From: a candidate division WOR-3 bacterium
GTDB lineage: Bacteria > Hydrothermota > Tepidihabitantia > SM23-42 > JAOAFX01
Reading direction: 5' to 3'
Assembly: GCA_039802005.1 (NCBI GenBank)
Contig: JBDRVV010000019.1
Coordinates: 1 to 51,135, forward strand
DNA: 51,135 nucleotides
Shown: positions 1 through 51,135 of the stretch, piece after piece
Layout: each line of letters starts with the position of its first letter
Position numbering within the stretch: the stretch's first letter is position 1
Notes under the pieces: generated by a model
Told to the model about the DNA's origin: nothing
Databases searched by the model: none
Seen by the model: the letters and a program-made list of their open reading frames with translations, nothing else
Program-made: the position numbers and the translations under genes

Positions 1-780
1 GCCAAACTTCCTAAAGTCCATTACTACATCCATTCCATCAGTGCCTTCTTCATAATCTTTGGAAGTTTTCACTTTTATTTTATTTATATCAAATTGTATC
101 TTGCCTGAACCACGCGAACCATAACCACCAAGAGAAGAATCTTCAAGGAGATGCATCGCTTCAAATAGATATTGGATATTAACTAAATCAATGAGGTTAT
201 TTTCATTACCTACCTGATATATGCTGTAAACCATCTCTAATTCAAATTGCGAATCTTTGGGCACGCGTTCAATTGTTCTCGGAATTGCTTTAGCAGTAAT
301 TCTGTTAAGCACATTTTCGGTCTTCCATTCCGCCTTGGGAAGACCTTTCTCTGCCTGCAGCCGATCAAGCATTTTCTTTGTCGCTTCGGTAGGGTGGGCA
401 TCTCTTATCATAAGCCGAGTTGGTCCTATTTTTCTTTCTTCCTCAGCAGCTGCACCAAAAATGCGGCAAACGATACAATCTGGTTTACCACAGGAATGAA
501 CCTCTCCTATCTCCTTCTTTTTCTTGGTACTCTCACTCGTCTCATTGTTTTCTTCTTCTTTTACCTGAATGAGACCTTTTGACCATTCCAGGAGACTGCG
601 CATTTTACCCTTTAATGAAGAACCAGGAATATAAGGATAACCATCAACCGGATTTTTGATGATTGGATTATCCATACCACCTATTTCATAACCTTCAACC
701 ATGCCTCCAATATGGAGCGCTGTTAAACACTTAATTTTCCCAGTTATGATTATATTTCCAAGAAATCTATAATCCATCAT
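1..780 (-). CDS. csm3: Type III-A CRISPR RAMP protein Csm3 (C-terminus cut by window edge)
   Basis: This is the backbone subunit of the Csm effector complex, which lines the crRNA and cuts target RNA. The frame is open from ATG at 780-778 to base 1, giving 260 codons, so only a short C-terminal part is missing. Visible Csm3 hallmarks are LTALHIGG near residue 20, IGGMDNPII with the presumed RNA-cleaving Asp at residue 37, PYIPGSSLKGKMRSLLE, a CGKPDCIVCRIFG cysteine cluster, and the glycine-rich loop LGGYGSRGSGKI. The start overlaps the csm2 stop as ATGA, so the two are translationally coupled. csm4 and csm5 would be expected beyond the left edge. A second Met directly follows the first and could also start. 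The family call is very secure. Confidence 0.95.
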   Translation of the reverse strand, partial: MMDYRFLGNIIITGKIKCLTALHIGGMVEGYEIGGMDNPIIKNPVDGYPYIPGSSLKGKMRSLLEWSKGLIQVKEEENNETSESTKKKKEIGEVHSCGKPDCIVCRIFGAAAEEERKIGPTRLMIRDAHPTEATKKMLDRLQAEKGLPKAEWKTENVLNRITAKAIPRTIERVPKDSQFELEMVYSIYQVGNENNLIDLVNIQYLFEAMHLLEDSSLGGYGSRGSGKIQFDINKIKVKTSKDYEEGTDGMDVVMDFRKFG

Positions 781-1187
781 TCCTCCTCTTTTTTGGTTGC
801 TTGCGCATAAAAATACCCGTAAAGATTTTCAAAGAATGTAGAAAAATCTTTTGTAGATTGTAAAACATCGCTGCTTTTCAGTATGATGTCTATTCCAGCT
901 ACAAGCAAATCTTTCAGTTCGCTCATAGCTTTCTCTTGTTTTTTAACTATTCTTTTAATATCATAATGCGCACGGGATTTTATTAAATGAAGTTTAACCT
1001 TTATTTGTGCCGCAGTGGCACCGCTCTCTATGATTCTTCGCAGTCCCTTCAAATCATCAAAATACTGCCGCATTTTGGTGGTCGATAAACCTCTCAAACC
1101 ACTTGCAATTTCCTCGGCTTTACTTAATGCTGCATCGCTGAGGAAGCCATCTTTGAAGATATCCTTAAAATCATCACCCTGTGACAT
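777..1187 (-). CDS. csm2: Type III-A CRISPR small subunit Csm2
   Basis: A 136-residue, mostly helical, charged protein sits between cas10 and csm3, the normal place of the small subunit Csm2. Csm2 stacks along the inner filament of the effector and contacts the crRNA-target duplex. The segment LSTTKMRQYFDDLKGLRR resembles the conserved N-terminal helix of the family. No catalytic residues are expected. An AGGAGGT ribosome-binding site lies just before ATG 1187. The gene is 9 nt downstream of cas10 and overlaps csm3 by ATGA. The assignment rests on motif plus position. Confidence 0.9.
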   Translation of the reverse strand: MSQGDDFKDIFKDGFLSDAALSKAEEIASGLRGLSTTKMRQYFDDLKGLRRIIESGATAAQIKVKLHLIKSRAHYDIKRIVKKQEKAMSELKDLLVAGIDIILKSSDVLQSTKDFSTFFENLYGYFYAQATKKEEE

Positions 1188-1196
1188 AATACCTCC

Positions 1197-3428
1197 TTAT
1201 TTTTTATGCCTTGTAGCAAGCAAGGCAAGAGTTGCCCATAGAGGCGTAGTTTTTATCATTTTGGGCATTTTTGTTAATAATTCGTTATATACAATATTCT
1301 CTTTGCTTTCATTATCTAAGGGAGGGACATTTCTTTTTAAATGATAGAGAAACTTCGGAACCCACCCTGGATTTTCTTTTCCATCATCAGCAAAGTGAGT
1401 CCAGTAGATTTGGAGAATATTATAGACAAAACTATGGGATAACTTTTTCTCCTTAATAAATGTAATTAGACCATCAGCAAATTCCAAAGCAGGAAGGGCA
1501 TCGGACCAAAATGCTGCGAAATCAAATAATGCAATGGAATCCTTTTCTTTTCCATTTCTAATATTTCTTTTAGCGAAGCCTTCCAATTTTTCTTTTGCAA
1601 TATTTGCGGCAATACCAATAGGAAATTTGTGTTTAATAAGATGGATTCCACCTGAGATGTGAATTTCTGGATTATTGCCGGAATATTCTTTAAATTTTTT
1701 GTATATCTCTTCAGCAATTTTTACAGATTTATTCCAAGGACCAACTATAAATAGATCGTCACCCCCCGAATAAAGAAGATAAATATCACCTATCGCCTCG
1801 GCTAACTTGTTCAAATAACCGCTGAAGAATAAATCTATTGAACGACTTAGTGCAGCAACTCGGGATAAAGTTCGATTTTCTCCCAACCCAAATGTAAATA
1901 TCAAACCTAAATCATCAACATCCATCCGCAAAATGCCGAGAAATTCCCCGCCGGCACTCAACTTTTGAATTTCCTGAAAGGTAAGAATTTGGTTATTCTT
2001 TCGCGGCACATGTTGGGCAATAAATTTGAAGCATACTGCAGTATTAGGAAAGGGTTTTCCAAGATAGGTATCCGTAGTATTTAGAATAAATATCATTATT
2101 GAATCGGGTGGCACATCATCAATTGAAGATGTCAAACCCCACACATAATTTAATGGGTCAAATTTTATTGAAACCACATTATCATTCAACTGAGTAGTGT
2201 GAGGGGCAATAAAAAGATATTTACTATAAGGTATTTTTTGCCCAATTTTTTCGTGTACCACGCAATCGTTACAAGGATTTACACTGGTATCTTTGCCACA
2301 AATTTTGCATACATCACCAATAAATTCAAAAGTTTTATGCCAAGAGATATCATAAAATTTATGCAATTTTTCTTTTGCAATTTCAGCCTGTAACTGGTTA
2401 AGAGAATCCCCGAAGTTTATAAATCCATTCTCATCAATATCGATACTTGCCATAACCACCGAAAGTTCGCCCTGGTATTTTTCAAGCAGCCATTCATCAA
2501 GGACTGTTTTTATCTCAAGCAAATCAGAAGATTCTGGAGCAAGGATTGTAAAATTCCCACCGCCACACCAAATTAAATTCGTTAGTGGTAAATTAAGCTT
2601 TTGCAGGATGAATAAAGCGATGGTTTCAACAAGTATCGATAAATAGAAAGAACGTCCACGAAGCCGTTGTGCCATTCCCGACTGGGCTTCGTCTGGTGAA
2701 GCAATATTATAAAGAAATTTTTGTAAACCAGAAATATCACCACCAATTAAGCGGAATTTATTTGAATGAGATAAGTACAATACTGCAGCAATTGCAGCAG
2801 TGCTTTTAAGATGGTCATATAATGATACATCTGGTTCAAATTTAAATGCCGCACTGGGTATGCACCAGGTATACTTTTGGAGGATGTAAAGCAATGTGTT
2901 AAAGAATCCATCAAAATTAGTCTTTTCATCCAATCGTGTGATTTCTTTAATAAAATTTTCCCACAGATGCTGATATTCCGTAGTTAAATCAGTCGCTATC
3001 GCTGGTTCCGTCGGGAATATTTTTGTCTCGTCTAAACATAAAGGATTAAGTTTGAACCCTCTTTCATCCCATTCCTGATTAAAAATCCTAGCTAAAATTG
3101 GCAATAGCCTTGACTTTTTAGGATCGCCTGAACCAGCTCTTAACCTTTCAGTTGAAGATAGAGCATCAGCTTTATTGATAATCTTTGATAACTCATCCAT
3201 AGGCTTATGATGATATAAAATGGGAATTGCAATATTAGAATAAACAGCAGGTAGATATTCTTTAACAAAACTGGCACTCCATTTACTGTGTGCACCGTGT
3301 TCACCATAATCCTCAATAGAGAACTCAGCAAAATATTGAGGTTCTCTTCCCGTCCGCTGATAAAACTTTCCTATATCATGCAACAGGGCGGCGAGGATAA
3401 GGGATTGATATTCTTCTTTATTATACAT
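1197..3428 (-). CDS. cas10: Type III-A CRISPR large subunit Cas10/Csm1
   Basis: 743 residues. An N-terminal HD nuclease domain shows LLHDIGK (H17-D18), H44 and H47, H73-H74 and KADALSSTER with D88. A zinc-binding knuckle follows around residues 372-390 (CKIC then CNDC). A palm/cyclase domain carries SGGDD near residue 555. With both HD and GGDD present, known family behaviour predicts target-activated single-stranded DNA cleavage and cyclic oligoadenylate synthesis; this is inferred, not shown. The cyclic nucleotide would need a CARF effector such as Csm6, which is not in the window. It follows cas6 by 50 nt and has its own good promoter in that gap. The start is ATG 3428 with AGGAG upstream. 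Confidence 0.96.
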   Translation of the reverse strand: MYNKEEYQSLILAALLHDIGKFYQRTGREPQYFAEFSIEDYGEHGAHSKWSASFVKEYLPAVYSNIAIPILYHHKPMDELSKIINKADALSSTERLRAGSGDPKKSRLLPILARIFNQEWDERGFKLNPLCLDETKIFPTEPAIATDLTTEYQHLWENFIKEITRLDEKTNFDGFFNTLLYILQKYTWCIPSAAFKFEPDVSLYDHLKSTAAIAAVLYLSHSNKFRLIGGDISGLQKFLYNIASPDEAQSGMAQRLRGRSFYLSILVETIALFILQKLNLPLTNLIWCGGGNFTILAPESSDLLEIKTVLDEWLLEKYQGELSVVMASIDIDENGFINFGDSLNQLQAEIAKEKLHKFYDISWHKTFEFIGDVCKICGKDTSVNPCNDCVVHEKIGQKIPYSKYLFIAPHTTQLNDNVVSIKFDPLNYVWGLTSSIDDVPPDSIMIFILNTTDTYLGKPFPNTAVCFKFIAQHVPRKNNQILTFQEIQKLSAGGEFLGILRMDVDDLGLIFTFGLGENRTLSRVAALSRSIDLFFSGYLNKLAEAIGDIYLLYSGGDDLFIVGPWNKSVKIAEEIYKKFKEYSGNNPEIHISGGIHLIKHKFPIGIAANIAKEKLEGFAKRNIRNGKEKDSIALFDFAAFWSDALPALEFADGLITFIKEKKLSHSFVYNILQIYWTHFADDGKENPGWVPKFLYHLKRNVPPLDNESKENIVYNELLTKMPKMIKTTPLWATLALLATRHKK

Positions 3429-3448
3429 CTCCGACTCCTATTTTAGTA

Positions 3449-3476
3449 AGTATACAATTTTTTTTACAAATGTCAA
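3449..3476 (-). promoter_or_regulatory. Predicted housekeeping promoter for cas10-csm2-csm3
   Basis: On the minus strand TTGACA (3476-3471), a 16-bp spacer and TATACT (3454-3449) lie in the cas6-cas10 gap, just past the cas6 stop. The same hexamers and spacer occur at the regulator promoter 32630-32657 and the glycosyltransferase promoter 9438-9465. It would let the effector genes be transcribed without cas6. Confidence 0.7.
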
Positions 3477-3478
3477 TA

Positions 3479-4396
3479 TCACAAAGCCAACATCCTATAC
3501 TTGCCCATTCCAAAGGCAGTGCCTTTGCCAATATGTAAAACCTCACCCGCCTTCAGATAAGGATAAAACGGCGTCAAATCGCCTTCATAGATCACCGTGC
3601 CAACAAAACCATCCATCGGAATCTTTTTATTCTGTCTACTGGAGAATCTTTCTAACTGTTTATATTCAAAATATTCTAAATTTGTTTTGATTGCCTTGGC
3701 TTTTTCTAATAAAGCATTAAAGTTTATATCTAAAAGGCTATCACAATGGAAATAGGAGATCAAGAATAACCGACGCAGCAGATTGGGAATGATTTTGTAA
3801 AATTCAGGATTTCTTAATATGATCCCTTGATAAACAATCCGGGTGGGCGTTTGAAATTCAATTTTTATCGTTTTAATCTTTTGCTTTGGAACTGAGAAGT
3901 CTATTTTTTGAGATATCACTTTCTGTTTTAATAATTTCGTGTCGGCATCATAAAGAAGACCTTTTTTCTGCGCTATTGAAGTGAGTTTTATTTTTTTTCT
4001 TTCCCTGCCAATTCCTTTTTCACCAATCATCTCAAATGCATAGATAAAATAGGGTAGATAATCTATCGCCTTGCTGATAAGGATGAGTTCAAAAGTTAAC
4101 GCTTCGTCTCTTTCATATACAGTCTTGTTATCAAGCGGTGGTTCAATTATAAAGGGATGCGGGGCATGTTCATATTTTCGCATTATCTTTGCCCCTTCAG
4201 GAACTGGTGTTTCAAAAACATAGGTATAGACACATTTTGTTGAGACAAGACATTCATTGCACTCCTTATTTTTGAAAGGGCAGACAACCTTGCGGAAGAT
4301 ATTCCCAAAAGCCCCGCGTATGGTTGAGCCTTTGTATGGAGGTAGAGTTAGTGTATCTATTATCCGATATTTAATATCAAATTCAGCAAATTCCAT
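3479..4396 (-). CDS. cas6: CRISPR precursor-crRNA endoribonuclease, Cas6 family RAMP
   Basis: 305 residues. The C-terminal glycine-rich loop HIGKGTAFGMGKYRM is the signature of the Cas6 group that matches the Cas6 C-terminal domain family. GEKGIGRERKKIKL in mid-protein is a second typical piece. Near the N-terminus a four-cysteine cluster (C39, C46, C49, C55) probably binds zinc or an iron-sulfur cluster. Cas6 cuts the CRISPR transcript inside repeats to release crRNAs for the Csm complex. It is the first gene of the leftward cas run, has its own promoter, and is followed by cas10. The catalytic residues cannot be named from sequence alone. Another RAMP such as Csm5 is less likely because of the cysteine cluster and gene order. 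Confidence 0.87.
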   Translation of the reverse strand: MEFAEFDIKYRIIDTLTLPPYKGSTIRGAFGNIFRKVVCPFKNKECNECLVSTKCVYTYVFETPVPEGAKIMRKYEHAPHPFIIEPPLDNKTVYERDEALTFELILISKAIDYLPYFIYAFEMIGEKGIGRERKKIKLTSIAQKKGLLYDADTKLLKQKVISQKIDFSVPKQKIKTIKIEFQTPTRIVYQGIILRNPEFYKIIPNLLRRLFLISYFHCDSLLDINFNALLEKAKAIKTNLEYFEYKQLERFSSRQNKKIPMDGFVGTVIYEGDLTPFYPYLKAGEVLHIGKGTAFGMGKYRMLAL

Positions 4397-4415
4397 TTTA
4401 CCCTCTTAACATGAG

Positions 4416-4443
4416 ATTTTACACATTTTTTTATCTTCGTCAA
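4416..4443 (-). promoter_or_regulatory. Predicted promoter for cas6
   Basis: On the minus strand TTGACG (4443-4438), a 16-bp spacer and TAAAAT (4421-4416) lie 19 nt ahead of the cas6 ATG, with AGAGGG as ribosome-binding site between. It matches the common promoter layout of this window. Confidence 0.7.
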
Positions 4444-4526
4444 TAATTCGCTTTGAATTAAAAATATATTTCTCTATAATCCAAGAATTTATTCTGATGA
4501 AGGAGGAGTAAACTATCGCATCGCCA

Positions 4527-4560
4527 TCATTTCGTCATTTTGACAATTGACGAAATGATA
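4527..4560. repeat. Perfect 12-bp inverted repeat upstream of cas6
   Basis: Arms ATCATTTCGTCA (4527-4538) and TGACGAAATGAT (4549-4560) are perfect complements around a 10-nt centre. There is no T-run on either side, so it is not a normal intrinsic terminator. It lies 84 bp upstream of the cas6 promoter -35 box and may be an operator or a relic repeat. Confidence 0.6.
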
Positions 4561-4684
4561 AAATGAAATTTCTGTTTGTTTTATTGAATTAAAAAAGGCT
4601 TTATTTATAATATTAAGCCAGCCTTTGATTTACATATCAATTATTAGTGCAGGACTAACTTTTGGGTTTGCATTTTTTATTTTT

Positions 4685-4738
4685 GCAAGGCTAACCTTTG
4701 GTTCTGAAAGAACCATCGGTTCTTGAAGAAAGCCTTGC
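4685..4738. repeat. Imperfect 54-bp inverted repeat
   Basis: GCAAGGCT (4685-4692) and AGCCTTGC (4731-4738) close a 54-bp segment that contains a smaller hairpin (4700-4714). It looks like a decayed small palindromic element. Confidence 0.45.
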
Positions 4739-4841
4739 CCTACGAGAGGGAAAATCTGGTGATTTTTAATTGTCGAGCAAGCTCGACCACTACAGAAAAA
4801 TAACATGAATAAAAGTAGCGAGGACTCAGTTTGGTTGCCCG

Positions 4842-4869
4842 TTGACTTTATACAAAATGGAATTATAAT
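4842..4869 (+). promoter_or_regulatory. Predicted promoter of the DUF523-DUF1722 gene, leaderless start
   Basis: TTGACT (4842-4847), a 16-bp spacer and TATAAT (4864-4869). The ATG begins 6 nt after the -10 box, where transcription should start, and there is no ribosome-binding site. This predicts a leaderless mRNA. Confidence 0.8.
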
Positions 4870-4874
4870 TTTCT

Positions 4875-5792
4875 ATGGATAAATCACGGATTATTTTGAG
4901 CAGGTGTTTTTGTGAAGCGGTGCGTTATAACGGCGGGATTGTGCAGGATGAGTTTGTGGAGCGTTTGAAAAAGTTTGTAGATTACGAACTCGTCTGCCCG
5001 GAAATGGAAATGGGGCTGGGTGTGCCGAGGCCAAAGATAATAATAATAAAAGAAAATGGCAACAAAAGGTTATACCAGCCTGAAACCCAGAGAGACCTCA
5101 CCCAGAATATTAAAAAATTTATAAAGGATTTTGTAGATAATGTAGATATAAATGAGTTTGATGGATTTTTGTTGAAGAGTAAATCCCCATCCTGCGGCAT
5201 TACCTCGGCAAACTACTATCAAAACGATAAGATTGTAGGACGAACCGATGGGTTTTTTGCCGAAGGAGTAAAAAATAATTTCCCGCAATTGCCGGCTGAA
5301 CACGAGGGTAGGTTAAAAAATCCTGAATTACGCGAGCATTTCTTGATAAGGATATTTGCCTATGCAGAATTTCGGCGGTTAAAAGAAAATTTAAGTGCAA
5401 ACGAACTTGTAAAATTCCATACCCGATATAAGTATATGCTTATGACATACAGTCAAAAAAATTTAAAAGAAATGGGCAAGATTGTGGCGGATGGAAAGAT
5501 GGGTTTGAAAGAGAAATTAGAAAATTACAAAAATCTATTTTATGGTGCATTTGCCAAAAAACCATCCCGTTCAAAACATTTTAATACTATTCTCCATATT
5601 TATGGCTATTTTTCAAAAAACCTGAATGAAAAAGAAAAGAAACATTTTTTAAATCTGCTTGAGAAATATAAAAACCGCATGGTGGCACTGGTTACTATTA
5701 TTGAAATGCTTAAAAACTTTGCTTATCGGTTTGATAATACATATTTGTTATCCCAGACATACCTAAATCCTTTTCCTGAAGAGTTGATTTAA
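4875..5792 (+). CDS. DUF523 (TudS-like) plus DUF1722 (YbgA-like) fusion protein
   Basis: 305 residues. The N-terminal DUF523 domain keeps three cysteine motifs: SRCFCEAVRYNGG (C12), VCPE (C41) and SPSCGI (about C107). In the related thiouracil desulfidase TudS, three such cysteines bind a [4Fe-4S] cluster. The C-terminal DUF1722 domain (about residues 165-305) has the YbgA-type signature FHTRYKYMLMTYS and a helical tail rich in Lys and Tyr. The two-domain order is common in bacteria and the exact substrate is unknown. It stands alone, divergent from cas6, and its start codon sits directly at the predicted transcription start. No link to CRISPR is implied by the sequence. Confidence 0.85.
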   Translation: MDKSRIILSRCFCEAVRYNGGIVQDEFVERLKKFVDYELVCPEMEMGLGVPRPKIIIIKENGNKRLYQPETQRDLTQNIKKFIKDFVDNVDINEFDGFLLKSKSPSCGITSANYYQNDKIVGRTDGFFAEGVKNNFPQLPAEHEGRLKNPELREHFLIRIFAYAEFRRLKENLSANELVKFHTRYKYMLMTYSQKNLKEMGKIVADGKMGLKEKLENYKNLFYGAFAKKPSRSKHFNTILHIYGYFSKNLNEKEKKHFLNLLEKYKNRMVALVTIIEMLKNFAYRFDNTYLLSQTYLNPFPEELI

Positions 5793-5804
5793 AATATTTT
5801 CTTA

Positions 5805-5832
5805 TTTACTTTTTTTTATTCCTGATTATAAT
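5805..5832 (+). promoter_or_regulatory. Predicted promoter of the cyclophilin gene
   Basis: TTTACT (5805-5810), a 16-bp spacer and TATAAT (5827-5832), followed by AAGGAGG and ATG 5856. Confidence 0.65.
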
Positions 5833-5855
5833 TTATTTTGAAGGAGGTATTTCCT

Positions 5856-6407
5856 ATGAAAAAATTTTTGCTCTTAGGATTGTTGATAATTGCCTGTGGT
5901 GGGCAGAAAGGTGCTAATGTGAATCAAACAAAAAAATATCCATATATGCATATTGCAATGAAGAATTATGGAGAGATCATTATTAAACTCTATCCTGATG
6001 AGGCACCGAAGAATGTGAAGAATATCATTGACCTGACAAATAAGGGGTTTTATAATGGTTTGAAGTTTCACAGGATAATCAAAGGGTTTGTTATTCAGGG
6101 TGGCTGTCCAAAGGGTGATGGAACTGGAGACCCTGGATATGAGATTGAGGACGAGATATCACCGAAATTAAAACATTTGAAGGGCACTGTTGCAATGGCG
6201 AACCGGGGACCAAATACGAATGGTTCACAATTTTATATCTGCCTTGAACCCCAACCCAGACTTGATGGAAGATATACAATAATCGGTGAGGTTGTTCAGG
6301 GAATGGAGTTTGTTGAAAAGATAGGTGATGTGCCGACTTCTGGTCCGCCCTTTGATAAGCCTTTGAATGATGTAATAATGGAAAAGGTCTGGATAGAGGA
6401 AAAATAA
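5856..6407 (+). CDS. Cyclophilin-type peptidyl-prolyl cis-trans isomerase, lipoprotein
   Basis: 183 residues from ATG 5856, chosen because AAGGAGG lies just upstream; a longer TTG-started frame from 5838 would run through that site. The N-terminus MKKFLLLGLLIIAC is a lipoprotein signal with the lipidated Cys at residue 14, so the enzyme should be anchored in the envelope. The catalytic core is clear: FHRIIKGFVIQGG, TVAMANRGPNTNGSQFYI and LDGRYTIIGEVVQGMEFV. It speeds proline isomerisation in folding proteins. The downstream glycosyltransferase begins 16 nt after the stop and is probably co-transcribed. Confidence 0.93.
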   Translation: MKKFLLLGLLIIACGGQKGANVNQTKKYPYMHIAMKNYGEIIIKLYPDEAPKNVKNIIDLTNKGFYNGLKFHRIIKGFVIQGGCPKGDGTGDPGYEIEDEISPKLKHLKGTVAMANRGPNTNGSQFYICLEPQPRLDGRYTIIGEVVQGMEFVEKIGDVPTSGPPFDKPLNDVIMEKVWIEEK

Positions 6408-6422
6408 AGAAATTTATTCTTA

Positions 6423-7550
6423 ATGAAGATATGTCTGGTCTCTGACCCTTATTATCCCTATCCTTCTGGTGTTTCTGAATATACCCATTATCTTGCAAAA
6501 TATCTAAGGCGTCTTGGGCATAGTGTTAAAATTTTAACAACCCATTATAAAAACGAGAAATACGAAACCGATGTGGTACGCGTCGGCAGGGTTTTTTATA
6601 TACCAATGAATAAGTCATTTGCGACATTGTCCGTAGGCTGGGATATTCCCCGTAAGGTAAAGAGATTTCTTGAAGAGGAAAATTTTGATGTGATACACAC
6701 AATGGGTCCATTTCCACCGAGCATTTCTTTTTTTGCCCTGCATTATTCAAAGACGCTCAATATCACGACTTTCCATTCCACCGGCTTTAAATACTACCGA
6801 ACAGGTTCTTTAATTTTTCGGAAATTATTTAATAAATATATCAATAAACTCCATGGTATGATTGCAGTCTCTGAAACACCACGGGATACATTCATGCCCT
6901 ATATACCAGGCGATTATACAATAATTCCCAACGGCGTTGATTTGGAAAAATTTCATCCCGAAGTGCCGCCTTTTTCTGAATTTAAAGATAAGAAAAAGAA
7001 AATTTTGTATTTAGGCAGGCTTGACCGTAGAAAGGGGCTGATTGAACTTCTCAAGGCAATGCCCTTGATAAAAGATGGATTAAAAGATGTTATTCTCATT
7101 GTTGTGGGAAAGGGACCGCTTGAGGATGATTGCAAAAAACTTGTGAAAGAATTAGGTCTATCTGAAGTCGTTGTTTTCAAAGGATATGCAAAATCCGAGG
7201 ATATCCCAAATTATTATGCTTCCTGTGACCTTTATTGCTCTCCGGCACTTGGTGGAGAATCGTTTGGTATTGTCCTTCTTGAGGCAATGGCAGTGGGAAA
7301 ACCTGTGGTGGCATCATACATTCCTGGTTATGATCGGGTGATAAGAGATGGTTATAATGGATTGTTTTTTGACCCACATAAACCCGAAGATATTGCCCAG
7401 AAGATTATCAGTATATTGAAAAACGAAGATTTGAGAAAGAGATTGATAAATAATGGTAAAGAATTTGTAAAGGATTATTCGTGGTTTAATGTTGCAAAGA
7501 AGATAGAAGGATTTTATATCCAGAAATTAAAAGAATTGAAAAAAATTTAA
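6423..7550 (+). CDS. GT4-family (GT-B) glycosyltransferase
   Basis: 375 residues. The N-terminal acceptor half begins MKICLVSDPYYPYPSGVSEY with the Gly-rich turn of GT-B enzymes. The C-terminal half has YLGRLDRRKGL, GKGPLE and GGESFGIVLLEAMAVGKPV, the E-x7-E motif that holds the nucleotide sugar. The overall look is of PimA/PimB-like mannosyltransferases. It probably transfers a hexose to a lipid or glycan at the inner membrane face; donor and acceptor cannot be deduced. It follows the cyclophilin gene by 16 nt with no obvious promoter of its own. Confidence 0.9.
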   Translation: MKICLVSDPYYPYPSGVSEYTHYLAKYLRRLGHSVKILTTHYKNEKYETDVVRVGRVFYIPMNKSFATLSVGWDIPRKVKRFLEEENFDVIHTMGPFPPSISFFALHYSKTLNITTFHSTGFKYYRTGSLIFRKLFNKYINKLHGMIAVSETPRDTFMPYIPGDYTIIPNGVDLEKFHPEVPPFSEFKDKKKKILYLGRLDRRKGLIELLKAMPLIKDGLKDVILIVVGKGPLEDDCKKLVKELGLSEVVVFKGYAKSEDIPNYYASCDLYCSPALGGESFGIVLLEAMAVGKPVVASYIPGYDRVIRDGYNGLFFDPHKPEDIAQKIISILKNEDLRKRLINNGKEFVKDYSWFNVAKKIEGFYIQKLKELKKI

Positions 7551-7597
7551 ACCAATTATGGTCTAATTTTCGTCAAATCAATCAGAAAGGGGGTTTC

Positions 7598-8044
7598 ATG
7601 AAAAAACTTGCGCTAACCTTAACTTTAATACTTCTGACTGGTTTGATTGGTTATGCCCAGGATATGTGTCCAATGCACAGGCCGGGTCCAAAAGAAATGG
7701 AGCCCTGCCCACCTGAATTGCTGGATGACCTTTCTCCGGAGCAGAAGGCAAAGATTGAAGAGGTGCGTATTGAAACGAGAAAGGATATCATACCGATTAA
7801 ATCACAGATTGAATTAAAACAGATTGATTTACATAAAGAAATGAAGGCTGATAATCCAAATAAAGATAAGATATTAAAACTCAGCCAGGAAATTCATAAC
7901 CTTGAGTGGCAGATAAAGAAGTTACATATAGAAGAAAAGTTGAAAATCCATTCTTTACTGACCCCGGAGCAAAGAGCAAAATTAAAAATCCCAAAAAAGA
8001 AGTTTATTAAAAAGATTGAGATTGAACGCGAAGATAAGGATTAA
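7598..8044 (+). CDS. Spy/CpxP-like periplasmic protein with LTxxQ motifs
   Basis: 148 residues with a signal peptide (about 1-20, ending GYAQ). Two LTxxQ-type motifs, LSPEQKAKI and LTPEQRAKL, bracket a highly charged helical hairpin, the layout of the Spy/CpxP/CnrR-like family. These are ATP-independent periplasmic chaperones or metal and stress sensors. A short Met, His, Cys and Pro-rich stretch just after the signal could bind metal. AAAGGGGG precedes ATG 7598. The gene ends at a strong terminator. A stress role is a family inference. Confidence 0.75.
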   Translation: MKKLALTLTLILLTGLIGYAQDMCPMHRPGPKEMEPCPPELLDDLSPEQKAKIEEVRIETRKDIIPIKSQIELKQIDLHKEMKADNPNKDKILKLSQEIHNLEWQIKKLHIEEKLKIHSLLTPEQRAKLKIPKKKFIKKIEIEREDKD

Positions 8045-8049
8045 AAATA

Positions 8050-8076
8050 AGGGCTGGAAATACCAGCCCTTTTTTA
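8050..8076. terminator. Bidirectional intrinsic terminator
   Basis: AGGGCTGG (8050-8057), 5-nt loop, CCAGCCCT (8063-8070), then TTTTTT. In reverse it is also followed by a T-rich run, so it can serve the convergent glycosyltransferase gene too. Confidence 0.9.
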
Positions 8077-9432
8077 TTTATTTTGTAACAAATAGATAGC
8101 AAAATAATGTGGACTTTCTTCTTTGTAGATTCCTTTTGTTGAGCCGGTTTTATTTAATAATTCATAGAATAGATTTTTGATATGCTCATTTCGCGCAAGG
8201 CAGGCAAGATAAATTTTTTTATTGCCATTAGATATATTAACATTTATCAATTTTCCTTCTGATTCAAATGAGACCCATTTTATTGATTTAATGAATGGAT
8301 TGATAAGTTCATAGATATCTTTATTGCATATAATCAGGTCTGCATCCTTTGTATATTCATAAATTTTATTTTGATAGTATGTCTGTTTGTTTAAAAATCG
8401 CTGATGTTTAATGCTGAGGATTATATTAAAAAAGAACAGAACTATGATTAATACGGTTAATATTTTTTTAAAAAACTTTATTCTTTCTAAAACTTCTGAA
8501 TAGGGGATGATTAAAAAGGGAATCACCGGTAGCATATATCTCTGACCACGAATAAGGGTCTCAATAAAATTTTTGCCGGTATCAATATAGTATTGGAACG
8601 AAAAGAAGATAATAAATATCAATGCGGGAAAGATAAAATACCATTTTTCATTTAATTTTGTCCTGAAACAGGTTAGAAGCATCAGCGGATATAAAATGTT
8701 TAATGCCAAAAAGAATTGGAAAAACATGACTGGTAAATTTTTCATTGAAAATCCAATTATATTTGCACCAGCGGGTCCGGTTATTTTATTAAAAATTGAG
8801 ATATGATAAATCAAAAGCGGGGATAATCCGACTATTACACCGATTAGAAATTTAATTGAGTTAATGAATTCTTTTTTTATTGATAATACTACCCATAATG
8901 CAAAGGGTATTAATAACAAAGGATACCTTATGGCAATGCTGAGACCCAGTATAATACCCGCAAGAAAGTATTTTTTCTTGATAAAAAATAATAATCCCGC
9001 TAAAGCGAAAATTGTTGCCGGCAAATCACTCATTATCGTCCTGCTATAAAGAACTATTGAGGGATGAAATAAAAAGAGTAGCGCATAATATGAAGGCAGA
9101 TTGTAATGCGAAAGTATTGCAATTAATAATATAACACCAAGGAGGAGTAAAATATAACCACGCAGGAATATGAATTTATAGTTTAATTTGGTGAAAGGCA
9201 GGAGCAATATGCTGTTACCGGGTGGATAGCGCGATATGAGGTGGCTGTTTATGCTTATTGAAGCAGGCGTGGAATTGACACCTGCCTCATCATAATATAG
9301 TCTACCATTTTGAAGTGTATATGTTGTTGAAAGATAGGCAGTCTCATCAACGATACCAGTATTCGCTGGATAAAAGAAAAAAAATATTGCGGTAAATAAT
9401 AATAATCCTATCAATATCGGTTTCTGTGACAC
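8074..9432 (-). CDS. GT-C membrane glycosyltransferase (PMT/ArnT-like, GT39 type)
   Basis: 452 residues with roughly ten hydrophobic segments and a soluble C-terminal tail of about 90 residues. After the first membrane helix it has NTGIVDETAYLS, the acidic pair in the first outer loop that typifies GT-C enzymes using lipid-linked sugars. A loop with SRTIMSDLPATIFALAG matches the second acidic loop of PMT/ArnT-like enzymes. It likely moves a sugar from a polyprenyl phosphate to lipid A, protein or another glycan. The start is GTG 9432; its promoter places the transcription start on that codon, so the message is likely leaderless. The acceptor is unknown. Confidence 0.8.
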   Translation of the reverse strand: MSQKPILIGLLLFTAIFFFFYPANTGIVDETAYLSTTYTLQNGRLYYDEAGVNSTPASISINSHLISRYPPGNSILLLPFTKLNYKFIFLRGYILLLLGVILLIAILSHYNLPSYYALLFLFHPSIVLYSRTIMSDLPATIFALAGLLFFIKKKYFLAGIILGLSIAIRYPLLLIPFALWVVLSIKKEFINSIKFLIGVIVGLSPLLIYHISIFNKITGPAGANIIGFSMKNLPVMFFQFFLALNILYPLMLLTCFRTKLNEKWYFIFPALIFIIFFSFQYYIDTGKNFIETLIRGQRYMLPVIPFLIIPYSEVLERIKFFKKILTVLIIVLFFFNIILSIKHQRFLNKQTYYQNKIYEYTKDADLIICNKDIYELINPFIKSIKWVSFESEGKLINVNISNGNKKIYLACLARNEHIKNLFYELLNKTGSTKGIYKEESPHYFAIYLLQNK

Positions 9433-9437
9433 TGATT

Positions 9438-9465
9438 AGTATATTCCTATTTAATTTATTGTCAA
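9438..9465 (-). promoter_or_regulatory. Predicted promoter of the GT-C gene, leaderless start
   Basis: On the minus strand TTGACA (9465-9460), 16-bp spacer, TATACT (9443-9438), then 5 nt to the GTG. Its -35 box lies back to back with that of the ammonia-lyase promoter, 4 bp apart. Confidence 0.75.
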
Positions 9466-9469
9466 GGAA

Positions 9470-9497
9470 TTGACTTTTACTCAAGGATAAGTATAAT
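9470..9497 (+). promoter_or_regulatory. Predicted promoter of the ammonia-lyase gene
   Basis: TTGACT (9470-9475), 16-bp spacer, TATAAT (9492-9497), then AAGGAG and ATG 9520. Confidence 0.8.
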
Positions 9498-9519
9498 AAC
9501 CAAAAAGGAGAATAAGACT

Positions 9520-11043
9520 ATGCCAATTATACTTGATGGAAAAAGTTTGACTATTGAAAAACTTGTTGCAATTGCCCGACACAATGAAAAAGTTGAAATT
9601 GCACCAGAGTCCCTTGAAGAGATAAAAAAATGCCGGGCAATGCTTGAAAAGAAATTAAAGGCAAGGGAAGTAATGTACGGGACAAACACCGGGATTGGTG
9701 AATTGTCTGAGATTGTTTTATCAGACGAAGAGGTTGAGCAGTTCCAGAGATATCTCATTTATAACCATGCTGCAGGTATTGGCGAACCGATGCCGATAGA
9801 ATATGTGCGTGGGGCAATGGCGAGCCGGATAAATGTTCATGCAAAGGGCAGGTCAGCGTGCCGACCTGAGATAACACTTACATTGATTGAAATGTTAAAT
9901 AAAGGCGTAATTCCGGTTGTTTGCAGAAAGGGTTCGGTTGGCGCCTGTGGAGACCTTGCCCCAATGTCCCAGATTGCACTCTTAATGCTCGGTGAAGGAG
10001 AGGCGTTTTATCAGGGAGAGAGACTGCCAGGCAGGGTGGCAATGGAAAGGGCAGGAATTCCGATTCCAGGACTGAAGGCAAGGGATGGTCTGGCAATAAT
10101 CAACGGTTCAAATTTTATCACGGCGATAAGTGCACTCCAGTTATATGATATAAATCGCTGGCTAAAACAGGCAGAGATTGCCTGTGCAATGACCTTAGAG
10201 GCGTTGATTGCCAATCTCAAACCTTATGATGTACGTGTTCACGAGGCACGCGGGTTTCCCGGGGCAATTCGTTCAGCAAAGGCAATAATGAAATGTATTG
10301 AAGGAAGCGACCTGCTCACTGGAAAATTCAAGACCAAGGTCCAGGATGCATATTCAATGCGCTCATCGCCCCAGGTTATTGGTGCAGCACATGATGCGGT
10401 GCGCTGGGCAAGACAACAGGTTGAGATTGAGTTGAATGGAGTTGGTGATAATCCAATATTTTTATCAGAACATAATCTGACCTTAACCGGCGCCAATTTC
10501 CAGGGCTCGCCGATTTCGTTGCCAATGGATATGGTGGGTGCAGCGGTGACGATGGTGTGTGTCTTATCTGAGAGGAGACTCAACAGGTTGACCAATCCCA
10601 ATCTTAGTGTGGGGCTTCCGGCATTTTTAACCAAGAATCCCGGGATATTTTCAGGATTTATGCTCAGTCAATATACCGCTGATATGATGATTGTGGAACA
10701 GAGGATTCTTTCAATGCCTGCCTCAATCCAGTCCATCCCGGCGGCTGCAGACCAGGAAGATTTTGTTTCAATGGGAATGAATACCGCATTGAAAAACGAG
10801 CAGATCATTGATAATTCCTATGGGATACTCGCGATTGAATTTATGGCAGCTGCCCAGGCATTAGATTTTCGTGAATTCAATCCTGGTAAGGGTGTCAATG
10901 TTGCAAGGCGGGTGATTAGAAAGTATGTACCGCACCTTGAAGAAGACAGACCATTATATCCTGACCACAATGCAATGAAACAATTGGTAAAATCATGCGA
11001 GATTCTTGAAGAGGTTGAAAAAGAGGTCGGTAGTCTGGAATAA
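9520..11043 (+). CDS. hutH: Histidine ammonia-lyase-like aromatic amino acid lyase with an Ala-Cys-Gly triad
   Basis: 507 residues, full length for the MIO-dependent lyases, which remove ammonia from His, Phe or Tyr to give urocanate-type acids. Family residues are visible: MYGTNTGIG with Tyr53, NHAAGIGE with His83, QDAYSMRSSPQV, GDNPIF and QEDFVSMG (Glu413). His83 and the QED motif favour histidine as substrate. The cofactor-forming triad, normally Ala-Ser-Gly, reads Ala142-Cys143-Gly144 (codon TGT at 9946-9948). No other hut genes are nearby, so the histidine pathway is unproven here and a Phe/Tyr lyase remains possible. It has its own promoter, and AAGGAG precedes the ATG. Confidence 0.87.
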   Translation: MPIILDGKSLTIEKLVAIARHNEKVEIAPESLEEIKKCRAMLEKKLKAREVMYGTNTGIGELSEIVLSDEEVEQFQRYLIYNHAAGIGEPMPIEYVRGAMASRINVHAKGRSACRPEITLTLIEMLNKGVIPVVCRKGSVGACGDLAPMSQIALLMLGEGEAFYQGERLPGRVAMERAGIPIPGLKARDGLAIINGSNFITAISALQLYDINRWLKQAEIACAMTLEALIANLKPYDVRVHEARGFPGAIRSAKAIMKCIEGSDLLTGKFKTKVQDAYSMRSSPQVIGAAHDAVRWARQQVEIELNGVGDNPIFLSEHNLTLTGANFQGSPISLPMDMVGAAVTMVCVLSERRLNRLTNPNLSVGLPAFLTKNPGIFSGFMLSQYTADMMIVEQRILSMPASIQSIPAAADQEDFVSMGMNTALKNEQIIDNSYGILAIEFMAAAQALDFREFNPGKGVNVARRVIRKYVPHLEEDRPLYPDHNAMKQLVKSCEILEEVEKEVGSLE

Positions 11044-11045
11044 GT

Positions 11046-11738
11046 CTATTTATAAAAATTTAAAGAGATTTTTCCATTATCCATTTTTCCGTACGAAAAG
11101 TTGTCAACCCAGTCTCCCGTATTGATATAATATTTGCCTTCAGGATAATTTTTGAAAACTGGAATATGGGAATGGGCAAGTATTACAATATCAAAATTTT
11201 TTAATTTACTGATCGCAAATCTTTCCAACATAAAACTTAAACTTTCACTCCTTGGTTGTTGACGGGATAGATGGGCAATTCCCTGGGCTAAAAAAACACC
11301 GATATCAGGATGGACTAAACTATATAATTTATGGTTGATTTTTGAAGTTAAAAGATTTTCCCAGAACACGGTCCATAAACGGCGGTCAATCTTATGCCCG
11401 TGGGCAAGATAAATCTTTTTGCCGTCAAGTTCAATCTTTGTTTCATCTGGATATATAAGAAATCCTAAGTTTTTTAAAAAATCACCAATCATAACTTCGT
11501 GATTGCCAAGGATATAATGTAATTTTACACCCAGTTGATGAAGATTGAAAAATGTAGCAAGGATTTTAAAATAATCCTTTGGTAATGCAATATTATACTC
11601 AAACCAGAATTCAAACATATCACCAACGATAAAAAGATTTTCTAAATCATATTTTATTTCATTTAAAAATTTGATTAATAATTTCCCCCGGTAACTATCG
11701 TCCTTGCGGATATGTGCGTCGCTTAAAAATATATGCAT
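11046..11738 (-). CDS. LpxH-like UDP-2,3-diacylglucosamine pyrophosphatase family phosphoesterase
   Basis: 230 residues of the calcineurin-like metallophosphatase fold. Metal-binding motifs are SDAHI (D7, H9), VGDMFEFWFEY (D40), LGNHE, AHGHKIDRR and AHSHIP. The GDxFExW motif is characteristic of LpxH, which makes lipid X in lipid A synthesis at the inner membrane. GNHE replaces the usual GNHD. The gene converges with the ammonia-lyase (2 nt between stops) and diverges from rpsO. Its promoter puts the ATG at the expected transcription start. Assignment to the family is firm; LpxH activity itself is likely but not certain. Confidence 0.8.
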   Translation of the reverse strand: MHIFLSDAHIRKDDSYRGKLLIKFLNEIKYDLENLFIVGDMFEFWFEYNIALPKDYFKILATFFNLHQLGVKLHYILGNHEVMIGDFLKNLGFLIYPDETKIELDGKKIYLAHGHKIDRRLWTVFWENLLTSKINHKLYSLVHPDIGVFLAQGIAHLSRQQPRSESLSFMLERFAISKLKNFDIVILAHSHIPVFKNYPEGKYYINTGDWVDNFSYGKMDNGKISLNFYK

Positions 11739-11743
11739 AAAAT

Positions 11744-11771
11744 AATTTAATCAGATTTTTTTTGAAGTCAA
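11744..11771 (-). promoter_or_regulatory. Predicted promoter of the LpxH-like gene, leaderless start
   Basis: On the minus strand TTGACT (11771-11766), 16-bp spacer, TAAATT (11749-11744), then 5 nt to ATG 11738, with no ribosome-binding site. Confidence 0.75.
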
Positions 11772-11785
11772 TATCTTAAAATATC

Positions 11786-11813
11786 TTGACTTTTTTGAAA
11801 AAATGTGGATAAT
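11786..11813 (+). promoter_or_regulatory. Predicted promoter of rpsO-pnp
   Basis: TTGACT (11786-11791), 16-bp spacer, GATAAT (11808-11813). Transcription would start near 11820. AAAGGAG precedes the rpsO ATG at 11849. Confidence 0.75.
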
Positions 11814-11848
11814 TAAGTTATTATGATAGGTAGAAAGGAGACTGAAAA

Positions 11849-12118
11849 ATGGCACTGATAAAAGAGAAAAAACAAGAATTGATAAGCGCATTTAAAAGGC
11901 ATGAAAAGGATACCGGCTCACCTGAGGTGCAGATTGCACTGCTCAGTGAACGGATAAAGATGCTTACCGAACATTTAAAAAAGTTCCCTAAGGATAAGCA
12001 TTCAAGACAGGGATTGATTAAGATGGTTAATGACCGAAGACGCCATCTTAATTACCTTTTAAGAAAGGATAAAGCCCGTTATTTAAAAATCGTTGAAACA
12101 CTTGGTTTGAGAAGGTAA
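11849..12118 (+). CDS. rpsO: 30S ribosomal protein S15
   Basis: 89 residues, the standard length. The core reads [31 protein letters not shown] and LNYLLRKD, all diagnostic of S15, which binds 16S rRNA early in small-subunit assembly. It is followed one base later by pnp, the widely conserved rpsO-pnp pair. In other bacteria S15 can repress its own mRNA; the 5' region here is too short to judge. Confidence 0.98.
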
Positions 12119-12119
12119 A

Positions 12120-14204
12120 TTGTATTCGGTTGAACTAAAGGTTGGTGAAAAGAATTTACGACTTGAGAGCGGACGGGTCGCCCGTCAATCAGCGGGTGAA
12201 GTTATTGTTTCTTATGGTGATACTGTAGTCCTTGTCTGCGTAAATTATAATCCAGAAATAGACCAGACAGTTGATTTTTTGCCCCTGACTGTTGAGTACC
12301 GGGAACTTTCTTTTGCGGCTGGAAAGATCCCGGGTGGCTTTATTAAAAGAGAGATGCGCCCCTCGGATAATGAGATACTTTCTTCAAGACTTATTGATAG
12401 ACCATTAAGACCACTTTTCCCGCCTGATTTTCATAATGAAGTGCAGATTATTGCGTATCTTCTATCTTCAGATGTTGAACATGATGCGGATATATTGGGA
12501 ATAACCGGTGCCGCTACGGCACTCCTGATTTCAGAGATTCCTTTTACAATTCCAGTGGCAGGGGTAAGGGTTGGACTTCTTGATGGAAAATATATTATTA
12601 ATCCCACCCTTACCGAGCAGGAAAATTGCAGGGTCAATCTTGTTATCGCAGGAACCAAAGATGCAGTGGTTATGATTGAAGGAGGGGCAAAAGAAGCAAC
12701 AGAAGAGGAAATAATCGGTGCAATTAAAGCAGGACATAATGAATGTGTAAGGATAATTGAGATGGAAGAAAAAATGCGTGAGGCGATTGGAAAAGAGAAG
12801 ATTGAGAATAACGAACCATTCGTGGATGAGACACTTGCGAATGAAATTAAAGAGAAGGTGGGTAGTGAAATAAATCAAATATTTCTTTTCCGGGAAAAGA
12901 AGGCAAGGCAGGAAGCGGCTTATCAGTTGATTAAAAATGTTGTGGAGAAATTCTCTGATAAGGAATTGGAAAATATAGAAGCGAAGGTCAGATATGTGGT
13001 TGAAAAAATGATTGCTGAAAAAATGAGGAATATGGTTCTTGAAGAGAAAAAAAGGTTTGATGGAAGGGGATTGAAAGATATAAGAAATGTGTCTTGTGAG
13101 ATAGGTGTTTTACCAAGGACTCATGGTTCTGCTTTATTTACCCGGGGTCAGACCCAGAGTCTTGCAGTCACCACCCTGGGTACGAAGAGCGATGAACAAC
13201 GGATAGACGCAATTTATGGTGAAGAGACAAAGTCATTTATGTTGCATTATAATTTCCCACCTTTTGCCACCGGTGAAGTCAAGCCGATAAGGGGACCAAG
13301 CCGAAGAGAGATAGGTCATGGTGCACTTGCCGAAAGGGCAATATTGCCGGTATTGCCATCTGAGGAATCTTTTCCTTATACAATCAGGGTTGTGTCAAAT
13401 ATTCTGGAATCCAATGGTTCGTCTTCAATGGCGAGTGTATGCAGCGCTTCTTTAGCATTGATGGATGCAGGTGTGCCGATAAAGACAGCGGTTGCCGGCA
13501 TTTCAATTGGCTTGGTAAAAGAAGGTGATAAATACGAATTATTGACCGATATTATAGGGGATGAAGACCACTATGGGGATATGGATTTTAAAGTTGCCGG
13601 GACAAAGAATGGAATTACTGCGGTCCAACTGGACCTCAAAATCCAGGGTTTAGATATCAGTATTTTGAGACAGGCACTTGATTATGCAAAGGAAGCACGG
13701 GAGAATATCCTGAAGATAATGAGCAGTACAATAAATTCTCCGAGGAGCCATCTTTCAAAATATGCCCCCAAGATTCTTGCCTTTTCTATCCCCAAAGAGA
13801 AGATTGGTGAGGTTATTGGTCCGGGTGGAAAGGTTATCAGGCGCATCATCGGTGAGACTGATTTGAAGATTGATATTACTGATGATGGCAAGGTAACGAT
13901 TGCCGGGGCAGATGCGGAACTTGTAAAAAGGGCACAAAACGAAATCTTAGGAATTGTACAGGAAGCCGAGGTGGGAAAAACATATATTGGCAAAGTAACA
14001 AGAATTACCAATTTTGGCGCATTTGTTGAGATACTGCCCGGAAAAGAAGGATTATTACATATTTCAAAACTAAGCCGGCAGAGGGTACGCAGGGTAGAAG
14101 ATGTAGTAAAGGTAGGCGATGAGGTTGTAGTAAGGGTCTATGAAATTGATGAAATGGGAAGGATAAATTTAATGCGTGTAGGTGAGGATTGGCAGCGCAA
14201 GTAA
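12120..14204 (+). CDS. pnp: Polyribonucleotide nucleotidyltransferase
   Basis: 694 residues with the full PNPase layout: first RNase PH domain (about 1-215, YGDTVVLVC), helical linker, second RNase PH domain (about 300-530, with RTHGSALFTRGQTQ and GDEDHYGDMDFKVAGT), KH domain (about 553-610, GEVIGPGGKVIRRI) and S1 domain (about 620-690, GKVTRITNFGAFVEI). It degrades RNA from the 3' end using phosphate and can add tails. The start is a TTG at 12120, one base after the rpsO stop; it gives the normal N-terminus and has AGAAGG upstream. The 3' end overlaps the M16 peptidase by 16 nt. Confidence 0.97.
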   Translation: MYSVELKVGEKNLRLESGRVARQSAGEVIVSYGDTVVLVCVNYNPEIDQTVDFLPLTVEYRELSFAAGKIPGGFIKREMRPSDNEILSSRLIDRPLRPLFPPDFHNEVQIIAYLLSSDVEHDADILGITGAATALLISEIPFTIPVAGVRVGLLDGKYIINPTLTEQENCRVNLVIAGTKDAVVMIEGGAKEATEEEIIGAIKAGHNECVRIIEMEEKMREAIGKEKIENNEPFVDETLANEIKEKVGSEINQIFLFREKKARQEAAYQLIKNVVEKFSDKELENIEAKVRYVVEKMIAEKMRNMVLEEKKRFDGRGLKDIRNVSCEIGVLPRTHGSALFTRGQTQSLAVTTLGTKSDEQRIDAIYGEETKSFMLHYNFPPFATGEVKPIRGPSRREIGHGALAERAILPVLPSEESFPYTIRVVSNILESNGSSSMASVCSASLALMDAGVPIKTAVAGISIGLVKEGDKYELLTDIIGDEDHYGDMDFKVAGTKNGITAVQLDLKIQGLDISILRQALDYAKEARENILKIMSSTINSPRSHLSKYAPKILAFSIPKEKIGEVIGPGGKVIRRIIGETDLKIDITDDGKVTIAGADAELVKRAQNEILGIVQEAEVGKTYIGKVTRITNFGAFVEILPGKEGLLHISKLSRQRVRRVEDVVKVGDEVVVRVYEIDEMGRINLMRVGEDWQRK

Positions 14205-15469
14205 AAGAATCAGTAGTTATTCAGAACATAAATAAAAATTTAAAAATTGTTGCTGAGCCCTTAGATCAATATTATTCATTCGCCCTCGGATTATTTTTAA
14301 CCTGTGGCTCAAGGGATGAAAATAAAGATAATAATGGTATTACACACTTGATTGAGCATATGTTATTCAAGGGGACTTCAAAGAGGTCAGCATTGGAGAT
14401 TGTTCGTTTGATTGAAGGTCTGGGTGGCTCGTTTGACGCATTTACCACAAAGGAAAACCTTGTGATAGTAACCCGCTTTCTTTCGGAACATTTGATAAAA
14501 GTATTTGAACTCATAAGCGAGATTTTACTTGAATCAAAATTTGGCAACGAAGAATTTATCCGGGAAAAATCGGTGATAATGGAAGAGATAAAGTCAAATA
14601 ATGAAGACCCATCTGATTATGTTTATGATCTATTGTTTGAAGTTTTATTTAACGAACATCCAATGGGGATGCCGATTGCCGGAACCATAGAATCGGTCTC
14701 AGCATTAAACATAAATGCGGTTCAAACCCATTATCAGGATTTATTAAATTGTCCCATGGTTATTTCGGTAAGTGGAAAGTTTAATTTAAATGAATTGATT
14801 TCATTTTCGCAAAAAAAATTCGGGAGTGGCGGATTTGTATCATTGAATCGTACATCACCACAGGGGTATCTGCCAAAAGAAAGATTTCAGACCCGTAATG
14901 ATATTTCCCAGGTCCATTTATGTTTTGGTATGCCCGCAGTCCCTTATTTATCAGACCTCAGGCATACAGTCTTGCTTTTAAGCACAATGTTGGGTGGCGG
15001 GATGTCATCCCGTCTTTTTCAGGGATTGAGGGAAGAAAAGGGATTGGTTTATGATGTCCATTCCTTTGTTGATTTTTATAGCGATTGTGGCATAATTGGC
15101 TTTTATCTGAATACCGACAAGAAGAACCTTTTTCAAATTATCAAGGAATTAAAAAAAATTTTTGGCTCAATTTATAATGATGGATTTAGTTTAGAAGAAA
15201 TTGAGATAGCGAAGACTTATATTACGGGAAATCTTTTATTAAGTTTGGAAAATTCTACAAATCGGATGCTGCGGATTGGTCGAGAAGTTTCTTACCTGAA
15301 TAAAACCATACCAGTTGAAGTGATTGTTAATAAGATAAAGATGATTGAACAAAATGAGATAAATAGTTTCACAAAAGAATACCTTGATTTAAAAAAATAT
15401 TCAGTTTCTGCGATTGGACCAGTAGATGAACATTTAATGCAAAATATTGTTAATGAATTGAGAAGTTGA
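14189..15469 (+). CDS. M16 family zinc metallopeptidase (processing-peptidase-like)
   Basis: 426 residues. The inverted zinc motif HxxEH is HLIEH (H53, E56, H57), and the downstream acidic ligand region is VIMEEIKSNNEDP. The second half has LSTMLGGGMSSRLFQGLREEKGLVYDV, typical of the M16 C-terminal domain. Such peptidases next to pnp are common and resemble the mitochondrial processing peptidase beta subunit, acting on unfolded or signal-type peptides. A TTG inside the end of pnp is the only reasonable start. The overlap and the 1-nt gap to the next gene imply one transcript from rpsO. Confidence 0.93.
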   Translation: MAAQVKESVVIQNINKNLKIVAEPLDQYYSFALGLFLTCGSRDENKDNNGITHLIEHMLFKGTSKRSALEIVRLIEGLGGSFDAFTTKENLVIVTRFLSEHLIKVFELISEILLESKFGNEEFIREKSVIMEEIKSNNEDPSDYVYDLLFEVLFNEHPMGMPIAGTIESVSALNINAVQTHYQDLLNCPMVISVSGKFNLNELISFSQKKFGSGGFVSLNRTSPQGYLPKERFQTRNDISQVHLCFGMPAVPYLSDLRHTVLLLSTMLGGGMSSRLFQGLREEKGLVYDVHSFVDFYSDCGIIGFYLNTDKKNLFQIIKELKKIFGSIYNDGFSLEEIEIAKTYITGNLLLSLENSTNRMLRIGREVSYLNKTIPVEVIVNKIKMIEQNEINSFTKEYLDLKKYSVSAIGPVDEHLMQNIVNELRS

Positions 15470-15470
15470 T

Positions 15471-16766
15471 ATGAATCTATTGCTGATTGCACCTGCAGTA
15501 GTAGACGAAAAGAGAAGGGGAATGCAGGGCAGGGCGTTTCAGTTACCACCTTTTTCACTTGCCGCAGTCGCTTCGGCAACTCCGGAGCATGTAAAAATTA
15601 AAATTCTGGATGAAGCAATTGAGCCGATAGACTATAATTACCCTGCAGACCTTGTGGGTATTACAATTCTCACAAGATTTGCCCCCCATGCATATGAAAT
15701 TGCTGATAAATTTAGAAACAGGGGTGTGAAGGTCATTCTCGGGGGATTGCATCCATCAGCACTGCCTGAAGAGGCATTAAAACATGCAGATGCAGTAGTT
15801 ATTGGTGAGGCAGAAGGGATATGGGAAAGTGTGATCAGAGATTTTGAGAATAACGAGTTGAAAAAACTATATAAAAATCCAGACTTTCCGGACCTTGGTA
15901 AGATAAAGGTTCCCCGGCGTGATTTGTTTAAAAAATCAAAATATTTGTTTACCGCTATGGTACAGACCGGTCGTGGGTGTCCTTTCAATTGTAATTTCTG
16001 TAGTGTGACAAAATTCTTCGGCGGCAAATTCAGGACAAGACCTGTAGAGTGTGTGATAAAAGAGATAAGAAGTTTGAAATCAAAATTTATTGGATTTTCT
16101 GATGACAATATTTTCGGCAATAGAATATATGCACGTAAATTATTCAATGCATTAAAATATGAGGGTATTATCTGGATGGCTCAATCTTCTATTAATATTG
16201 CTGACGACCCTGAGTTACTACATCTTGCAGCAAGAAGTGGGTGCAAAGGACTTTTTATCGGTCTTGAATCGGCAGATGCAGAATCATTGGTGCAGATGCA
16301 CAAGGGATTTCAGAAGCCACAGAAATTTAAAGATAACATTGCCCGATTACATGATGAAGGTATCGGTGTTATGGGTGCATTCGTTTTAGGGAACGATAAT
16401 GAGGATGAATCAATATTTCATAAAACCTTAGAATTTGCCAAGAAGATAAAACTTGACCTTGCACAATTTTCAATATTAACGCCATATCCAGGAACCGCAC
16501 TTTTCAATAAATTAATAAAAGAAAACAGAATTTTTAATTTTGATTGGTCTAAATATGATGCAGGCAATGCGGTATTTAAACCATTAAAAATGACCGCAGA
16601 AAAATTAAAAGAAGAGGTTGATAAGTTGTGGCGTGAGTTTTATAGATTTGACGAGGTTTTGTATCGTTTAATAACTTTGGGAAAAAGATTGCCAATTCAG
16701 ATTCTTCCACTGCTTCTTTTGAATATCAGTTTCCGAAAAGAGATCGCAGCAACACAGAATTTGTGA
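15471..16766 (+). CDS. Radical SAM protein with N-terminal B12-binding-like domain
   Basis: 431 residues. Residues 1-135 look like a cobalamin-binding fold (MNLLLIAPAVVDEKRRGMQG, VILGGLHPSALPEEALKHAD), but the DxHxxG base-off histidine motif is not evident. The radical SAM core has C170, C174 and C177 (CPFNCNFC), followed by FSDDNIFGN and a TIM-barrel tail with GLESADAESL. Such enzymes do B12-aided methylation or unusual C-C chemistry; no substrate can be named. It starts 1 nt after the M16 gene and overlaps truD, so it belongs to the rpsO-to-truD run. Confidence 0.85.
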   Translation: MNLLLIAPAVVDEKRRGMQGRAFQLPPFSLAAVASATPEHVKIKILDEAIEPIDYNYPADLVGITILTRFAPHAYEIADKFRNRGVKVILGGLHPSALPEEALKHADAVVIGEAEGIWESVIRDFENNELKKLYKNPDFPDLGKIKVPRRDLFKKSKYLFTAMVQTGRGCPFNCNFCSVTKFFGGKFRTRPVECVIKEIRSLKSKFIGFSDDNIFGNRIYARKLFNALKYEGIIWMAQSSINIADDPELLHLAARSGCKGLFIGLESADAESLVQMHKGFQKPQKFKDNIARLHDEGIGVMGAFVLGNDNEDESIFHKTLEFAKKIKLDLAQFSILTPYPGTALFNKLIKENRIFNFDWSKYDAGNAVFKPLKMTAEKLKEEVDKLWREFYRFDEVLYRLITLGKRLPIQILPLLLLNISFRKEIAATQNL

Positions 16767-17914
16767 AAATAAAAGTTAAGCCTGAAGATTTTGTTGTAGA
16801 AGAAATTATTGATTTACCGATTTCAAATTCTGGACCCTACACACTGTTGAAACTAAAAAAGAGTTTCTGGAATACACTTGATGTTATTGATTTTGTTGCG
16901 CGTAAGTTTTCAATAGCAAAAGAAAAATTTTCAAGAGCCGGGTTAAAAGACAGATATTCATTATCAACCCAATATTTAACATTTCGTGGTGAGTTTAAAA
17001 AAATTGTAAAAGAAAAGAATTTTATATTGACACCGATTGGATGGGTATCAAAGCCGATACTCCCGGGAGATTTAAAGGGAAATAGATTTTCAATAACCCT
17101 GCGTGACCTGAGTGAGAATGAAATAGAAAAAGTCTATAAAAATTATTCCGAAATTTGTAACTTTGGTCTTCCCAATTATTTTGATGAGCAGAGATTTGGT
17201 TCGGCACGTCATCGTAAAGGATTTTTTGCAAAGCTTCTAATGCTGGGTCATTATCAGGGTGCAATGAAATTGCTACTTTGTTATCCTTATAAAGAGGACG
17301 GCAGAAAGGTGAAAATTTTCAAAAAATATTGTGCGGAACACTGGGGTGATTGGACTGGTTCTTTAAGTTATTCGCCCTTTGAATTCAAAAAAATCATACT
17401 TTTCCTAAAAGATAATCCTAAGGATTTTAAGGGTGCAATTAAAAGAATAGATAAAGATATGCTAAATCTTTACCTCCTGGCATATCAGTCATATCTCTTT
17501 AATGAGATATTGTATCGGCTAATAAAAAAATTTGGAAGAGAGACGATAGAGGTCCCTTATTCTGTGGGCAGTTATCTATTTTATCACAAATTGTTAGATA
17601 AAGAAGAAATTTTTGATTTAAAAATTCCAATGATAAACGAAAAGATAGAATTAAAAGGCAAAATTGGTAACATAATAACAGAGGTTTTAGATCAAGAAGG
17701 GATTGGATTAAAAGATTTTAAATTGAATAAAATGCGATTTCGCGGGGTGAGATTCAAAAGTTTCCTAAGACCGGCGATAATTTTCCCAAAGGATTTTTCT
17801 ATTGGTGAGGCAGAACAGGACGAGATATATAACAACAAAAAGAAGATGCTTATTAAATTTATTTTGCCGCCGGGTTCGTATGCAACCATTTTGGTTAAAC
17901 GCCTGTTTATATAA
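16763..17914 (+). CDS. truD: tRNA pseudouridine(13) synthase TruD
   Basis: 383 residues. The N-terminal VKPEDFVVEEI and the catalytic motif SRAGLKDRYSLSTQY (Asp63 in the GxKD motif) are diagnostic, as is LPNYFDEQRFGSARH. TruD converts uridine 13 of some tRNAs, notably tRNA-Glu, to pseudouridine. The start is GTG 16763, overlapping the TGA of the radical SAM gene as GTGA. The gene ends the rightward run that began at rpsO. Length and motif order are normal for the family. Confidence 0.95.
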   Translation: MKIKVKPEDFVVEEIIDLPISNSGPYTLLKLKKSFWNTLDVIDFVARKFSIAKEKFSRAGLKDRYSLSTQYLTFRGEFKKIVKEKNFILTPIGWVSKPILPGDLKGNRFSITLRDLSENEIEKVYKNYSEICNFGLPNYFDEQRFGSARHRKGFFAKLLMLGHYQGAMKLLLCYPYKEDGRKVKIFKKYCAEHWGDWTGSLSYSPFEFKKIILFLKDNPKDFKGAIKRIDKDMLNLYLLAYQSYLFNEILYRLIKKFGRETIEVPYSVGSYLFYHKLLDKEEIFDLKIPMINEKIELKGKIGNIITEVLDQEGIGLKDFKLNKMRFRGVRFKSFLRPAIIFPKDFSIGEAEQDEIYNNKKKMLIKFILPPGSYATILVKRLFI

Positions 17915-17919
17915 AACTA

Positions 17920-17947
17920 TTGACTTTCAAAATTTTATTTTTATAAT
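17920..17947 (+). promoter_or_regulatory. Predicted promoter of the carboxypeptidase gene
   Basis: TTGACT (17920-17925), 16-bp spacer, TATAAT (17942-17947). The transcript would carry a leader of about 50 nt ending in AAGGAGG before ATG 18005. Confidence 0.8.
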
Positions 17948-18004
17948 CTATTTTAGATAATGAGTATGATCTTATTTTTGCTTACAAAATTTAAGGAGGC
18001 AAAA

Positions 18005-20251
18005 ATGTTCGCAATATTACCTTTTGTTCTGAATCTCTTAATTGCCCAGGAGATGATTGTCAGGGTTTATGTTCCAACCTGGCAGGAACTCCAGAAGATA
18101 CCCGGCAAGCCACTGGAGATAGCCGCAGGAAGATATGGAGAATGGTATGATCTGGTTGTTGATAGGAACGGGCTTGACCGTGTTATTGCGTCAGGGTTAC
18201 CATATGAAGTTACGATTTACAGCCTTGAACTTGAAAAAGAAAAGGTCAGAGGCAATTATCTGAATTATACACAGATTGTAGATTCATTAAGGCGTTTTGT
18301 CCAGAATTATCCTGCACTCTGTAAGATGGATTCTTTGCCACTGCGAACTTATGAAAATAGATGGATTTACGGAGTGAAGATTTCGGATAATGTTCATCTT
18401 GATGAGTTTGAACCAAATTTTGAGATTGACGGATGTATACATTCAAGGGAGTGGGCAACACCGCAGGCGGTCTTATTCTTTGCTGATTCAATGCTACGTT
18501 CTTATAATGTTGTTCCGGAGATAACCGAGATAATAAATACCACACAAATTTATTGTATTCCAGTACTAAATGTTGATGGCTATGTGTATGACTGGCAATA
18601 TTATCAGGGTGGATGGCGTAAAAACCGAGAACCATTTGGCGGTGCTATCGGCACAGATTGTAATCGGAATTACTCGGGTGCCTGTAACGGGGATGTTGAT
18701 GGCTACTGGGGGGCGGCTGATGAAGGACAGGTTTCACATTATCCTTCAGACCAGACCTTTTGCGGAGCCTATGGTTTCAGTGGAGATGAAGTCCGTGCCC
18801 ATGCAATGTATATCCGTCAGCGCAATATTACAACAGGATTTTCTTTGCATAGTTATGGAGAACAGGTGATGTGGCCCTGGGGGTACAAGGCAGCAGGAAC
18901 ACCTGATGCAGCGCTTTATAACGCAAAAGGTAATTATATGGCAAGTATGATGCAGCGTGTGAATGGCGGTACTTATACACCAGGACAATCTTATAATAAT
19001 CCTTATCCTACCTGTGGAAATACCCGGGACTGGGTTTATGGATATAATCATTATGTAAATGGGCTATCAGCACTATTTTATGGTTCAGAGATTGGAACTG
19101 CATTTTATGAACCCGTAGCAAACCTTGATTTTATTTCAAGACAGGTGTTCAAGGCGGCAAAATACCTTGCCGGATTTGCCGATTCATTAATTCTCGTTGC
19201 TGAAGGTGTTGTGCCGCCACCGCGAATTGTGCCGATAGATACTGTAACACCAAATTTCACGATTGTCTGGCATCCAAAGAATACATATGATAACCATCCG
19301 ACACAATGGGAGCTCGTCCGCCTATCAAATCCAAGTATCAAGACCGATAGCCTTGAATCCGGCACCGGACGCTGGCTTTTACAGGGATACAGAATCTCCA
19401 CAGCTCAATCCCACTCACCAACACGAAGCCTATGGTCTGGTGATTCAGCAAATATGAATTATGCGGCAACCACAATTCATCCTTATCTTGTTCAACCCGG
19501 AGATTCTTTCACTTTCTGGTGTCGCTATACTTTGGAGAATAACTATGATGTTACGGTTGTTGAGGTATCTGAAAATACAAAAGAATGGTTTAGTCTTGAT
19601 ACAACCAGATTCACCGGTTCGCAAACTTCGTGGATACGCAAGGCATATTCCCTTGCTAATTGGGTTGGTAAATCGGTTTATTTTAGATTCAGAACGATGT
19701 ATGATGGTTCGGCTCAATCGGGCGGATTCTATGTTGACGATATCAGTCCGGTCTGTTTTTTCAATAATATAAATGTCATTTCCAATAGCATAACAGATAC
19801 TACATATACATTTTCTAATCATCCACTTGGTGAATACTACTATTATGTCCGCGGCTATAATACCACCTGGGGATGGGGTGATTATTCCTGCTTGGAAAAA
19901 TTATTTGTAAGCAATGTTGGGGTCGGTGATAAAACCAAATATGATAAAACAGGTGAGATTTCACTTACTTTACAACCAAATCCATTTAAAAATCAGTGTG
20001 TGATTAAATTCCAGTTCCCAAACAATTCCGCATTCCGCGAAACGCAGTCCGAAATTTCGTTAATAGTTTATGATGTTTCAGGTCGGGTTGTTAAATCATT
20101 CAATCTTGAATCCGGTATCCTGAATCAAGTATCCAGTATTGTCTGGGATGGTAAAGACAATGCAGGTAAGAAAATTCCTGCGGGCATTTATTTTATCCAT
20201 CTTAATACTGGTGATTTGAGTAAAATTGAAAAGGCGATACTTTTGAAATAG
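18005..20251 (+). CDS. Secreted M14 zinc carboxypeptidase with C-terminal sorting-type domain
   Basis: 748 residues from ATG 18005, chosen because AAGGAGG ends 5 nt upstream and a signal peptide follows (MFAILPFVLNLLIAQ). An ATG at 17960 lies too close to the promoter. The peptidase domain (about 80-400) has the zinc ligands in HSREWAT (H146, E149), the third ligand region SLHSYGEQVMWPWG, and NPYPTCGNTRDWVYG. It removes C-terminal residues from peptides. A middle beta-rich domain (about 430-600) may bind substrate. The C-terminus (VYDVSGRVVKSF and WDGKDNAGKKIPAGIYFI) is a FlgD-Ig/type-A sorting-like domain, implying export and surface attachment. It probably feeds amino acid fermentation. Confidence 0.9.
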   Translation: MFAILPFVLNLLIAQEMIVRVYVPTWQELQKIPGKPLEIAAGRYGEWYDLVVDRNGLDRVIASGLPYEVTIYSLELEKEKVRGNYLNYTQIVDSLRRFVQNYPALCKMDSLPLRTYENRWIYGVKISDNVHLDEFEPNFEIDGCIHSREWATPQAVLFFADSMLRSYNVVPEITEIINTTQIYCIPVLNVDGYVYDWQYYQGGWRKNREPFGGAIGTDCNRNYSGACNGDVDGYWGAADEGQVSHYPSDQTFCGAYGFSGDEVRAHAMYIRQRNITTGFSLHSYGEQVMWPWGYKAAGTPDAALYNAKGNYMASMMQRVNGGTYTPGQSYNNPYPTCGNTRDWVYGYNHYVNGLSALFYGSEIGTAFYEPVANLDFISRQVFKAAKYLAGFADSLILVAEGVVPPPRIVPIDTVTPNFTIVWHPKNTYDNHPTQWELVRLSNPSIKTDSLESGTGRWLLQGYRISTAQSHSPTRSLWSGDSANMNYAATTIHPYLVQPGDSFTFWCRYTLENNYDVTVVEVSENTKEWFSLDTTRFTGSQTSWIRKAYSLANWVGKSVYFRFRTMYDGSAQSGGFYVDDISPVCFFNNINVISNSITDTTYTFSNHPLGEYYYYVRGYNTTWGWGDYSCLEKLFVSNVGVGDKTKYDKTGEISLTLQPNPFKNQCVIKFQFPNNSAFRETQSEISLIVYDVSGRVVKSFNLESGILNQVSSIVWDGKDNAGKKIPAGIYFIHLNTGDLSKIEKAILLK

Positions 20252-20258
20252 AAATTCC

Positions 20259-20286
20259 TTGACTTTGCCCAAAAATTTGATATATT
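20259..20286 (+). promoter_or_regulatory. Predicted promoter of the DNRLRE-like lipoprotein gene
   Basis: TTGACT (20259-20264), 16-bp spacer, TATATT (20281-20286). ATG 20295 lies 8 nt beyond the -10 box, so the mRNA would have almost no leader. Confidence 0.7.
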
Positions 20287-20294
20287 TATCTATA

Positions 20295-21365
20295 ATGAGA
20301 AGGTGGATTCTATTTAGTTTTATTTTGACACTTGCCTGCAATAAACTACCTTTGGGTGAAGAAGAACTCAATGAACGCGGAGATTTTGATGCCATTACTA
20401 TAAACCTGCCATTATATGTTTCATTTACCGAGTCGAAGGCAATGCCACTTGGCACCTCGCAAAATCTCATCATTGGAAAAAATAGTAAATATCAGTCGCG
20501 GGTCATTTTAAAGTTTAATTTTTCTGATACAACATATCAGGGGCTTGACCAGATAAAGTTGATACTATTTAAAAACAAAAGTTTCAATAATGATACATTG
20601 AGATTTACTGTTCATATTTTGACCAATGAATTTTCTGAAACTGAGGCAACATGGTATAAAAAGGATAATACAGATTTGTGGTCAAATCCGGGAGGTGATT
20701 TTGAGTTTGATTCTTTGAGATGGGGTGAGATAAAAGGTGATTCTTGCGTGGTTTTTTTCAATTATATAGATTTGGGTAAAATGAGGAATGGTAAGGGAAT
20801 TATTCTAATTCCCGAGGATACCGGCTTTTGCGCTTTCTATGCAAGAGAATCAGGAAAACCAACCCGTTTCCAACTCGTGAAGAATGGGGTAATTACCTCA
20901 TTGCCACTCCAGGCAGATTGCCATATAATAAAAATAGATACATTACCAAATTACTGGGAAAACTGGCTTGGTAGTGGGGTTTCATTTCGGAATTATGTAA
21001 AATTCACCTATGATACATTATTAAACGAAACAAAGGCTGTTTATGGGGAATTGACATTCAGGGCAATGAGTCATTATGGGTTGTGCGATTCTATTGAGAT
21101 AGGTGTAAAATATCTTAGAAAGCCATTTACTGGATTTGATACCGAACTCAGTCCCCAGATTGCCTTAAAAAAATTTGCTTTGAGTGATACACTCTTTGCC
21201 CTTGATATTGTTCAGTATGTCCAGCGGATTATTGAACATCCGGATTCAAATTTTGGAATTTTTATCTATCTATCTCCTGAAAATTATGATATTGCTAATA
21301 TTGAATTGATGACTGGTTCTCATCAGTTAAAAGTTGGATATATCAAACCGCCTGAGGAGAGATGA
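20295..21365 (+). CDS. Lipoprotein with DNRLRE-like domain
   Basis: 356 residues from ATG 20295. A TTG at 20259 is inside the promoter and would spoil the signal. The start MRRWILFSFILTLAC is a lipoprotein signal with Cys at residue 15. The body has VILKFNFSDTTYQGLDQIKLIL and TEATWYKKDNTDLWSNPGGDF, resembling the DNRLRE beta-sandwich repeats of extracellular proteins, and a second similar unit near residues 240-350. The role is unknown; a surface or outer-membrane-linked structural part is plausible. It overlaps the next gene by 4 nt (ATGA), so the two products may act together. Confidence 0.65.
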   Translation: MRRWILFSFILTLACNKLPLGEEELNERGDFDAITINLPLYVSFTESKAMPLGTSQNLIIGKNSKYQSRVILKFNFSDTTYQGLDQIKLILFKNKSFNNDTLRFTVHILTNEFSETEATWYKKDNTDLWSNPGGDFEFDSLRWGEIKGDSCVVFFNYIDLGKMRNGKGIILIPEDTGFCAFYARESGKPTRFQLVKNGVITSLPLQADCHIIKIDTLPNYWENWLGSGVSFRNYVKFTYDTLLNETKAVYGELTFRAMSHYGLCDSIEIGVKYLRKPFTGFDTELSPQIALKKFALSDTLFALDIVQYVQRIIEHPDSNFGIFIYLSPENYDIANIELMTGSHQLKVGYIKPPEER

Positions 21366-22288
21366 ATATAGTTCTGCTTTCAATATTTACTGCATCAGTT
21401 TTCTCTATAGAAGGACTTGGTCAGGAGCAGGGAATTTTTAGAACTCCTTTTTATGGGGATTTAAACATTGCGCAGATTGAATTTTCACTAAGACCTGAAT
21501 TTAATATGCTTAATAAAGGAAGCGATTTCCGTGGAATTTTCTGGACCAATCCATTTTCTCTTAATATGAAGATCCCTGTTTATAAAGGTCTGGTTTTCTG
21601 TTTTGGAAGCAAAGAGAGGTATAATCAGTCATTTGATATTTATAGTAAGGTAGATAAACTTGATATGTATGTGCAGGGCAGGGGCGGGATTGAAGAAATA
21701 TATCTTCAATTAAATCACAGGGTTAATTTTGCTGAGATTTTTTTCAGCGGGTCTTATTTATACGGGAGTTCAAGGGAAATATGGAATTACACTATCGGTA
21801 GTTATTCTATTTCTGATACTTTTTCATACCGGAACAATGGCAGGGTATTCAGTGCTGGATTGAAATTATTTATACTCTCCTGCTATTACGAAGGATTAGG
21901 GAGATTGAGTATGGAAAAATCACAAAATGATACGACCTATAATCTGCCCCAGGTTTTGGGTCTTGGTATTGAACATACATTAAAAGACTGGAATGGAGCA
22001 TTACTGTTTGAATATTTGTTCGGAGAAGGGATTAATACGGTTTATCGCTTCAAGATAATCGGCGGGAAAGATAATTTAGTTCTCTCATATTCATATAACC
22101 CCTGGTATTTAAGCGGTATCAAGGAGCATTCAGTTGGATTGATATATAAATTCGGATTTAAGAACTTTGGGAAGATATCAATCAAACCCGATATAAGTAT
22201 TAGAATAAAAGGTGAGTTAAGGGAATTCGTATTTATCCCTGAATTCAGGCTTACGCTGGAAGAGGTATTTGCAAGAAGAAAAAAGTGA
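21362..22288 (+). CDS. Predicted outer-membrane beta-barrel protein
   Basis: 308 residues. A short signal peptide (MNIVLLSIFTASVFS) is followed by alternating hydrophobic and polar strands rich in Tyr, Phe and Gly, such as IYLQLNHRVNFAEIFFSGSYLYG and KDNLVLSYSYNPWYLSG, as in outer-membrane barrels. I do not recognise a named family. It is translationally coupled to the upstream lipoprotein and 24 nt before the sigma-54 activator, so the three may form one operon. Confidence 0.6.
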   Translation: MNIVLLSIFTASVFSIEGLGQEQGIFRTPFYGDLNIAQIEFSLRPEFNMLNKGSDFRGIFWTNPFSLNMKIPVYKGLVFCFGSKERYNQSFDIYSKVDKLDMYVQGRGGIEEIYLQLNHRVNFAEIFFSGSYLYGSSREIWNYTIGSYSISDTFSYRNNGRVFSAGLKLFILSCYYEGLGRLSMEKSQNDTTYNLPQVLGLGIEHTLKDWNGALLFEYLFGEGINTVYRFKIIGGKDNLVLSYSYNPWYLSGIKEHSVGLIYKFGFKNFGKISIKPDISIRIKGELREFVFIPEFRLTLEEVFARRKK

Positions 22289-22312
22289 TTTGTTTAAATT
22301 GACTACGATTCT

Positions 22313-23584
22313 ATGAAACCTAAGATTTTATTACTTGATGATGAGGAAAGCCTTTTAAAATGGCTTTCTTTTGCACTGCAGGAAAATGGTTATGATGTAT
22401 ATGCAACTAACGAACCCAGGAATGCACTTAATCAATTAAAATTAGAGAAATTTGATTGTGTAATAAGTGATATAAGAATGCCGGGAATGGATGGATTCCA
22501 GTTTTTAAAAAATGTTAGGTCTATTTATCCTCACCTGCCGGTAATCTTCATCACTGCCTATGGTTCAATGGAATCAGTCATAAATGCGATGAGGGATAAA
22601 GCAAGTGATTATATCTTGAAGCCATTTGGTATTGACGAAATACTTAATCGTATAAGGGCAAATATAAGAAGAGAAAAAGAAAGACCCGTTGAGATAATTG
22701 GTGAAAGCAAGGTGATTAAAAATATTTTAAGTATGGTAGATAAGATTGCCCAGACCGATACCACTGTATTGATACTCGGCGAGTCAGGGACTGGTAAGGA
22801 ATTGATTGCGCGAGAAATCCACCGTAGGTCAAAAAGGGCAAGTTATAATTTCGTTACTATATCCTGTGCTGCATTACCGGAAACTCTTCTTGAAAGCGAA
22901 CTTTTTGGGTATAAAAAGGGTGCCTTCACCGGTGCTACAACCGATAAAGATGGACTTTTTCTTGTCGCCAATAAAGGCAGCTTTTTTCTTGATGAAATTG
23001 GGGATGCACCGGGCTCAATCCAGATGAAGATTTTGAGACTCCTTGAGGAAAGGGAAATTGTGCCGCTTGGTTCAACAAAAGCCATAAAAGTTGATGTCCG
23101 TCTTATTGCGGCAACGAATAAAGACCTGTATGAAGAAGTGAGACAGAAGAGATTTCGTGAAGACCTTTATTATCGTTTGAATGTCATACCCATAATTTTG
23201 CCACCGCTGCGCCAGAGAAAAGAAGATATACCCTTACTTGCCGAATATTTTTTGAAGTCCATCTGTGAGAGGGAAAACCTTGGGGAAAAGAGATTGATGA
23301 AATCAACGATTGAGGTGCTTAAAAATTATTCCTGGCCCGGAAATGTGCGTGAATTAAAACATATTATTGAAAGGGCAGCAGTCCTTGCTGATACCTATTA
23401 TATCAAACCCGAGCATATCAATGTGAAGTTTGGGAATATTGAGACATTGAAGGAACTTGAAGATAATGAGATTAAAAAGGCATTGAATGAATGTAATGGA
23501 AACATAACTGAGGCGGCAAAAAAACTTGGTATAAGCAGGGCGACCTTATATCGGCGAATAAAGGGAAAGAAGGTAAGAAGATAA
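22313..23584 (+). CDS. Sigma-54-dependent response regulator (NtrC/PilR type)
   Basis: 423 residues in three parts. The receiver domain has acidic residues D9-D10 and phosphorylation site D53 in ISDIRMPGMDG. The AAA+ domain has Walker A GESGTGKE near residue 156, the sigma-54 contact motif GAFTGA near 203, and FFLDEIGDAP. A Fis-type helix-turn-helix (NITEAAKKLGISRATLYRRI) ends the protein. When phosphorylated, such proteins open sigma-54 promoters. The next downstream promoter is a near-perfect sigma-54 site in front of a type IV pilin, so a PilR-like role is the best inference. No partner histidine kinase is in view. Confidence 0.93.
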   Translation: MKPKILLLDDEESLLKWLSFALQENGYDVYATNEPRNALNQLKLEKFDCVISDIRMPGMDGFQFLKNVRSIYPHLPVIFITAYGSMESVINAMRDKASDYILKPFGIDEILNRIRANIRREKERPVEIIGESKVIKNILSMVDKIAQTDTTVLILGESGTGKELIAREIHRRSKRASYNFVTISCAALPETLLESELFGYKKGAFTGATTDKDGLFLVANKGSFFLDEIGDAPGSIQMKILRLLEEREIVPLGSTKAIKVDVRLIAATNKDLYEEVRQKRFREDLYYRLNVIPIILPPLRQRKEDIPLLAEYFLKSICERENLGEKRLMKSTIEVLKNYSWPGNVRELKHIIERAAVLADTYYIKPEHINVKFGNIETLKELEDNEIKKALNECNGNITEAAKKLGISRATLYRRIKGKKVRR

Positions 23585-23613
23585 AAAGTGAGAAGGTACC
23601 AAACGAGACTTAA

Positions 23614-23651
23614 GTGTCGCAAAATGAGACAGAAGATATAAAATGAGACAG
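23614..23651. promoter_or_regulatory. Candidate upstream activator sites for the sigma-54 promoter
   Basis: Two exact copies of AAAATGAGACAG (23621-23632 and 23640-23651) lie 19 bp apart. Together with GTGTC at 23614-23618 they give three (C/G)TGTC elements on the two strands, the type of site reported for PilR in Pseudomonas. They lie about 50-90 bp upstream of the -24/-12 promoter, a suitable enhancer distance. Confidence 0.5.
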
Positions 23652-23701
23652 TAAACAGTTAAAAAACCATTGAAATTTCGGGGGTTTTTTTATAACTTGC
23701 A

Positions 23702-23715
23702 GGCACGATTTTTGC
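23702..23715 (+). promoter_or_regulatory. Sigma-54 (-24/-12) promoter upstream of the pilin
   Basis: GGCACG-ATTT-TTGCA: GG at 23702-23703 and GC at 23714-23715 are separated by exactly 10 bp, a near-perfect match to the sigma-54 consensus. Transcription should start near 23727. Confidence 0.88.
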
Positions 23716-23726
23716 ATATATTATTA

Positions 23727-24149
23727 ATAGAGTCAGTAAAACGGGATCGGGACTTCAGTCCCGTAAATCCGTGGTCTTTGACATAACCTATTGACAATCC
23801 TGAGAATGTGAATATAATATAAAGTAGGATTGTCAATAAAATGTAATAAAAAACGGGCTTTCTGGTAGTGCAAACTAAACGAATGATACCGATTGAAATT
23901 ATAGTGTTTTTCTGAAAGCTTGATACCCTGAACCGTGCCCTAAAGCCCGTATAAAAAGTTAAAGGTTATAAGTGAAAGGTTTTTAACCTAAACTATAACC
24001 TGAAACAAATACAGGGTTGCAAAAGCAACCATTCTACTTCTGGGGCACTATACTGGTTAAGTGGTTAAATAACCATTAACCAACTTTGTAACTCCAATCA
24101 AAATCCGCATAATATGGCGGGTTTTGTAAAGAAAACAAGGAGGTACACA
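23727..24149 (+). ncRNA. Long structured 5' leader of the pilin mRNA
   Basis: About 420 nt lie between the predicted sigma-54 start and the pilin ATG with no ORF. Inverted repeats in order are: 23748-23753/23758-23763; a perfect 13-bp pair 23789-23801/23826-23838; a 9-bp pair 23853-23861/23942-23950; a nested 23963-23970/23994-24001 with 23977-23981/23985-23989; 24015-20/24025-30; and nested 24054-60/24076-82 with 24063-67/24070-74. The 5' arm of the third stem (23856-23862) can pair instead with 23914-23920, so two folds exclude each other. It matches no riboswitch class that I recognise. Confidence 0.55.
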
Positions 24150-24656
24150 ATGAAGAAGGGTTTTACCCTCATTGAATTGATGGTCGTGGTCGTGATCATC
24201 GGTATTCTGGCCGCAATTGCTATTCCGAACTTTATGGCAATGCAGCAGAGAGCAAAAGAATCATCCTTGAAGAATAATATGCATACCCTGCAGACTTCAG
24301 TGGAAGATTTGAATACACGCGGCGCTGATGCATATCCAGTGAACTTAAATACTACAGTTGCCCAAATAAATACTGCGTATCCTTCAACGGGTCCAGATGC
24401 TAATATGTGCGTAGCGGAAAATCTAATTTCGCCATTTGGTACTAATGCAATACTCCCTGATAATGTAAGAAATCCATTTTATCCATCAAATAATGCAGTT
24501 CAAGATGGAATACCTACATACAGCCAGGGTAATATAGGTATATCATTTTATGCAGACACTTTACCCGTAGCTAATGCAGCTCCTTCTTATCGTATTTATG
24601 GCGTCGGAGCCAAAGGAGTACTGCCTCTGACACTTACCCCTGGTGTTGCGAAATAA
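24150..24656 (+). CDS. Type IV pilin-like major prepilin
   Basis: 168 residues from ATG 24150, preceded by AAGGAGG; an upstream ATG at 24114 in the same frame lacks a site. The prepilin peptidase site is MKKG|FTLIE with cleavage after Gly4, giving a mature N-terminal Phe and the conserved Glu5, then the hydrophobic helix LMVVVVIIGILAAIAIPNF. The globular part has a single N-x-T sequon (N67-T68-T69). Only one cysteine is present, so there is no terminal disulfide loop. It is probably the major pilin of a type IV pilus or related fibre, driven by the sigma-54 promoter. A T2SS major pseudopilin is the alternative. Confidence 0.9.
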   Translation: MKKGFTLIELMVVVVIIGILAAIAIPNFMAMQQRAKESSLKNNMHTLQTSVEDLNTRGADAYPVNLNTTVAQINTAYPSTGPDANMCVAENLISPFGTNAILPDNVRNPFYPSNNAVQDGIPTYSQGNIGISFYADTLPVANAAPSYRIYGVGAKGVLPLTLTPGVAK

Positions 24657-24671
24657 TAATTTCGCAAATTT

Positions 24672-24714
24672 AGACGGCTGGCAAAAATTATTGAAATGCC
24701 AGCCGTCTTTTTTA
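24672..24714 (+). terminator. Intrinsic terminator after the pilin gene
   Basis: AGACGGCTGGCA (24672-24683) pairs perfectly with TGCCAGCCGTCT (24697-24708), followed by a T run. It would limit transcription from the pilin promoter into the downstream genes. Confidence 0.92.
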
Positions 24715-24727
24715 TAAAATAGCACAA

Positions 24728-25153
24728 ATGTTTAGTCCGCAAAATAAAAAGAGATTTCTATTTTTGATATTGACATATCTTATAATAGAAGTTGTGTGTA
24801 GTAAGAATGAAAAAACAGAAAGCACTTCTTTTGTAGCCCCACCCGAAAGCACAATTTATAAATACTGGTCATTTCTTGATAAACGAGATTACAAAAATGC
24901 GCTGAAATATTTTACATTCCATAGGGATGAGTTTTATGATTCAACATTGATCTATCCAATACCAGATAGAATAGATTCAATTAAAGTTGATACGATTATA
25001 TCAGTCAAATTTATTAATAAAAAAACCTGTGAAATTTATTATCGAATAAAATTTTATTCCTATAAAGACAATTGTTTTAAATATTTTATTACTGGAGATA
25101 AGCTTGTTTTGACGAAAAGCGGATGGTTGATTGATGAGGTCCTTATTCAATAA
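24728..25153 (+). CDS. Small predicted lipoprotein, NTF2-like appearance
   Basis: 141 residues. The N-terminus has a charged start, a hydrophobic stretch and VVCSK, a possible lipobox with Cys near residue 24. The body starts YKYWSFLDKRDYKNALKYFTFH and continues with beta strands (IYYRIKFYSYKDNCFKYFI, KSGWLIDEVLI), a pattern like NTF2-like or SnoaL-type domains. No function is recognised. Its end overlaps the start of the oligosaccharyltransferase gene by 20 nt, so the two are coupled. A weak TAAAAT lies at 24715-24720, but the -35 spacing (18 bp) does not fit the rest of the window. Confidence 0.6.
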   Translation: MFSPQNKKRFLFLILTYLIIEVVCSKNEKTESTSFVAPPESTIYKYWSFLDKRDYKNALKYFTFHRDEFYDSTLIYPIPDRIDSIKVDTIISVKFINKKTCEIYYRIKFYSYKDNCFKYFITGDKLVLTKSGWLIDEVLIQ

Positions 25154-27239
25154 AAATTTGCTCCTTATTGTTGTAGCTGCTTTTGGATGTGCACTATGGT
25201 TGCTTCCTCTAATATCAAAACAAAAGGATATTCCTATTTTTATATCACCTGACCCGTATTATCATGCCCGCAGGGTTTTGATAAACGTTAACAATTTTCC
25301 CAATATTCCCGTTTTCGATTATTACATCTCATATCCGACTGGGAATTATTGTATCTGGCCACCACTTTTTGATTTTTCTGCGGCATTGGTTTCCTGGCTT
25401 TTATTTTTAGGACATCCTTCTATATCACAAGTAGAATCAGTGTGTGCGGTTATGCCTGTACTATGGGGTATCCTGGTAATTTTATTAATATTCCAAATAG
25501 GTAATAAATTTTTCAATTCCCGAATGAACGCTTTATTAGCATCCTTCATTGCTACAATTTTACCGGTTACTTCTTTTTATGCAAGGGCAGGATATTTTGA
25601 CCATCACATCAGCGAAACCTTCGGTTTGCTTTTAATATTTTATTTTCTTATAAATGATGATTCAAATTGGATGCGAAAGTACCTGAAATTAGGATTTGCT
25701 TTCGGCATATCACTCCTTTTATGGCAAGGTGCGATACTATTTATTGGATTATCTTTCATCTTGCTTTTGGTTCATAAAGAATTTAAATCCTCAATTTCTT
25801 TTCTTACTGCATTTATTATCATTTTACCATTTAGTGTAGACACTCATTTTATTGATAGCCCATTTAGTTATCGCGGTCTCTCATATTTGCATTTGTCTTT
25901 GCTTTTAATAGCAACTTTAATCATGTGGGTTATGGTTATAATGCGGTCAAAAAATAGACTAAAGATAGTTGCGGTAATACCTATTTTTTTTCTTTTTATT
26001 TTGTTATTTTATTTGCTTCGTACCAAATCCTTTATCAATGGACTTTTTTTTATTTTTAAAAATGACCCATGGTTAGCAACAATATTGGAATTCCAACCAT
26101 TATTAGTACAAAGCGGTTATATTGATAATCTCACGGTGAAGCAAACAATTGGCTTAAGTTATTATGTCTGGCCAGCAATGCTTTTAATTACGATTTTAGA
26201 AAATAGAAAAAATAAATCAATTATTTATTTTATATTTTTTTGTCTATTCACTGGGTTGATATCATTTATAGGCCGCCGCTATGGAATCTGGTTTATCCCA
26301 TTTTTTTCGCTTATATTTTCATACACTCTGATAAAGATTTCCAAATTATTTAGCCCCAAAATAGGAATCGCTTTTAGCACTGTTGTTTTATTTCTAAATT
26401 TTTCTACAATTGATATAAGGTTTTATGGGATGCGTTTTGATGTACCCACAAGGGATGAAATAAATGCGTGCCGATGGATAAATGATTCACTTCCGAAAAC
26501 CAGCTATGTTTATAAACCCAACAGTAAACCTGAATATGGTATTATGTGTTTCTGGGATAGTGGTCATTATATTGTATATTTAGGTCAGAAACCGGTTACC
26601 GCATCAAATTTTGGTAATGATGCTCCCAACTTTCAAATAGTCAGTCAATTTTTTTTAACACAAACCGAAGAAGATGCATTAAATATTCTAAAAAAATTGG
26701 AATCTCCTTATGTGTACATGTATGGTGTATTGCGGAATATTTATTTATCTGCCAAATACTTAAAAGTTACACCACAGGAATTTTTAAATATATATTATAC
26801 TAAAGATAAAGCAGGCAAACCAATTACGATTATGGAACCAAATTCAATTGGTATCGCAACGAGTAGTTATCGACTTTCACAATATTTAGGAAGCGGATTT
26901 TACTTTAAAGATAAGTTTTATCCTCCGTATCGTCATTTCCGCCTTAGATATTTCAGTGGCAGTGTGAGAATATTTGAAATTGTTAAGGGTGCTGTAATCA
27001 AAGGCAAGTCCCTACCTAACACATCAGTAAAAGTTTCATGTAAAATTCAACTACCTAATATAACATTTGATTATTTTGATTCAGTTTCAACTAATAATAA
27101 CGGAGAGTTTTTAATTACAGTTCCTTATCCCACCAACTATGACAATGGTTACGAAATATTTTTTGATACAAAAATGGAAAAAACTATTTTTGTTTCGGAA
27201 GATAACATTAAATATGGGGATACAGTTTATGTAAAGTAA
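25134..27239 (+). CDS. STT3/AglB/PglB-family oligosaccharyltransferase
   Basis: 701 residues, with about 12 membrane helices in the first 430 and a soluble C-terminal part. The first outer loop has SPDPYYHARR (D40), the STT3 catalytic acidic loop, and YFDHHISETFG is a second conserved loop. The soluble domain has FWDSGHYIVYLG (W474-D475-S476-G477), equivalent to the WWDYG acceptor-binding motif. Such enzymes move a glycan from a lipid carrier to Asn in N-x-S/T. The tail (about 615-701) resembles a carboxypeptidase-regulatory-like beta domain. The neighbouring pilin has one N-x-T sequon, so pilin glycosylation is a reasonable inference. ATG 25134 is preferred over the adjacent TTG. Confidence 0.85.
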   Translation: MRSLFNKNLLLIVVAAFGCALWLLPLISKQKDIPIFISPDPYYHARRVLINVNNFPNIPVFDYYISYPTGNYCIWPPLFDFSAALVSWLLFLGHPSISQVESVCAVMPVLWGILVILLIFQIGNKFFNSRMNALLASFIATILPVTSFYARAGYFDHHISETFGLLLIFYFLINDDSNWMRKYLKLGFAFGISLLLWQGAILFIGLSFILLLVHKEFKSSISFLTAFIIILPFSVDTHFIDSPFSYRGLSYLHLSLLLIATLIMWVMVIMRSKNRLKIVAVIPIFFLFILLFYLLRTKSFINGLFFIFKNDPWLATILEFQPLLVQSGYIDNLTVKQTIGLSYYVWPAMLLITILENRKNKSIIYFIFFCLFTGLISFIGRRYGIWFIPFFSLIFSYTLIKISKLFSPKIGIAFSTVVLFLNFSTIDIRFYGMRFDVPTRDEINACRWINDSLPKTSYVYKPNSKPEYGIMCFWDSGHYIVYLGQKPVTASNFGNDAPNFQIVSQFFLTQTEEDALNILKKLESPYVYMYGVLRNIYLSAKYLKVTPQEFLNIYYTKDKAGKPITIMEPNSIGIATSSYRLSQYLGSGFYFKDKFYPPYRHFRLRYFSGSVRIFEIVKGAVIKGKSLPNTSVKVSCKIQLPNITFDYFDSVSTNNNGEFLITVPYPTNYDNGYEIFFDTKMEKTIFVSEDNIKYGDTVYVK

Positions 27240-27243
27240 AAGA

Positions 27244-28089
27244 TTATCGTTTCAGATTTTGCCAAGTGGAATGCGCCTTTCCATTTTTCAGATAATAGTA
27301 ATATCTTTCTGCATCACTACTATGTGGTTCTGTGGGTATTGAATCTATAATGCCTTTAGAGACTAATTCTTTCAGATTAATTGGTGCTCTCCCAATTTTG
27401 GTTACAAATTCTTCAATTTTTTTATTCAAAAATTCAATGTCAAGTTCCATCCTTGCTTCTTTGATATAAATCTCGGCAATTTTTTTCTCTTCGGGATTTT
27501 TGGCATTATTGTAAAGATCAATCCATAAGGCAAGGGCAGTCCTGGTATCACGCAATCTTTTAAGTGCAATATACCCTGCCCATCTTTTGGGCATATCGGT
27601 GGCAGTGGGTTTACTCGCAGAAATACGCATATATGACAATGCTGTTTTATAGTCCCTTAAAAAAACATAATGTATAAATCCATATACAAATGGAGTGCGC
27701 CACTCATTGTAGTCAGCCTGCATTCCCTTTTTTAATAATGCGAATGCCTGGTCGGGTCTATTCGCATCATGGGTTAGCATCAGGGCACCAAGGGTATAGG
27801 CATGATCAAAATATGGGTCAAGGGTGGTTAATATATCAAGGATATGATGCATAAGGTCGAATCGTAAATCAGTCATACGATGCTCGCCATAATACTGGAT
27901 AAATCTAAGCCAGACATAATCTGCTAAAGGCACATAGAATCCCAACGATAATGCACGGATTGCAAAACCCGACGGGAAATACATCAATTCGCCGATAAGT
28001 TCATGAGTTGTTTTCTTGAGGTCAATACGATAGGAGAGATTAACAATAAGAGAGAGGAAAAGAATTACGAAAAAAGTCTTTTTTAACAT
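27244..28089 (-). CDS. Membrane-anchored TPR-like protein with pseudopilin-type C-terminal tail
   Basis: 281 residues. One N-terminal hydrophobic segment (about 5-22) is followed by SLGFYVPLADYVWLRFIQYYGEH, a conserved phrase of a TPR-containing family seen beside pilus genes in other bacteria. Helical repeats span about 60-200. The C-terminal 50 residues (IGRAPINLKELVSKGIIDSIP followed by a Tyr-rich end) resemble the tail of GspG-type pseudopilins. The gene converges on the oligosaccharyltransferase with 4 nt between them. A role in pilus assembly is inference. Its upstream region is repeat-rich and shows no clear promoter. Confidence 0.6.
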   Translation of the reverse strand: MLKKTFFVILFLSLIVNLSYRIDLKKTTHELIGELMYFPSGFAIRALSLGFYVPLADYVWLRFIQYYGEHRMTDLRFDLMHHILDILTTLDPYFDHAYTLGALMLTHDANRPDQAFALLKKGMQADYNEWRTPFVYGFIHYVFLRDYKTALSYMRISASKPTATDMPKRWAGYIALKRLRDTRTALALWIDLYNNAKNPEEKKIAEIYIKEARMELDIEFLNKKIEEFVTKIGRAPINLKELVSKGIIDSIPTEPHSSDAERYYYYLKNGKAHSTWQNLKR

Positions 28090-28108
28090 TGCACTATCTC
28101 CCTATGTT

Positions 28109-28135
28109 AGACCCTGAAACGAGTTCAGGGTGACA
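28109..28135 (-). repeat. 27-bp palindromic repeat, copy 1
   Basis: On the minus strand TGTCA, arm CCCTGAA, loop CTCGT, arm TTCAGGG, TCT. It is the first of four family copies (28109, 28230, 28571, 28633) whose stem bases change in compensating pairs. Confidence 0.85.
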
Positions 28136-28210
28136 GGGCAAGGAAAAAACGAGTTCAGGGTGACAGGGCAAGGAAAAAACAAGTTCAGGGTGACAGGGAA
28201 AGGTGATTCC
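28121..28210. repeat. Tandem 30-bp repeat, three units
   Basis: Units at 28121-28150 and 28151-28180 are identical; the third (28181-28210) matches over its first 18 bases and then diverges. Each begins with the right half of the 27-bp palindrome (GTTCAGGGTGACAG), so the array grew from copy 1. Confidence 0.9.
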
Positions 28211-28229
28211 ACGGTGATCGATGATTTTT

Positions 28230-28256
28230 TGTCATGCTGAACTTGTTTCAGCATCT
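28230..28256 (+). repeat. 27-bp palindromic repeat, copy 2 (left flank of the GIY-YIG gene)
   Basis: TGTCA, arm TGCTGAA, loop CTTGT, arm TTCAGCA, TCT. With six further bases (to 28262) it is identical over 33 bp to copy 3. The GIY-YIG stop codon lies at its edge. Confidence 0.92.
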
Positions 28257-28261
28257 TATTT

Positions 28262-28561
28262 TTATTCATTGTTGATGAGCTCTTCACTCAGGTCCTTCCA
28301 TTCTTTATTATTTTGTGTAATGAGATTTATTTTCCAATCTCGGTGCCAGTTCTTTAACTGTTTTTCCCGCCTGATTGCGCAGTCAATTTCATTTGTAATC
28401 TCATAATAAACAAGCTTCGTTAAATTATATTTTTTTGTGAATCCATTAATTAATTTATTTTTATGCTCATACATTCTGCGAACGAGATTGTTGGTGACTC
28501 CAATATAAAGCACCTTGTTTGTTTTATTGGTTAGAATATAAACATAATACTGATTATTCAT
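28262..28561 (-). CDS. Small GIY-YIG (URI-type) endonuclease
   Basis: 99 residues. QYYVYILTNKTNKVLYIGVT holds the GIY and YIG pair, followed by NNLVRRMYEHK with the conserved Arg, and AIRREKQLKNWHRDWK with the catalytic Glu. It is a stand-alone GIY-YIG domain of the COG2827/YhbQ-like group, whose biological role is poorly known; the fold cuts DNA using one metal ion. ATG 28561 is chosen; a second in-frame ATG at 28576 lies inside the right flanking repeat. The gene is bracketed by 33-bp direct repeats that also form hairpins, suggesting it travels with them. Confidence 0.88.
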   Translation of the reverse strand: MNNQYYVYILTNKTNKVLYIGVTNNLVRRMYEHKNKLINGFTKKYNLTKLVYYEITNEIDCAIRREKQLKNWHRDWKINLITQNNKEWKDLSEELINNE

Positions 28562-28570
28562 TTTTATTTC

Positions 28571-28597
28571 TGTCATGCTGAACTTGTTTCAGCATCT
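28571..28597 (+). repeat. 27-bp palindromic repeat, copy 3 (right flank of the GIY-YIG gene)
   Basis: Identical to copy 2; the identity runs on to 28603, making a 33-bp perfect direct repeat on both sides of the endonuclease gene. It overlaps the gene's possible upstream ATG. Confidence 0.92.
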
Positions 28598-28632
28598 TAT
28601 TTTGTATAAAAGGTTGGTTCTGTATTTTTTTT

Positions 28633-28659
28633 AGATTCCGAAACGAGTTCGGAATGACA
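28633..28659 (-). repeat. 27-bp palindromic repeat, copy 4
   Basis: On the minus strand TGTCA, arm TTCCGAA, loop CTCGT, arm TTCGGAA, TCT. Compared with the other copies the stem bases differ but still pair. Confidence 0.85.
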
Positions 28660-28815
28660 GGTAGTTGTAGATCCGGAATGATAAGGAGTTGTAGGTTCAG
28701 GATAACAAGTAGTTGTAGGTTCAGGATGACAAGTAGGTGTTAGTTCGGAGTGACTGACAATTGTAAGTTGGACGCAACAGGCAGTTGTAAGTTCAGAATG
28801 GCAAAAAGTACGGCG
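28648..28815. repeat. Degenerate 24-bp tandem array, seven units
   Basis: Units start at 28648, 28672, 28696, 28720, 28744, 28768 and 28792, each exactly 24 bp, with a core like TTCAGGATGACAAGTAGTTG. The last unit is the most decayed. The array begins inside copy 4 of the palindrome, so it grew from that element. The unit is a whole number of codons; the minus strand stays open for 81 codons as 8-residue repeats such as CHPEPTTT, which I judge not to be a real protein. Confidence 0.88.
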
Positions 28816-28838
28816 GACAATTGGAAGAATGATTTGTA

Positions 28839-29606
28839 TCATTTAAATTCCCTTTGTTCAAAAATCAATACTGACAGATAAAGCAAAAAAATCGTGTAAA
28901 TCAATCCGTAGCAAATTGAGAATAATACCTGGTCAGTGAATATAGGTAGTTTATGGACAAGTTCTAACCGAAGGTTAAAATTTTCAAGATTGGGCAGGAT
29001 ATAATAAAATCCGTAGGCAAGATATTTTAACCCAGGAATTTTAACAGTATCTGCAAAAAGTTTTAAATCCGGACTTGCATGTCCAATTACATAAAATATC
29101 ACACCCATTATTGATGTCAATGTTGCTGAAGAGAAAGATGAGAAGAGTAGTAGAATTCCCAAAAGCACAGCGATTTCAATGAGGGAAAATGGTAGATTGA
29201 TTAATATTGATATGTCAAACTTACCTTCGTAAATAAAAATGACAAATTGATGGATTAATGCCATTGCTCCTTCCAATATTGCAATCAAAAGAAAAAGTCC
29301 AAGGAACTTACCAAGTATGATTTCGCTTCTCTTCACTGGTTTTGCAATAACCGTATAGATCGTTCTTTTTTCTATATCTTTATGAATCAGCGTGGATCCT
29401 ATAATAATTACGACAAGAATTCCGAAAAGTGATGCCACTGCCATGCCAAAGTCTCTTAACAATTTCGGTGATTCACCAAGGGCGAAAGGTTCAAGAAATA
29501 AAGAGATAACAATGAGCAAGATACTGAAGATTATTAATAAAAGCATTATTCTTTGTCTTAAACTCTCTTTGAATGTATTTTCCGCGATTGCCAGAATTCT
29601 ATGCAT
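28839..29606 (-). CDS. ABC-2 type transporter permease
   Basis: 255 residues with six hydrophobic segments. The opening MHRILAIAENTFKESLRQRI and the loop TLIHKDIEKRTIYTVIAKPVKRSEIILGKFLG are typical of NosY/ABC-2 permeases. It forms the membrane part of an exporter with the ATPase encoded 4 nt upstream. The substrate is unknown; such pairs export lipids, drugs or peptides or help build complexes. No ribosome-binding site other than AAGGAAGG near the ATPase stop is seen, so coupling with the ATPase is likely. Confidence 0.88.
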   Translation of the reverse strand: MHRILAIAENTFKESLRQRIMLLLIIFSILLIVISLFLEPFALGESPKLLRDFGMAVASLFGILVVIIIGSTLIHKDIEKRTIYTVIAKPVKRSEIILGKFLGLFLLIAILEGAMALIHQFVIFIYEGKFDISILINLPFSLIEIAVLLGILLLFSSFSSATLTSIMGVIFYVIGHASPDLKLFADTVKIPGLKYLAYGFYYILPNLENFNLRLELVHKLPIFTDQVLFSICYGLIYTIFLLYLSVLIFEQREFK

Positions 29607-29610
29607 AACA

Positions 29611-30354
29611 TTACCTTCCTTTTACCTGCTCAAAGAACCAGTCTTCAAGTGATATTTCATCGGTCTTTGTGCCTTTTTTCAGAAGTTCGTCAAGCGGTCC
29701 GATCTGCATAATTTTGCCGTCTATTATTATTCCAATTCTATCGCAAACTGCCTCGGCATCAGGGAGGATGTGGGATGAGAAAAATATGGTTTTTCCATTT
29801 TTTTTCAATTCCAAAACCAGATCCTTTATCTCTTTTCTGCCGATCGGGTCAAGTCCAGTCAATGGTTCATCAAGAATTAGTAAATCAGGGTCGCCAACAA
29901 GTGCCTGGGCAATGCCGATTCGTTGGAGCATTCCACGGGAGTATTTTCTTAACGGCAAATCTGCCGCCCTTTTCAATCCTACTTTTTCTATCAATTCCAT
30001 AAGTATGTTTTTTTTAGTATGCTTATTGCAAAGCATTGCATGTATTTTCAAAAATTCATAGCCGGTTAAATGTTCATAGAAATAAGGAGACTCCGGGAGA
30101 AATCCGATCCGTTTTTTTGCCTCAAGTGAGTTCGGCGGATAACCAAAGATTTCAATACTGCCCCGGTCCGGTCTTATCAATCCGGTAATCGTTTTTATCG
30201 TTGTTGTTTTGCCAGCACCATTGGGACCAAGGAAACCGAAAACCTCACCTTTATAAACTTCAAAAGAAATTCCCTTCAATATCTCTTTCTTTTTCTCCCA
30301 GAAATGGACTTTAAATGAACGATGCAAATCTTCAATTTTAATGGCAATTTCCAT
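29611..30354 (-). CDS. ABC transporter ATP-binding protein
   Basis: 247 residues. Walker A is GPNGAGKTTT near residue 44; the signature reads YSRGMLQRIGIAQALVG in place of LSGGQ; Walker B is LLILDEPLTGLDP; the switch histidine is in FSSHILPDAE. It is the DrrA/CcmA-like ATPase of an ABC-2 exporter. The S-R-G variant of the signature is common in this subfamily. The promoter predicts a start codon at the very 5' end of the mRNA. It is transcribed with the permease gene. Confidence 0.93.
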   Translation of the reverse strand: MEIAIKIEDLHRSFKVHFWEKKKEILKGISFEVYKGEVFGFLGPNGAGKTTTIKTITGLIRPDRGSIEIFGYPPNSLEAKKRIGFLPESPYFYEHLTGYEFLKIHAMLCNKHTKKNILMELIEKVGLKRAADLPLRKYSRGMLQRIGIAQALVGDPDLLILDEPLTGLDPIGRKEIKDLVLELKKNGKTIFFSSHILPDAEAVCDRIGIIIDGKIMQIGPLDELLKKGTKTDEISLEDWFFEQVKGR

Positions 30355-30362
30355 ATTAAAAA

Positions 30363-30390
30363 ATTATATCTGAAAATACTTTTTTGTAAA
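30363..30390 (-). promoter_or_regulatory. Predicted promoter of the ABC transporter genes
   Basis: On the minus strand TTTACA (30390-30385), 16-bp spacer, TATAAT (30368-30363), then 8 nt to ATG 30354 with no ribosome-binding site; near-leaderless. Confidence 0.75.
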
Positions 30391-30433
30391 GATAGAATTT
30401 GCTTTTACTAAGAAAAATTAAATGCCTACGATA

Positions 30434-30461
30434 TTGAAATTTTAGGCGAATTGCATATAAT
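30434..30461 (+). promoter_or_regulatory. Predicted promoter of priA
   Basis: TTGAAA (30434-30439), 16-bp spacer, TATAAT (30456-30461); about 30 nt of leader before ATG 30497. Confidence 0.65.
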
Positions 30462-30496
30462 GATATAGGTAGTTATGTTAAAACAGGTTTTTAACT

Positions 30497-32479
30497 ATGT
30501 TAGTTGATGTGGCGATACCGAATACAAAGTTTGATTATCTTACATATCAAAGTGACTTTGAACTGCATATCGGTGATTTGGTCATTGTTCCCTTAAAGAA
30601 AAAGTATAAATATGGAATAGTCGTTAGCACAAATATCAAAAGGGATGTGCCCAATATAAAAAAAGTCCAGAAGTTGGTTGAAACAAATTTTATCTCACCA
30701 AAATTATTGAGTCTCTATAAATGGATTGCCTCTTATTATGTTTCTTATCTTGGCGAGGTTCTCAAACAGGCATTTCCGTCCAGGGTCTTAAAAAAATTTG
30801 AATACATAAAAAAAGAATATGAAAAACCAACGATAGCGAAGGAGCCTGTTCCAACATATTCTCAGAGTAATGCGATAAATCGTATTCTTTATTCAGTTAG
30901 AAAAAATATCTTTAAGGTTTATCTACTTTTTGGTGTTACCGGGAGCGGAAAGACCGAAGTCTATTTAAAGGTTATCTCTGAAGTTTTAAAAAACGGAGGC
31001 AAGGCGCTTGTTCTCGTTCCCGAAATATCAATGACACCCCTTTTATTAAAACGATTTGCTGAACGTTTTGGTAAGGATGTAATTACAATACACTCGGCAC
31101 TTACTGTCAGAGAGCGAAGAAACGCATGGTATGGTATTAAAAATGGAATTTATAAAGTCATTATTGGACCAAGAAGTTCGGTATTTCTTCCTATACCAGA
31201 TTTGAAAATAATCATCATTGATGAAGAACATGACCATTCCTATAAAGAACATCAGCAGGCAGTTAAATACAATGCGCGGGATGTTGCCGTGGTCAGGGCA
31301 AAGATTGAAAATTGCGTTGTCGTCTTGGGTAGTGCCACACCACAAATAGAATCATATTATAATGCTGGTATCGGCAAATACGAACTTTTAACTTTAAAAG
31401 AGAGAATAGATGCCCGTCCTTTACCCGATGTTGAGGTTGTTGATTTAAAAAAGGAAGGTGGAAAATTTATTTCTCAAAGATTTGAAGAATCTATTAAGGG
31501 AATAATACAAAAAAATGAACAGGCAATTCTTTTTTTAAATCGCCGTGGTTTTGCACCGAGTTTGATTTGTCCGAATTGCGGCTATATCGTTCGTTGTCCA
31601 TATTGTAAATTACCACTGGTATATCATCGGGCTACTACAAAAAGTGATGTCTCTGTACTTTCTTGCCATACTTGTGATTATAAAACAGATTATTTCAACC
31701 ATTGCCCTAAATGTGGGAAGGCTACTTTGTTATATCGTGGTGCAGGAACTCAGCGCATAGAGGAGATAATTAGAAGGATATTAAGATCAGAATTGAATGG
31801 GAATACGGAAAATTGTAGAACAACTATTTTAAGACTTGATCGCGATAGTGCACGGAAAAGGGGAGAGGCAGAAGAAATTTTGAAAAAATTTGAAGAACAA
31901 AAGGCACAGATATTGCTCGGCACACAACTCGTTACAAAAGGATTTGATTTCCCAAATGTAACATTCGTGGGAATTGTTAATGCCGATACAATTCTGAATC
32001 TCCCTGATTTCAGGGGTAGTGAAAGGACATTTCAAGTTTTAACCCAGGTCGCAGGAAGGGCAGGCAGGGGAAATAAACCGGGCAGGGTTTTGATACAAAC
32101 ATATCATCCCGAGCAATATTCAATACTTTTTAGCCAGTTGCAGAATTATCCAAAATTTTATGCTGAAGAAATGAAATTGCGCAAAGAACTTAATTTCCCA
32201 CCATTTTCGCGGTTAATTCTTATCCGGCTTTCAGGTAAAGACGAACAGAATACATGGAATGAAGCGAAGAAAATTTATGATTTGTTGACTGAAATAAAAG
32301 GTATTAAAATTTTTGGACCTAATCAGTCTTTTTATTACAAAATAAGAAACAATTATCGTGTTTACATACTACTAAAGACGCCGCTAAAGTTTGACCATCG
32401 CAAATTGAAATTTTTGAAACAGATTAAATTGAGTAAATCAAAATTAGAGATTGATGTTGACCCGGTTGAGGTATTTTGA
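30497..32479 (+). CDS. priA: Primosomal protein N' (replication restart helicase PriA)
   Basis: 660 residues. The N-terminal 3'-DNA-binding domain (about 1-100) is followed by a superfamily 2 helicase with Walker A FGVTGSGKTEVY near residue 147 and DEEHDHSYK near 240. A cysteine-rich zinc region (about 357-420; CPNC, CPYC, CHTC, CPKC) and GTQLVTKGFDFPNV with QVAGRAGRG complete the pattern. PriA reloads the replicative helicase at stalled forks. The length is slightly short against about 730 in E. coli but all core motifs are there. No strong ribosome-binding site precedes the ATG. Confidence 0.95.
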   Translation: MLVDVAIPNTKFDYLTYQSDFELHIGDLVIVPLKKKYKYGIVVSTNIKRDVPNIKKVQKLVETNFISPKLLSLYKWIASYYVSYLGEVLKQAFPSRVLKKFEYIKKEYEKPTIAKEPVPTYSQSNAINRILYSVRKNIFKVYLLFGVTGSGKTEVYLKVISEVLKNGGKALVLVPEISMTPLLLKRFAERFGKDVITIHSALTVRERRNAWYGIKNGIYKVIIGPRSSVFLPIPDLKIIIIDEEHDHSYKEHQQAVKYNARDVAVVRAKIENCVVVLGSATPQIESYYNAGIGKYELLTLKERIDARPLPDVEVVDLKKEGGKFISQRFEESIKGIIQKNEQAILFLNRRGFAPSLICPNCGYIVRCPYCKLPLVYHRATTKSDVSVLSCHTCDYKTDYFNHCPKCGKATLLYRGAGTQRIEEIIRRILRSELNGNTENCRTTILRLDRDSARKRGEAEEILKKFEEQKAQILLGTQLVTKGFDFPNVTFVGIVNADTILNLPDFRGSERTFQVLTQVAGRAGRGNKPGRVLIQTYHPEQYSILFSQLQNYPKFYAEEMKLRKELNFPPFSRLILIRLSGKDEQNTWNEAKKIYDLLTEIKGIKIFGPNQSFYYKIRNNYRVYILLKTPLKFDHRKLKFLKQIKLSKSKLEIDVDPVEVF

Positions 32480-32563
32480 TGAATTAAGCATTATTTATTA
32501 GAGACAACAACCTCTGATATCTATTTATGATTTTCAATCTTCTAATATTATCAAAAATATATA

Positions 32564-32579
32564 TGTCTCTTCTGAGACA
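32564..32579. repeat. Small inverted repeat TGTCTC-TTCT-GAGACA
   Basis: Perfect 6-bp arms with a 4-nt loop, about 50 bp upstream of the regulator promoter. The half-site GAGACA also occurs in the repeats ahead of the pilin promoter, but no sigma-54 site follows here. The remaining priA-to-promoter gap is AT-rich with nothing else evident. Confidence 0.5.
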
Positions 32580-32629
32580 AATATTCGCTTTGTATATATA
32601 AGTAATATAATCTTTTTGTATACAGATTC

Positions 32630-32657
32630 TTGACAAAAATTAACTTTCCATTATACT
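32630..32657 (+). promoter_or_regulatory. Predicted promoter of the winged-helix regulator
   Basis: TTGACA (32630-32635), 16-bp spacer, TATACT (32652-32657). The operator at 32664 starts where transcription should begin, so bound protein would block the promoter. Confidence 0.8.
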
Positions 32658-32663
32658 GATATA

Positions 32664-32690
32664 CCATTATTCCAATATTCTGGAATTATG
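32664..32690. promoter_or_regulatory. Operator-like inverted repeat upstream of the regulator gene
   Basis: CATTATTCCA (32665-32674) and TGGAATTATG (32681-32690) pair with one mismatch around a 6-bp centre. The 23 bases 32664-32686 recur exactly at 33047-33069 on the other side of the gene. Confidence 0.75.
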
Positions 32691-32714
32691 GAATGATGAA
32701 ATGGAGGTATCATT

Positions 32715-33032
32715 ATGGAGATAATCGAGAAAAGATTTCGTGGTTCAACAATATGTCGTGTTTTAGGATATCCAATATCTTATGGAATATTGAAACTATT
32801 GTTAGAAAAAGAAAAATTAGATTTAAGTACAATTGTGAAACATGTTAAAAGATCAAAACAAGCAGTTTGTTCTCAGATGACTAAATTACGATTGGCGAAT
32901 CTGGTGCGCTATGAAAAAAAGGGAAAATCTACTACTTACTGGATAAAATATCCCGAGGAAATTAGGAAATTTCTTGATGCTTGCGAGCAATTGGTAGAAA
33001 GAATATCTAAACGCCTTGATAAAGATGTATAA
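32715..33032 (+). CDS. Small ArsR-like winged-helix transcription regulator
   Basis: 105 residues. A winged-helix core runs from SYGILKLLLEKEKLDLSTIV through the recognition helix SKQAVCSQMTKLRLANLV to the wing RYEKKGKSTTYWI, as in ArsR/SmtB-type repressors. The usual ELCVCDL metal site is absent; three scattered cysteines (14, 52, 89) are the only candidate ligands. GGAGG precedes ATG 32715. Near-identical palindromes on both sides imply self-repression. No target gene is adjacent downstream, so it controls only itself or distant genes. What it senses is unknown. Confidence 0.75.
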   Translation: MEIIEKRFRGSTICRVLGYPISYGILKLLLEKEKLDLSTIVKHVKRSKQAVCSQMTKLRLANLVRYEKKGKSTTYWIKYPEEIRKFLDACEQLVERISKRLDKDV

Positions 33033-33043
33033 TTAGTACCATA

Positions 33044-33077
33044 ATTCCATTATTCCAATATTCTGGAATAATGGAAT
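33044..33077. promoter_or_regulatory. Perfect 14-bp-arm palindrome downstream of the regulator gene
   Basis: ATTCCATTATTCCA (33044-33057) and TGGAATAATGGAAT (33064-33077) are perfect complements around ATATTC. It begins 12 nt after the stop codon. It shares 23 identical bases with the upstream operator. It may be an operator, and transcribed it could also fold as a hairpin. Confidence 0.75.
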
Positions 33078-33127
33078 AGTTGAATTATTGTTATCTTGAA
33101 AATAATTATTTTAATAAGGATTAACCA

Positions 33128-33168
33128 GTGAAATTTAGTCGGGTTTACGGGGAGAGAGGGATTTGAAC
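33128..33168 (-). repeat. Partial duplicate of the tRNA-Ser 3' end
   Basis: About 37 of 41 bases match 33265-33305, which covers the T-arm 3' half, acceptor 3' strand and 17 bases beyond the tRNA-Ser gene. The copies lie 137 bp apart in the same orientation. The rest of the gap 33033-33284 shows no ORF. It looks like an attachment-site-type relic or a small local duplication. Confidence 0.7.
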
Positions 33169-33284
33169 TTGTTTTGACTTTGATTAAATAGATTTAAAAA
33201 GGAAAACATGACAAATCCGTCGTGATTGATACTTCAGGATATAGTATTAGTAAAAGATAAGCCCGTAGAATTTAGACGGGTTTA

Positions 33285-33373
33285 CGGAGAGAGAGGGATT
33301 TGAACCCCCGACCCGCTTTTAAGCGGATACGCGATTTCGAGTCGCGCGCCTTAGTCCACTCGGCCATCTCTCC
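33285..33373 (-). tRNA. tRNA-Ser (anticodon CGA)
   Basis: An 89-nt cloverleaf: acceptor GGAGAGA/TCTCTCC with discriminator G, anticodon arm CGCGA-CTCGAAA-TCGCG, a long variable arm typical of serine (TATCCGCTTAAAAGCGG) and T-arm with loop TTCAAAT. The 3' CCA is not encoded. Its 5' end abuts a 10-bp hairpin with no gap. Confidence 0.95.
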
Positions 33374-33640
33374 AAAAGGGGGAGGATTCCCCCTTTTCTC
33401 CAAAAAGTTTGAACAGAACAATACTTTTTGGAGACCTCTAATCCCCCTCGTTGACCTGTTCTTACGCATCAACCCTTATTCCTTCAGGTCTGCTCTACCA
33501 GGTAAAAATTTCTCATCAAGCAAACCACCTTAACAAAGGGTTTAAGGTTATTGGGTTTAGATGCTGGTAAGGTCTATGGTTTTTAGTCTTTAAACCTTCA
33601 ACCAAACCCATTAACCAATCCAGCTTCTCAACCTCAACCC
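33374..33640 (-). repeat. tRNA-upstream repeat, copy A, with two hairpins
   Basis: Upstream of tRNA-Ser lie, with no spacing, a hairpin of 10 bp and 4-nt loop (33374-33383/33388-33397) and a hairpin of 11 bp (33398-33408/33423-33433). Further bases to about 33640 match copy B at 34321-34553 in blocks, with a roughly 40-base insertion near 33481-33530. No ORF is credible here. Confidence 0.85.
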
Positions 33641-33659
33641 ACCAACTATATAATTTTAT

Positions 33660-34127
33660 CTATTTTTTCTTTTTATTACGTCTTTGATTAAAGAAATCTT
33701 TCATTAAAGACAATGCTTCATTTCTTAAGACACCTTCAACTACCTCAATCTTATGATTTAATTTTTGCTCCCGCACAATATTGAAAACCGAACCGCATCC
33801 ACCAAATTTTTCATCCCTTGCACCAAAGACGATTTTTTGTATCCTCGCCAATACCAGCGCACCCGCACACATAATACAAGGTTCTATCGTTGAATAAATC
33901 ACAACATCATTTAAGCGCCAGGAATTTAAAGCATTTGCTGCCGCTGTAATTGCGAGTATCTCAGCGTGGGCCGTAGGATCCTGGAGTGCTTCAGTTCGAT
34001 TATGCCCGCGTCCAATTATTTGATTTTTATAAACCGCAACCGCGCCGATTGGGACTTCTTCTTCTTCAAATGCCTTCCGTGCTTCTTTCAATGCCTCAAT
34101 CATAAAAAATTCATCATTGTCTTTCAT
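33660..34127 (-). CDS. tadA: tRNA(Arg) adenosine-34 deaminase TadA
   Basis: 155 residues. The zinc and catalytic motifs of tRNA adenosine deaminases are present: TAHAEI (His and Glu) and PCIMC (two Cys), with VPIGAVAV and ARDEKFGGCGSVFNI. TadA changes A34 to inosine in tRNA-Arg(ACG), letting it read CGU, CGC and CGA. The gene lies 119 nt downstream of a tRNA-Arg(ACG) gene on the same strand, the very substrate of the enzyme. No separate promoter is seen between them. The Lys-rich tail is not unusual. Confidence 0.95.
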   Translation of the reverse strand: MKDNDEFFMIEALKEARKAFEEEEVPIGAVAVYKNQIIGRGHNRTEALQDPTAHAEILAITAAANALNSWRLNDVVIYSTIEPCIMCAGALVLARIQKIVFGARDEKFGGCGSVFNIVREQKLNHKIEVVEGVLRNEALSLMKDFFNQRRNKKKK

Positions 34128-34155
34128 ATTTATCCCTTGCGCAATAAAAATTGTT

Positions 34156-34190
34156 TAAGCTTGGCATCCCTCATTTCACTCGGGATGCTC
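34156..34190 (-). repeat. Hairpin GCATCCC/GGGATGC upstream of tadA
   Basis: Seven-bp arms GCATCCC and GGGATGC around an 11-nt loop, between the tRNA-Arg palindrome and tadA. On the minus strand an AATTTTT run follows about 15 nt later, so weak termination or attenuation is possible. Confidence 0.5.
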
Positions 34191-34242
34191 AATTTTGCGA
34201 TGACATCCATCTGCGCTGCGCTTGATGGCTGTCAGCAAAATT
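34191..34242. repeat. Long inverted repeat between tRNA-Arg and tadA
   Basis: AATTTTGC plus TGACATCCATC (34191-34211) pairs with GATGGCTGTCA plus GCAAAATT (34224-34242) with one mismatch and a 2-nt bulge, around a GC-rich loop. It starts 5 nt past the tRNA-Arg 3' end. It may be a small palindromic element, or a structure that ends or processes the tRNA transcript. Confidence 0.75.
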
Positions 34243-34246
34243 GGCA

Positions 34247-34320
34247 CGCGCCCGACGTGACTTGAACACGTAGCCTGCGGATTCGTAGTCCGCCGCTCTA
34301 TCCAGTTGAGCTACGGGCGC
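34247..34320 (-). tRNA. tRNA-Arg (anticodon ACG)
   Basis: A 74-nt cloverleaf: acceptor GCGCCCG/CGGGCGC with discriminator G, D-arm GCTCAACTGGATAGAGC, anticodon arm GCGGA-CTACGAA-TCCGC, and T-loop TTCAAGT. CCA is not encoded. A34 should become inosine by TadA, encoded just downstream. The 5' end abuts the hairpin of repeat copy B. Confidence 0.95.
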
Positions 34321-34553
34321 ATAAGGGGGAAGAATCCCCCTTATCTCCAAAAAGTTTGAACAGAGCAATACTTTTTGGAGACCTCGGAACCCCCTCGTTG
34401 ACCTGTTCTTACGCATCAACCCTTAACAGATGGTCTATAGTTATTGGGCATAGATGCTGGTATGGTCATTGGTCTATAGTTTTTAGTCTTTAAACCATCA
34501 ATCAAACCCATTAACCAATTCAGCATCTCAACCCCAACCCATTAACCATCTTT
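34321..34553 (-). repeat. tRNA-upstream repeat, copy B, with two hairpins
   Basis: Immediately upstream of tRNA-Arg: a 10-bp hairpin with 4-nt loop (34321-34330/34335-34344) and an 11-bp hairpin (34345-34355/34370-34380). Compared with copy A, one A-T pair in the first stem is flipped to T-A. Similarity continues to about 34553. The stretch 34321-34596 holds no gene. Confidence 0.85.
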
Positions 34554-34596
34554 ACTAAATTATATTCAAGTTTAAATTTTAGTCAATTATTGGTAG

Positions 34597-35553
34597 TTAT
34601 TCTTTTTTCTTTAATGCTTCAATCAGGCTCATTAGGTCGTTCTTGAGGGATTCAGAGAATTTTATATCGTCGTTTACTGAATTAGAACGACTGCCTATTT
34701 CCTCTTTTGAATTTACATCCCTCAGACTGATTGTGTAATCAATCTTTGTTCCTGTTTTACTTACCTTTCCCATAACGATATAATTGCACATTGCAAATCC
34801 CGCAACCTGAAATGCCTGATTTTCATCAATCATTTTATAATCCCACTGCCGTTTTGTCAATTCTGCCATAATAGTCCCCTTGGTTACAATGTTATATGTC
34901 TGCGAGTAATTGTTTAACACCGTGTATAACTCGTTCTGGCATCTCATACCAAGGTTTTCATTAAGTGCCTCAGTATTTTCTTCTTTAAAAGGTAATATAC
35001 CAATGTATTTTTTCATAGCACTGGGAATAGTCGTTGCAACACCGTATTCACGATTTAGTTCATTGATAACTAAATCAGTAATATTTAATTCTGGGGAAGC
35101 ATAAAAGATATCTTCAGATAGGTCGATTACCATTGAAAATCCTTCTTGCTGGGCAATCTTGGCAACAGCGTCATTTATTTTTTTCAACAACGGCGCCATA
35201 AGTTCGTCGTTCTTTTGTTCAATCTTCCCACCTGGTCCAAACACATCCTGAAGATATTTATTATAAATCTGGTTATACTTATCAATTTCATCAAGTTTTT
35301 TTAAACGCGCTTCTTCACTCAACATCAATTTCTGGGCATCAAATTCACTCTTTAAGTTTTGCACAGTTAGCTGTAATTTTGCTGCAGAGTCCCGACAGGC
35401 ATTTACATATTCATTAAATTCTTGAGTGGCGGATGAAGTTGCCTGATACTGGGTTAGAATTTTTGAGGACTCGACAAATCCGATTTTCTGTTCTTTTGCA
35501 AAAACAAGTAAGGGTATTATTGTAATAATTAAAATAGATTTTAATTTTTGCAT
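34597..35553 (-). CDS. OmpH/Skp-like periplasmic chaperone fused to a CsgG-like domain
   Basis: 318 residues, about twice the length of Skp. A signal peptide (about 1-19) leads into the Skp/OmpH part (about 20-165): IGFVESSKILTQYQ, a long coiled coil, and a C-terminal strand IAQQEGFSMVIDLSEDIFYA. From about residue 183 a second domain begins KKYIGILPFKEENTE and continues with LYTVLNNYSQTYNIV, QVAGFAMCNYIVMGKVSK and ISLRDVNSKEEIGS, the pattern of CsgG/LpoB-type lipoprotein domains. Skp holds outer-membrane proteins for BamA, encoded 18 nt upstream. The fusion is unusual, and the second-domain call is by pattern only. Confidence 0.8.
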   Translation of the reverse strand: MQKLKSILIITIIPLLVFAKEQKIGFVESSKILTQYQATSSATQEFNEYVNACRDSAAKLQLTVQNLKSEFDAQKLMLSEEARLKKLDEIDKYNQIYNKYLQDVFGPGGKIEQKNDELMAPLLKKINDAVAKIAQQEGFSMVIDLSEDIFYASPELNITDLVINELNREYGVATTIPSAMKKYIGILPFKEENTEALNENLGMRCQNELYTVLNNYSQTYNIVTKGTIMAELTKRQWDYKMIDENQAFQVAGFAMCNYIVMGKVSKTGTKIDYTISLRDVNSKEEIGSRSNSVNDDIKFSESLKNDLMSLIEALKKKE

Positions 35554-35571
35554 TGTTCCTCCAGTAGATAA

Positions 35572-37764
35572 TTAAAACATTCCAAATGGATTTATCTGGA
35601 AATGGGGTTCAAAACCTGGTTGAGCACGGTCAAATCCATAACCCAAATCAAAACCAAGAACACCCATCATTGGAATCTCTACCCTAATTCCTATACCTGC
35701 GCCTCTTTTTAAATCATAGAGATTGAAATCTTTATAAGAAGCGAATGCATTCCCCATATCATAAAATGCAAGGAGTGCGAAACTTTGAGAAAATTTCAAT
35801 TTCAATTCAATGTTATTTATGAATAAAGCATTACCACCAATTCTTTTGCCATCTTCAATCGGTGAAAGCGAACGGTCTGAATATCCCCTAACACCATCTT
35901 CGCCGGTGCCACCAGCATAGAATCGCTTGTAGTATGGAACCTCATCGGCACTTGTAACTATACCCATTCGGAATCTTGTCATCAAAACAAATTTCCAGAA
36001 AACCGGAAAATATGAACGGGTTTCAAATGTGAATCTATTGTAATCTATATTGGCAAATATCCAAGGTTTTGCTATCTCGGTCTGCAAAGAAATATATGAA
36101 CCACTTGAAGGATTGAATATAAAATCCCTTGTGTCTCTTGTTATCCCATAGTTATTTGCTAAAGTCCATTTGGGAATTGTATCTTTTCTTAAGTCATATC
36201 CGGTAGTTGGCTGATATTCTTTTGCAATATCCAGAATTTGTGTTCTTTCAACTCTGAATGTATAATTTAATCTTGTATAATCAAGAAAAAACGGGAAAGA
36301 AAAGTTCGCGGCACTGCCGATATCCCTTTTTGTATAAAAATCCCATAATCTATTCGTATAATATACATCAAAGCCCGCAGTTGTTCTTGTATCAAAGAGC
36401 CAGGGTTCGGTGAAACCGAATTGGATATTAGTGAGCCTGCCGCCAATTTCAAATTTTGTATAAACACGTTGACCTCTGCCGAAGACATTGGGATGGCTTA
36501 ATTCAATATATCCAGTCAATTTATCCTGGGCAGAATATGCCATCCCCGCACCGATAGAACCAACACCCTCTTTTTCCTTAACACGATAGACCAAATCAAT
36601 ATTTCCACTGTCATCCGGACTACCGGTCTCAGGGGTGATATCTTCAAAGAATCCAAGATTGAATACTTCTCTCATACTTCTTATAACCTGGGAACGACGA
36701 AACCTTGTGCCTGGAAGAGTAACTATTTCTCTTCTAATTACTTTCTCTCGGGTGCGATAGTTTCCGGCAATGACAACCCGATTTATGTTTGCCGGCCTTG
36801 ATTCAGTTATCTGATACTCAATATCAACAAAACTATCACGAATTGTTTCGATTGGTGCTATTGAACAGTATATATAACCTTCGTCTGCATAGACTTCATA
36901 AAATTTTTGCAGACTATTTTGTGCCTTGGTAAGATTAAAGATTGTCCCGGGCTTTATCTTTAATAATTTTTCCATCTGGGCAGTTGAAAAGAGAACATTA
37001 CCACTGAATTTTATATCACCCACATAATATCTTTGATTCTCATTTATTTTTATGGTTATTACCAATTTATTATCAACGACCTTTATTTCTGGTTCGCTAA
37101 CAACAACATCAAGAAATCCATTGTCTCGGTAAAAAATCTTTATGCGTTCTATATCTTCTTTTAATTTTGCACGATCAAGTTTTCCGCTGCGCAAGAATCC
37201 CTTTTCTTTATTCTGCATTTTTCTTTTTATAGAACTTTCTGAAAGTGCCTTATTGCCTTCAATCTTTATTTTACTTATTTTCAGAACAGAACCTTCATTG
37301 ATTACAAAATAAAGGTTAACTTTGTTTAGTGTATCCGGTACAATACTGTCCTGCACCACAGTGTTATAGAAATTTTTTTCCGCATATAGATCAATTATCT
37401 TTAGCCTTGCATCAAAAATTGCTTTCTTTGTAAGAACCTGACCGTTTTTTAATTCAATTTTTTTTAGTAAATCACCTTTTTTAATTTTTTTGTTTCCTAT
37501 AAATTGGGGTTCACCGTTTAAAAATGGTGCTTCAGTCACATTTATTTTAATAAAAATGCCATCTGCAATAATTGTCGTATCAATAGCGATATAATCAAAT
37601 AATCGGAGGCGATAAAGGTTATTTATTGCCTGCGGAATCATTGATTCTTTAAACTGCTCTCCGATTTTTAAACCGCTGGTTTGGATTATAAGGTCTTTAT
37701 TTGTGAACCGGGCATCAACCGTGATATTGGCGATTGTATAGGCGAATATTATGGATAAAATCAT
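35572..37764 (-). CDS. bamA: Outer membrane protein assembly factor BamA
   Basis: 730 residues. Five POTRA domains fill about residues 20-390, with typical ends such as [20 protein letters not shown] and [20 protein letters not shown]. The 16-strand barrel follows; the loop-6 motif [11 protein letters not shown] (VRGF-type) is near residue 625 and the final strand ends [11 protein letters not shown] with a terminal Phe. BamA inserts barrel proteins into the outer membrane. Its ATG overlaps the clpC stop as ATGA and the Skp-like gene follows, so all three share a transcript. A start signal peptide ([14 protein letters not shown]) is short but plausible. Confidence 0.95.
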
Positions 37765-40163
37765 TTAACTTTGAATTCCAGTCTATCACCTGCCCGAATG
37801 AGTTTTATATGCTTACCTTCTTTTATATTCCCTTTTAAAATCTCTTCGGCAAGCGGGTCTTCAATTAAACGTCTTATTGTTCTCCTAATGGGCCTTGCAC
37901 CATATTGAGGGTCAAAGCCTTCTTCCACCAGTAGTTCTTTACCAGATTCATCAAGCTCGAGAACCATTTTCTTATCATCCAGCCTTTCTTCAAGTTCTGC
38001 AATGAGAATTTCCACAATCTTTTTCATATCTTCTTTAGTTAATTGCCTGAATACTACTATTTCATCAACACGATTGAGAAATTCGGGATTGAATAGTTTT
38101 TTAACTTCATCCATTAACCTTTCTTTCATTTTATCATAAGATACATTGGGATCAACTTTGGCGAATCCAAGCCCGTCGCTTCTTTTTATATCTGCGGTGC
38201 CGATATTTGATGTCATAATTATTACGGTGTTTTTAAAATCCACTTTCCTGCCAAAGGAATCTGTGAGTTGCCCATCCTCAAGAATCTGGAGCAAAATATT
38301 AAACACATCGGGATGTGCCTTTTCTATTTCGTCAAAGAGCACAACGGAATATGGTTTGCGCCTCACTTTTTCGGTAAGTTGTCCACCTTCCTCATAGCCT
38401 ACATATCCTGGCGGTGCACCAATCAATCTTGATACATTAAATTTTTCCATATATTCAGACATATCAAGGGTAATGAGGGAATTGACATCGTTGAAAAGAA
38501 ATTCCGCAAGTCGACGTGCCAATTCCGTTTTTCCCACTCCAGTCGGTCCTAAAAAGATAAAAGAACCAATCGGACGTCGTGGGTCTTTCACACCGGCGCG
38601 ACTCCGTCTTATCGCACGGGATATCACTTTAATTGCTTCATCCTGTCCCACAATCTTTTTACGTAATTCCTCTTCCATCTTCAATAAACGCTTTGATTCT
38701 TTTTCTTCAATCTTTGATACGGGGATACCGGTCCAGCGTGAAACAACAAACGCAATATCTTCTTCGCATACAACCGGTTTTGAGCTTTCACCTTGTATCT
38801 CTTTTCTCTTTCTTATCTGTTCCTGGATTTTTAGTTCTTCTTTATGCAATTCTGCTGCCTCTTCGTACTTCTGGTCTGCAACCATTTTATCTTTTGTTTT
38901 TTTGATTTCAAGGAGTTTATTTTCAAGTTCAACTACCTTTGGGTCTTTCACTATTTTTGATAATTTTACTTTTGCACCTGCTTCATCTATAACATCAATT
39001 GCTTTATCCGGGAGGAAACGGTCTATGATATAACGGTCAGAAAGATATGCTGCCGCCTCAAGTGCTTCATCTGAATATATTACCTGATGGTGTTTTTCAT
39101 AATTTTCTTTGAGACCTTTCAATATTCCAATCGTTTCCTGCACGGTGGGTGGATTTACAATAATGGGTTGGAATCGTCTTTCCAGGGCGCCATTTTTCTC
39201 AATATATCGCCGATAATCCTCAAGGGTTGTGGCACCTATACACTGAAGTTCACCCCTTGCAAGTGCGGGTTTGAGCATATTTGATGCATCAATCGCACCT
39301 TCTGCCGCGCCAGCACCAACAATTGTATGGAGTTCATCAATAAAAAGTATTATATCTTTGTTATTGGTAACTTCATTTATCACTGCCTTGAGCCTTTCTT
39401 CAAACTGACCGCGATATTTGGTACCTGCCACAATGGATGCCATATCAAGGGCAAGAACCCTTTTGTTTTTAAGGGAATCAGGAATGTTACCCGCGACTAT
39501 ATCCTGGGCAAGTCCTTCAACAATCGCAGTTTTACCAACCCCGGCTTCCCCAATTAGAACAGGATTATTCTTTTTCCTCCTTGATAAAATCTGTATGACC
39601 CGTTCAATCTCCTTTTCTCTTCCGATTATCGGATCAAGTTTACCTTCGCGGGCGAGCTGAGTAAGGTCCCTTGAAAATAAATCAAGGGCAGATCCCCTTG
39701 GTTTGCCTTTTGTTTTCCCGGCAGCAACACCTTCAGGCTTTAACAACTGGATTATTTCGTTCTTTGCTATGTCATAATCAATACCCATAGATGCAAGGAT
39801 CTGGGCACCAATGCTTCCTTCGGTTCTTATAATTCCTAATAATAAATGTTCAGTGCCAACATAGGTGTGCCCCAAATTTTTTGCTTCCTCCATTGCATAG
39901 TTAAGGCATACCCTTGCTTCATTGCCAAGATTTACATCAATTTTGCCACCCGGACCAATGGTTATTGAATTTTCTATTGCCTTGAGCAATTCTCCTAATT
40001 CTACACCTAAATTTATCAATACCATGGCGCCGACACCTTCACCTTCTTTAATCATCGCAAGAAGGAGATGTTCGGTTCCAATAAAATTATGCCTGAACTT
40101 TATTGCCTCTTCACGGGCAATATGCAATATCTTTCTAACTCTTTCAGTAAATCGTTCTTGCAA
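37761..40163 (-). CDS. clpC: ATP-dependent Clp protease ATP-binding subunit ClpC
   Basis: 800 residues. Two Clp N repeats (about 1-145; [12 protein letters not shown] and [12 protein letters not shown]) precede the first AAA+ domain with Walker [10 protein letters not shown] near residue 208. A UVR-type linker ([17 protein letters not shown], about 430) and the second AAA+ domain with GPTGVGKTE near 537 follow. The linker makes it ClpC rather than ClpB or ClpA. It unfolds proteins for ClpP, not encoded here. The start is TTG 40163 with AAGGGGG upstream; the N-terminus then matches the family ([12 protein letters not shown]). It leads the operon with bamA. Confidence 0.95.
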
Positions 40164-40192
40164 AATATACCCCCTTAAATTATCCTATATTG

Positions 40193-40220
40193 ATTTTATA
40201 TAAAAACTATAGCTTGTCAA
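40193..40220 (-). promoter_or_regulatory. Predicted promoter of clpC-bamA-skp
   Basis: On the minus strand TTGACA (40220-40215), 16-bp spacer, TAAAAT (40198-40193), then a leader of about 25 nt with AAGGGGG. Confidence 0.75.
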
Positions 40221-40248
40221 GAGTTAGACAAATGTAGAGTATTAAAGT

Positions 40249-41505
40249 TTATTTTTCCGCTGTGAATTGGGCGAAGAAATTGAAAAATGTTTTTGGTCTA
40301 TTTACTAACCTCAATTTGAATTTTGGCTCTTTTTTGTAAAAAAAACTTATCGCCTCACCAGCAAATTTGAGATGTTCCATTGTATATACCCTTCTTGGAA
40401 TTGCAAGCCTTAATTCATTACCAAATACCCCGCCCCTTATACCTGTTTCAAGGTAAATCTGGGCACCTAATGTGTAGGCAGGATAAGGGAATTTGGGTTC
40501 TGGAATTATTACAACGCCATGGCAACCAAGTGGTTCAAAGATTCTTACTCCATTCTTTTTTAAAATTTTGCCGAGATAATGGACTTTTTCAATATGTGAT
40601 TTAAGAAATTCCTCATCAATTGCTTCTTCTAAACCAACCGCCATTGCGGCGAGGTCGCGTGCCGCAAGACCGCCCGAACTTGGATATGACTCCTGTTCAA
40701 TAATTTTTTCTCTCAATTGCTCATATATTCTTTTATCACGGACGCCAATAAATCCACCGATATTTACAAGTCCATCTTTTTTACTGCTCAGATAGAGAAT
40801 ATCACAATAACTGAACATTTCGTTACATATGCCTAAAATTGATTTTTTTGAATTTGAATAGTTTTTTATATAAAATGCATTGTCAGCAAATCTACTGGCA
40901 TCAAATATCAATATGCCACCCCGTTTTTTGATTATCTTATGGGTTTGTTTTATATTTTCAAGTGAGACCGGTTGCCCACCTTTGATATTATTTGTGAGAG
41001 TCAACACAACCGCCTTTATTTTATTATCTTTCCTAACCGCTGATTCTAATCCGTTCAAATCTATGTTTCCACAGAAAGGTGGTGTCAGGTCGGGCATATC
41101 AATAACCATACAACCGATCTTCTCAAGGTTTGCGCGAGTCGTCTCAAAATGGGTATTGGAAATGACTTTGTTACCTTTTTTGAAAAGTAGATTGAATAAA
41201 ATATTTTCTGCGGTCCTGCCCTGGTGAACCGCTTGTATAAAAGGAAAACCGGTAATTTTCCGGGCGATATTTATGAAGTCTTCACTTGCCTTCTGTCCAG
41301 AAAAATCTTCTTCTGCTGCAATTATTTCTGCCCAGGCCCTGGAACTCATTGCACCTGTCCCTGAATCCGAGATAAAATCAAGATATACAAAACGGGCAGG
41401 AATGAGAAAAAGATTATATCCTGCTTTTTTTAAAATCAATGAACGCTGACTTCTGGTAGTTTTTCTTAATGGTTCAATAACCTTTATGCGATATGGTTCC
41501 ATCAT
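40249..41505 (-). CDS. Tryptophanase / tyrosine phenol-lyase family beta-eliminating lyase
   Basis: 418 residues. The PLP-lysine motif LSSKKDGLVNIGGFIG (about residue 240) and YPSSGGLAARDLAAMAVGLEEA match tyrosine phenol-lyase and tryptophanase. FETTRANLEKIG lies where these enzymes have the TTR/TTQ substrate loop, and the N-terminus EPYRIKVIEPLRKTTR fits as well. It should split Trp or Tyr to indole or phenol plus pyruvate and ammonia. The protein is about 40-50 residues shorter than the usual 456-471, so the substrate could differ. The start overlaps the TPR gene by ATGA. It ends the lolA operon. Confidence 0.87.
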   Translation of the reverse strand: MMEPYRIKVIEPLRKTTRSQRSLILKKAGYNLFLIPARFVYLDFISDSGTGAMSSRAWAEIIAAEEDFSGQKASEDFINIARKITGFPFIQAVHQGRTAENILFNLLFKKGNKVISNTHFETTRANLEKIGCMVIDMPDLTPPFCGNIDLNGLESAVRKDNKIKAVVLTLTNNIKGGQPVSLENIKQTHKIIKKRGGILIFDASRFADNAFYIKNYSNSKKSILGICNEMFSYCDILYLSSKKDGLVNIGGFIGVRDKRIYEQLREKIIEQESYPSSGGLAARDLAAMAVGLEEAIDEEFLKSHIEKVHYLGKILKKNGVRIFEPLGCHGVVIIPEPKFPYPAYTLGAQIYLETGIRGGVFGNELRLAIPRRVYTMEHLKFAGEAISFFYKKEPKFKLRLVNRPKTFFNFFAQFTAEK

Positions 41506-43133
41506 TCTCCTTTCAGATTTAATAATTTTTGCCGAGCACTTTTATTTTTCGGTTCAAGAAGAAGAACTTTTTTATACATTTCAATCGCCTTCTCAACTTC
41601 ATTCAACTTTAGATATACATCGCCTAAATGTTCAAATATCACCCCATCTTCAACAAGTTCACTTGCCCTTTTTAAATCTAACAGGGCAGATTCATAATCT
41701 CCTTTTTGATAATAAACCCAGCCACGTGAGTCAATTATATAACCGTTATTGGGTTCAATACTTAGAGCCTTTTCAATCAATTCCAAGGCATAATCTAATC
41801 GTTCACCTCTTTCGGCATATGTATAGCCTACATAATTCAGGGCAGTAGCATCTGTAGAATCAATCTGTATTATTTTTTCAAAATTACGCAAGGCTTCATC
41901 TTTTTTGCCTATTCGGTCACATATATTGGCAAGGGCTGATAATCCAGGAAGTGAACCTGGATTCAATCTCAAAGATTTTTTATAATAAAAGTAGGCGTCT
42001 TTGAATGAGCCCTCAAGTTCACTAACCGCACCGAGTAGATAATAAATCTGTGACATATCTGCATTGTGGTAGGCTGCTTCTGTAAAATAATATCGCGCAT
42101 TTTTATAGTCTTTCTTATCCATGGCAATGAATCCTGCATAGACCCAGAGTTCAGTGAAATCGGGATTGATTTTAATCGCATCTTCAATTGCCTTTTGGGC
42201 TTCATCATATTTCCTCTGCTCAAGGTTTATGCGTGCGATATAAAAACGGGAGTAATCATCCTGAGGGTTGAGTCCTGCGCTTATTAAAAATTCACTCAAT
42301 GCTTCGTCCAACAGGCTTAGTTTGTATAATCCAAAACCCAGACTTCTACGGACGTAGGCATCATAGTAATCCACCTTCAATATTTCTCGGGCAACCTTTA
42401 TCATTTTTTCATATTGTTCAGTATCGCCATAGAGGTCAAGGAGCCTTTTGCGCAGGTCATTGGCATCATTATATTTTAATCCAAGTTCGTAATAATAAAT
42501 TGCAGAATCTTTAATGTTTAGAATATCAAAACCTGTGCCGATTCCAATGAGGGCGAGGGCATTTGTGGTATCAAGGGCATATGCCTGTTTATAATATTTT
42601 ATTGCATCAAGATGATTACGGGATTTACCGGAAAGTGTTCCTAAACGATTATAGATATCAGCATTTTTAAGACTATCAGGAAATTCAAGGAGTGTTTTCA
42701 TTGCGTTATTCAAGTCGCCAAGACCTTCATACAGTAGTGCTATCGTCTGGATTATTCCAGTATCTGAAGGCTTCAGCTCTCTTATTTTTTCATAGATTTT
42801 AACAGCACCCTTGAGGTCACCCTTTCCAATATATCCTGCAGCAATCAATCCATAAAATTCAGAACTATCGCTCACAAATGCAAGTCCCTTATACGCATAC
42901 TCTATTCCCTTTTCATATTCCCGGAGCTTAAAAAAGGCACTGGTTAGTGAATAATAGATTTCTTTTGCAGTCGGGTCGTATTGTAAGGCATTGAGATAAT
43001 AATTTATTGCCTCAGGAATTTTGCCCTCAAGTTCAAGCTGGCAACCAATACTGAATAGTTCGTAAGAATTTCCGAAATGATTAAATGTCAAAAGATTTAA
43101 AGTTAAAACTCCACAAATGCTGAAAATAGCCAT
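41502..43133 (-). CDS. Secreted or membrane-anchored TPR-repeat protein
   Basis: 543 residues made almost wholly of 34-residue TPR units, at least a dozen, e.g. AINYYLNALQYDPTAKEIYYSL and AIEMYKKVLLLEPKNKSARQ. A hydrophobic N-terminus (MAIFSICGVLTLNLLTF) suggests export or anchoring. TPR arrays act as scaffolds; no partner can be named. It overlaps the barrel protein gene by 31 nt at its start and the lyase by 4 nt at its end, so it is deeply embedded in the operon. Confidence 0.85.
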   Translation of the reverse strand: MAIFSICGVLTLNLLTFNHFGNSYELFSIGCQLELEGKIPEAINYYLNALQYDPTAKEIYYSLTSAFFKLREYEKGIEYAYKGLAFVSDSSEFYGLIAAGYIGKGDLKGAVKIYEKIRELKPSDTGIIQTIALLYEGLGDLNNAMKTLLEFPDSLKNADIYNRLGTLSGKSRNHLDAIKYYKQAYALDTTNALALIGIGTGFDILNIKDSAIYYYELGLKYNDANDLRKRLLDLYGDTEQYEKMIKVAREILKVDYYDAYVRRSLGFGLYKLSLLDEALSEFLISAGLNPQDDYSRFYIARINLEQRKYDEAQKAIEDAIKINPDFTELWVYAGFIAMDKKDYKNARYYFTEAAYHNADMSQIYYLLGAVSELEGSFKDAYFYYKKSLRLNPGSLPGLSALANICDRIGKKDEALRNFEKIIQIDSTDATALNYVGYTYAERGERLDYALELIEKALSIEPNNGYIIDSRGWVYYQKGDYESALLDLKRASELVEDGVIFEHLGDVYLKLNEVEKAIEMYKKVLLLEPKNKSARQKLLNLKGE

Positions 43134-43870
43134 AGGCCTCCCGGATCTTTTATTGGGTCATTATTATAAAAATTATATTTCAACTCAAACCCAATTCTGC
43201 GACTGAAATTTTTATAGAAAAAATTTATTCTAACGAAATCTTGATGGTATAGGGTTGTATCACCTTTACATACTAAAAGATTTAGGTTGGTAAATGCACC
43301 TAAAGATTTCCTATCAAAGAATTTGTATATAAGATCAACATTGAAGTCAATTTGATAATCTGCACCGGCATTTACATCCCAGCCATGATATCTCCAGTGT
43401 GGATATAGTTTTGTATTAAACGCCCAGAGCAAATTTTCTTCGGTCTTTATCGCATTCGCAGGATGATATGCGGCATTGGCGAAGAGTAGAGAAAGCCGGT
43501 TGAAGACTGGTGTTCCTTCCACTTCATAATCAATATCATGGACACAATCATGGATAAATGAGAGCTGACTAAAAAATTCTGAAAAATTGTATTCAAAACC
43601 ACCAGTGACATAATAATGTGAGTATCTCGGGTCAAGGGAGACACCACCCTTCTGCTCTGCCATATCAAGGTCATCCCTGTATTCCATATAAAAAGAAAGA
43701 TATTTATATTTCAACATTGTGCATCTCAGCTGTGCTGATGCATCCATATTGAATCGTGTAGTATCACTATTCAAATATTTTCCAAGAAAAACCCGACCAT
43801 TGAATTCAAGCGGGATATCAATGTTGCAGAGAATGCTGGAGAGAGTTAAAAAGAACAGATTAACAGGCAT
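43103..43870 (-). CDS. Predicted outer-membrane beta-barrel protein
   Basis: 255 residues. A signal-like start (MPVNLFFLTLSSILCN) is followed by alternating strands such as YLSFYMEYRDDLDMA, YVTGGFEYNFSEFFSQLSFIHD and RIGFELKYNFYNND, ending LWLFSAFVEF with a terminal Phe as in BamA substrates. I recognise no named family. It overlaps rimO by 11 nt upstream and the TPR gene by 31 nt downstream. It could work with the TPR protein. Confidence 0.65.
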   Translation of the reverse strand: MPVNLFFLTLSSILCNIDIPLEFNGRVFLGKYLNSDTTRFNMDASAQLRCTMLKYKYLSFYMEYRDDLDMAEQKGGVSLDPRYSHYYVTGGFEYNFSEFFSQLSFIHDCVHDIDYEVEGTPVFNRLSLLFANAAYHPANAIKTEENLLWAFNTKLYPHWRYHGWDVNAGADYQIDFNVDLIYKFFDRKSLGAFTNLNLLVCKGDTTLYHQDFVRINFFYKNFSRRIGFELKYNFYNNDPIKDPGGLWLFSAFVEF

Positions 43871-45092
43871 AAAGGTCCACTCCTTTCATACCCGTTATTT
43901 TGAGAAGATAAAATTTACCTAATTGGATATCGTCGCGCTTTATTATTATCTGTCCGTCAATATCCGGTGCCGAAAACTCGGTGTGTCCAATAAAATCCTT
44001 GTTTTTTTGATGGACAAGTACACGGTAGACTTTATTTACTCTCTGCTGATTTTTTAATGTTATTAATCGCTGCTGGAGTTCGACCAATTTGTTGAATCTT
44101 TTGTTGATTAGTTCAGGCGGAAGTTGATTTAAAAGTCCAGCAGGTGTATCTTTTTCACGACAGTATTTAAAAACACCGAACCAATCAAAATAACCATTTT
44201 TTAAAAAATCATAGAGTTCATTGAATTCTGATTCGGTTTCTGTTGGAAATCCAGCGATTATTGTAGTTCGCAGGGTTATTCCTTTTAATTTTTTCATTAA
44301 CCTTAGTATTTCTTTTTTTGTGATACGACGATTCATCAATTTGAGTATACGATCGTTTATATGCTGAATTGGCATATCAAGGTATTTGCACACCTTTGGA
44401 TTAGTTTTTATCTCTGAAATTAATTCATCGGTCAGTGATTTTGGATGGGCATATAGCAATCTTATCCATTCAATACCCTTTATTTTTGAGATTTCTTTTA
44501 TCAGGGGCACAATCATCTTTTTATTATACAAATCCAATCCGTACTGGGCAGTATCCTGGGCAATGATAAGCAACTCTTTTGTTCCGATTTCTGCCAGAGC
44601 CCTTGCTTCATTAATCAGGTCATCAAAGTTTGAACTTTTAAATTCACCCTTTATCAAAGGTATTGTGCAGTATGAACAACGATTTGAACAGCCATCGGCA
44701 ATTTTTAGATAAGCGTAGCCCATGGTTGTTAATAGTCTCACATCGCCTGTTGCATTTTTTTTAATAAGATCTTTAATAAGTTTCTTTCGCTCACTGATAT
44801 TATACCAATTTTGGATTTCAGGAAATTTTCTGGATAAAAATTCTCGTGCTCGATTTACAGCACAGCCGTATACATAAACTTTTTTATTATTCAATTTTAA
44901 AATTTTTTTTATCTCTTTCTCGGTTTCTTTCAAGGCAGGTTTTATAAATCCACAGGTGTTGATAATAACGATATTGCTTTCTTGCAAACTCGCGCCTAAG
45001 ATTAAACCGTTTTTTTCCAGAATACCCATTATTCGTTCTGAATCAACGAGATTCTTAGGACAACCTAAAGAGATGAAATATACCTTATTCAA
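43860..45092 (-). CDS. rimO: Ribosomal protein S12 methylthiotransferase RimO
   Basis: 410 residues. The N-terminal methylthiotransferase domain has ISLGCPKNLVDSERIMG with Cys10 and two further cluster cysteines (NTCGF, YGCAV). The radical SAM motif is DGCSNRCSYCTIPLIKG. The C-terminal TRAM domain runs from about residue 345. The SLGCPKNxVDSE signature separates RimO from MiaB. It adds a methylthio group to an Asp of S12 and needs two [4Fe-4S] clusters. It overlaps the thioesterase by 8 nt and the barrel gene by 11 nt. Confidence 0.95.
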   Translation of the reverse strand: MNKVYFISLGCPKNLVDSERIMGILEKNGLILGASLQESNIVIINTCGFIKPALKETEKEIKKILKLNNKKVYVYGCAVNRAREFLSRKFPEIQNWYNISERKKLIKDLIKKNATGDVRLLTTMGYAYLKIADGCSNRCSYCTIPLIKGEFKSSNFDDLINEARALAEIGTKELLIIAQDTAQYGLDLYNKKMIVPLIKEISKIKGIEWIRLLYAHPKSLTDELISEIKTNPKVCKYLDMPIQHINDRILKLMNRRITKKEILRLMKKLKGITLRTTIIAGFPTETESEFNELYDFLKNGYFDWFGVFKYCREKDTPAGLLNQLPPELINKRFNKLVELQQRLITLKNQQRVNKVYRVLVHQKNKDFIGHTEFSAPDIDGQIIIKRDDIQLGKFYLLKITGMKGVDLYAC

Positions 45093-45465
45093 TTTGTATC
45101 AATTTTACATCGGCACAGGCAATCGTTTGTTCATTTGCATCTTTTATCTCTGCCTGTGCAATTACGAGGTTATATTTAATATTTATTACCTTTCCCATGG
45201 CAACATACTCTGTATCCGAAAGCATGGGCTTTTTTATACGCACATTAAGTTCGGCAGTCACTGCCTTTTTGCCTTTTTTGAACGCTGCCCATACTGCCAT
45301 TTCATCAAGGATCGTTGAGACGATTCCACCATGTATTACCTGACTATAACCTTGAAACACAGGATTGAGTTTTATCTTTGCATATACACCATCTACATTT
45401 TCCTGAATATCAAGGTGGAGCCCGATAGGGTTATCAGAACCACAGGCAAAACACCTATTATCCAT
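45085..45465 (-). CDS. PaaI-like hotdog-fold thioesterase
   Basis: 126 residues from ATG 45465; a longer TTG-started frame from 45516 would overlap lolA by 44 nt and adds non-conserved residues. CFACGSDNPIGLHL at the N-terminus and VIHGGIVSTILDEMAVWAA (HGG with the catalytic Asp or Glu) define the PaaI/YbgC-like acyl-CoA thioesterase family. It hydrolyses some acyl-CoA; the true substrate is unknown. It lies between lolA and rimO in a coupled operon. Confidence 0.85.
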   Translation of the reverse strand: MDNRCFACGSDNPIGLHLDIQENVDGVYAKIKLNPVFQGYSQVIHGGIVSTILDEMAVWAAFKKGKKAVTAELNVRIKKPMLSDTEYVAMGKVINIKYNLVIAQAEIKDANEQTIACADVKLIQIE

Positions 45466-45472
45466 TAAGAAT

Positions 45473-46093
45473 TTATTGTTCAACGACTTCGGTTCCTTTT
45501 GGGGGTTTGAATTCAAACAATTTTTTTGAAATCTTTTTATTCAACTGGATATTTTTGAAGATGAATTTATTCTCTGAATCGGTGTCGTCAAATATAGTAA
45601 TTCCATTTATCTCGTATTTTTGTGGGTCAATAACAACAATTATTTTTTTATAAATTTCGGTATCTTCTTTGGGAGTAAGGATTATCTCATAATTTTTGCC
45701 TGTTTTCAATTCTGCATTAAATCTTTCATTGTAGTCTTTGAGAAAGATATCGGGATTTACTGCAAATGGGATCTGGGCGCCAAGATGCTGTCTTATTGCC
45801 CTTTTTTTATCAGGAAGATAAATCCATAACGAGACACTATCACCAACATAAATCTGCCTGGGTTCCTTTATTTCCATACGGAAATAATTTGGTTTGAGAA
45901 AATATACAGAACCATCAAAATTCTGACAGATACCAGAATTTTTTTCACAGAATCGCTGGGAGAATTCAATATAGAAACTGTTAAGATTCTGGTAATGGGC
46001 AGTTGTTTTATTGATGACGCTGTCTAAATTCTGCGACTGACTGAATCCTGTAATTAATAGAAAAGCCAATAATAAGATAATTGATTTATTCAT
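45473..46093 (-). CDS. lolA: Outer membrane lipoprotein carrier protein LolA
   Basis: 206 residues with a signal peptide (about 1-20, ending GFSQSQ). LNSFYIEFSQRF, GSVYFLKPNYFRMEIKEP, DSVSLWIYLPDKKRA and INGITIFDDTDSENKFIFKNI are LolA-like; the protein carries lipoproteins through the periplasm. It is the first gene of a six-gene overlapping operon. GAAAGGAAAA lies before ATG 46093. Confidence 0.87.
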   Translation of the reverse strand: MNKSIILLLAFLLITGFSQSQNLDSVINKTTAHYQNLNSFYIEFSQRFCEKNSGICQNFDGSVYFLKPNYFRMEIKEPRQIYVGDSVSLWIYLPDKKRAIRQHLGAQIPFAVNPDIFLKDYNERFNAELKTGKNYEIILTPKEDTEIYKKIIVVIDPQKYEINGITIFDDTDSENKFIFKNIQLNKKISKKLFEFKPPKGTEVVEQ

Positions 46094-46113
46094 TTTTTTC
46101 CTTTCATAGAATA

Positions 46114-46141
46114 ATTCTACCCATAAAGATTATAAAGTCAA
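46114..46141 (-). promoter_or_regulatory. Predicted promoter of the lolA operon
   Basis: On the minus strand TTGACT (46141-46136), 16-bp spacer, TAGAAT (46119-46114). Its -35 box overlaps the end of iorB. Confidence 0.75.
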
Positions 46142-46740
46142 TGCCATCCCATCTCAAATGCTTTAATGTTCAGCTCATGATATTGTGGTTTCACATTTGC
46201 CTTTATTGCTTCAATCCAGACCTCTTTCGGGAAAAACAAAAATTTCGCAAGGCTACCTAAAAGTACAACATTTGCTACACGCACATTGCCTAATTTTAAG
46301 GCAATCTCCTGGGCCGGAACTAAATGTACCATTGAAATCTTTTTTAAACTATCTATTATATTTTTGGGATATTCCTTTTCTCCGGCAAGCACACTCATTG
46401 GTGGAAATTCAAGGTCATTTACAATAATTGTGCCTTTTTCTTTCAAAAAATAACTGTATCTCAATGCCTCAAGTTTTTCAAATGCAAGGATAAAATCGGC
46501 AGTGCCTTCTTCCACAAGTGGCGAATAGACCTTTTTACCGAATCTTGCATGAGTTATTACGCTACCACCACGCTGTGCCATTCCATGTATTTCACTTTTC
46601 TTGGCATCGTATCCCACGAGAAACGCTGCAGTGCAAAGTATGTCTGAGGAAAGTAGTATTCCCTGTCCACCAACACCGCAGATTATTATGCTGGTAATTT
46701 TATTATTTGATGGTTCAACATTTCTTTTCTTATCTTTCAT
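46138..46740 (-). CDS. iorB: Indolepyruvate:ferredoxin oxidoreductase beta subunit
   Basis: 200 residues. SIIICGVGGQGILLSSDILC and SEIHGMAQRGGSVITHARFG are the signature of the gamma-type domain of 2-oxoacid oxidoreductases in its IorB form. Together with IorA it oxidises aryl pyruvates, from transaminated Trp, Tyr and Phe, to aryl-acetyl-CoA while reducing ferredoxin. It follows iorA by 2 nt. The first 14 residues are an extra charged tail. Confidence 0.95.
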   Translation of the reverse strand: MKDKKRNVEPSNNKITSIIICGVGGQGILLSSDILCTAAFLVGYDAKKSEIHGMAQRGGSVITHARFGKKVYSPLVEEGTADFILAFEKLEALRYSYFLKEKGTIIVNDLEFPPMSVLAGEKEYPKNIIDSLKKISMVHLVPAQEIALKLGNVRVANVVLLGSLAKFLFFPKEVWIEAIKANVKPQYHELNIKAFEMGWH

Positions 46741-46742
46741 TT

Positions 46743-48497
46743 TTATTCCTTTTTTGATGAATACATTGCATTATGCTGGCACAATTGAATACATAGTTCA
46801 CAGCCATTGCAGAGTGTAGGTTCAATATACGCTACAGGTTTTTCTTTTGACTCTATATTTTTTAGGGTAATTGCTGGACATCCCAATCTCAAACAAAGTT
46901 TACAGCCATTGCATTTTTCAATATCCACCACGAGATAGGGTTTTGGTTTTTTCAAGAATATACAGGGACTGCGAAATACAATAACAGTCACCCCATCAAA
47001 ATTAATAGCATCCCTTATTGTTTGTTCAGTTTGTTTTAAATCCATTGGATCAACAACCCTGACAAATTCAACACCACAACCTCTGGCAACATCCTCGGGT
47101 AGAATTCTTTTGCCATCTTCGCCATGGGCAAGTTTTCCTGTGCCCGGATGGGGTTGATGTCCGGTCATTGCAGTGGTCAGGTTGTCAAGGATTATGAGAT
47201 TCAAGTTCCCTTTATTGTATACCGCATTTGCCAATCCGGTGATACCCATATGGAAGAAGGTGGAGTCACCTATTACTGCTACAAGTTTTTTACTCAGTTC
47301 TTTGCCACCTGCCTTATCCATTCCGTGGGCATTCGTTACCGATGCACCCATACAAATACAGGTATCCATTGCATTTAAAGGTGGCAGGGCACCAAGGGTA
47401 TAACAACCGATGTCACCGGTGGCAGTGAGTTTCAGTTTATTAATCACATAGAATACACTTCTCTCTGGACAACCAGGACACAAAACCGGAGGTCGTTCCG
47501 GTACTTCTTTTAATTCTATGTTGGGTCTGTAAACTTTTTTCTTGAAACTCTTTTTTATCACCGTTGGATCAAGTTCACCGCACAAAGGAATTTTCTCTTT
47601 ACCGATTACCTCAATCCCCATTGCCTTAATTTCTTGCTCAAGAATCGGGTCGCCTTCTTCTATGACCAGCAATTTCTTTACACTGCGGGCAAATTTTTTG
47701 ATTAAATTCTTTGGCAGGGGATAGGTAAAGGAGAGTTTCAAAAAACTGGCATCAGGGAAGACCTCTTTTGCATACATATAAGCAATACCGGAACTTATTA
47801 TTCCGAGATTTTTATCACCCCACTCAATCTTATTATAAGGAAATTTTTCAGAATATTCAGCAAGTTTTTTTAACCGTTCTTCTACGACCTGATGGAGAAT
47901 TCGGGCATGGGCAGGTAGAACGAGTCTTTTTTTGATGTCTTTTACATAACCCTTAACAGGAACTTCTTTGCGTTCACCGATTTCTACAACCCCTGATGAA
48001 TGTGAAATTCGTGTGGTAAGTCTTAAGAGAAAAACACTGTCAAATTCTTCGGAAAGATCAAATGCCATTTTTGTGAAGATCTTCGCTTCATTTGAATCTG
48101 AAGGTTCAAGCACGGGAATTTTTGCATGCCTTCCATAATGGCGGTTATCCTGCTCATTCTGTGAGGACCACAATCCAGGGTCATCACAGGTCACAATGAC
48201 AAGCCCACCAGTGACCCCTGTATAACCAAGGGTAAACATAGGGTCGGCAGCGACATTTAGACCCACATGTTTCATCGCCGTGATCGCCCTTGCTCCGACA
48301 AATGATGCCCCGGCACAGACTTCAAGCGCTACTTTTTCATTTACCGACCATTCAGCATAGATTTCCGGATATTTAATTATATTTTCTAAAATTTCAGTGG
48401 AGGGTGTTCCCGGGTAGGCGGCGGCAAAATGGCATCCACCTTCCCAGGCACCTCTTGCAACTGCTTCATTTCCTGATAGTATTTTTTTGTTGTTCAT
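46743..48497 (-). CDS. iorA: Indolepyruvate:ferredoxin oxidoreductase alpha subunit
   Basis: 584 residues. The N-terminal pyrimidine-binding domain shows AAAYPGTPSTEILE and AITAMKHVGLNVAADP. The TPP-binding domain has GDIGCYTLGALPP, VIGDSTFFHMGITGL and LDNLTTAMTGHQPHPGTG. Two C-terminal [4Fe-4S] motifs are CNGCKLCLRLGCP and CNGCELCIQLCQ. All parts needed for catalysis are present. With iorB it makes reduced ferredoxin and acyl-CoA during aromatic amino acid fermentation. ATG 48497 lies 9 nt after the -10 box and lacks a ribosome-binding site. Confidence 0.96.
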   Translation of the reverse strand: MNNKKILSGNEAVARGAWEGGCHFAAAYPGTPSTEILENIIKYPEIYAEWSVNEKVALEVCAGASFVGARAITAMKHVGLNVAADPMFTLGYTGVTGGLVIVTCDDPGLWSSQNEQDNRHYGRHAKIPVLEPSDSNEAKIFTKMAFDLSEEFDSVFLLRLTTRISHSSGVVEIGERKEVPVKGYVKDIKKRLVLPAHARILHQVVEERLKKLAEYSEKFPYNKIEWGDKNLGIISSGIAYMYAKEVFPDASFLKLSFTYPLPKNLIKKFARSVKKLLVIEEGDPILEQEIKAMGIEVIGKEKIPLCGELDPTVIKKSFKKKVYRPNIELKEVPERPPVLCPGCPERSVFYVINKLKLTATGDIGCYTLGALPPLNAMDTCICMGASVTNAHGMDKAGGKELSKKLVAVIGDSTFFHMGITGLANAVYNKGNLNLIILDNLTTAMTGHQPHPGTGKLAHGEDGKRILPEDVARGCGVEFVRVVDPMDLKQTEQTIRDAINFDGVTVIVFRSPCIFLKKPKPYLVVDIEKCNGCKLCLRLGCPAITLKNIESKEKPVAYIEPTLCNGCELCIQLCQHNAMYSSKKE

Positions 48498-48506
48498 AAT
48501 AATGTT

Positions 48507-48534
48507 ATTATATCTAAAAATCTCTGCGGGTCAA
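48507..48534 (-). promoter_or_regulatory. Predicted promoter of iorAB
   Basis: On the minus strand TTGACC (48534-48529), 16-bp spacer, TATAAT (48512-48507), 9 nt before ATG; the message would have at most a few untranslated bases. Confidence 0.78.
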
Positions 48535-48567
48535 TATTACCGGATACCTATATTGATATTGAATAAC

Positions 48568-48595
48568 TTGACTTTAAAAATTTTTTCGGTAAAAT
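48568..48595 (+). promoter_or_regulatory. Predicted promoter of the small lipoprotein and MFS genes
   Basis: TTGACT (48568-48573), 16-bp spacer, TAAAAT (48590-48595), then GGGAGG and ATG 48619. Confidence 0.75.
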
Positions 48596-48618
48596 TAAAG
48601 ATACAGGGAGGCTTAATA

Positions 48619-49005
48619 ATGAAGAAGATTATTTTCTTAATAATTATTCTCTTGGTTGTTTTTAATTGCACAGGAAGAGAAGAACTGTATTTTACCCATT
48701 TATATGGATGGGCGAGGCATGATTCACTTGGCGGGATTAATGGACTTAAGTTAGTTATAAGGGATATAAGACCGGATGACACAGACTACTATAGATTCAG
48801 AAATGTAACGACCGGCTATTCAAATGATTCTCTCCCGGGATTTTTTGAAATGGACAGTGTTTGTTATGGAACATCAAATTATCAAGGCAGCCAGATTGTT
48901 GCTGTGCTATTAGATAGCGTTGATAATCCAGGCTGGCCCAGACAGTACTGGTATTTAACGCTAACCGGCGGTGTAGATACAGTTGAAATCAATCTCCATA
49001 AATAG
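48619..49005 (+). CDS. Small lipoprotein of unknown function
   Basis: 128 residues from ATG 48619, chosen over an upstream start at 48487 because that one would overlap the iorA promoter and start, and because GGGAGG precedes 48619. The signal MKKIIFLIIILLVVFNCTG is a lipoprotein signal with Cys17. The rest is beta-rich (GLKLVIRDIRPDDTDYYRF, YWYLTLTGGVDTVEINL) and looks like a small beta-sandwich. No family is recognised. It lies 2 nt before the MFS gene and shares its promoter. Confidence 0.7.
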   Translation: MKKIIFLIIILLVVFNCTGREELYFTHLYGWARHDSLGGINGLKLVIRDIRPDDTDYYRFRNVTTGYSNDSLPGFFEMDSVCYGTSNYQGSQIVAVLLDSVDNPGWPRQYWYLTLTGGVDTVEINLHK

Positions 49006-49007
49006 AA

Positions 49008-50183
49008 ATGAGTGAGAAAAAAAACGGATTAATTTCATTCCTTACTCGTAATGTATTTGTTCTTGGGCTGGTCAGTCTATTTACTGATCTGTCCACAGAG
49101 ATGTCTTACGCAATAATTCCAATTTTTTTGAAAGATGTTTTGAAGGCACAGCCGATATTTATCGGGCTTGTTGAGGCAATTGCGGAATCAACGGCGAGTA
49201 TTTTAAAAACTTTTTCCGGATATATCTCAGACCGTCTCCGAAAAAGAAAGCTCTTTATTTTTATCGGATATACGCTCTCAGCAATTGTAAAGCCATTGCT
49301 TGCCCTTGCGACGCAGGGATGGCATATTCTTATTGTTCGGTTTGCAGATCGTTTCGGCAAAGGCATAAGGACCGCACCAAGGGATGCTTTGATTGCCGAA
49401 TCTACCAGAGAGACATTTTATGGGAGGACATACGGGTTCCATCGGGCAATGGATACAATGGGCGCAATCCTCGGACCTCTCTTTGCTTTTTTGATACTTT
49501 CTCTATCTAATCAGAATTACAGATTGCTCTTTGCACTTGCATTTATACCGGGTTTTATAGCAGTGCTCTTTATTATTTTTGGTGTTAAAGATATTATTCC
49601 AGAAACACAAAAGCTCTTCAAATTTTCTTTTAAAGATATTAATCCAAAATTGAAAACTTTTTTTCTTGTAATAATTTTATTCACACTGGGTAATTCTTCA
49701 GACGCATTTTTAATCTTGAGGGCAAAGGAATTGGGACTTGCCGTGCCTTTGATCCCAATTCTCTGGCTTGTTTTTAACATATCATATTTTTTATGGTCCT
49801 ATCCTGCGGGTGTTATTTCTGACCGTATCGGAAGGAAAAAAACAATTGTTTTTGGCTTTTTAGTCTATACGATTACATATTCAGCCCTTGCTCTTAATAA
49901 TAAAGTTATCTTCCTCTGGCCCATTTTTATAATATATGGATTATATTACGGGTTCACCGAAGGAAATCTCAGGGCTTTTGTGGCGGACCTTACAAATCCT
50001 GAACACAGAGGAACAGTTTTTGGTATCTACCATACAGTTGTAGGTATTACCCTTTTGCCTGCCAACCTAATTATGGGTTATGTCTGGCAAAAATACGGTT
50101 TTAATATTGCACTTTTTATAGGTGCCTGCTTATCATTTCTCTCGGCACTATTATTGATTTTCCTTGTAAGAGTTAGAAAATAA
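49008..50183 (+). CDS. Major facilitator superfamily transporter
   Basis: 391 residues with about 12 hydrophobic helices. The loop between helices 2 and 3 reads GYISDRLRKRKLFIFIGY, the MFS signature, repeated in the second half as GVISDRIGRKKTIVFG. RFADRFGKGIRTAPRDALIAES is typical of a bacterial MFS group of drug- or nutrient-type exporters. The substrate is unknown. It starts 2 nt after the lipoprotein gene. Confidence 0.92.
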   Translation: MSEKKNGLISFLTRNVFVLGLVSLFTDLSTEMSYAIIPIFLKDVLKAQPIFIGLVEAIAESTASILKTFSGYISDRLRKRKLFIFIGYTLSAIVKPLLALATQGWHILIVRFADRFGKGIRTAPRDALIAESTRETFYGRTYGFHRAMDTMGAILGPLFAFLILSLSNQNYRLLFALAFIPGFIAVLFIIFGVKDIIPETQKLFKFSFKDINPKLKTFFLVIILFTLGNSSDAFLILRAKELGLAVPLIPILWLVFNISYFLWSYPAGVISDRIGRKKTIVFGFLVYTITYSALALNNKVIFLWPIFIIYGLYYGFTEGNLRAFVADLTNPEHRGTVFGIYHTVVGITLLPANLIMGYVWQKYGFNIALFIGACLSFLSALLLIFLVRVRK

Positions 50184-50199
50184 ATACATTTTATTATTA

Positions 50200-50481
50200 C
50201 TACATTTTTTTCTCCTGGGAGATTTTATTGTTTACTTCAGACAATCTTATTTCAGCATTATTGAAATTTTTATCCAGGTCCAGTACCTTTAGATACATCA
50301 TTTTTGCCTGTTCTAATCTTCCAGATTGTTCATACGCCAGACCCAGATAATAATATAATTCCGGCTCATGGGGATTGATTTTTAAGGCTTCGCTAAATTT
50401 TGCGATTGCCTTATCATACTCCTTGTTCAGGAGATATGATTGTCCAATTTCCATTAAAACTTCAATCTCTCCTGATTGCAT
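50200..50481 (-). CDS. Small TPR-repeat protein
   Basis: 93 residues with two clear TPR units: YDKAIAKFSEALKINPHEPELYYYLG and SGRLEQAKMMYLKVLDLDKNFNNAEIRL. There is no signal peptide. It lies 26 nt downstream of nadB on the same strand and converges with the MFS gene. AAGGAAAGGAG precedes the ATG. The role is unknown beyond protein binding. Confidence 0.8.
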   Translation of the reverse strand: MQSGEIEVLMEIGQSYLLNKEYDKAIAKFSEALKINPHEPELYYYLGLAYEQSGRLEQAKMMYLKVLDLDKNFNNAEIRLSEVNNKISQEKKM

Positions 50482-50507
50482 GCTCCTTTCCTTTTAAAAT
50501 ATTTTTA

Positions 50508-51135
50508 TCATAATGGGGTTCTCTGAATGACTGTATCCCTTAAAAATTCTTCATCCTTTTCAGGATAGTCCAGAATGTAATGTAGCCCTCGTGATTCTTT
50601 CCTTATGAGACAGGATTCCACAATTAGCCATGCTACATCAACCATATTACGTGATTCAGCATTTTTTAGATGAATACCTGGTTCAAAATATTTACTGTAT
50701 TCGTTCAATGTTTCACTCGCCTTTTTTAATCCTTCTTCAGTTCTAATAACATTTACAAATTGCGACATTAATTGCTTTACTTGAATCTTGAAGTCAGGAC
50801 CGGTAGTAACTGAAGGTTTTAATTTCGGCTGTTTTTTTAGTTTTAGCGACTTAATACGAGAAACACGCTTTGCTGCCCTTGTGGCAAAAACAAGTGCCTC
50901 AAGTAAAGAATTTGAAGCGAGTCGATTTGCGCCGTGGACCCCGGTACAGGCACATTCACCAAGGGCAAATAGTCTCTCTATAGATGTTTCACCCCAGGTA
51001 TTTACCTTTATCCCACCACAAAGGTAATGGGCTGCAGGAACAACGGGTATTGGTTCTCTTGTGATATCAATACCCCAGCGCAGGCAGGTTTCATAAATTG
51101 TGGGGAATCTATTCTTTATATAATCTGGTTTGAGA
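50508..51135 (-). CDS. nadB: L-aspartate oxidase NadB (N-terminus beyond window edge)
   Basis: The frame is open from the stop at 50508 to the right edge, 209 codons; an internal Met at 50768 is not the start. The visible part includes RFPTIYETCLRWGIDI, PIPVVPAAHYLCGGI and LFALGECACTGVHGANRLASNSLLEAL, the FAD-binding and substrate motifs of aspartate oxidase, then a helical C-terminal domain. NadB oxidises aspartate to iminoaspartate, the first step of NAD synthesis. The HYLCGGI and GANRLASNSL patterns separate it from succinate dehydrogenase. Confidence 0.93.
   Translation of the reverse strand, partial: LKPDYIKNRFPTIYETCLRWGIDITREPIPVVPAAHYLCGGIKVNTWGETSIERLFALGECACTGVHGANRLASNSLLEALVFATRAAKRVSRIKSLKLKKQPKLKPSVTTGPDFKIQVKQLMSQFVNVIRTEEGLKKASETLNEYSKYFEPGIHLKNAESRNMVDVAWLIVESCLIRKESRGLHYILDYPEKDEEFLRDTVIQRTPL

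Follow-up and report, generated by a model that had tools for sequence, protein, structure and literature searches.

A conserved predicted pseudoknot and a boxA-like element precede a type IV pilin gene within one order of candidate division WOR-3 bacteria

The window, by which we mean the whole stretch of DNA analysed (51,135 nucleotides), is a contig (G000:C19) of a candidate division WOR-3 genome whose nearest named relative is WOR-3 bacterium 4484_100. It contains a 423-nt leader, correctly placed by the original prediction at 23727-24149, between the genes encoding an NtrC-type sigma-54 response regulator and a type IV pilin. The regulator was identified by the Pfam domains Response_reg and Sigma54_activat together with a Fis HTH, and 23 of 24 loci have a homologue ahead of the pilin, with 64-87% identity in relatives. 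The pilin carries the N_methyl domain (PF07963), and the prepilin N-terminal domain model TIGR02532 scored above its cut-off. Cells frequently produce pilin as one of their most abundant proteins. Two genes past the pilin, an oligosaccharyltransferase of the STT3/AglB type (25131-27239) suggests N-glycosylation of the pilin. The features of the locus are as follows:

22313-23584, + strand: NtrC-family sigma-54 response regulator (PilR-like by position), directly upstream of the pilin leader
23607-23650, no strand assigned: putative activator sites, GACTTAAGTGTC and two ATGAGAC(A) copies (GTGTC-type boxes)
23702-23715, + strand: sigma-54 promoter, -24/-12 element (GG-N10-GC), GGCACGATTTTTGC
23772-23784, + strand: boxA-like element TGGTCTTTGACAT, 9/10 consensus letters
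23789-23838, + strand: P0, perfect 13-bp inverted repeat (23789-23801/23826-23838) around the -10 element
23791-23818, + strand: predicted sigma-70-like promoter within the leader, TTGACA-N16-TATAAT, 12/12 consensus letters
23853-23861, + strand: P1 5' strand, ACGGGCTTT, pairing perfectly with 23942-23950
23862-23934, + strand: variable loop L1, containing an alternative arm (23914-23919)
23935-23941, + strand: PK 5' strand, GUGCCCU, pairing with 24042-24048 (99.4% of cells paired)
23942-23950, + strand: P1 3' strand, AAAGCCCGT = AAAGCCCGU, directly abutting the PK 5' strand and pairing with 23853-23861
24015-24030, + strand: P2 hairpin, GGUUGC/GCAACC, preceded by an invariant G at 24014; GGGUU and ACC are invariant in all 24 leaders
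24042-24048, + strand: PK 3' strand, GGGGCAC, pairing with 23935-23941
24054-24082, + strand: P3 hairpin, genus-specific
24099-24126, + strand: P4 hairpin, genus-specific, 11 nt before the Shine-Dalgarno (SD) sequence
24138-24143, + strand: SD sequence AGGAGG
24150-24656, + strand: type IV pilin, 168 aa, ATG at 24150

The sigma-54 promoter that had been postulated ahead of the leader was confirmed as the -24/-12 element GGCACGATTTTTGC, and the same element is present in the leaders of relatives. The putative activator sites were read directly from the DNA, with similar strings occurring upstream of the sigma-54 promoter in relatives; the GTGTC-type boxes are presumably linked to PilR boxes. 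Within the leader, a TTGACA hexamer followed by a 16-nt spacer and a -10-like hexamer was found in about half of the 24 leaders, with 12/12 consensus letters in the genus of the window. In that genus, the inverted repeat around the -10 element may serve as an operator as well as an RNA stem. This internal sigma-70-like promoter bears on the originally named refuting outcome of a transcription start close to the pilin ATG; if used, it would nevertheless yield RNA that contains the pseudoknot described below. In those members of a second family that possess it, its start would fall at the P1 5' strand, placing the pseudoknot at the beginning of the transcript; the other members of that family are devoid of this promoter.

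A second sigma-54 promoter, 91% identical over 33 nt to the pilin promoter, is located at G000:C39:5330-5362 (L002) and precedes a gene for an outer-membrane PorV-like protein (resemblance judged by eye), which is a possible second target of the same control. The 33-nt repeat was considered as a second copy of the leader and rejected, as only the sigma-54 promoter stands before the PorV-like gene, without boxA or pseudoknot.

Folding of the whole leader yielded -125.8 kcal/mol compared to -86.0 ± 5.3 kcal/mol obtained for dinucleotide shuffles (z = -7.6; 0/100 shuffles as good). The perfect 13-bp inverted repeat originally reported is present (P0, z = -6.4 alone); it is retained in the two other species of the genus and is weak or absent further out. 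P3 and P4 were derived from the fold of the segment between PK and SD (z = -5.1), and the two other species of the genus carry hairpins of different sequence at the position of P3 (z = -4.8 and -5.1). This segment shows strong, sequence-unrelated structure in the three species of the window's genus and weak structure in most of the second family.

The arm around 23853 had been predicted to pair with 23942-23950, and GTGCCC with a downstream GGGCAC. The first pairing is perfect (23853-23861 with 23942-23950). The second exists as well, with GTGCCC at 23935-23940 as given, the position of GGGCAC being 24043-24048, one base off the 24042-24047 originally assigned. The original prediction had overlooked that P1 and GUGCCC/GGGCAC belong to one pseudoknot, and had also missed the rRNA-type boxA; the GUGCCC/GGGCAC pairing, which it mentioned last, is, judging by the comparison of leaders, the heart of the element. 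This comparison showed the predicted core to be an H-type pseudoknot (P1 and PK) with the hairpin P2 in its long loop. As no nucleotide separates the PK 5' strand from the P1 3' strand, coaxial stacking of P1 and PK is possible. The leaders of relatives share one order of elements, namely the sigma-54 promoter, TGNTCTTTNANAA, in about half of them a TTGACA-N16-TATAAT-like promoter, the P1 5' strand, L1 (1-73 nt), the PK 5' strand, the abutting P1 3' strand, a linker of 10-66 nt, the GGGUU...ACC hairpin, 10-12 nt, the PK 3' strand, 30-90 nt and the SD sequence. A minimal form with a one-nt loop 1 reads GGCUCU-U-AUGUCCC-AGGGCC-...-GGGACAU (L091). Strict sequence conservation is found inside P1 and P2 as invariant G-C and U-A pairs; approximately three nearly invariant positions lie outside the helices.

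Covariation was evaluated in a main alignment (A2) of 23 distinct rows, composed of cut-out blocks with the loops removed. Standard pairs make up 96.8% of its cells, falling to 21-56% after sliding the partner by 1-3 columns; the rows were chosen by a pattern demanding six pairs in P1 and no fewer than six in PK, which biases the percentage paired upward. The covariation counts are less affected by this pattern since several positions were left free, yet they are not fully independent of it. Changes on both sides were observed in four out of seven pairs of P1 and likewise in four out of seven of PK, the latter being G-C/A-U, C-G/U-A, C-G/U-A and U-G/G-C. For P2, the base-proximal pairs are nearly invariant and the fifth pair covaries. 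In total, 9 pairs changed on both sides compared to 4.2 in shuffles, corresponding to 29 cells compared to 8.0 ± 3.4, where the counts represent sequences related by descent and not events. Uncut sequences running from PK to PK (alignment A1, covering PK and P2) were 99.6% paired with 15 doubly changed cells compared to 3.8. The two interleaved helices, each with four doubly changed pairs, are those of an H-type pseudoknot, and a conserved, covarying structure in a 5' leader is also a property of riboswitches. The leaders of orthologous pilins share a conserved, covarying core, in agreement with the original expectation.

Searches for the pilin covered all 27 genomes of the order as well as GTDB genomes. 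A covariance model (R1) was built of PK and P2, and neither the window nor the P1 5' strand was used in its training. R1 yielded exactly one match per genome in 23 of the 27 genomes of the order, most of which had also trained the model. The window, absent from training, was recognized with 28.9 bits (E = 1e-4), and a further genome outside the training set (G003) at E = 6.5e-5. In the genome search, the window's own genome reached only E ~1.5 owing to its 66-nt linker, and no second copy was found there; in the other three genomes without an R1 match (G006, G014 and G025), the pilin match is absent, weak or partial. The core was found once per genome, solely before this pilin, and is conserved across 12 genera. 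Outside the order, the search of class and phylum (147 genomes) gave no credible copy among the matches listed, under strict filters that weak or divergent copies may escape; one match (G096) was discarded, being located in an apparent EF-Tu-like coding region. No credible R1 match was obtained at pilin loci of other phyla (L004-L082).

A search of the whole window against Rfam 15 detected only two tRNAs at gathering scores. None of its families, including the c-di-GMP-I and c-di-GMP-II riboswitch models, matched the leader at E ≤ 5 or the leaders of 11 relatives at E ≤ 1, so that no known family in Rfam 15 accounts for the RNA originally predicted. No pilin-linked motif was found in a survey of 104 RNAs or in the other literature searched, a search that did not extend to a 2017 survey of 224 candidate RNAs. 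The predicted structured RNA family, absent from Rfam 15, is new in this sense; its general kind, a cis-regulatory leader, is known, and an earlier description is possible.

Scored against the consensus TGNTCTTTNANAA, the boxA downstream of the sigma-54 promoter has 10/10 letters in 12 of the 24 leaders, 9 in nine and 8 in three, compared to 0.01, 0.27 and 2.8 leaders expected from shuffles. At least 9/10 letters occur in 21/24 leaders compared to 0.28 expected, counts that are partly circular as the consensus was derived by reading the same leaders. Independently of the pilin leaders, three rRNA leaders of the order (G005, G009 and G021) carry TGTTCTTTGAAAA (twice) or TGATCTTTGAAAA (once) upstream of 16S rRNA. 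For two of these, the single-contig genomes G021 and G009, only fragments of the 16S rRNA scored (L142 and L143), which may be due to insertions in the rRNA genes or to a limit of the search. In the pilin leaders, boxA starts 15-21 nt past the -12 GC in 20/24 cases and 32-56 nt past it in the window's family. NusB matches were obtained in 27/27 genomes of the order, 23 of them scoring above cut-off, and Rho was matched in each of the 16 near-complete genomes. The element shows the properties of an rRNA-type boxA: the consensus near the 5' end of the transcript, a position conserved relative to the sigma-54 promoter, and NusB and Rho encoded in the genomes. For comparison, the published gamma-proteobacterial consensus is GYTCTTTAANA (PMC5725501) and a Legionella boxA is GTTCTTTAAAA (PMC7862264).

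The pilin-leader boxA belongs to the same string class (TGNTCTTTNANAA) as that of the order's 16S leaders. In contrast to an rRNA leader boxA/Nus site, it sits downstream of a sigma-54 promoter, ahead of just one protein-coding gene, and is followed by a pseudoknot; it is a putative NusB binding site. A boxA before a non-rRNA transcript has precedents in suhB, a ParE-like toxin and CRISPR arrays (PMC5725501, PMC7862264). It regulates suhB, acting as a repressing element in E. coli (PMC5725501), and an added boxA raised CRISPR-array RNA ~10-fold in Legionella (PMC7862264). The pilin leader differs from these in gene and phylum, and in that a structured RNA, itself conserved, separates boxA from the coding sequence. 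The combination of a predicted rRNA-type boxA and a pseudoknot on a pilin message is an unusual pairing.

At 13 out of 18 loci scanned in other families of the class (L148-L151, L153-L158, L160, L162 and L163), the best homologue of the pilin immediately follows 23S-5S rRNA genes. Those of their leaders that were read are of another kind, with a sigma-70-type promoter and lacking both boxA and this pseudoknot; pilin and rRNA expression appear to be linked twice in the class, by different ways. Upstream of the pilin at L152, L154, L157, L158, L159 and L161, several loci contain GAGACC/GGTCTC-like inverted repeats between promoter and SD, possibly representing a second pilin leader RNA family.

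A switch-like architecture had been proposed on the grounds that the P1 arm could pair with either 23942-23950 or 23914-23920, but not both. In the window, the competing partner is indeed present (GAAAGC, 23914-23919), with a 9-nt competitor run exceeding that of all 200 shuffles. This alternative pairing is beyond chance in the window only (0/22 other leaders tested), and the loop containing it varies from 1 to 73 nt in relatives. No intrinsic terminator between PK and SD was seen by eye in the relatives' leaders read. Sequestration of the SD sequence by the pseudoknot was considered and rejected, since SD openness showed no consistent shift between free folding and folding with P1 and PK, an indirect test as nested folding cannot score a pseudoknot. 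A conserved expression platform as expected for a riboswitch was not found among these leaders. What stands of the proposed new regulatory RNA for pilus production is a conserved and covarying element outside Rfam 15 that is tied to one pilin gene; the switch itself is not supported.

With moderate confidence, we propose that the major pilin mRNA of one WOR-3 order carries a new cis-acting leader RNA, exerting post-initiation control by Nus-type elongation and a structured leader and thereby raising output. The core is well supported as a structure; the mechanism is what we infer. The adjacent NtrC-type activator would fire the sigma-54 promoter, NusB/S10 would bind the boxA close to the start of the emerging transcript and modify RNA polymerase as on rRNA operons, and the modified polymerase would then traverse the lengthy, strongly structured untranslated region, escaping both pausing and termination by Rho. 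The pseudoknot might, on weaker grounds, represent the folded 5' body of the message, protecting the mRNA and holding the ribosome site apart, and might form the very 5' end in species where transcription from the internal promoter would begin at P1. Overall, this would amount to very high pilin output and not to a metabolite on/off switch; a structural role fits better than an aptamer because few unpaired bases are invariant and no platform is conserved. Several observations argue against this explanation. In E. coli the suhB boxA represses (PMC5725501), the pilin gene is short and its need for antitermination is not obvious, the internal promoter in about half of the leaders would yield transcripts without boxA, and the invariant G-C/U-A pairs in P1 and P2 hint at specific recognition by an unnamed protein or ligand. 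A role of the pseudoknot as a 5'-exonuclease barrier against RNase J is weakened by the lack of any RNase J above the family cut-off in the 27 genomes of the order. A tentative extension is that this is a new class of regulatory RNA, in which antitermination tag and pseudoknot form a joint processivity/stability module allowing a sigma-54-controlled pilin gene to reach rRNA-like expression, with the pseudoknot possibly being a sensor or a polymerase-contacting element.

Pseudoknots with an embedded hairpin are a common aptamer architecture, and the pseudoknot together with P2 might be an orphan riboswitch that binds a small molecule, e.g., a cyclic dinucleotide, and alters elongation, stability or translation of the pilin mRNA. 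The layout, with stackable P1 and PK and an extra hairpin in the long loop, is that of H-type pseudoknot riboswitches such as preQ1-II; in the WOR-3 leader, PK lies 30-90 nt upstream of the SD sequence and does not contain it, and few loop bases are invariant. GGDEF domain proteins are encoded in 27/27 genomes of the order with 7-20 matches each, and pilin genes are known targets of c-di-GMP riboswitches (PMC6366702), as in C. difficile, where a type IV pilin leader is likewise structured in a GGDEF-encoding organism. The WOR-3 leader differs in matching no Rfam family, the c-di-GMP classes included, and in lacking a recognised expression platform, be it a conserved terminator, SD sequestration or a conserved alternative pairing. 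Taken with the single copy per genome before one gene and the scarcity of near-invariant positions outside the helices (~3), this makes a ligand-sensing switch possible but less likely than post-initiation control, and on the whole rather improbable.

Similarly doubtful is a protein-binding autoregulatory leader, in which a protein on P1-PK-P2 would repress or protect the pilin mRNA, or a boxA-Nus loop would repress translation as at suhB. The narrow range, the one copy per genome and the GGGUU...ACC invariant in 24/24 leaders resemble protein-recognised leaders, and boxA repression has the suhB precedent (PMC5725501), but there is no known candidate protein, and the membrane-inserted pilin is an unlikely RNA binder. 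It seems very improbable that the leader has no part in pilin regulation and instead marks a processing signal or is what remains of, or gives rise to, a distinct small RNA. Transcription from the internal sigma-70-like promoter could begin at P1, but the element is in every case 30-90 nt ahead of the SD of this pilin, no terminator was seen in that interval, and the genomes searched yielded no copy at another place. Structure arising neutrally or by chance in AT-rich DNA, to which the restriction of the strong P0, P3 and P4 hairpins to the window's genus might point, is refuted for the core by covariation, z-scores and conservation across 12 genera, and can hardly be entertained.

The leader represents a structured RNA family new to Rfam 15, with solid covariation, from a phylum known here from metagenome-assembled genomes only, and it would tie a type IV pilin mRNA to rRNA-type Nus machinery. 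As boxA, NusB and Rho are conserved, the module is directly testable in E. coli. Post-initiation control by an RNA module that raises pilin would, if true, add a new layer over sigma-54/two-component control.
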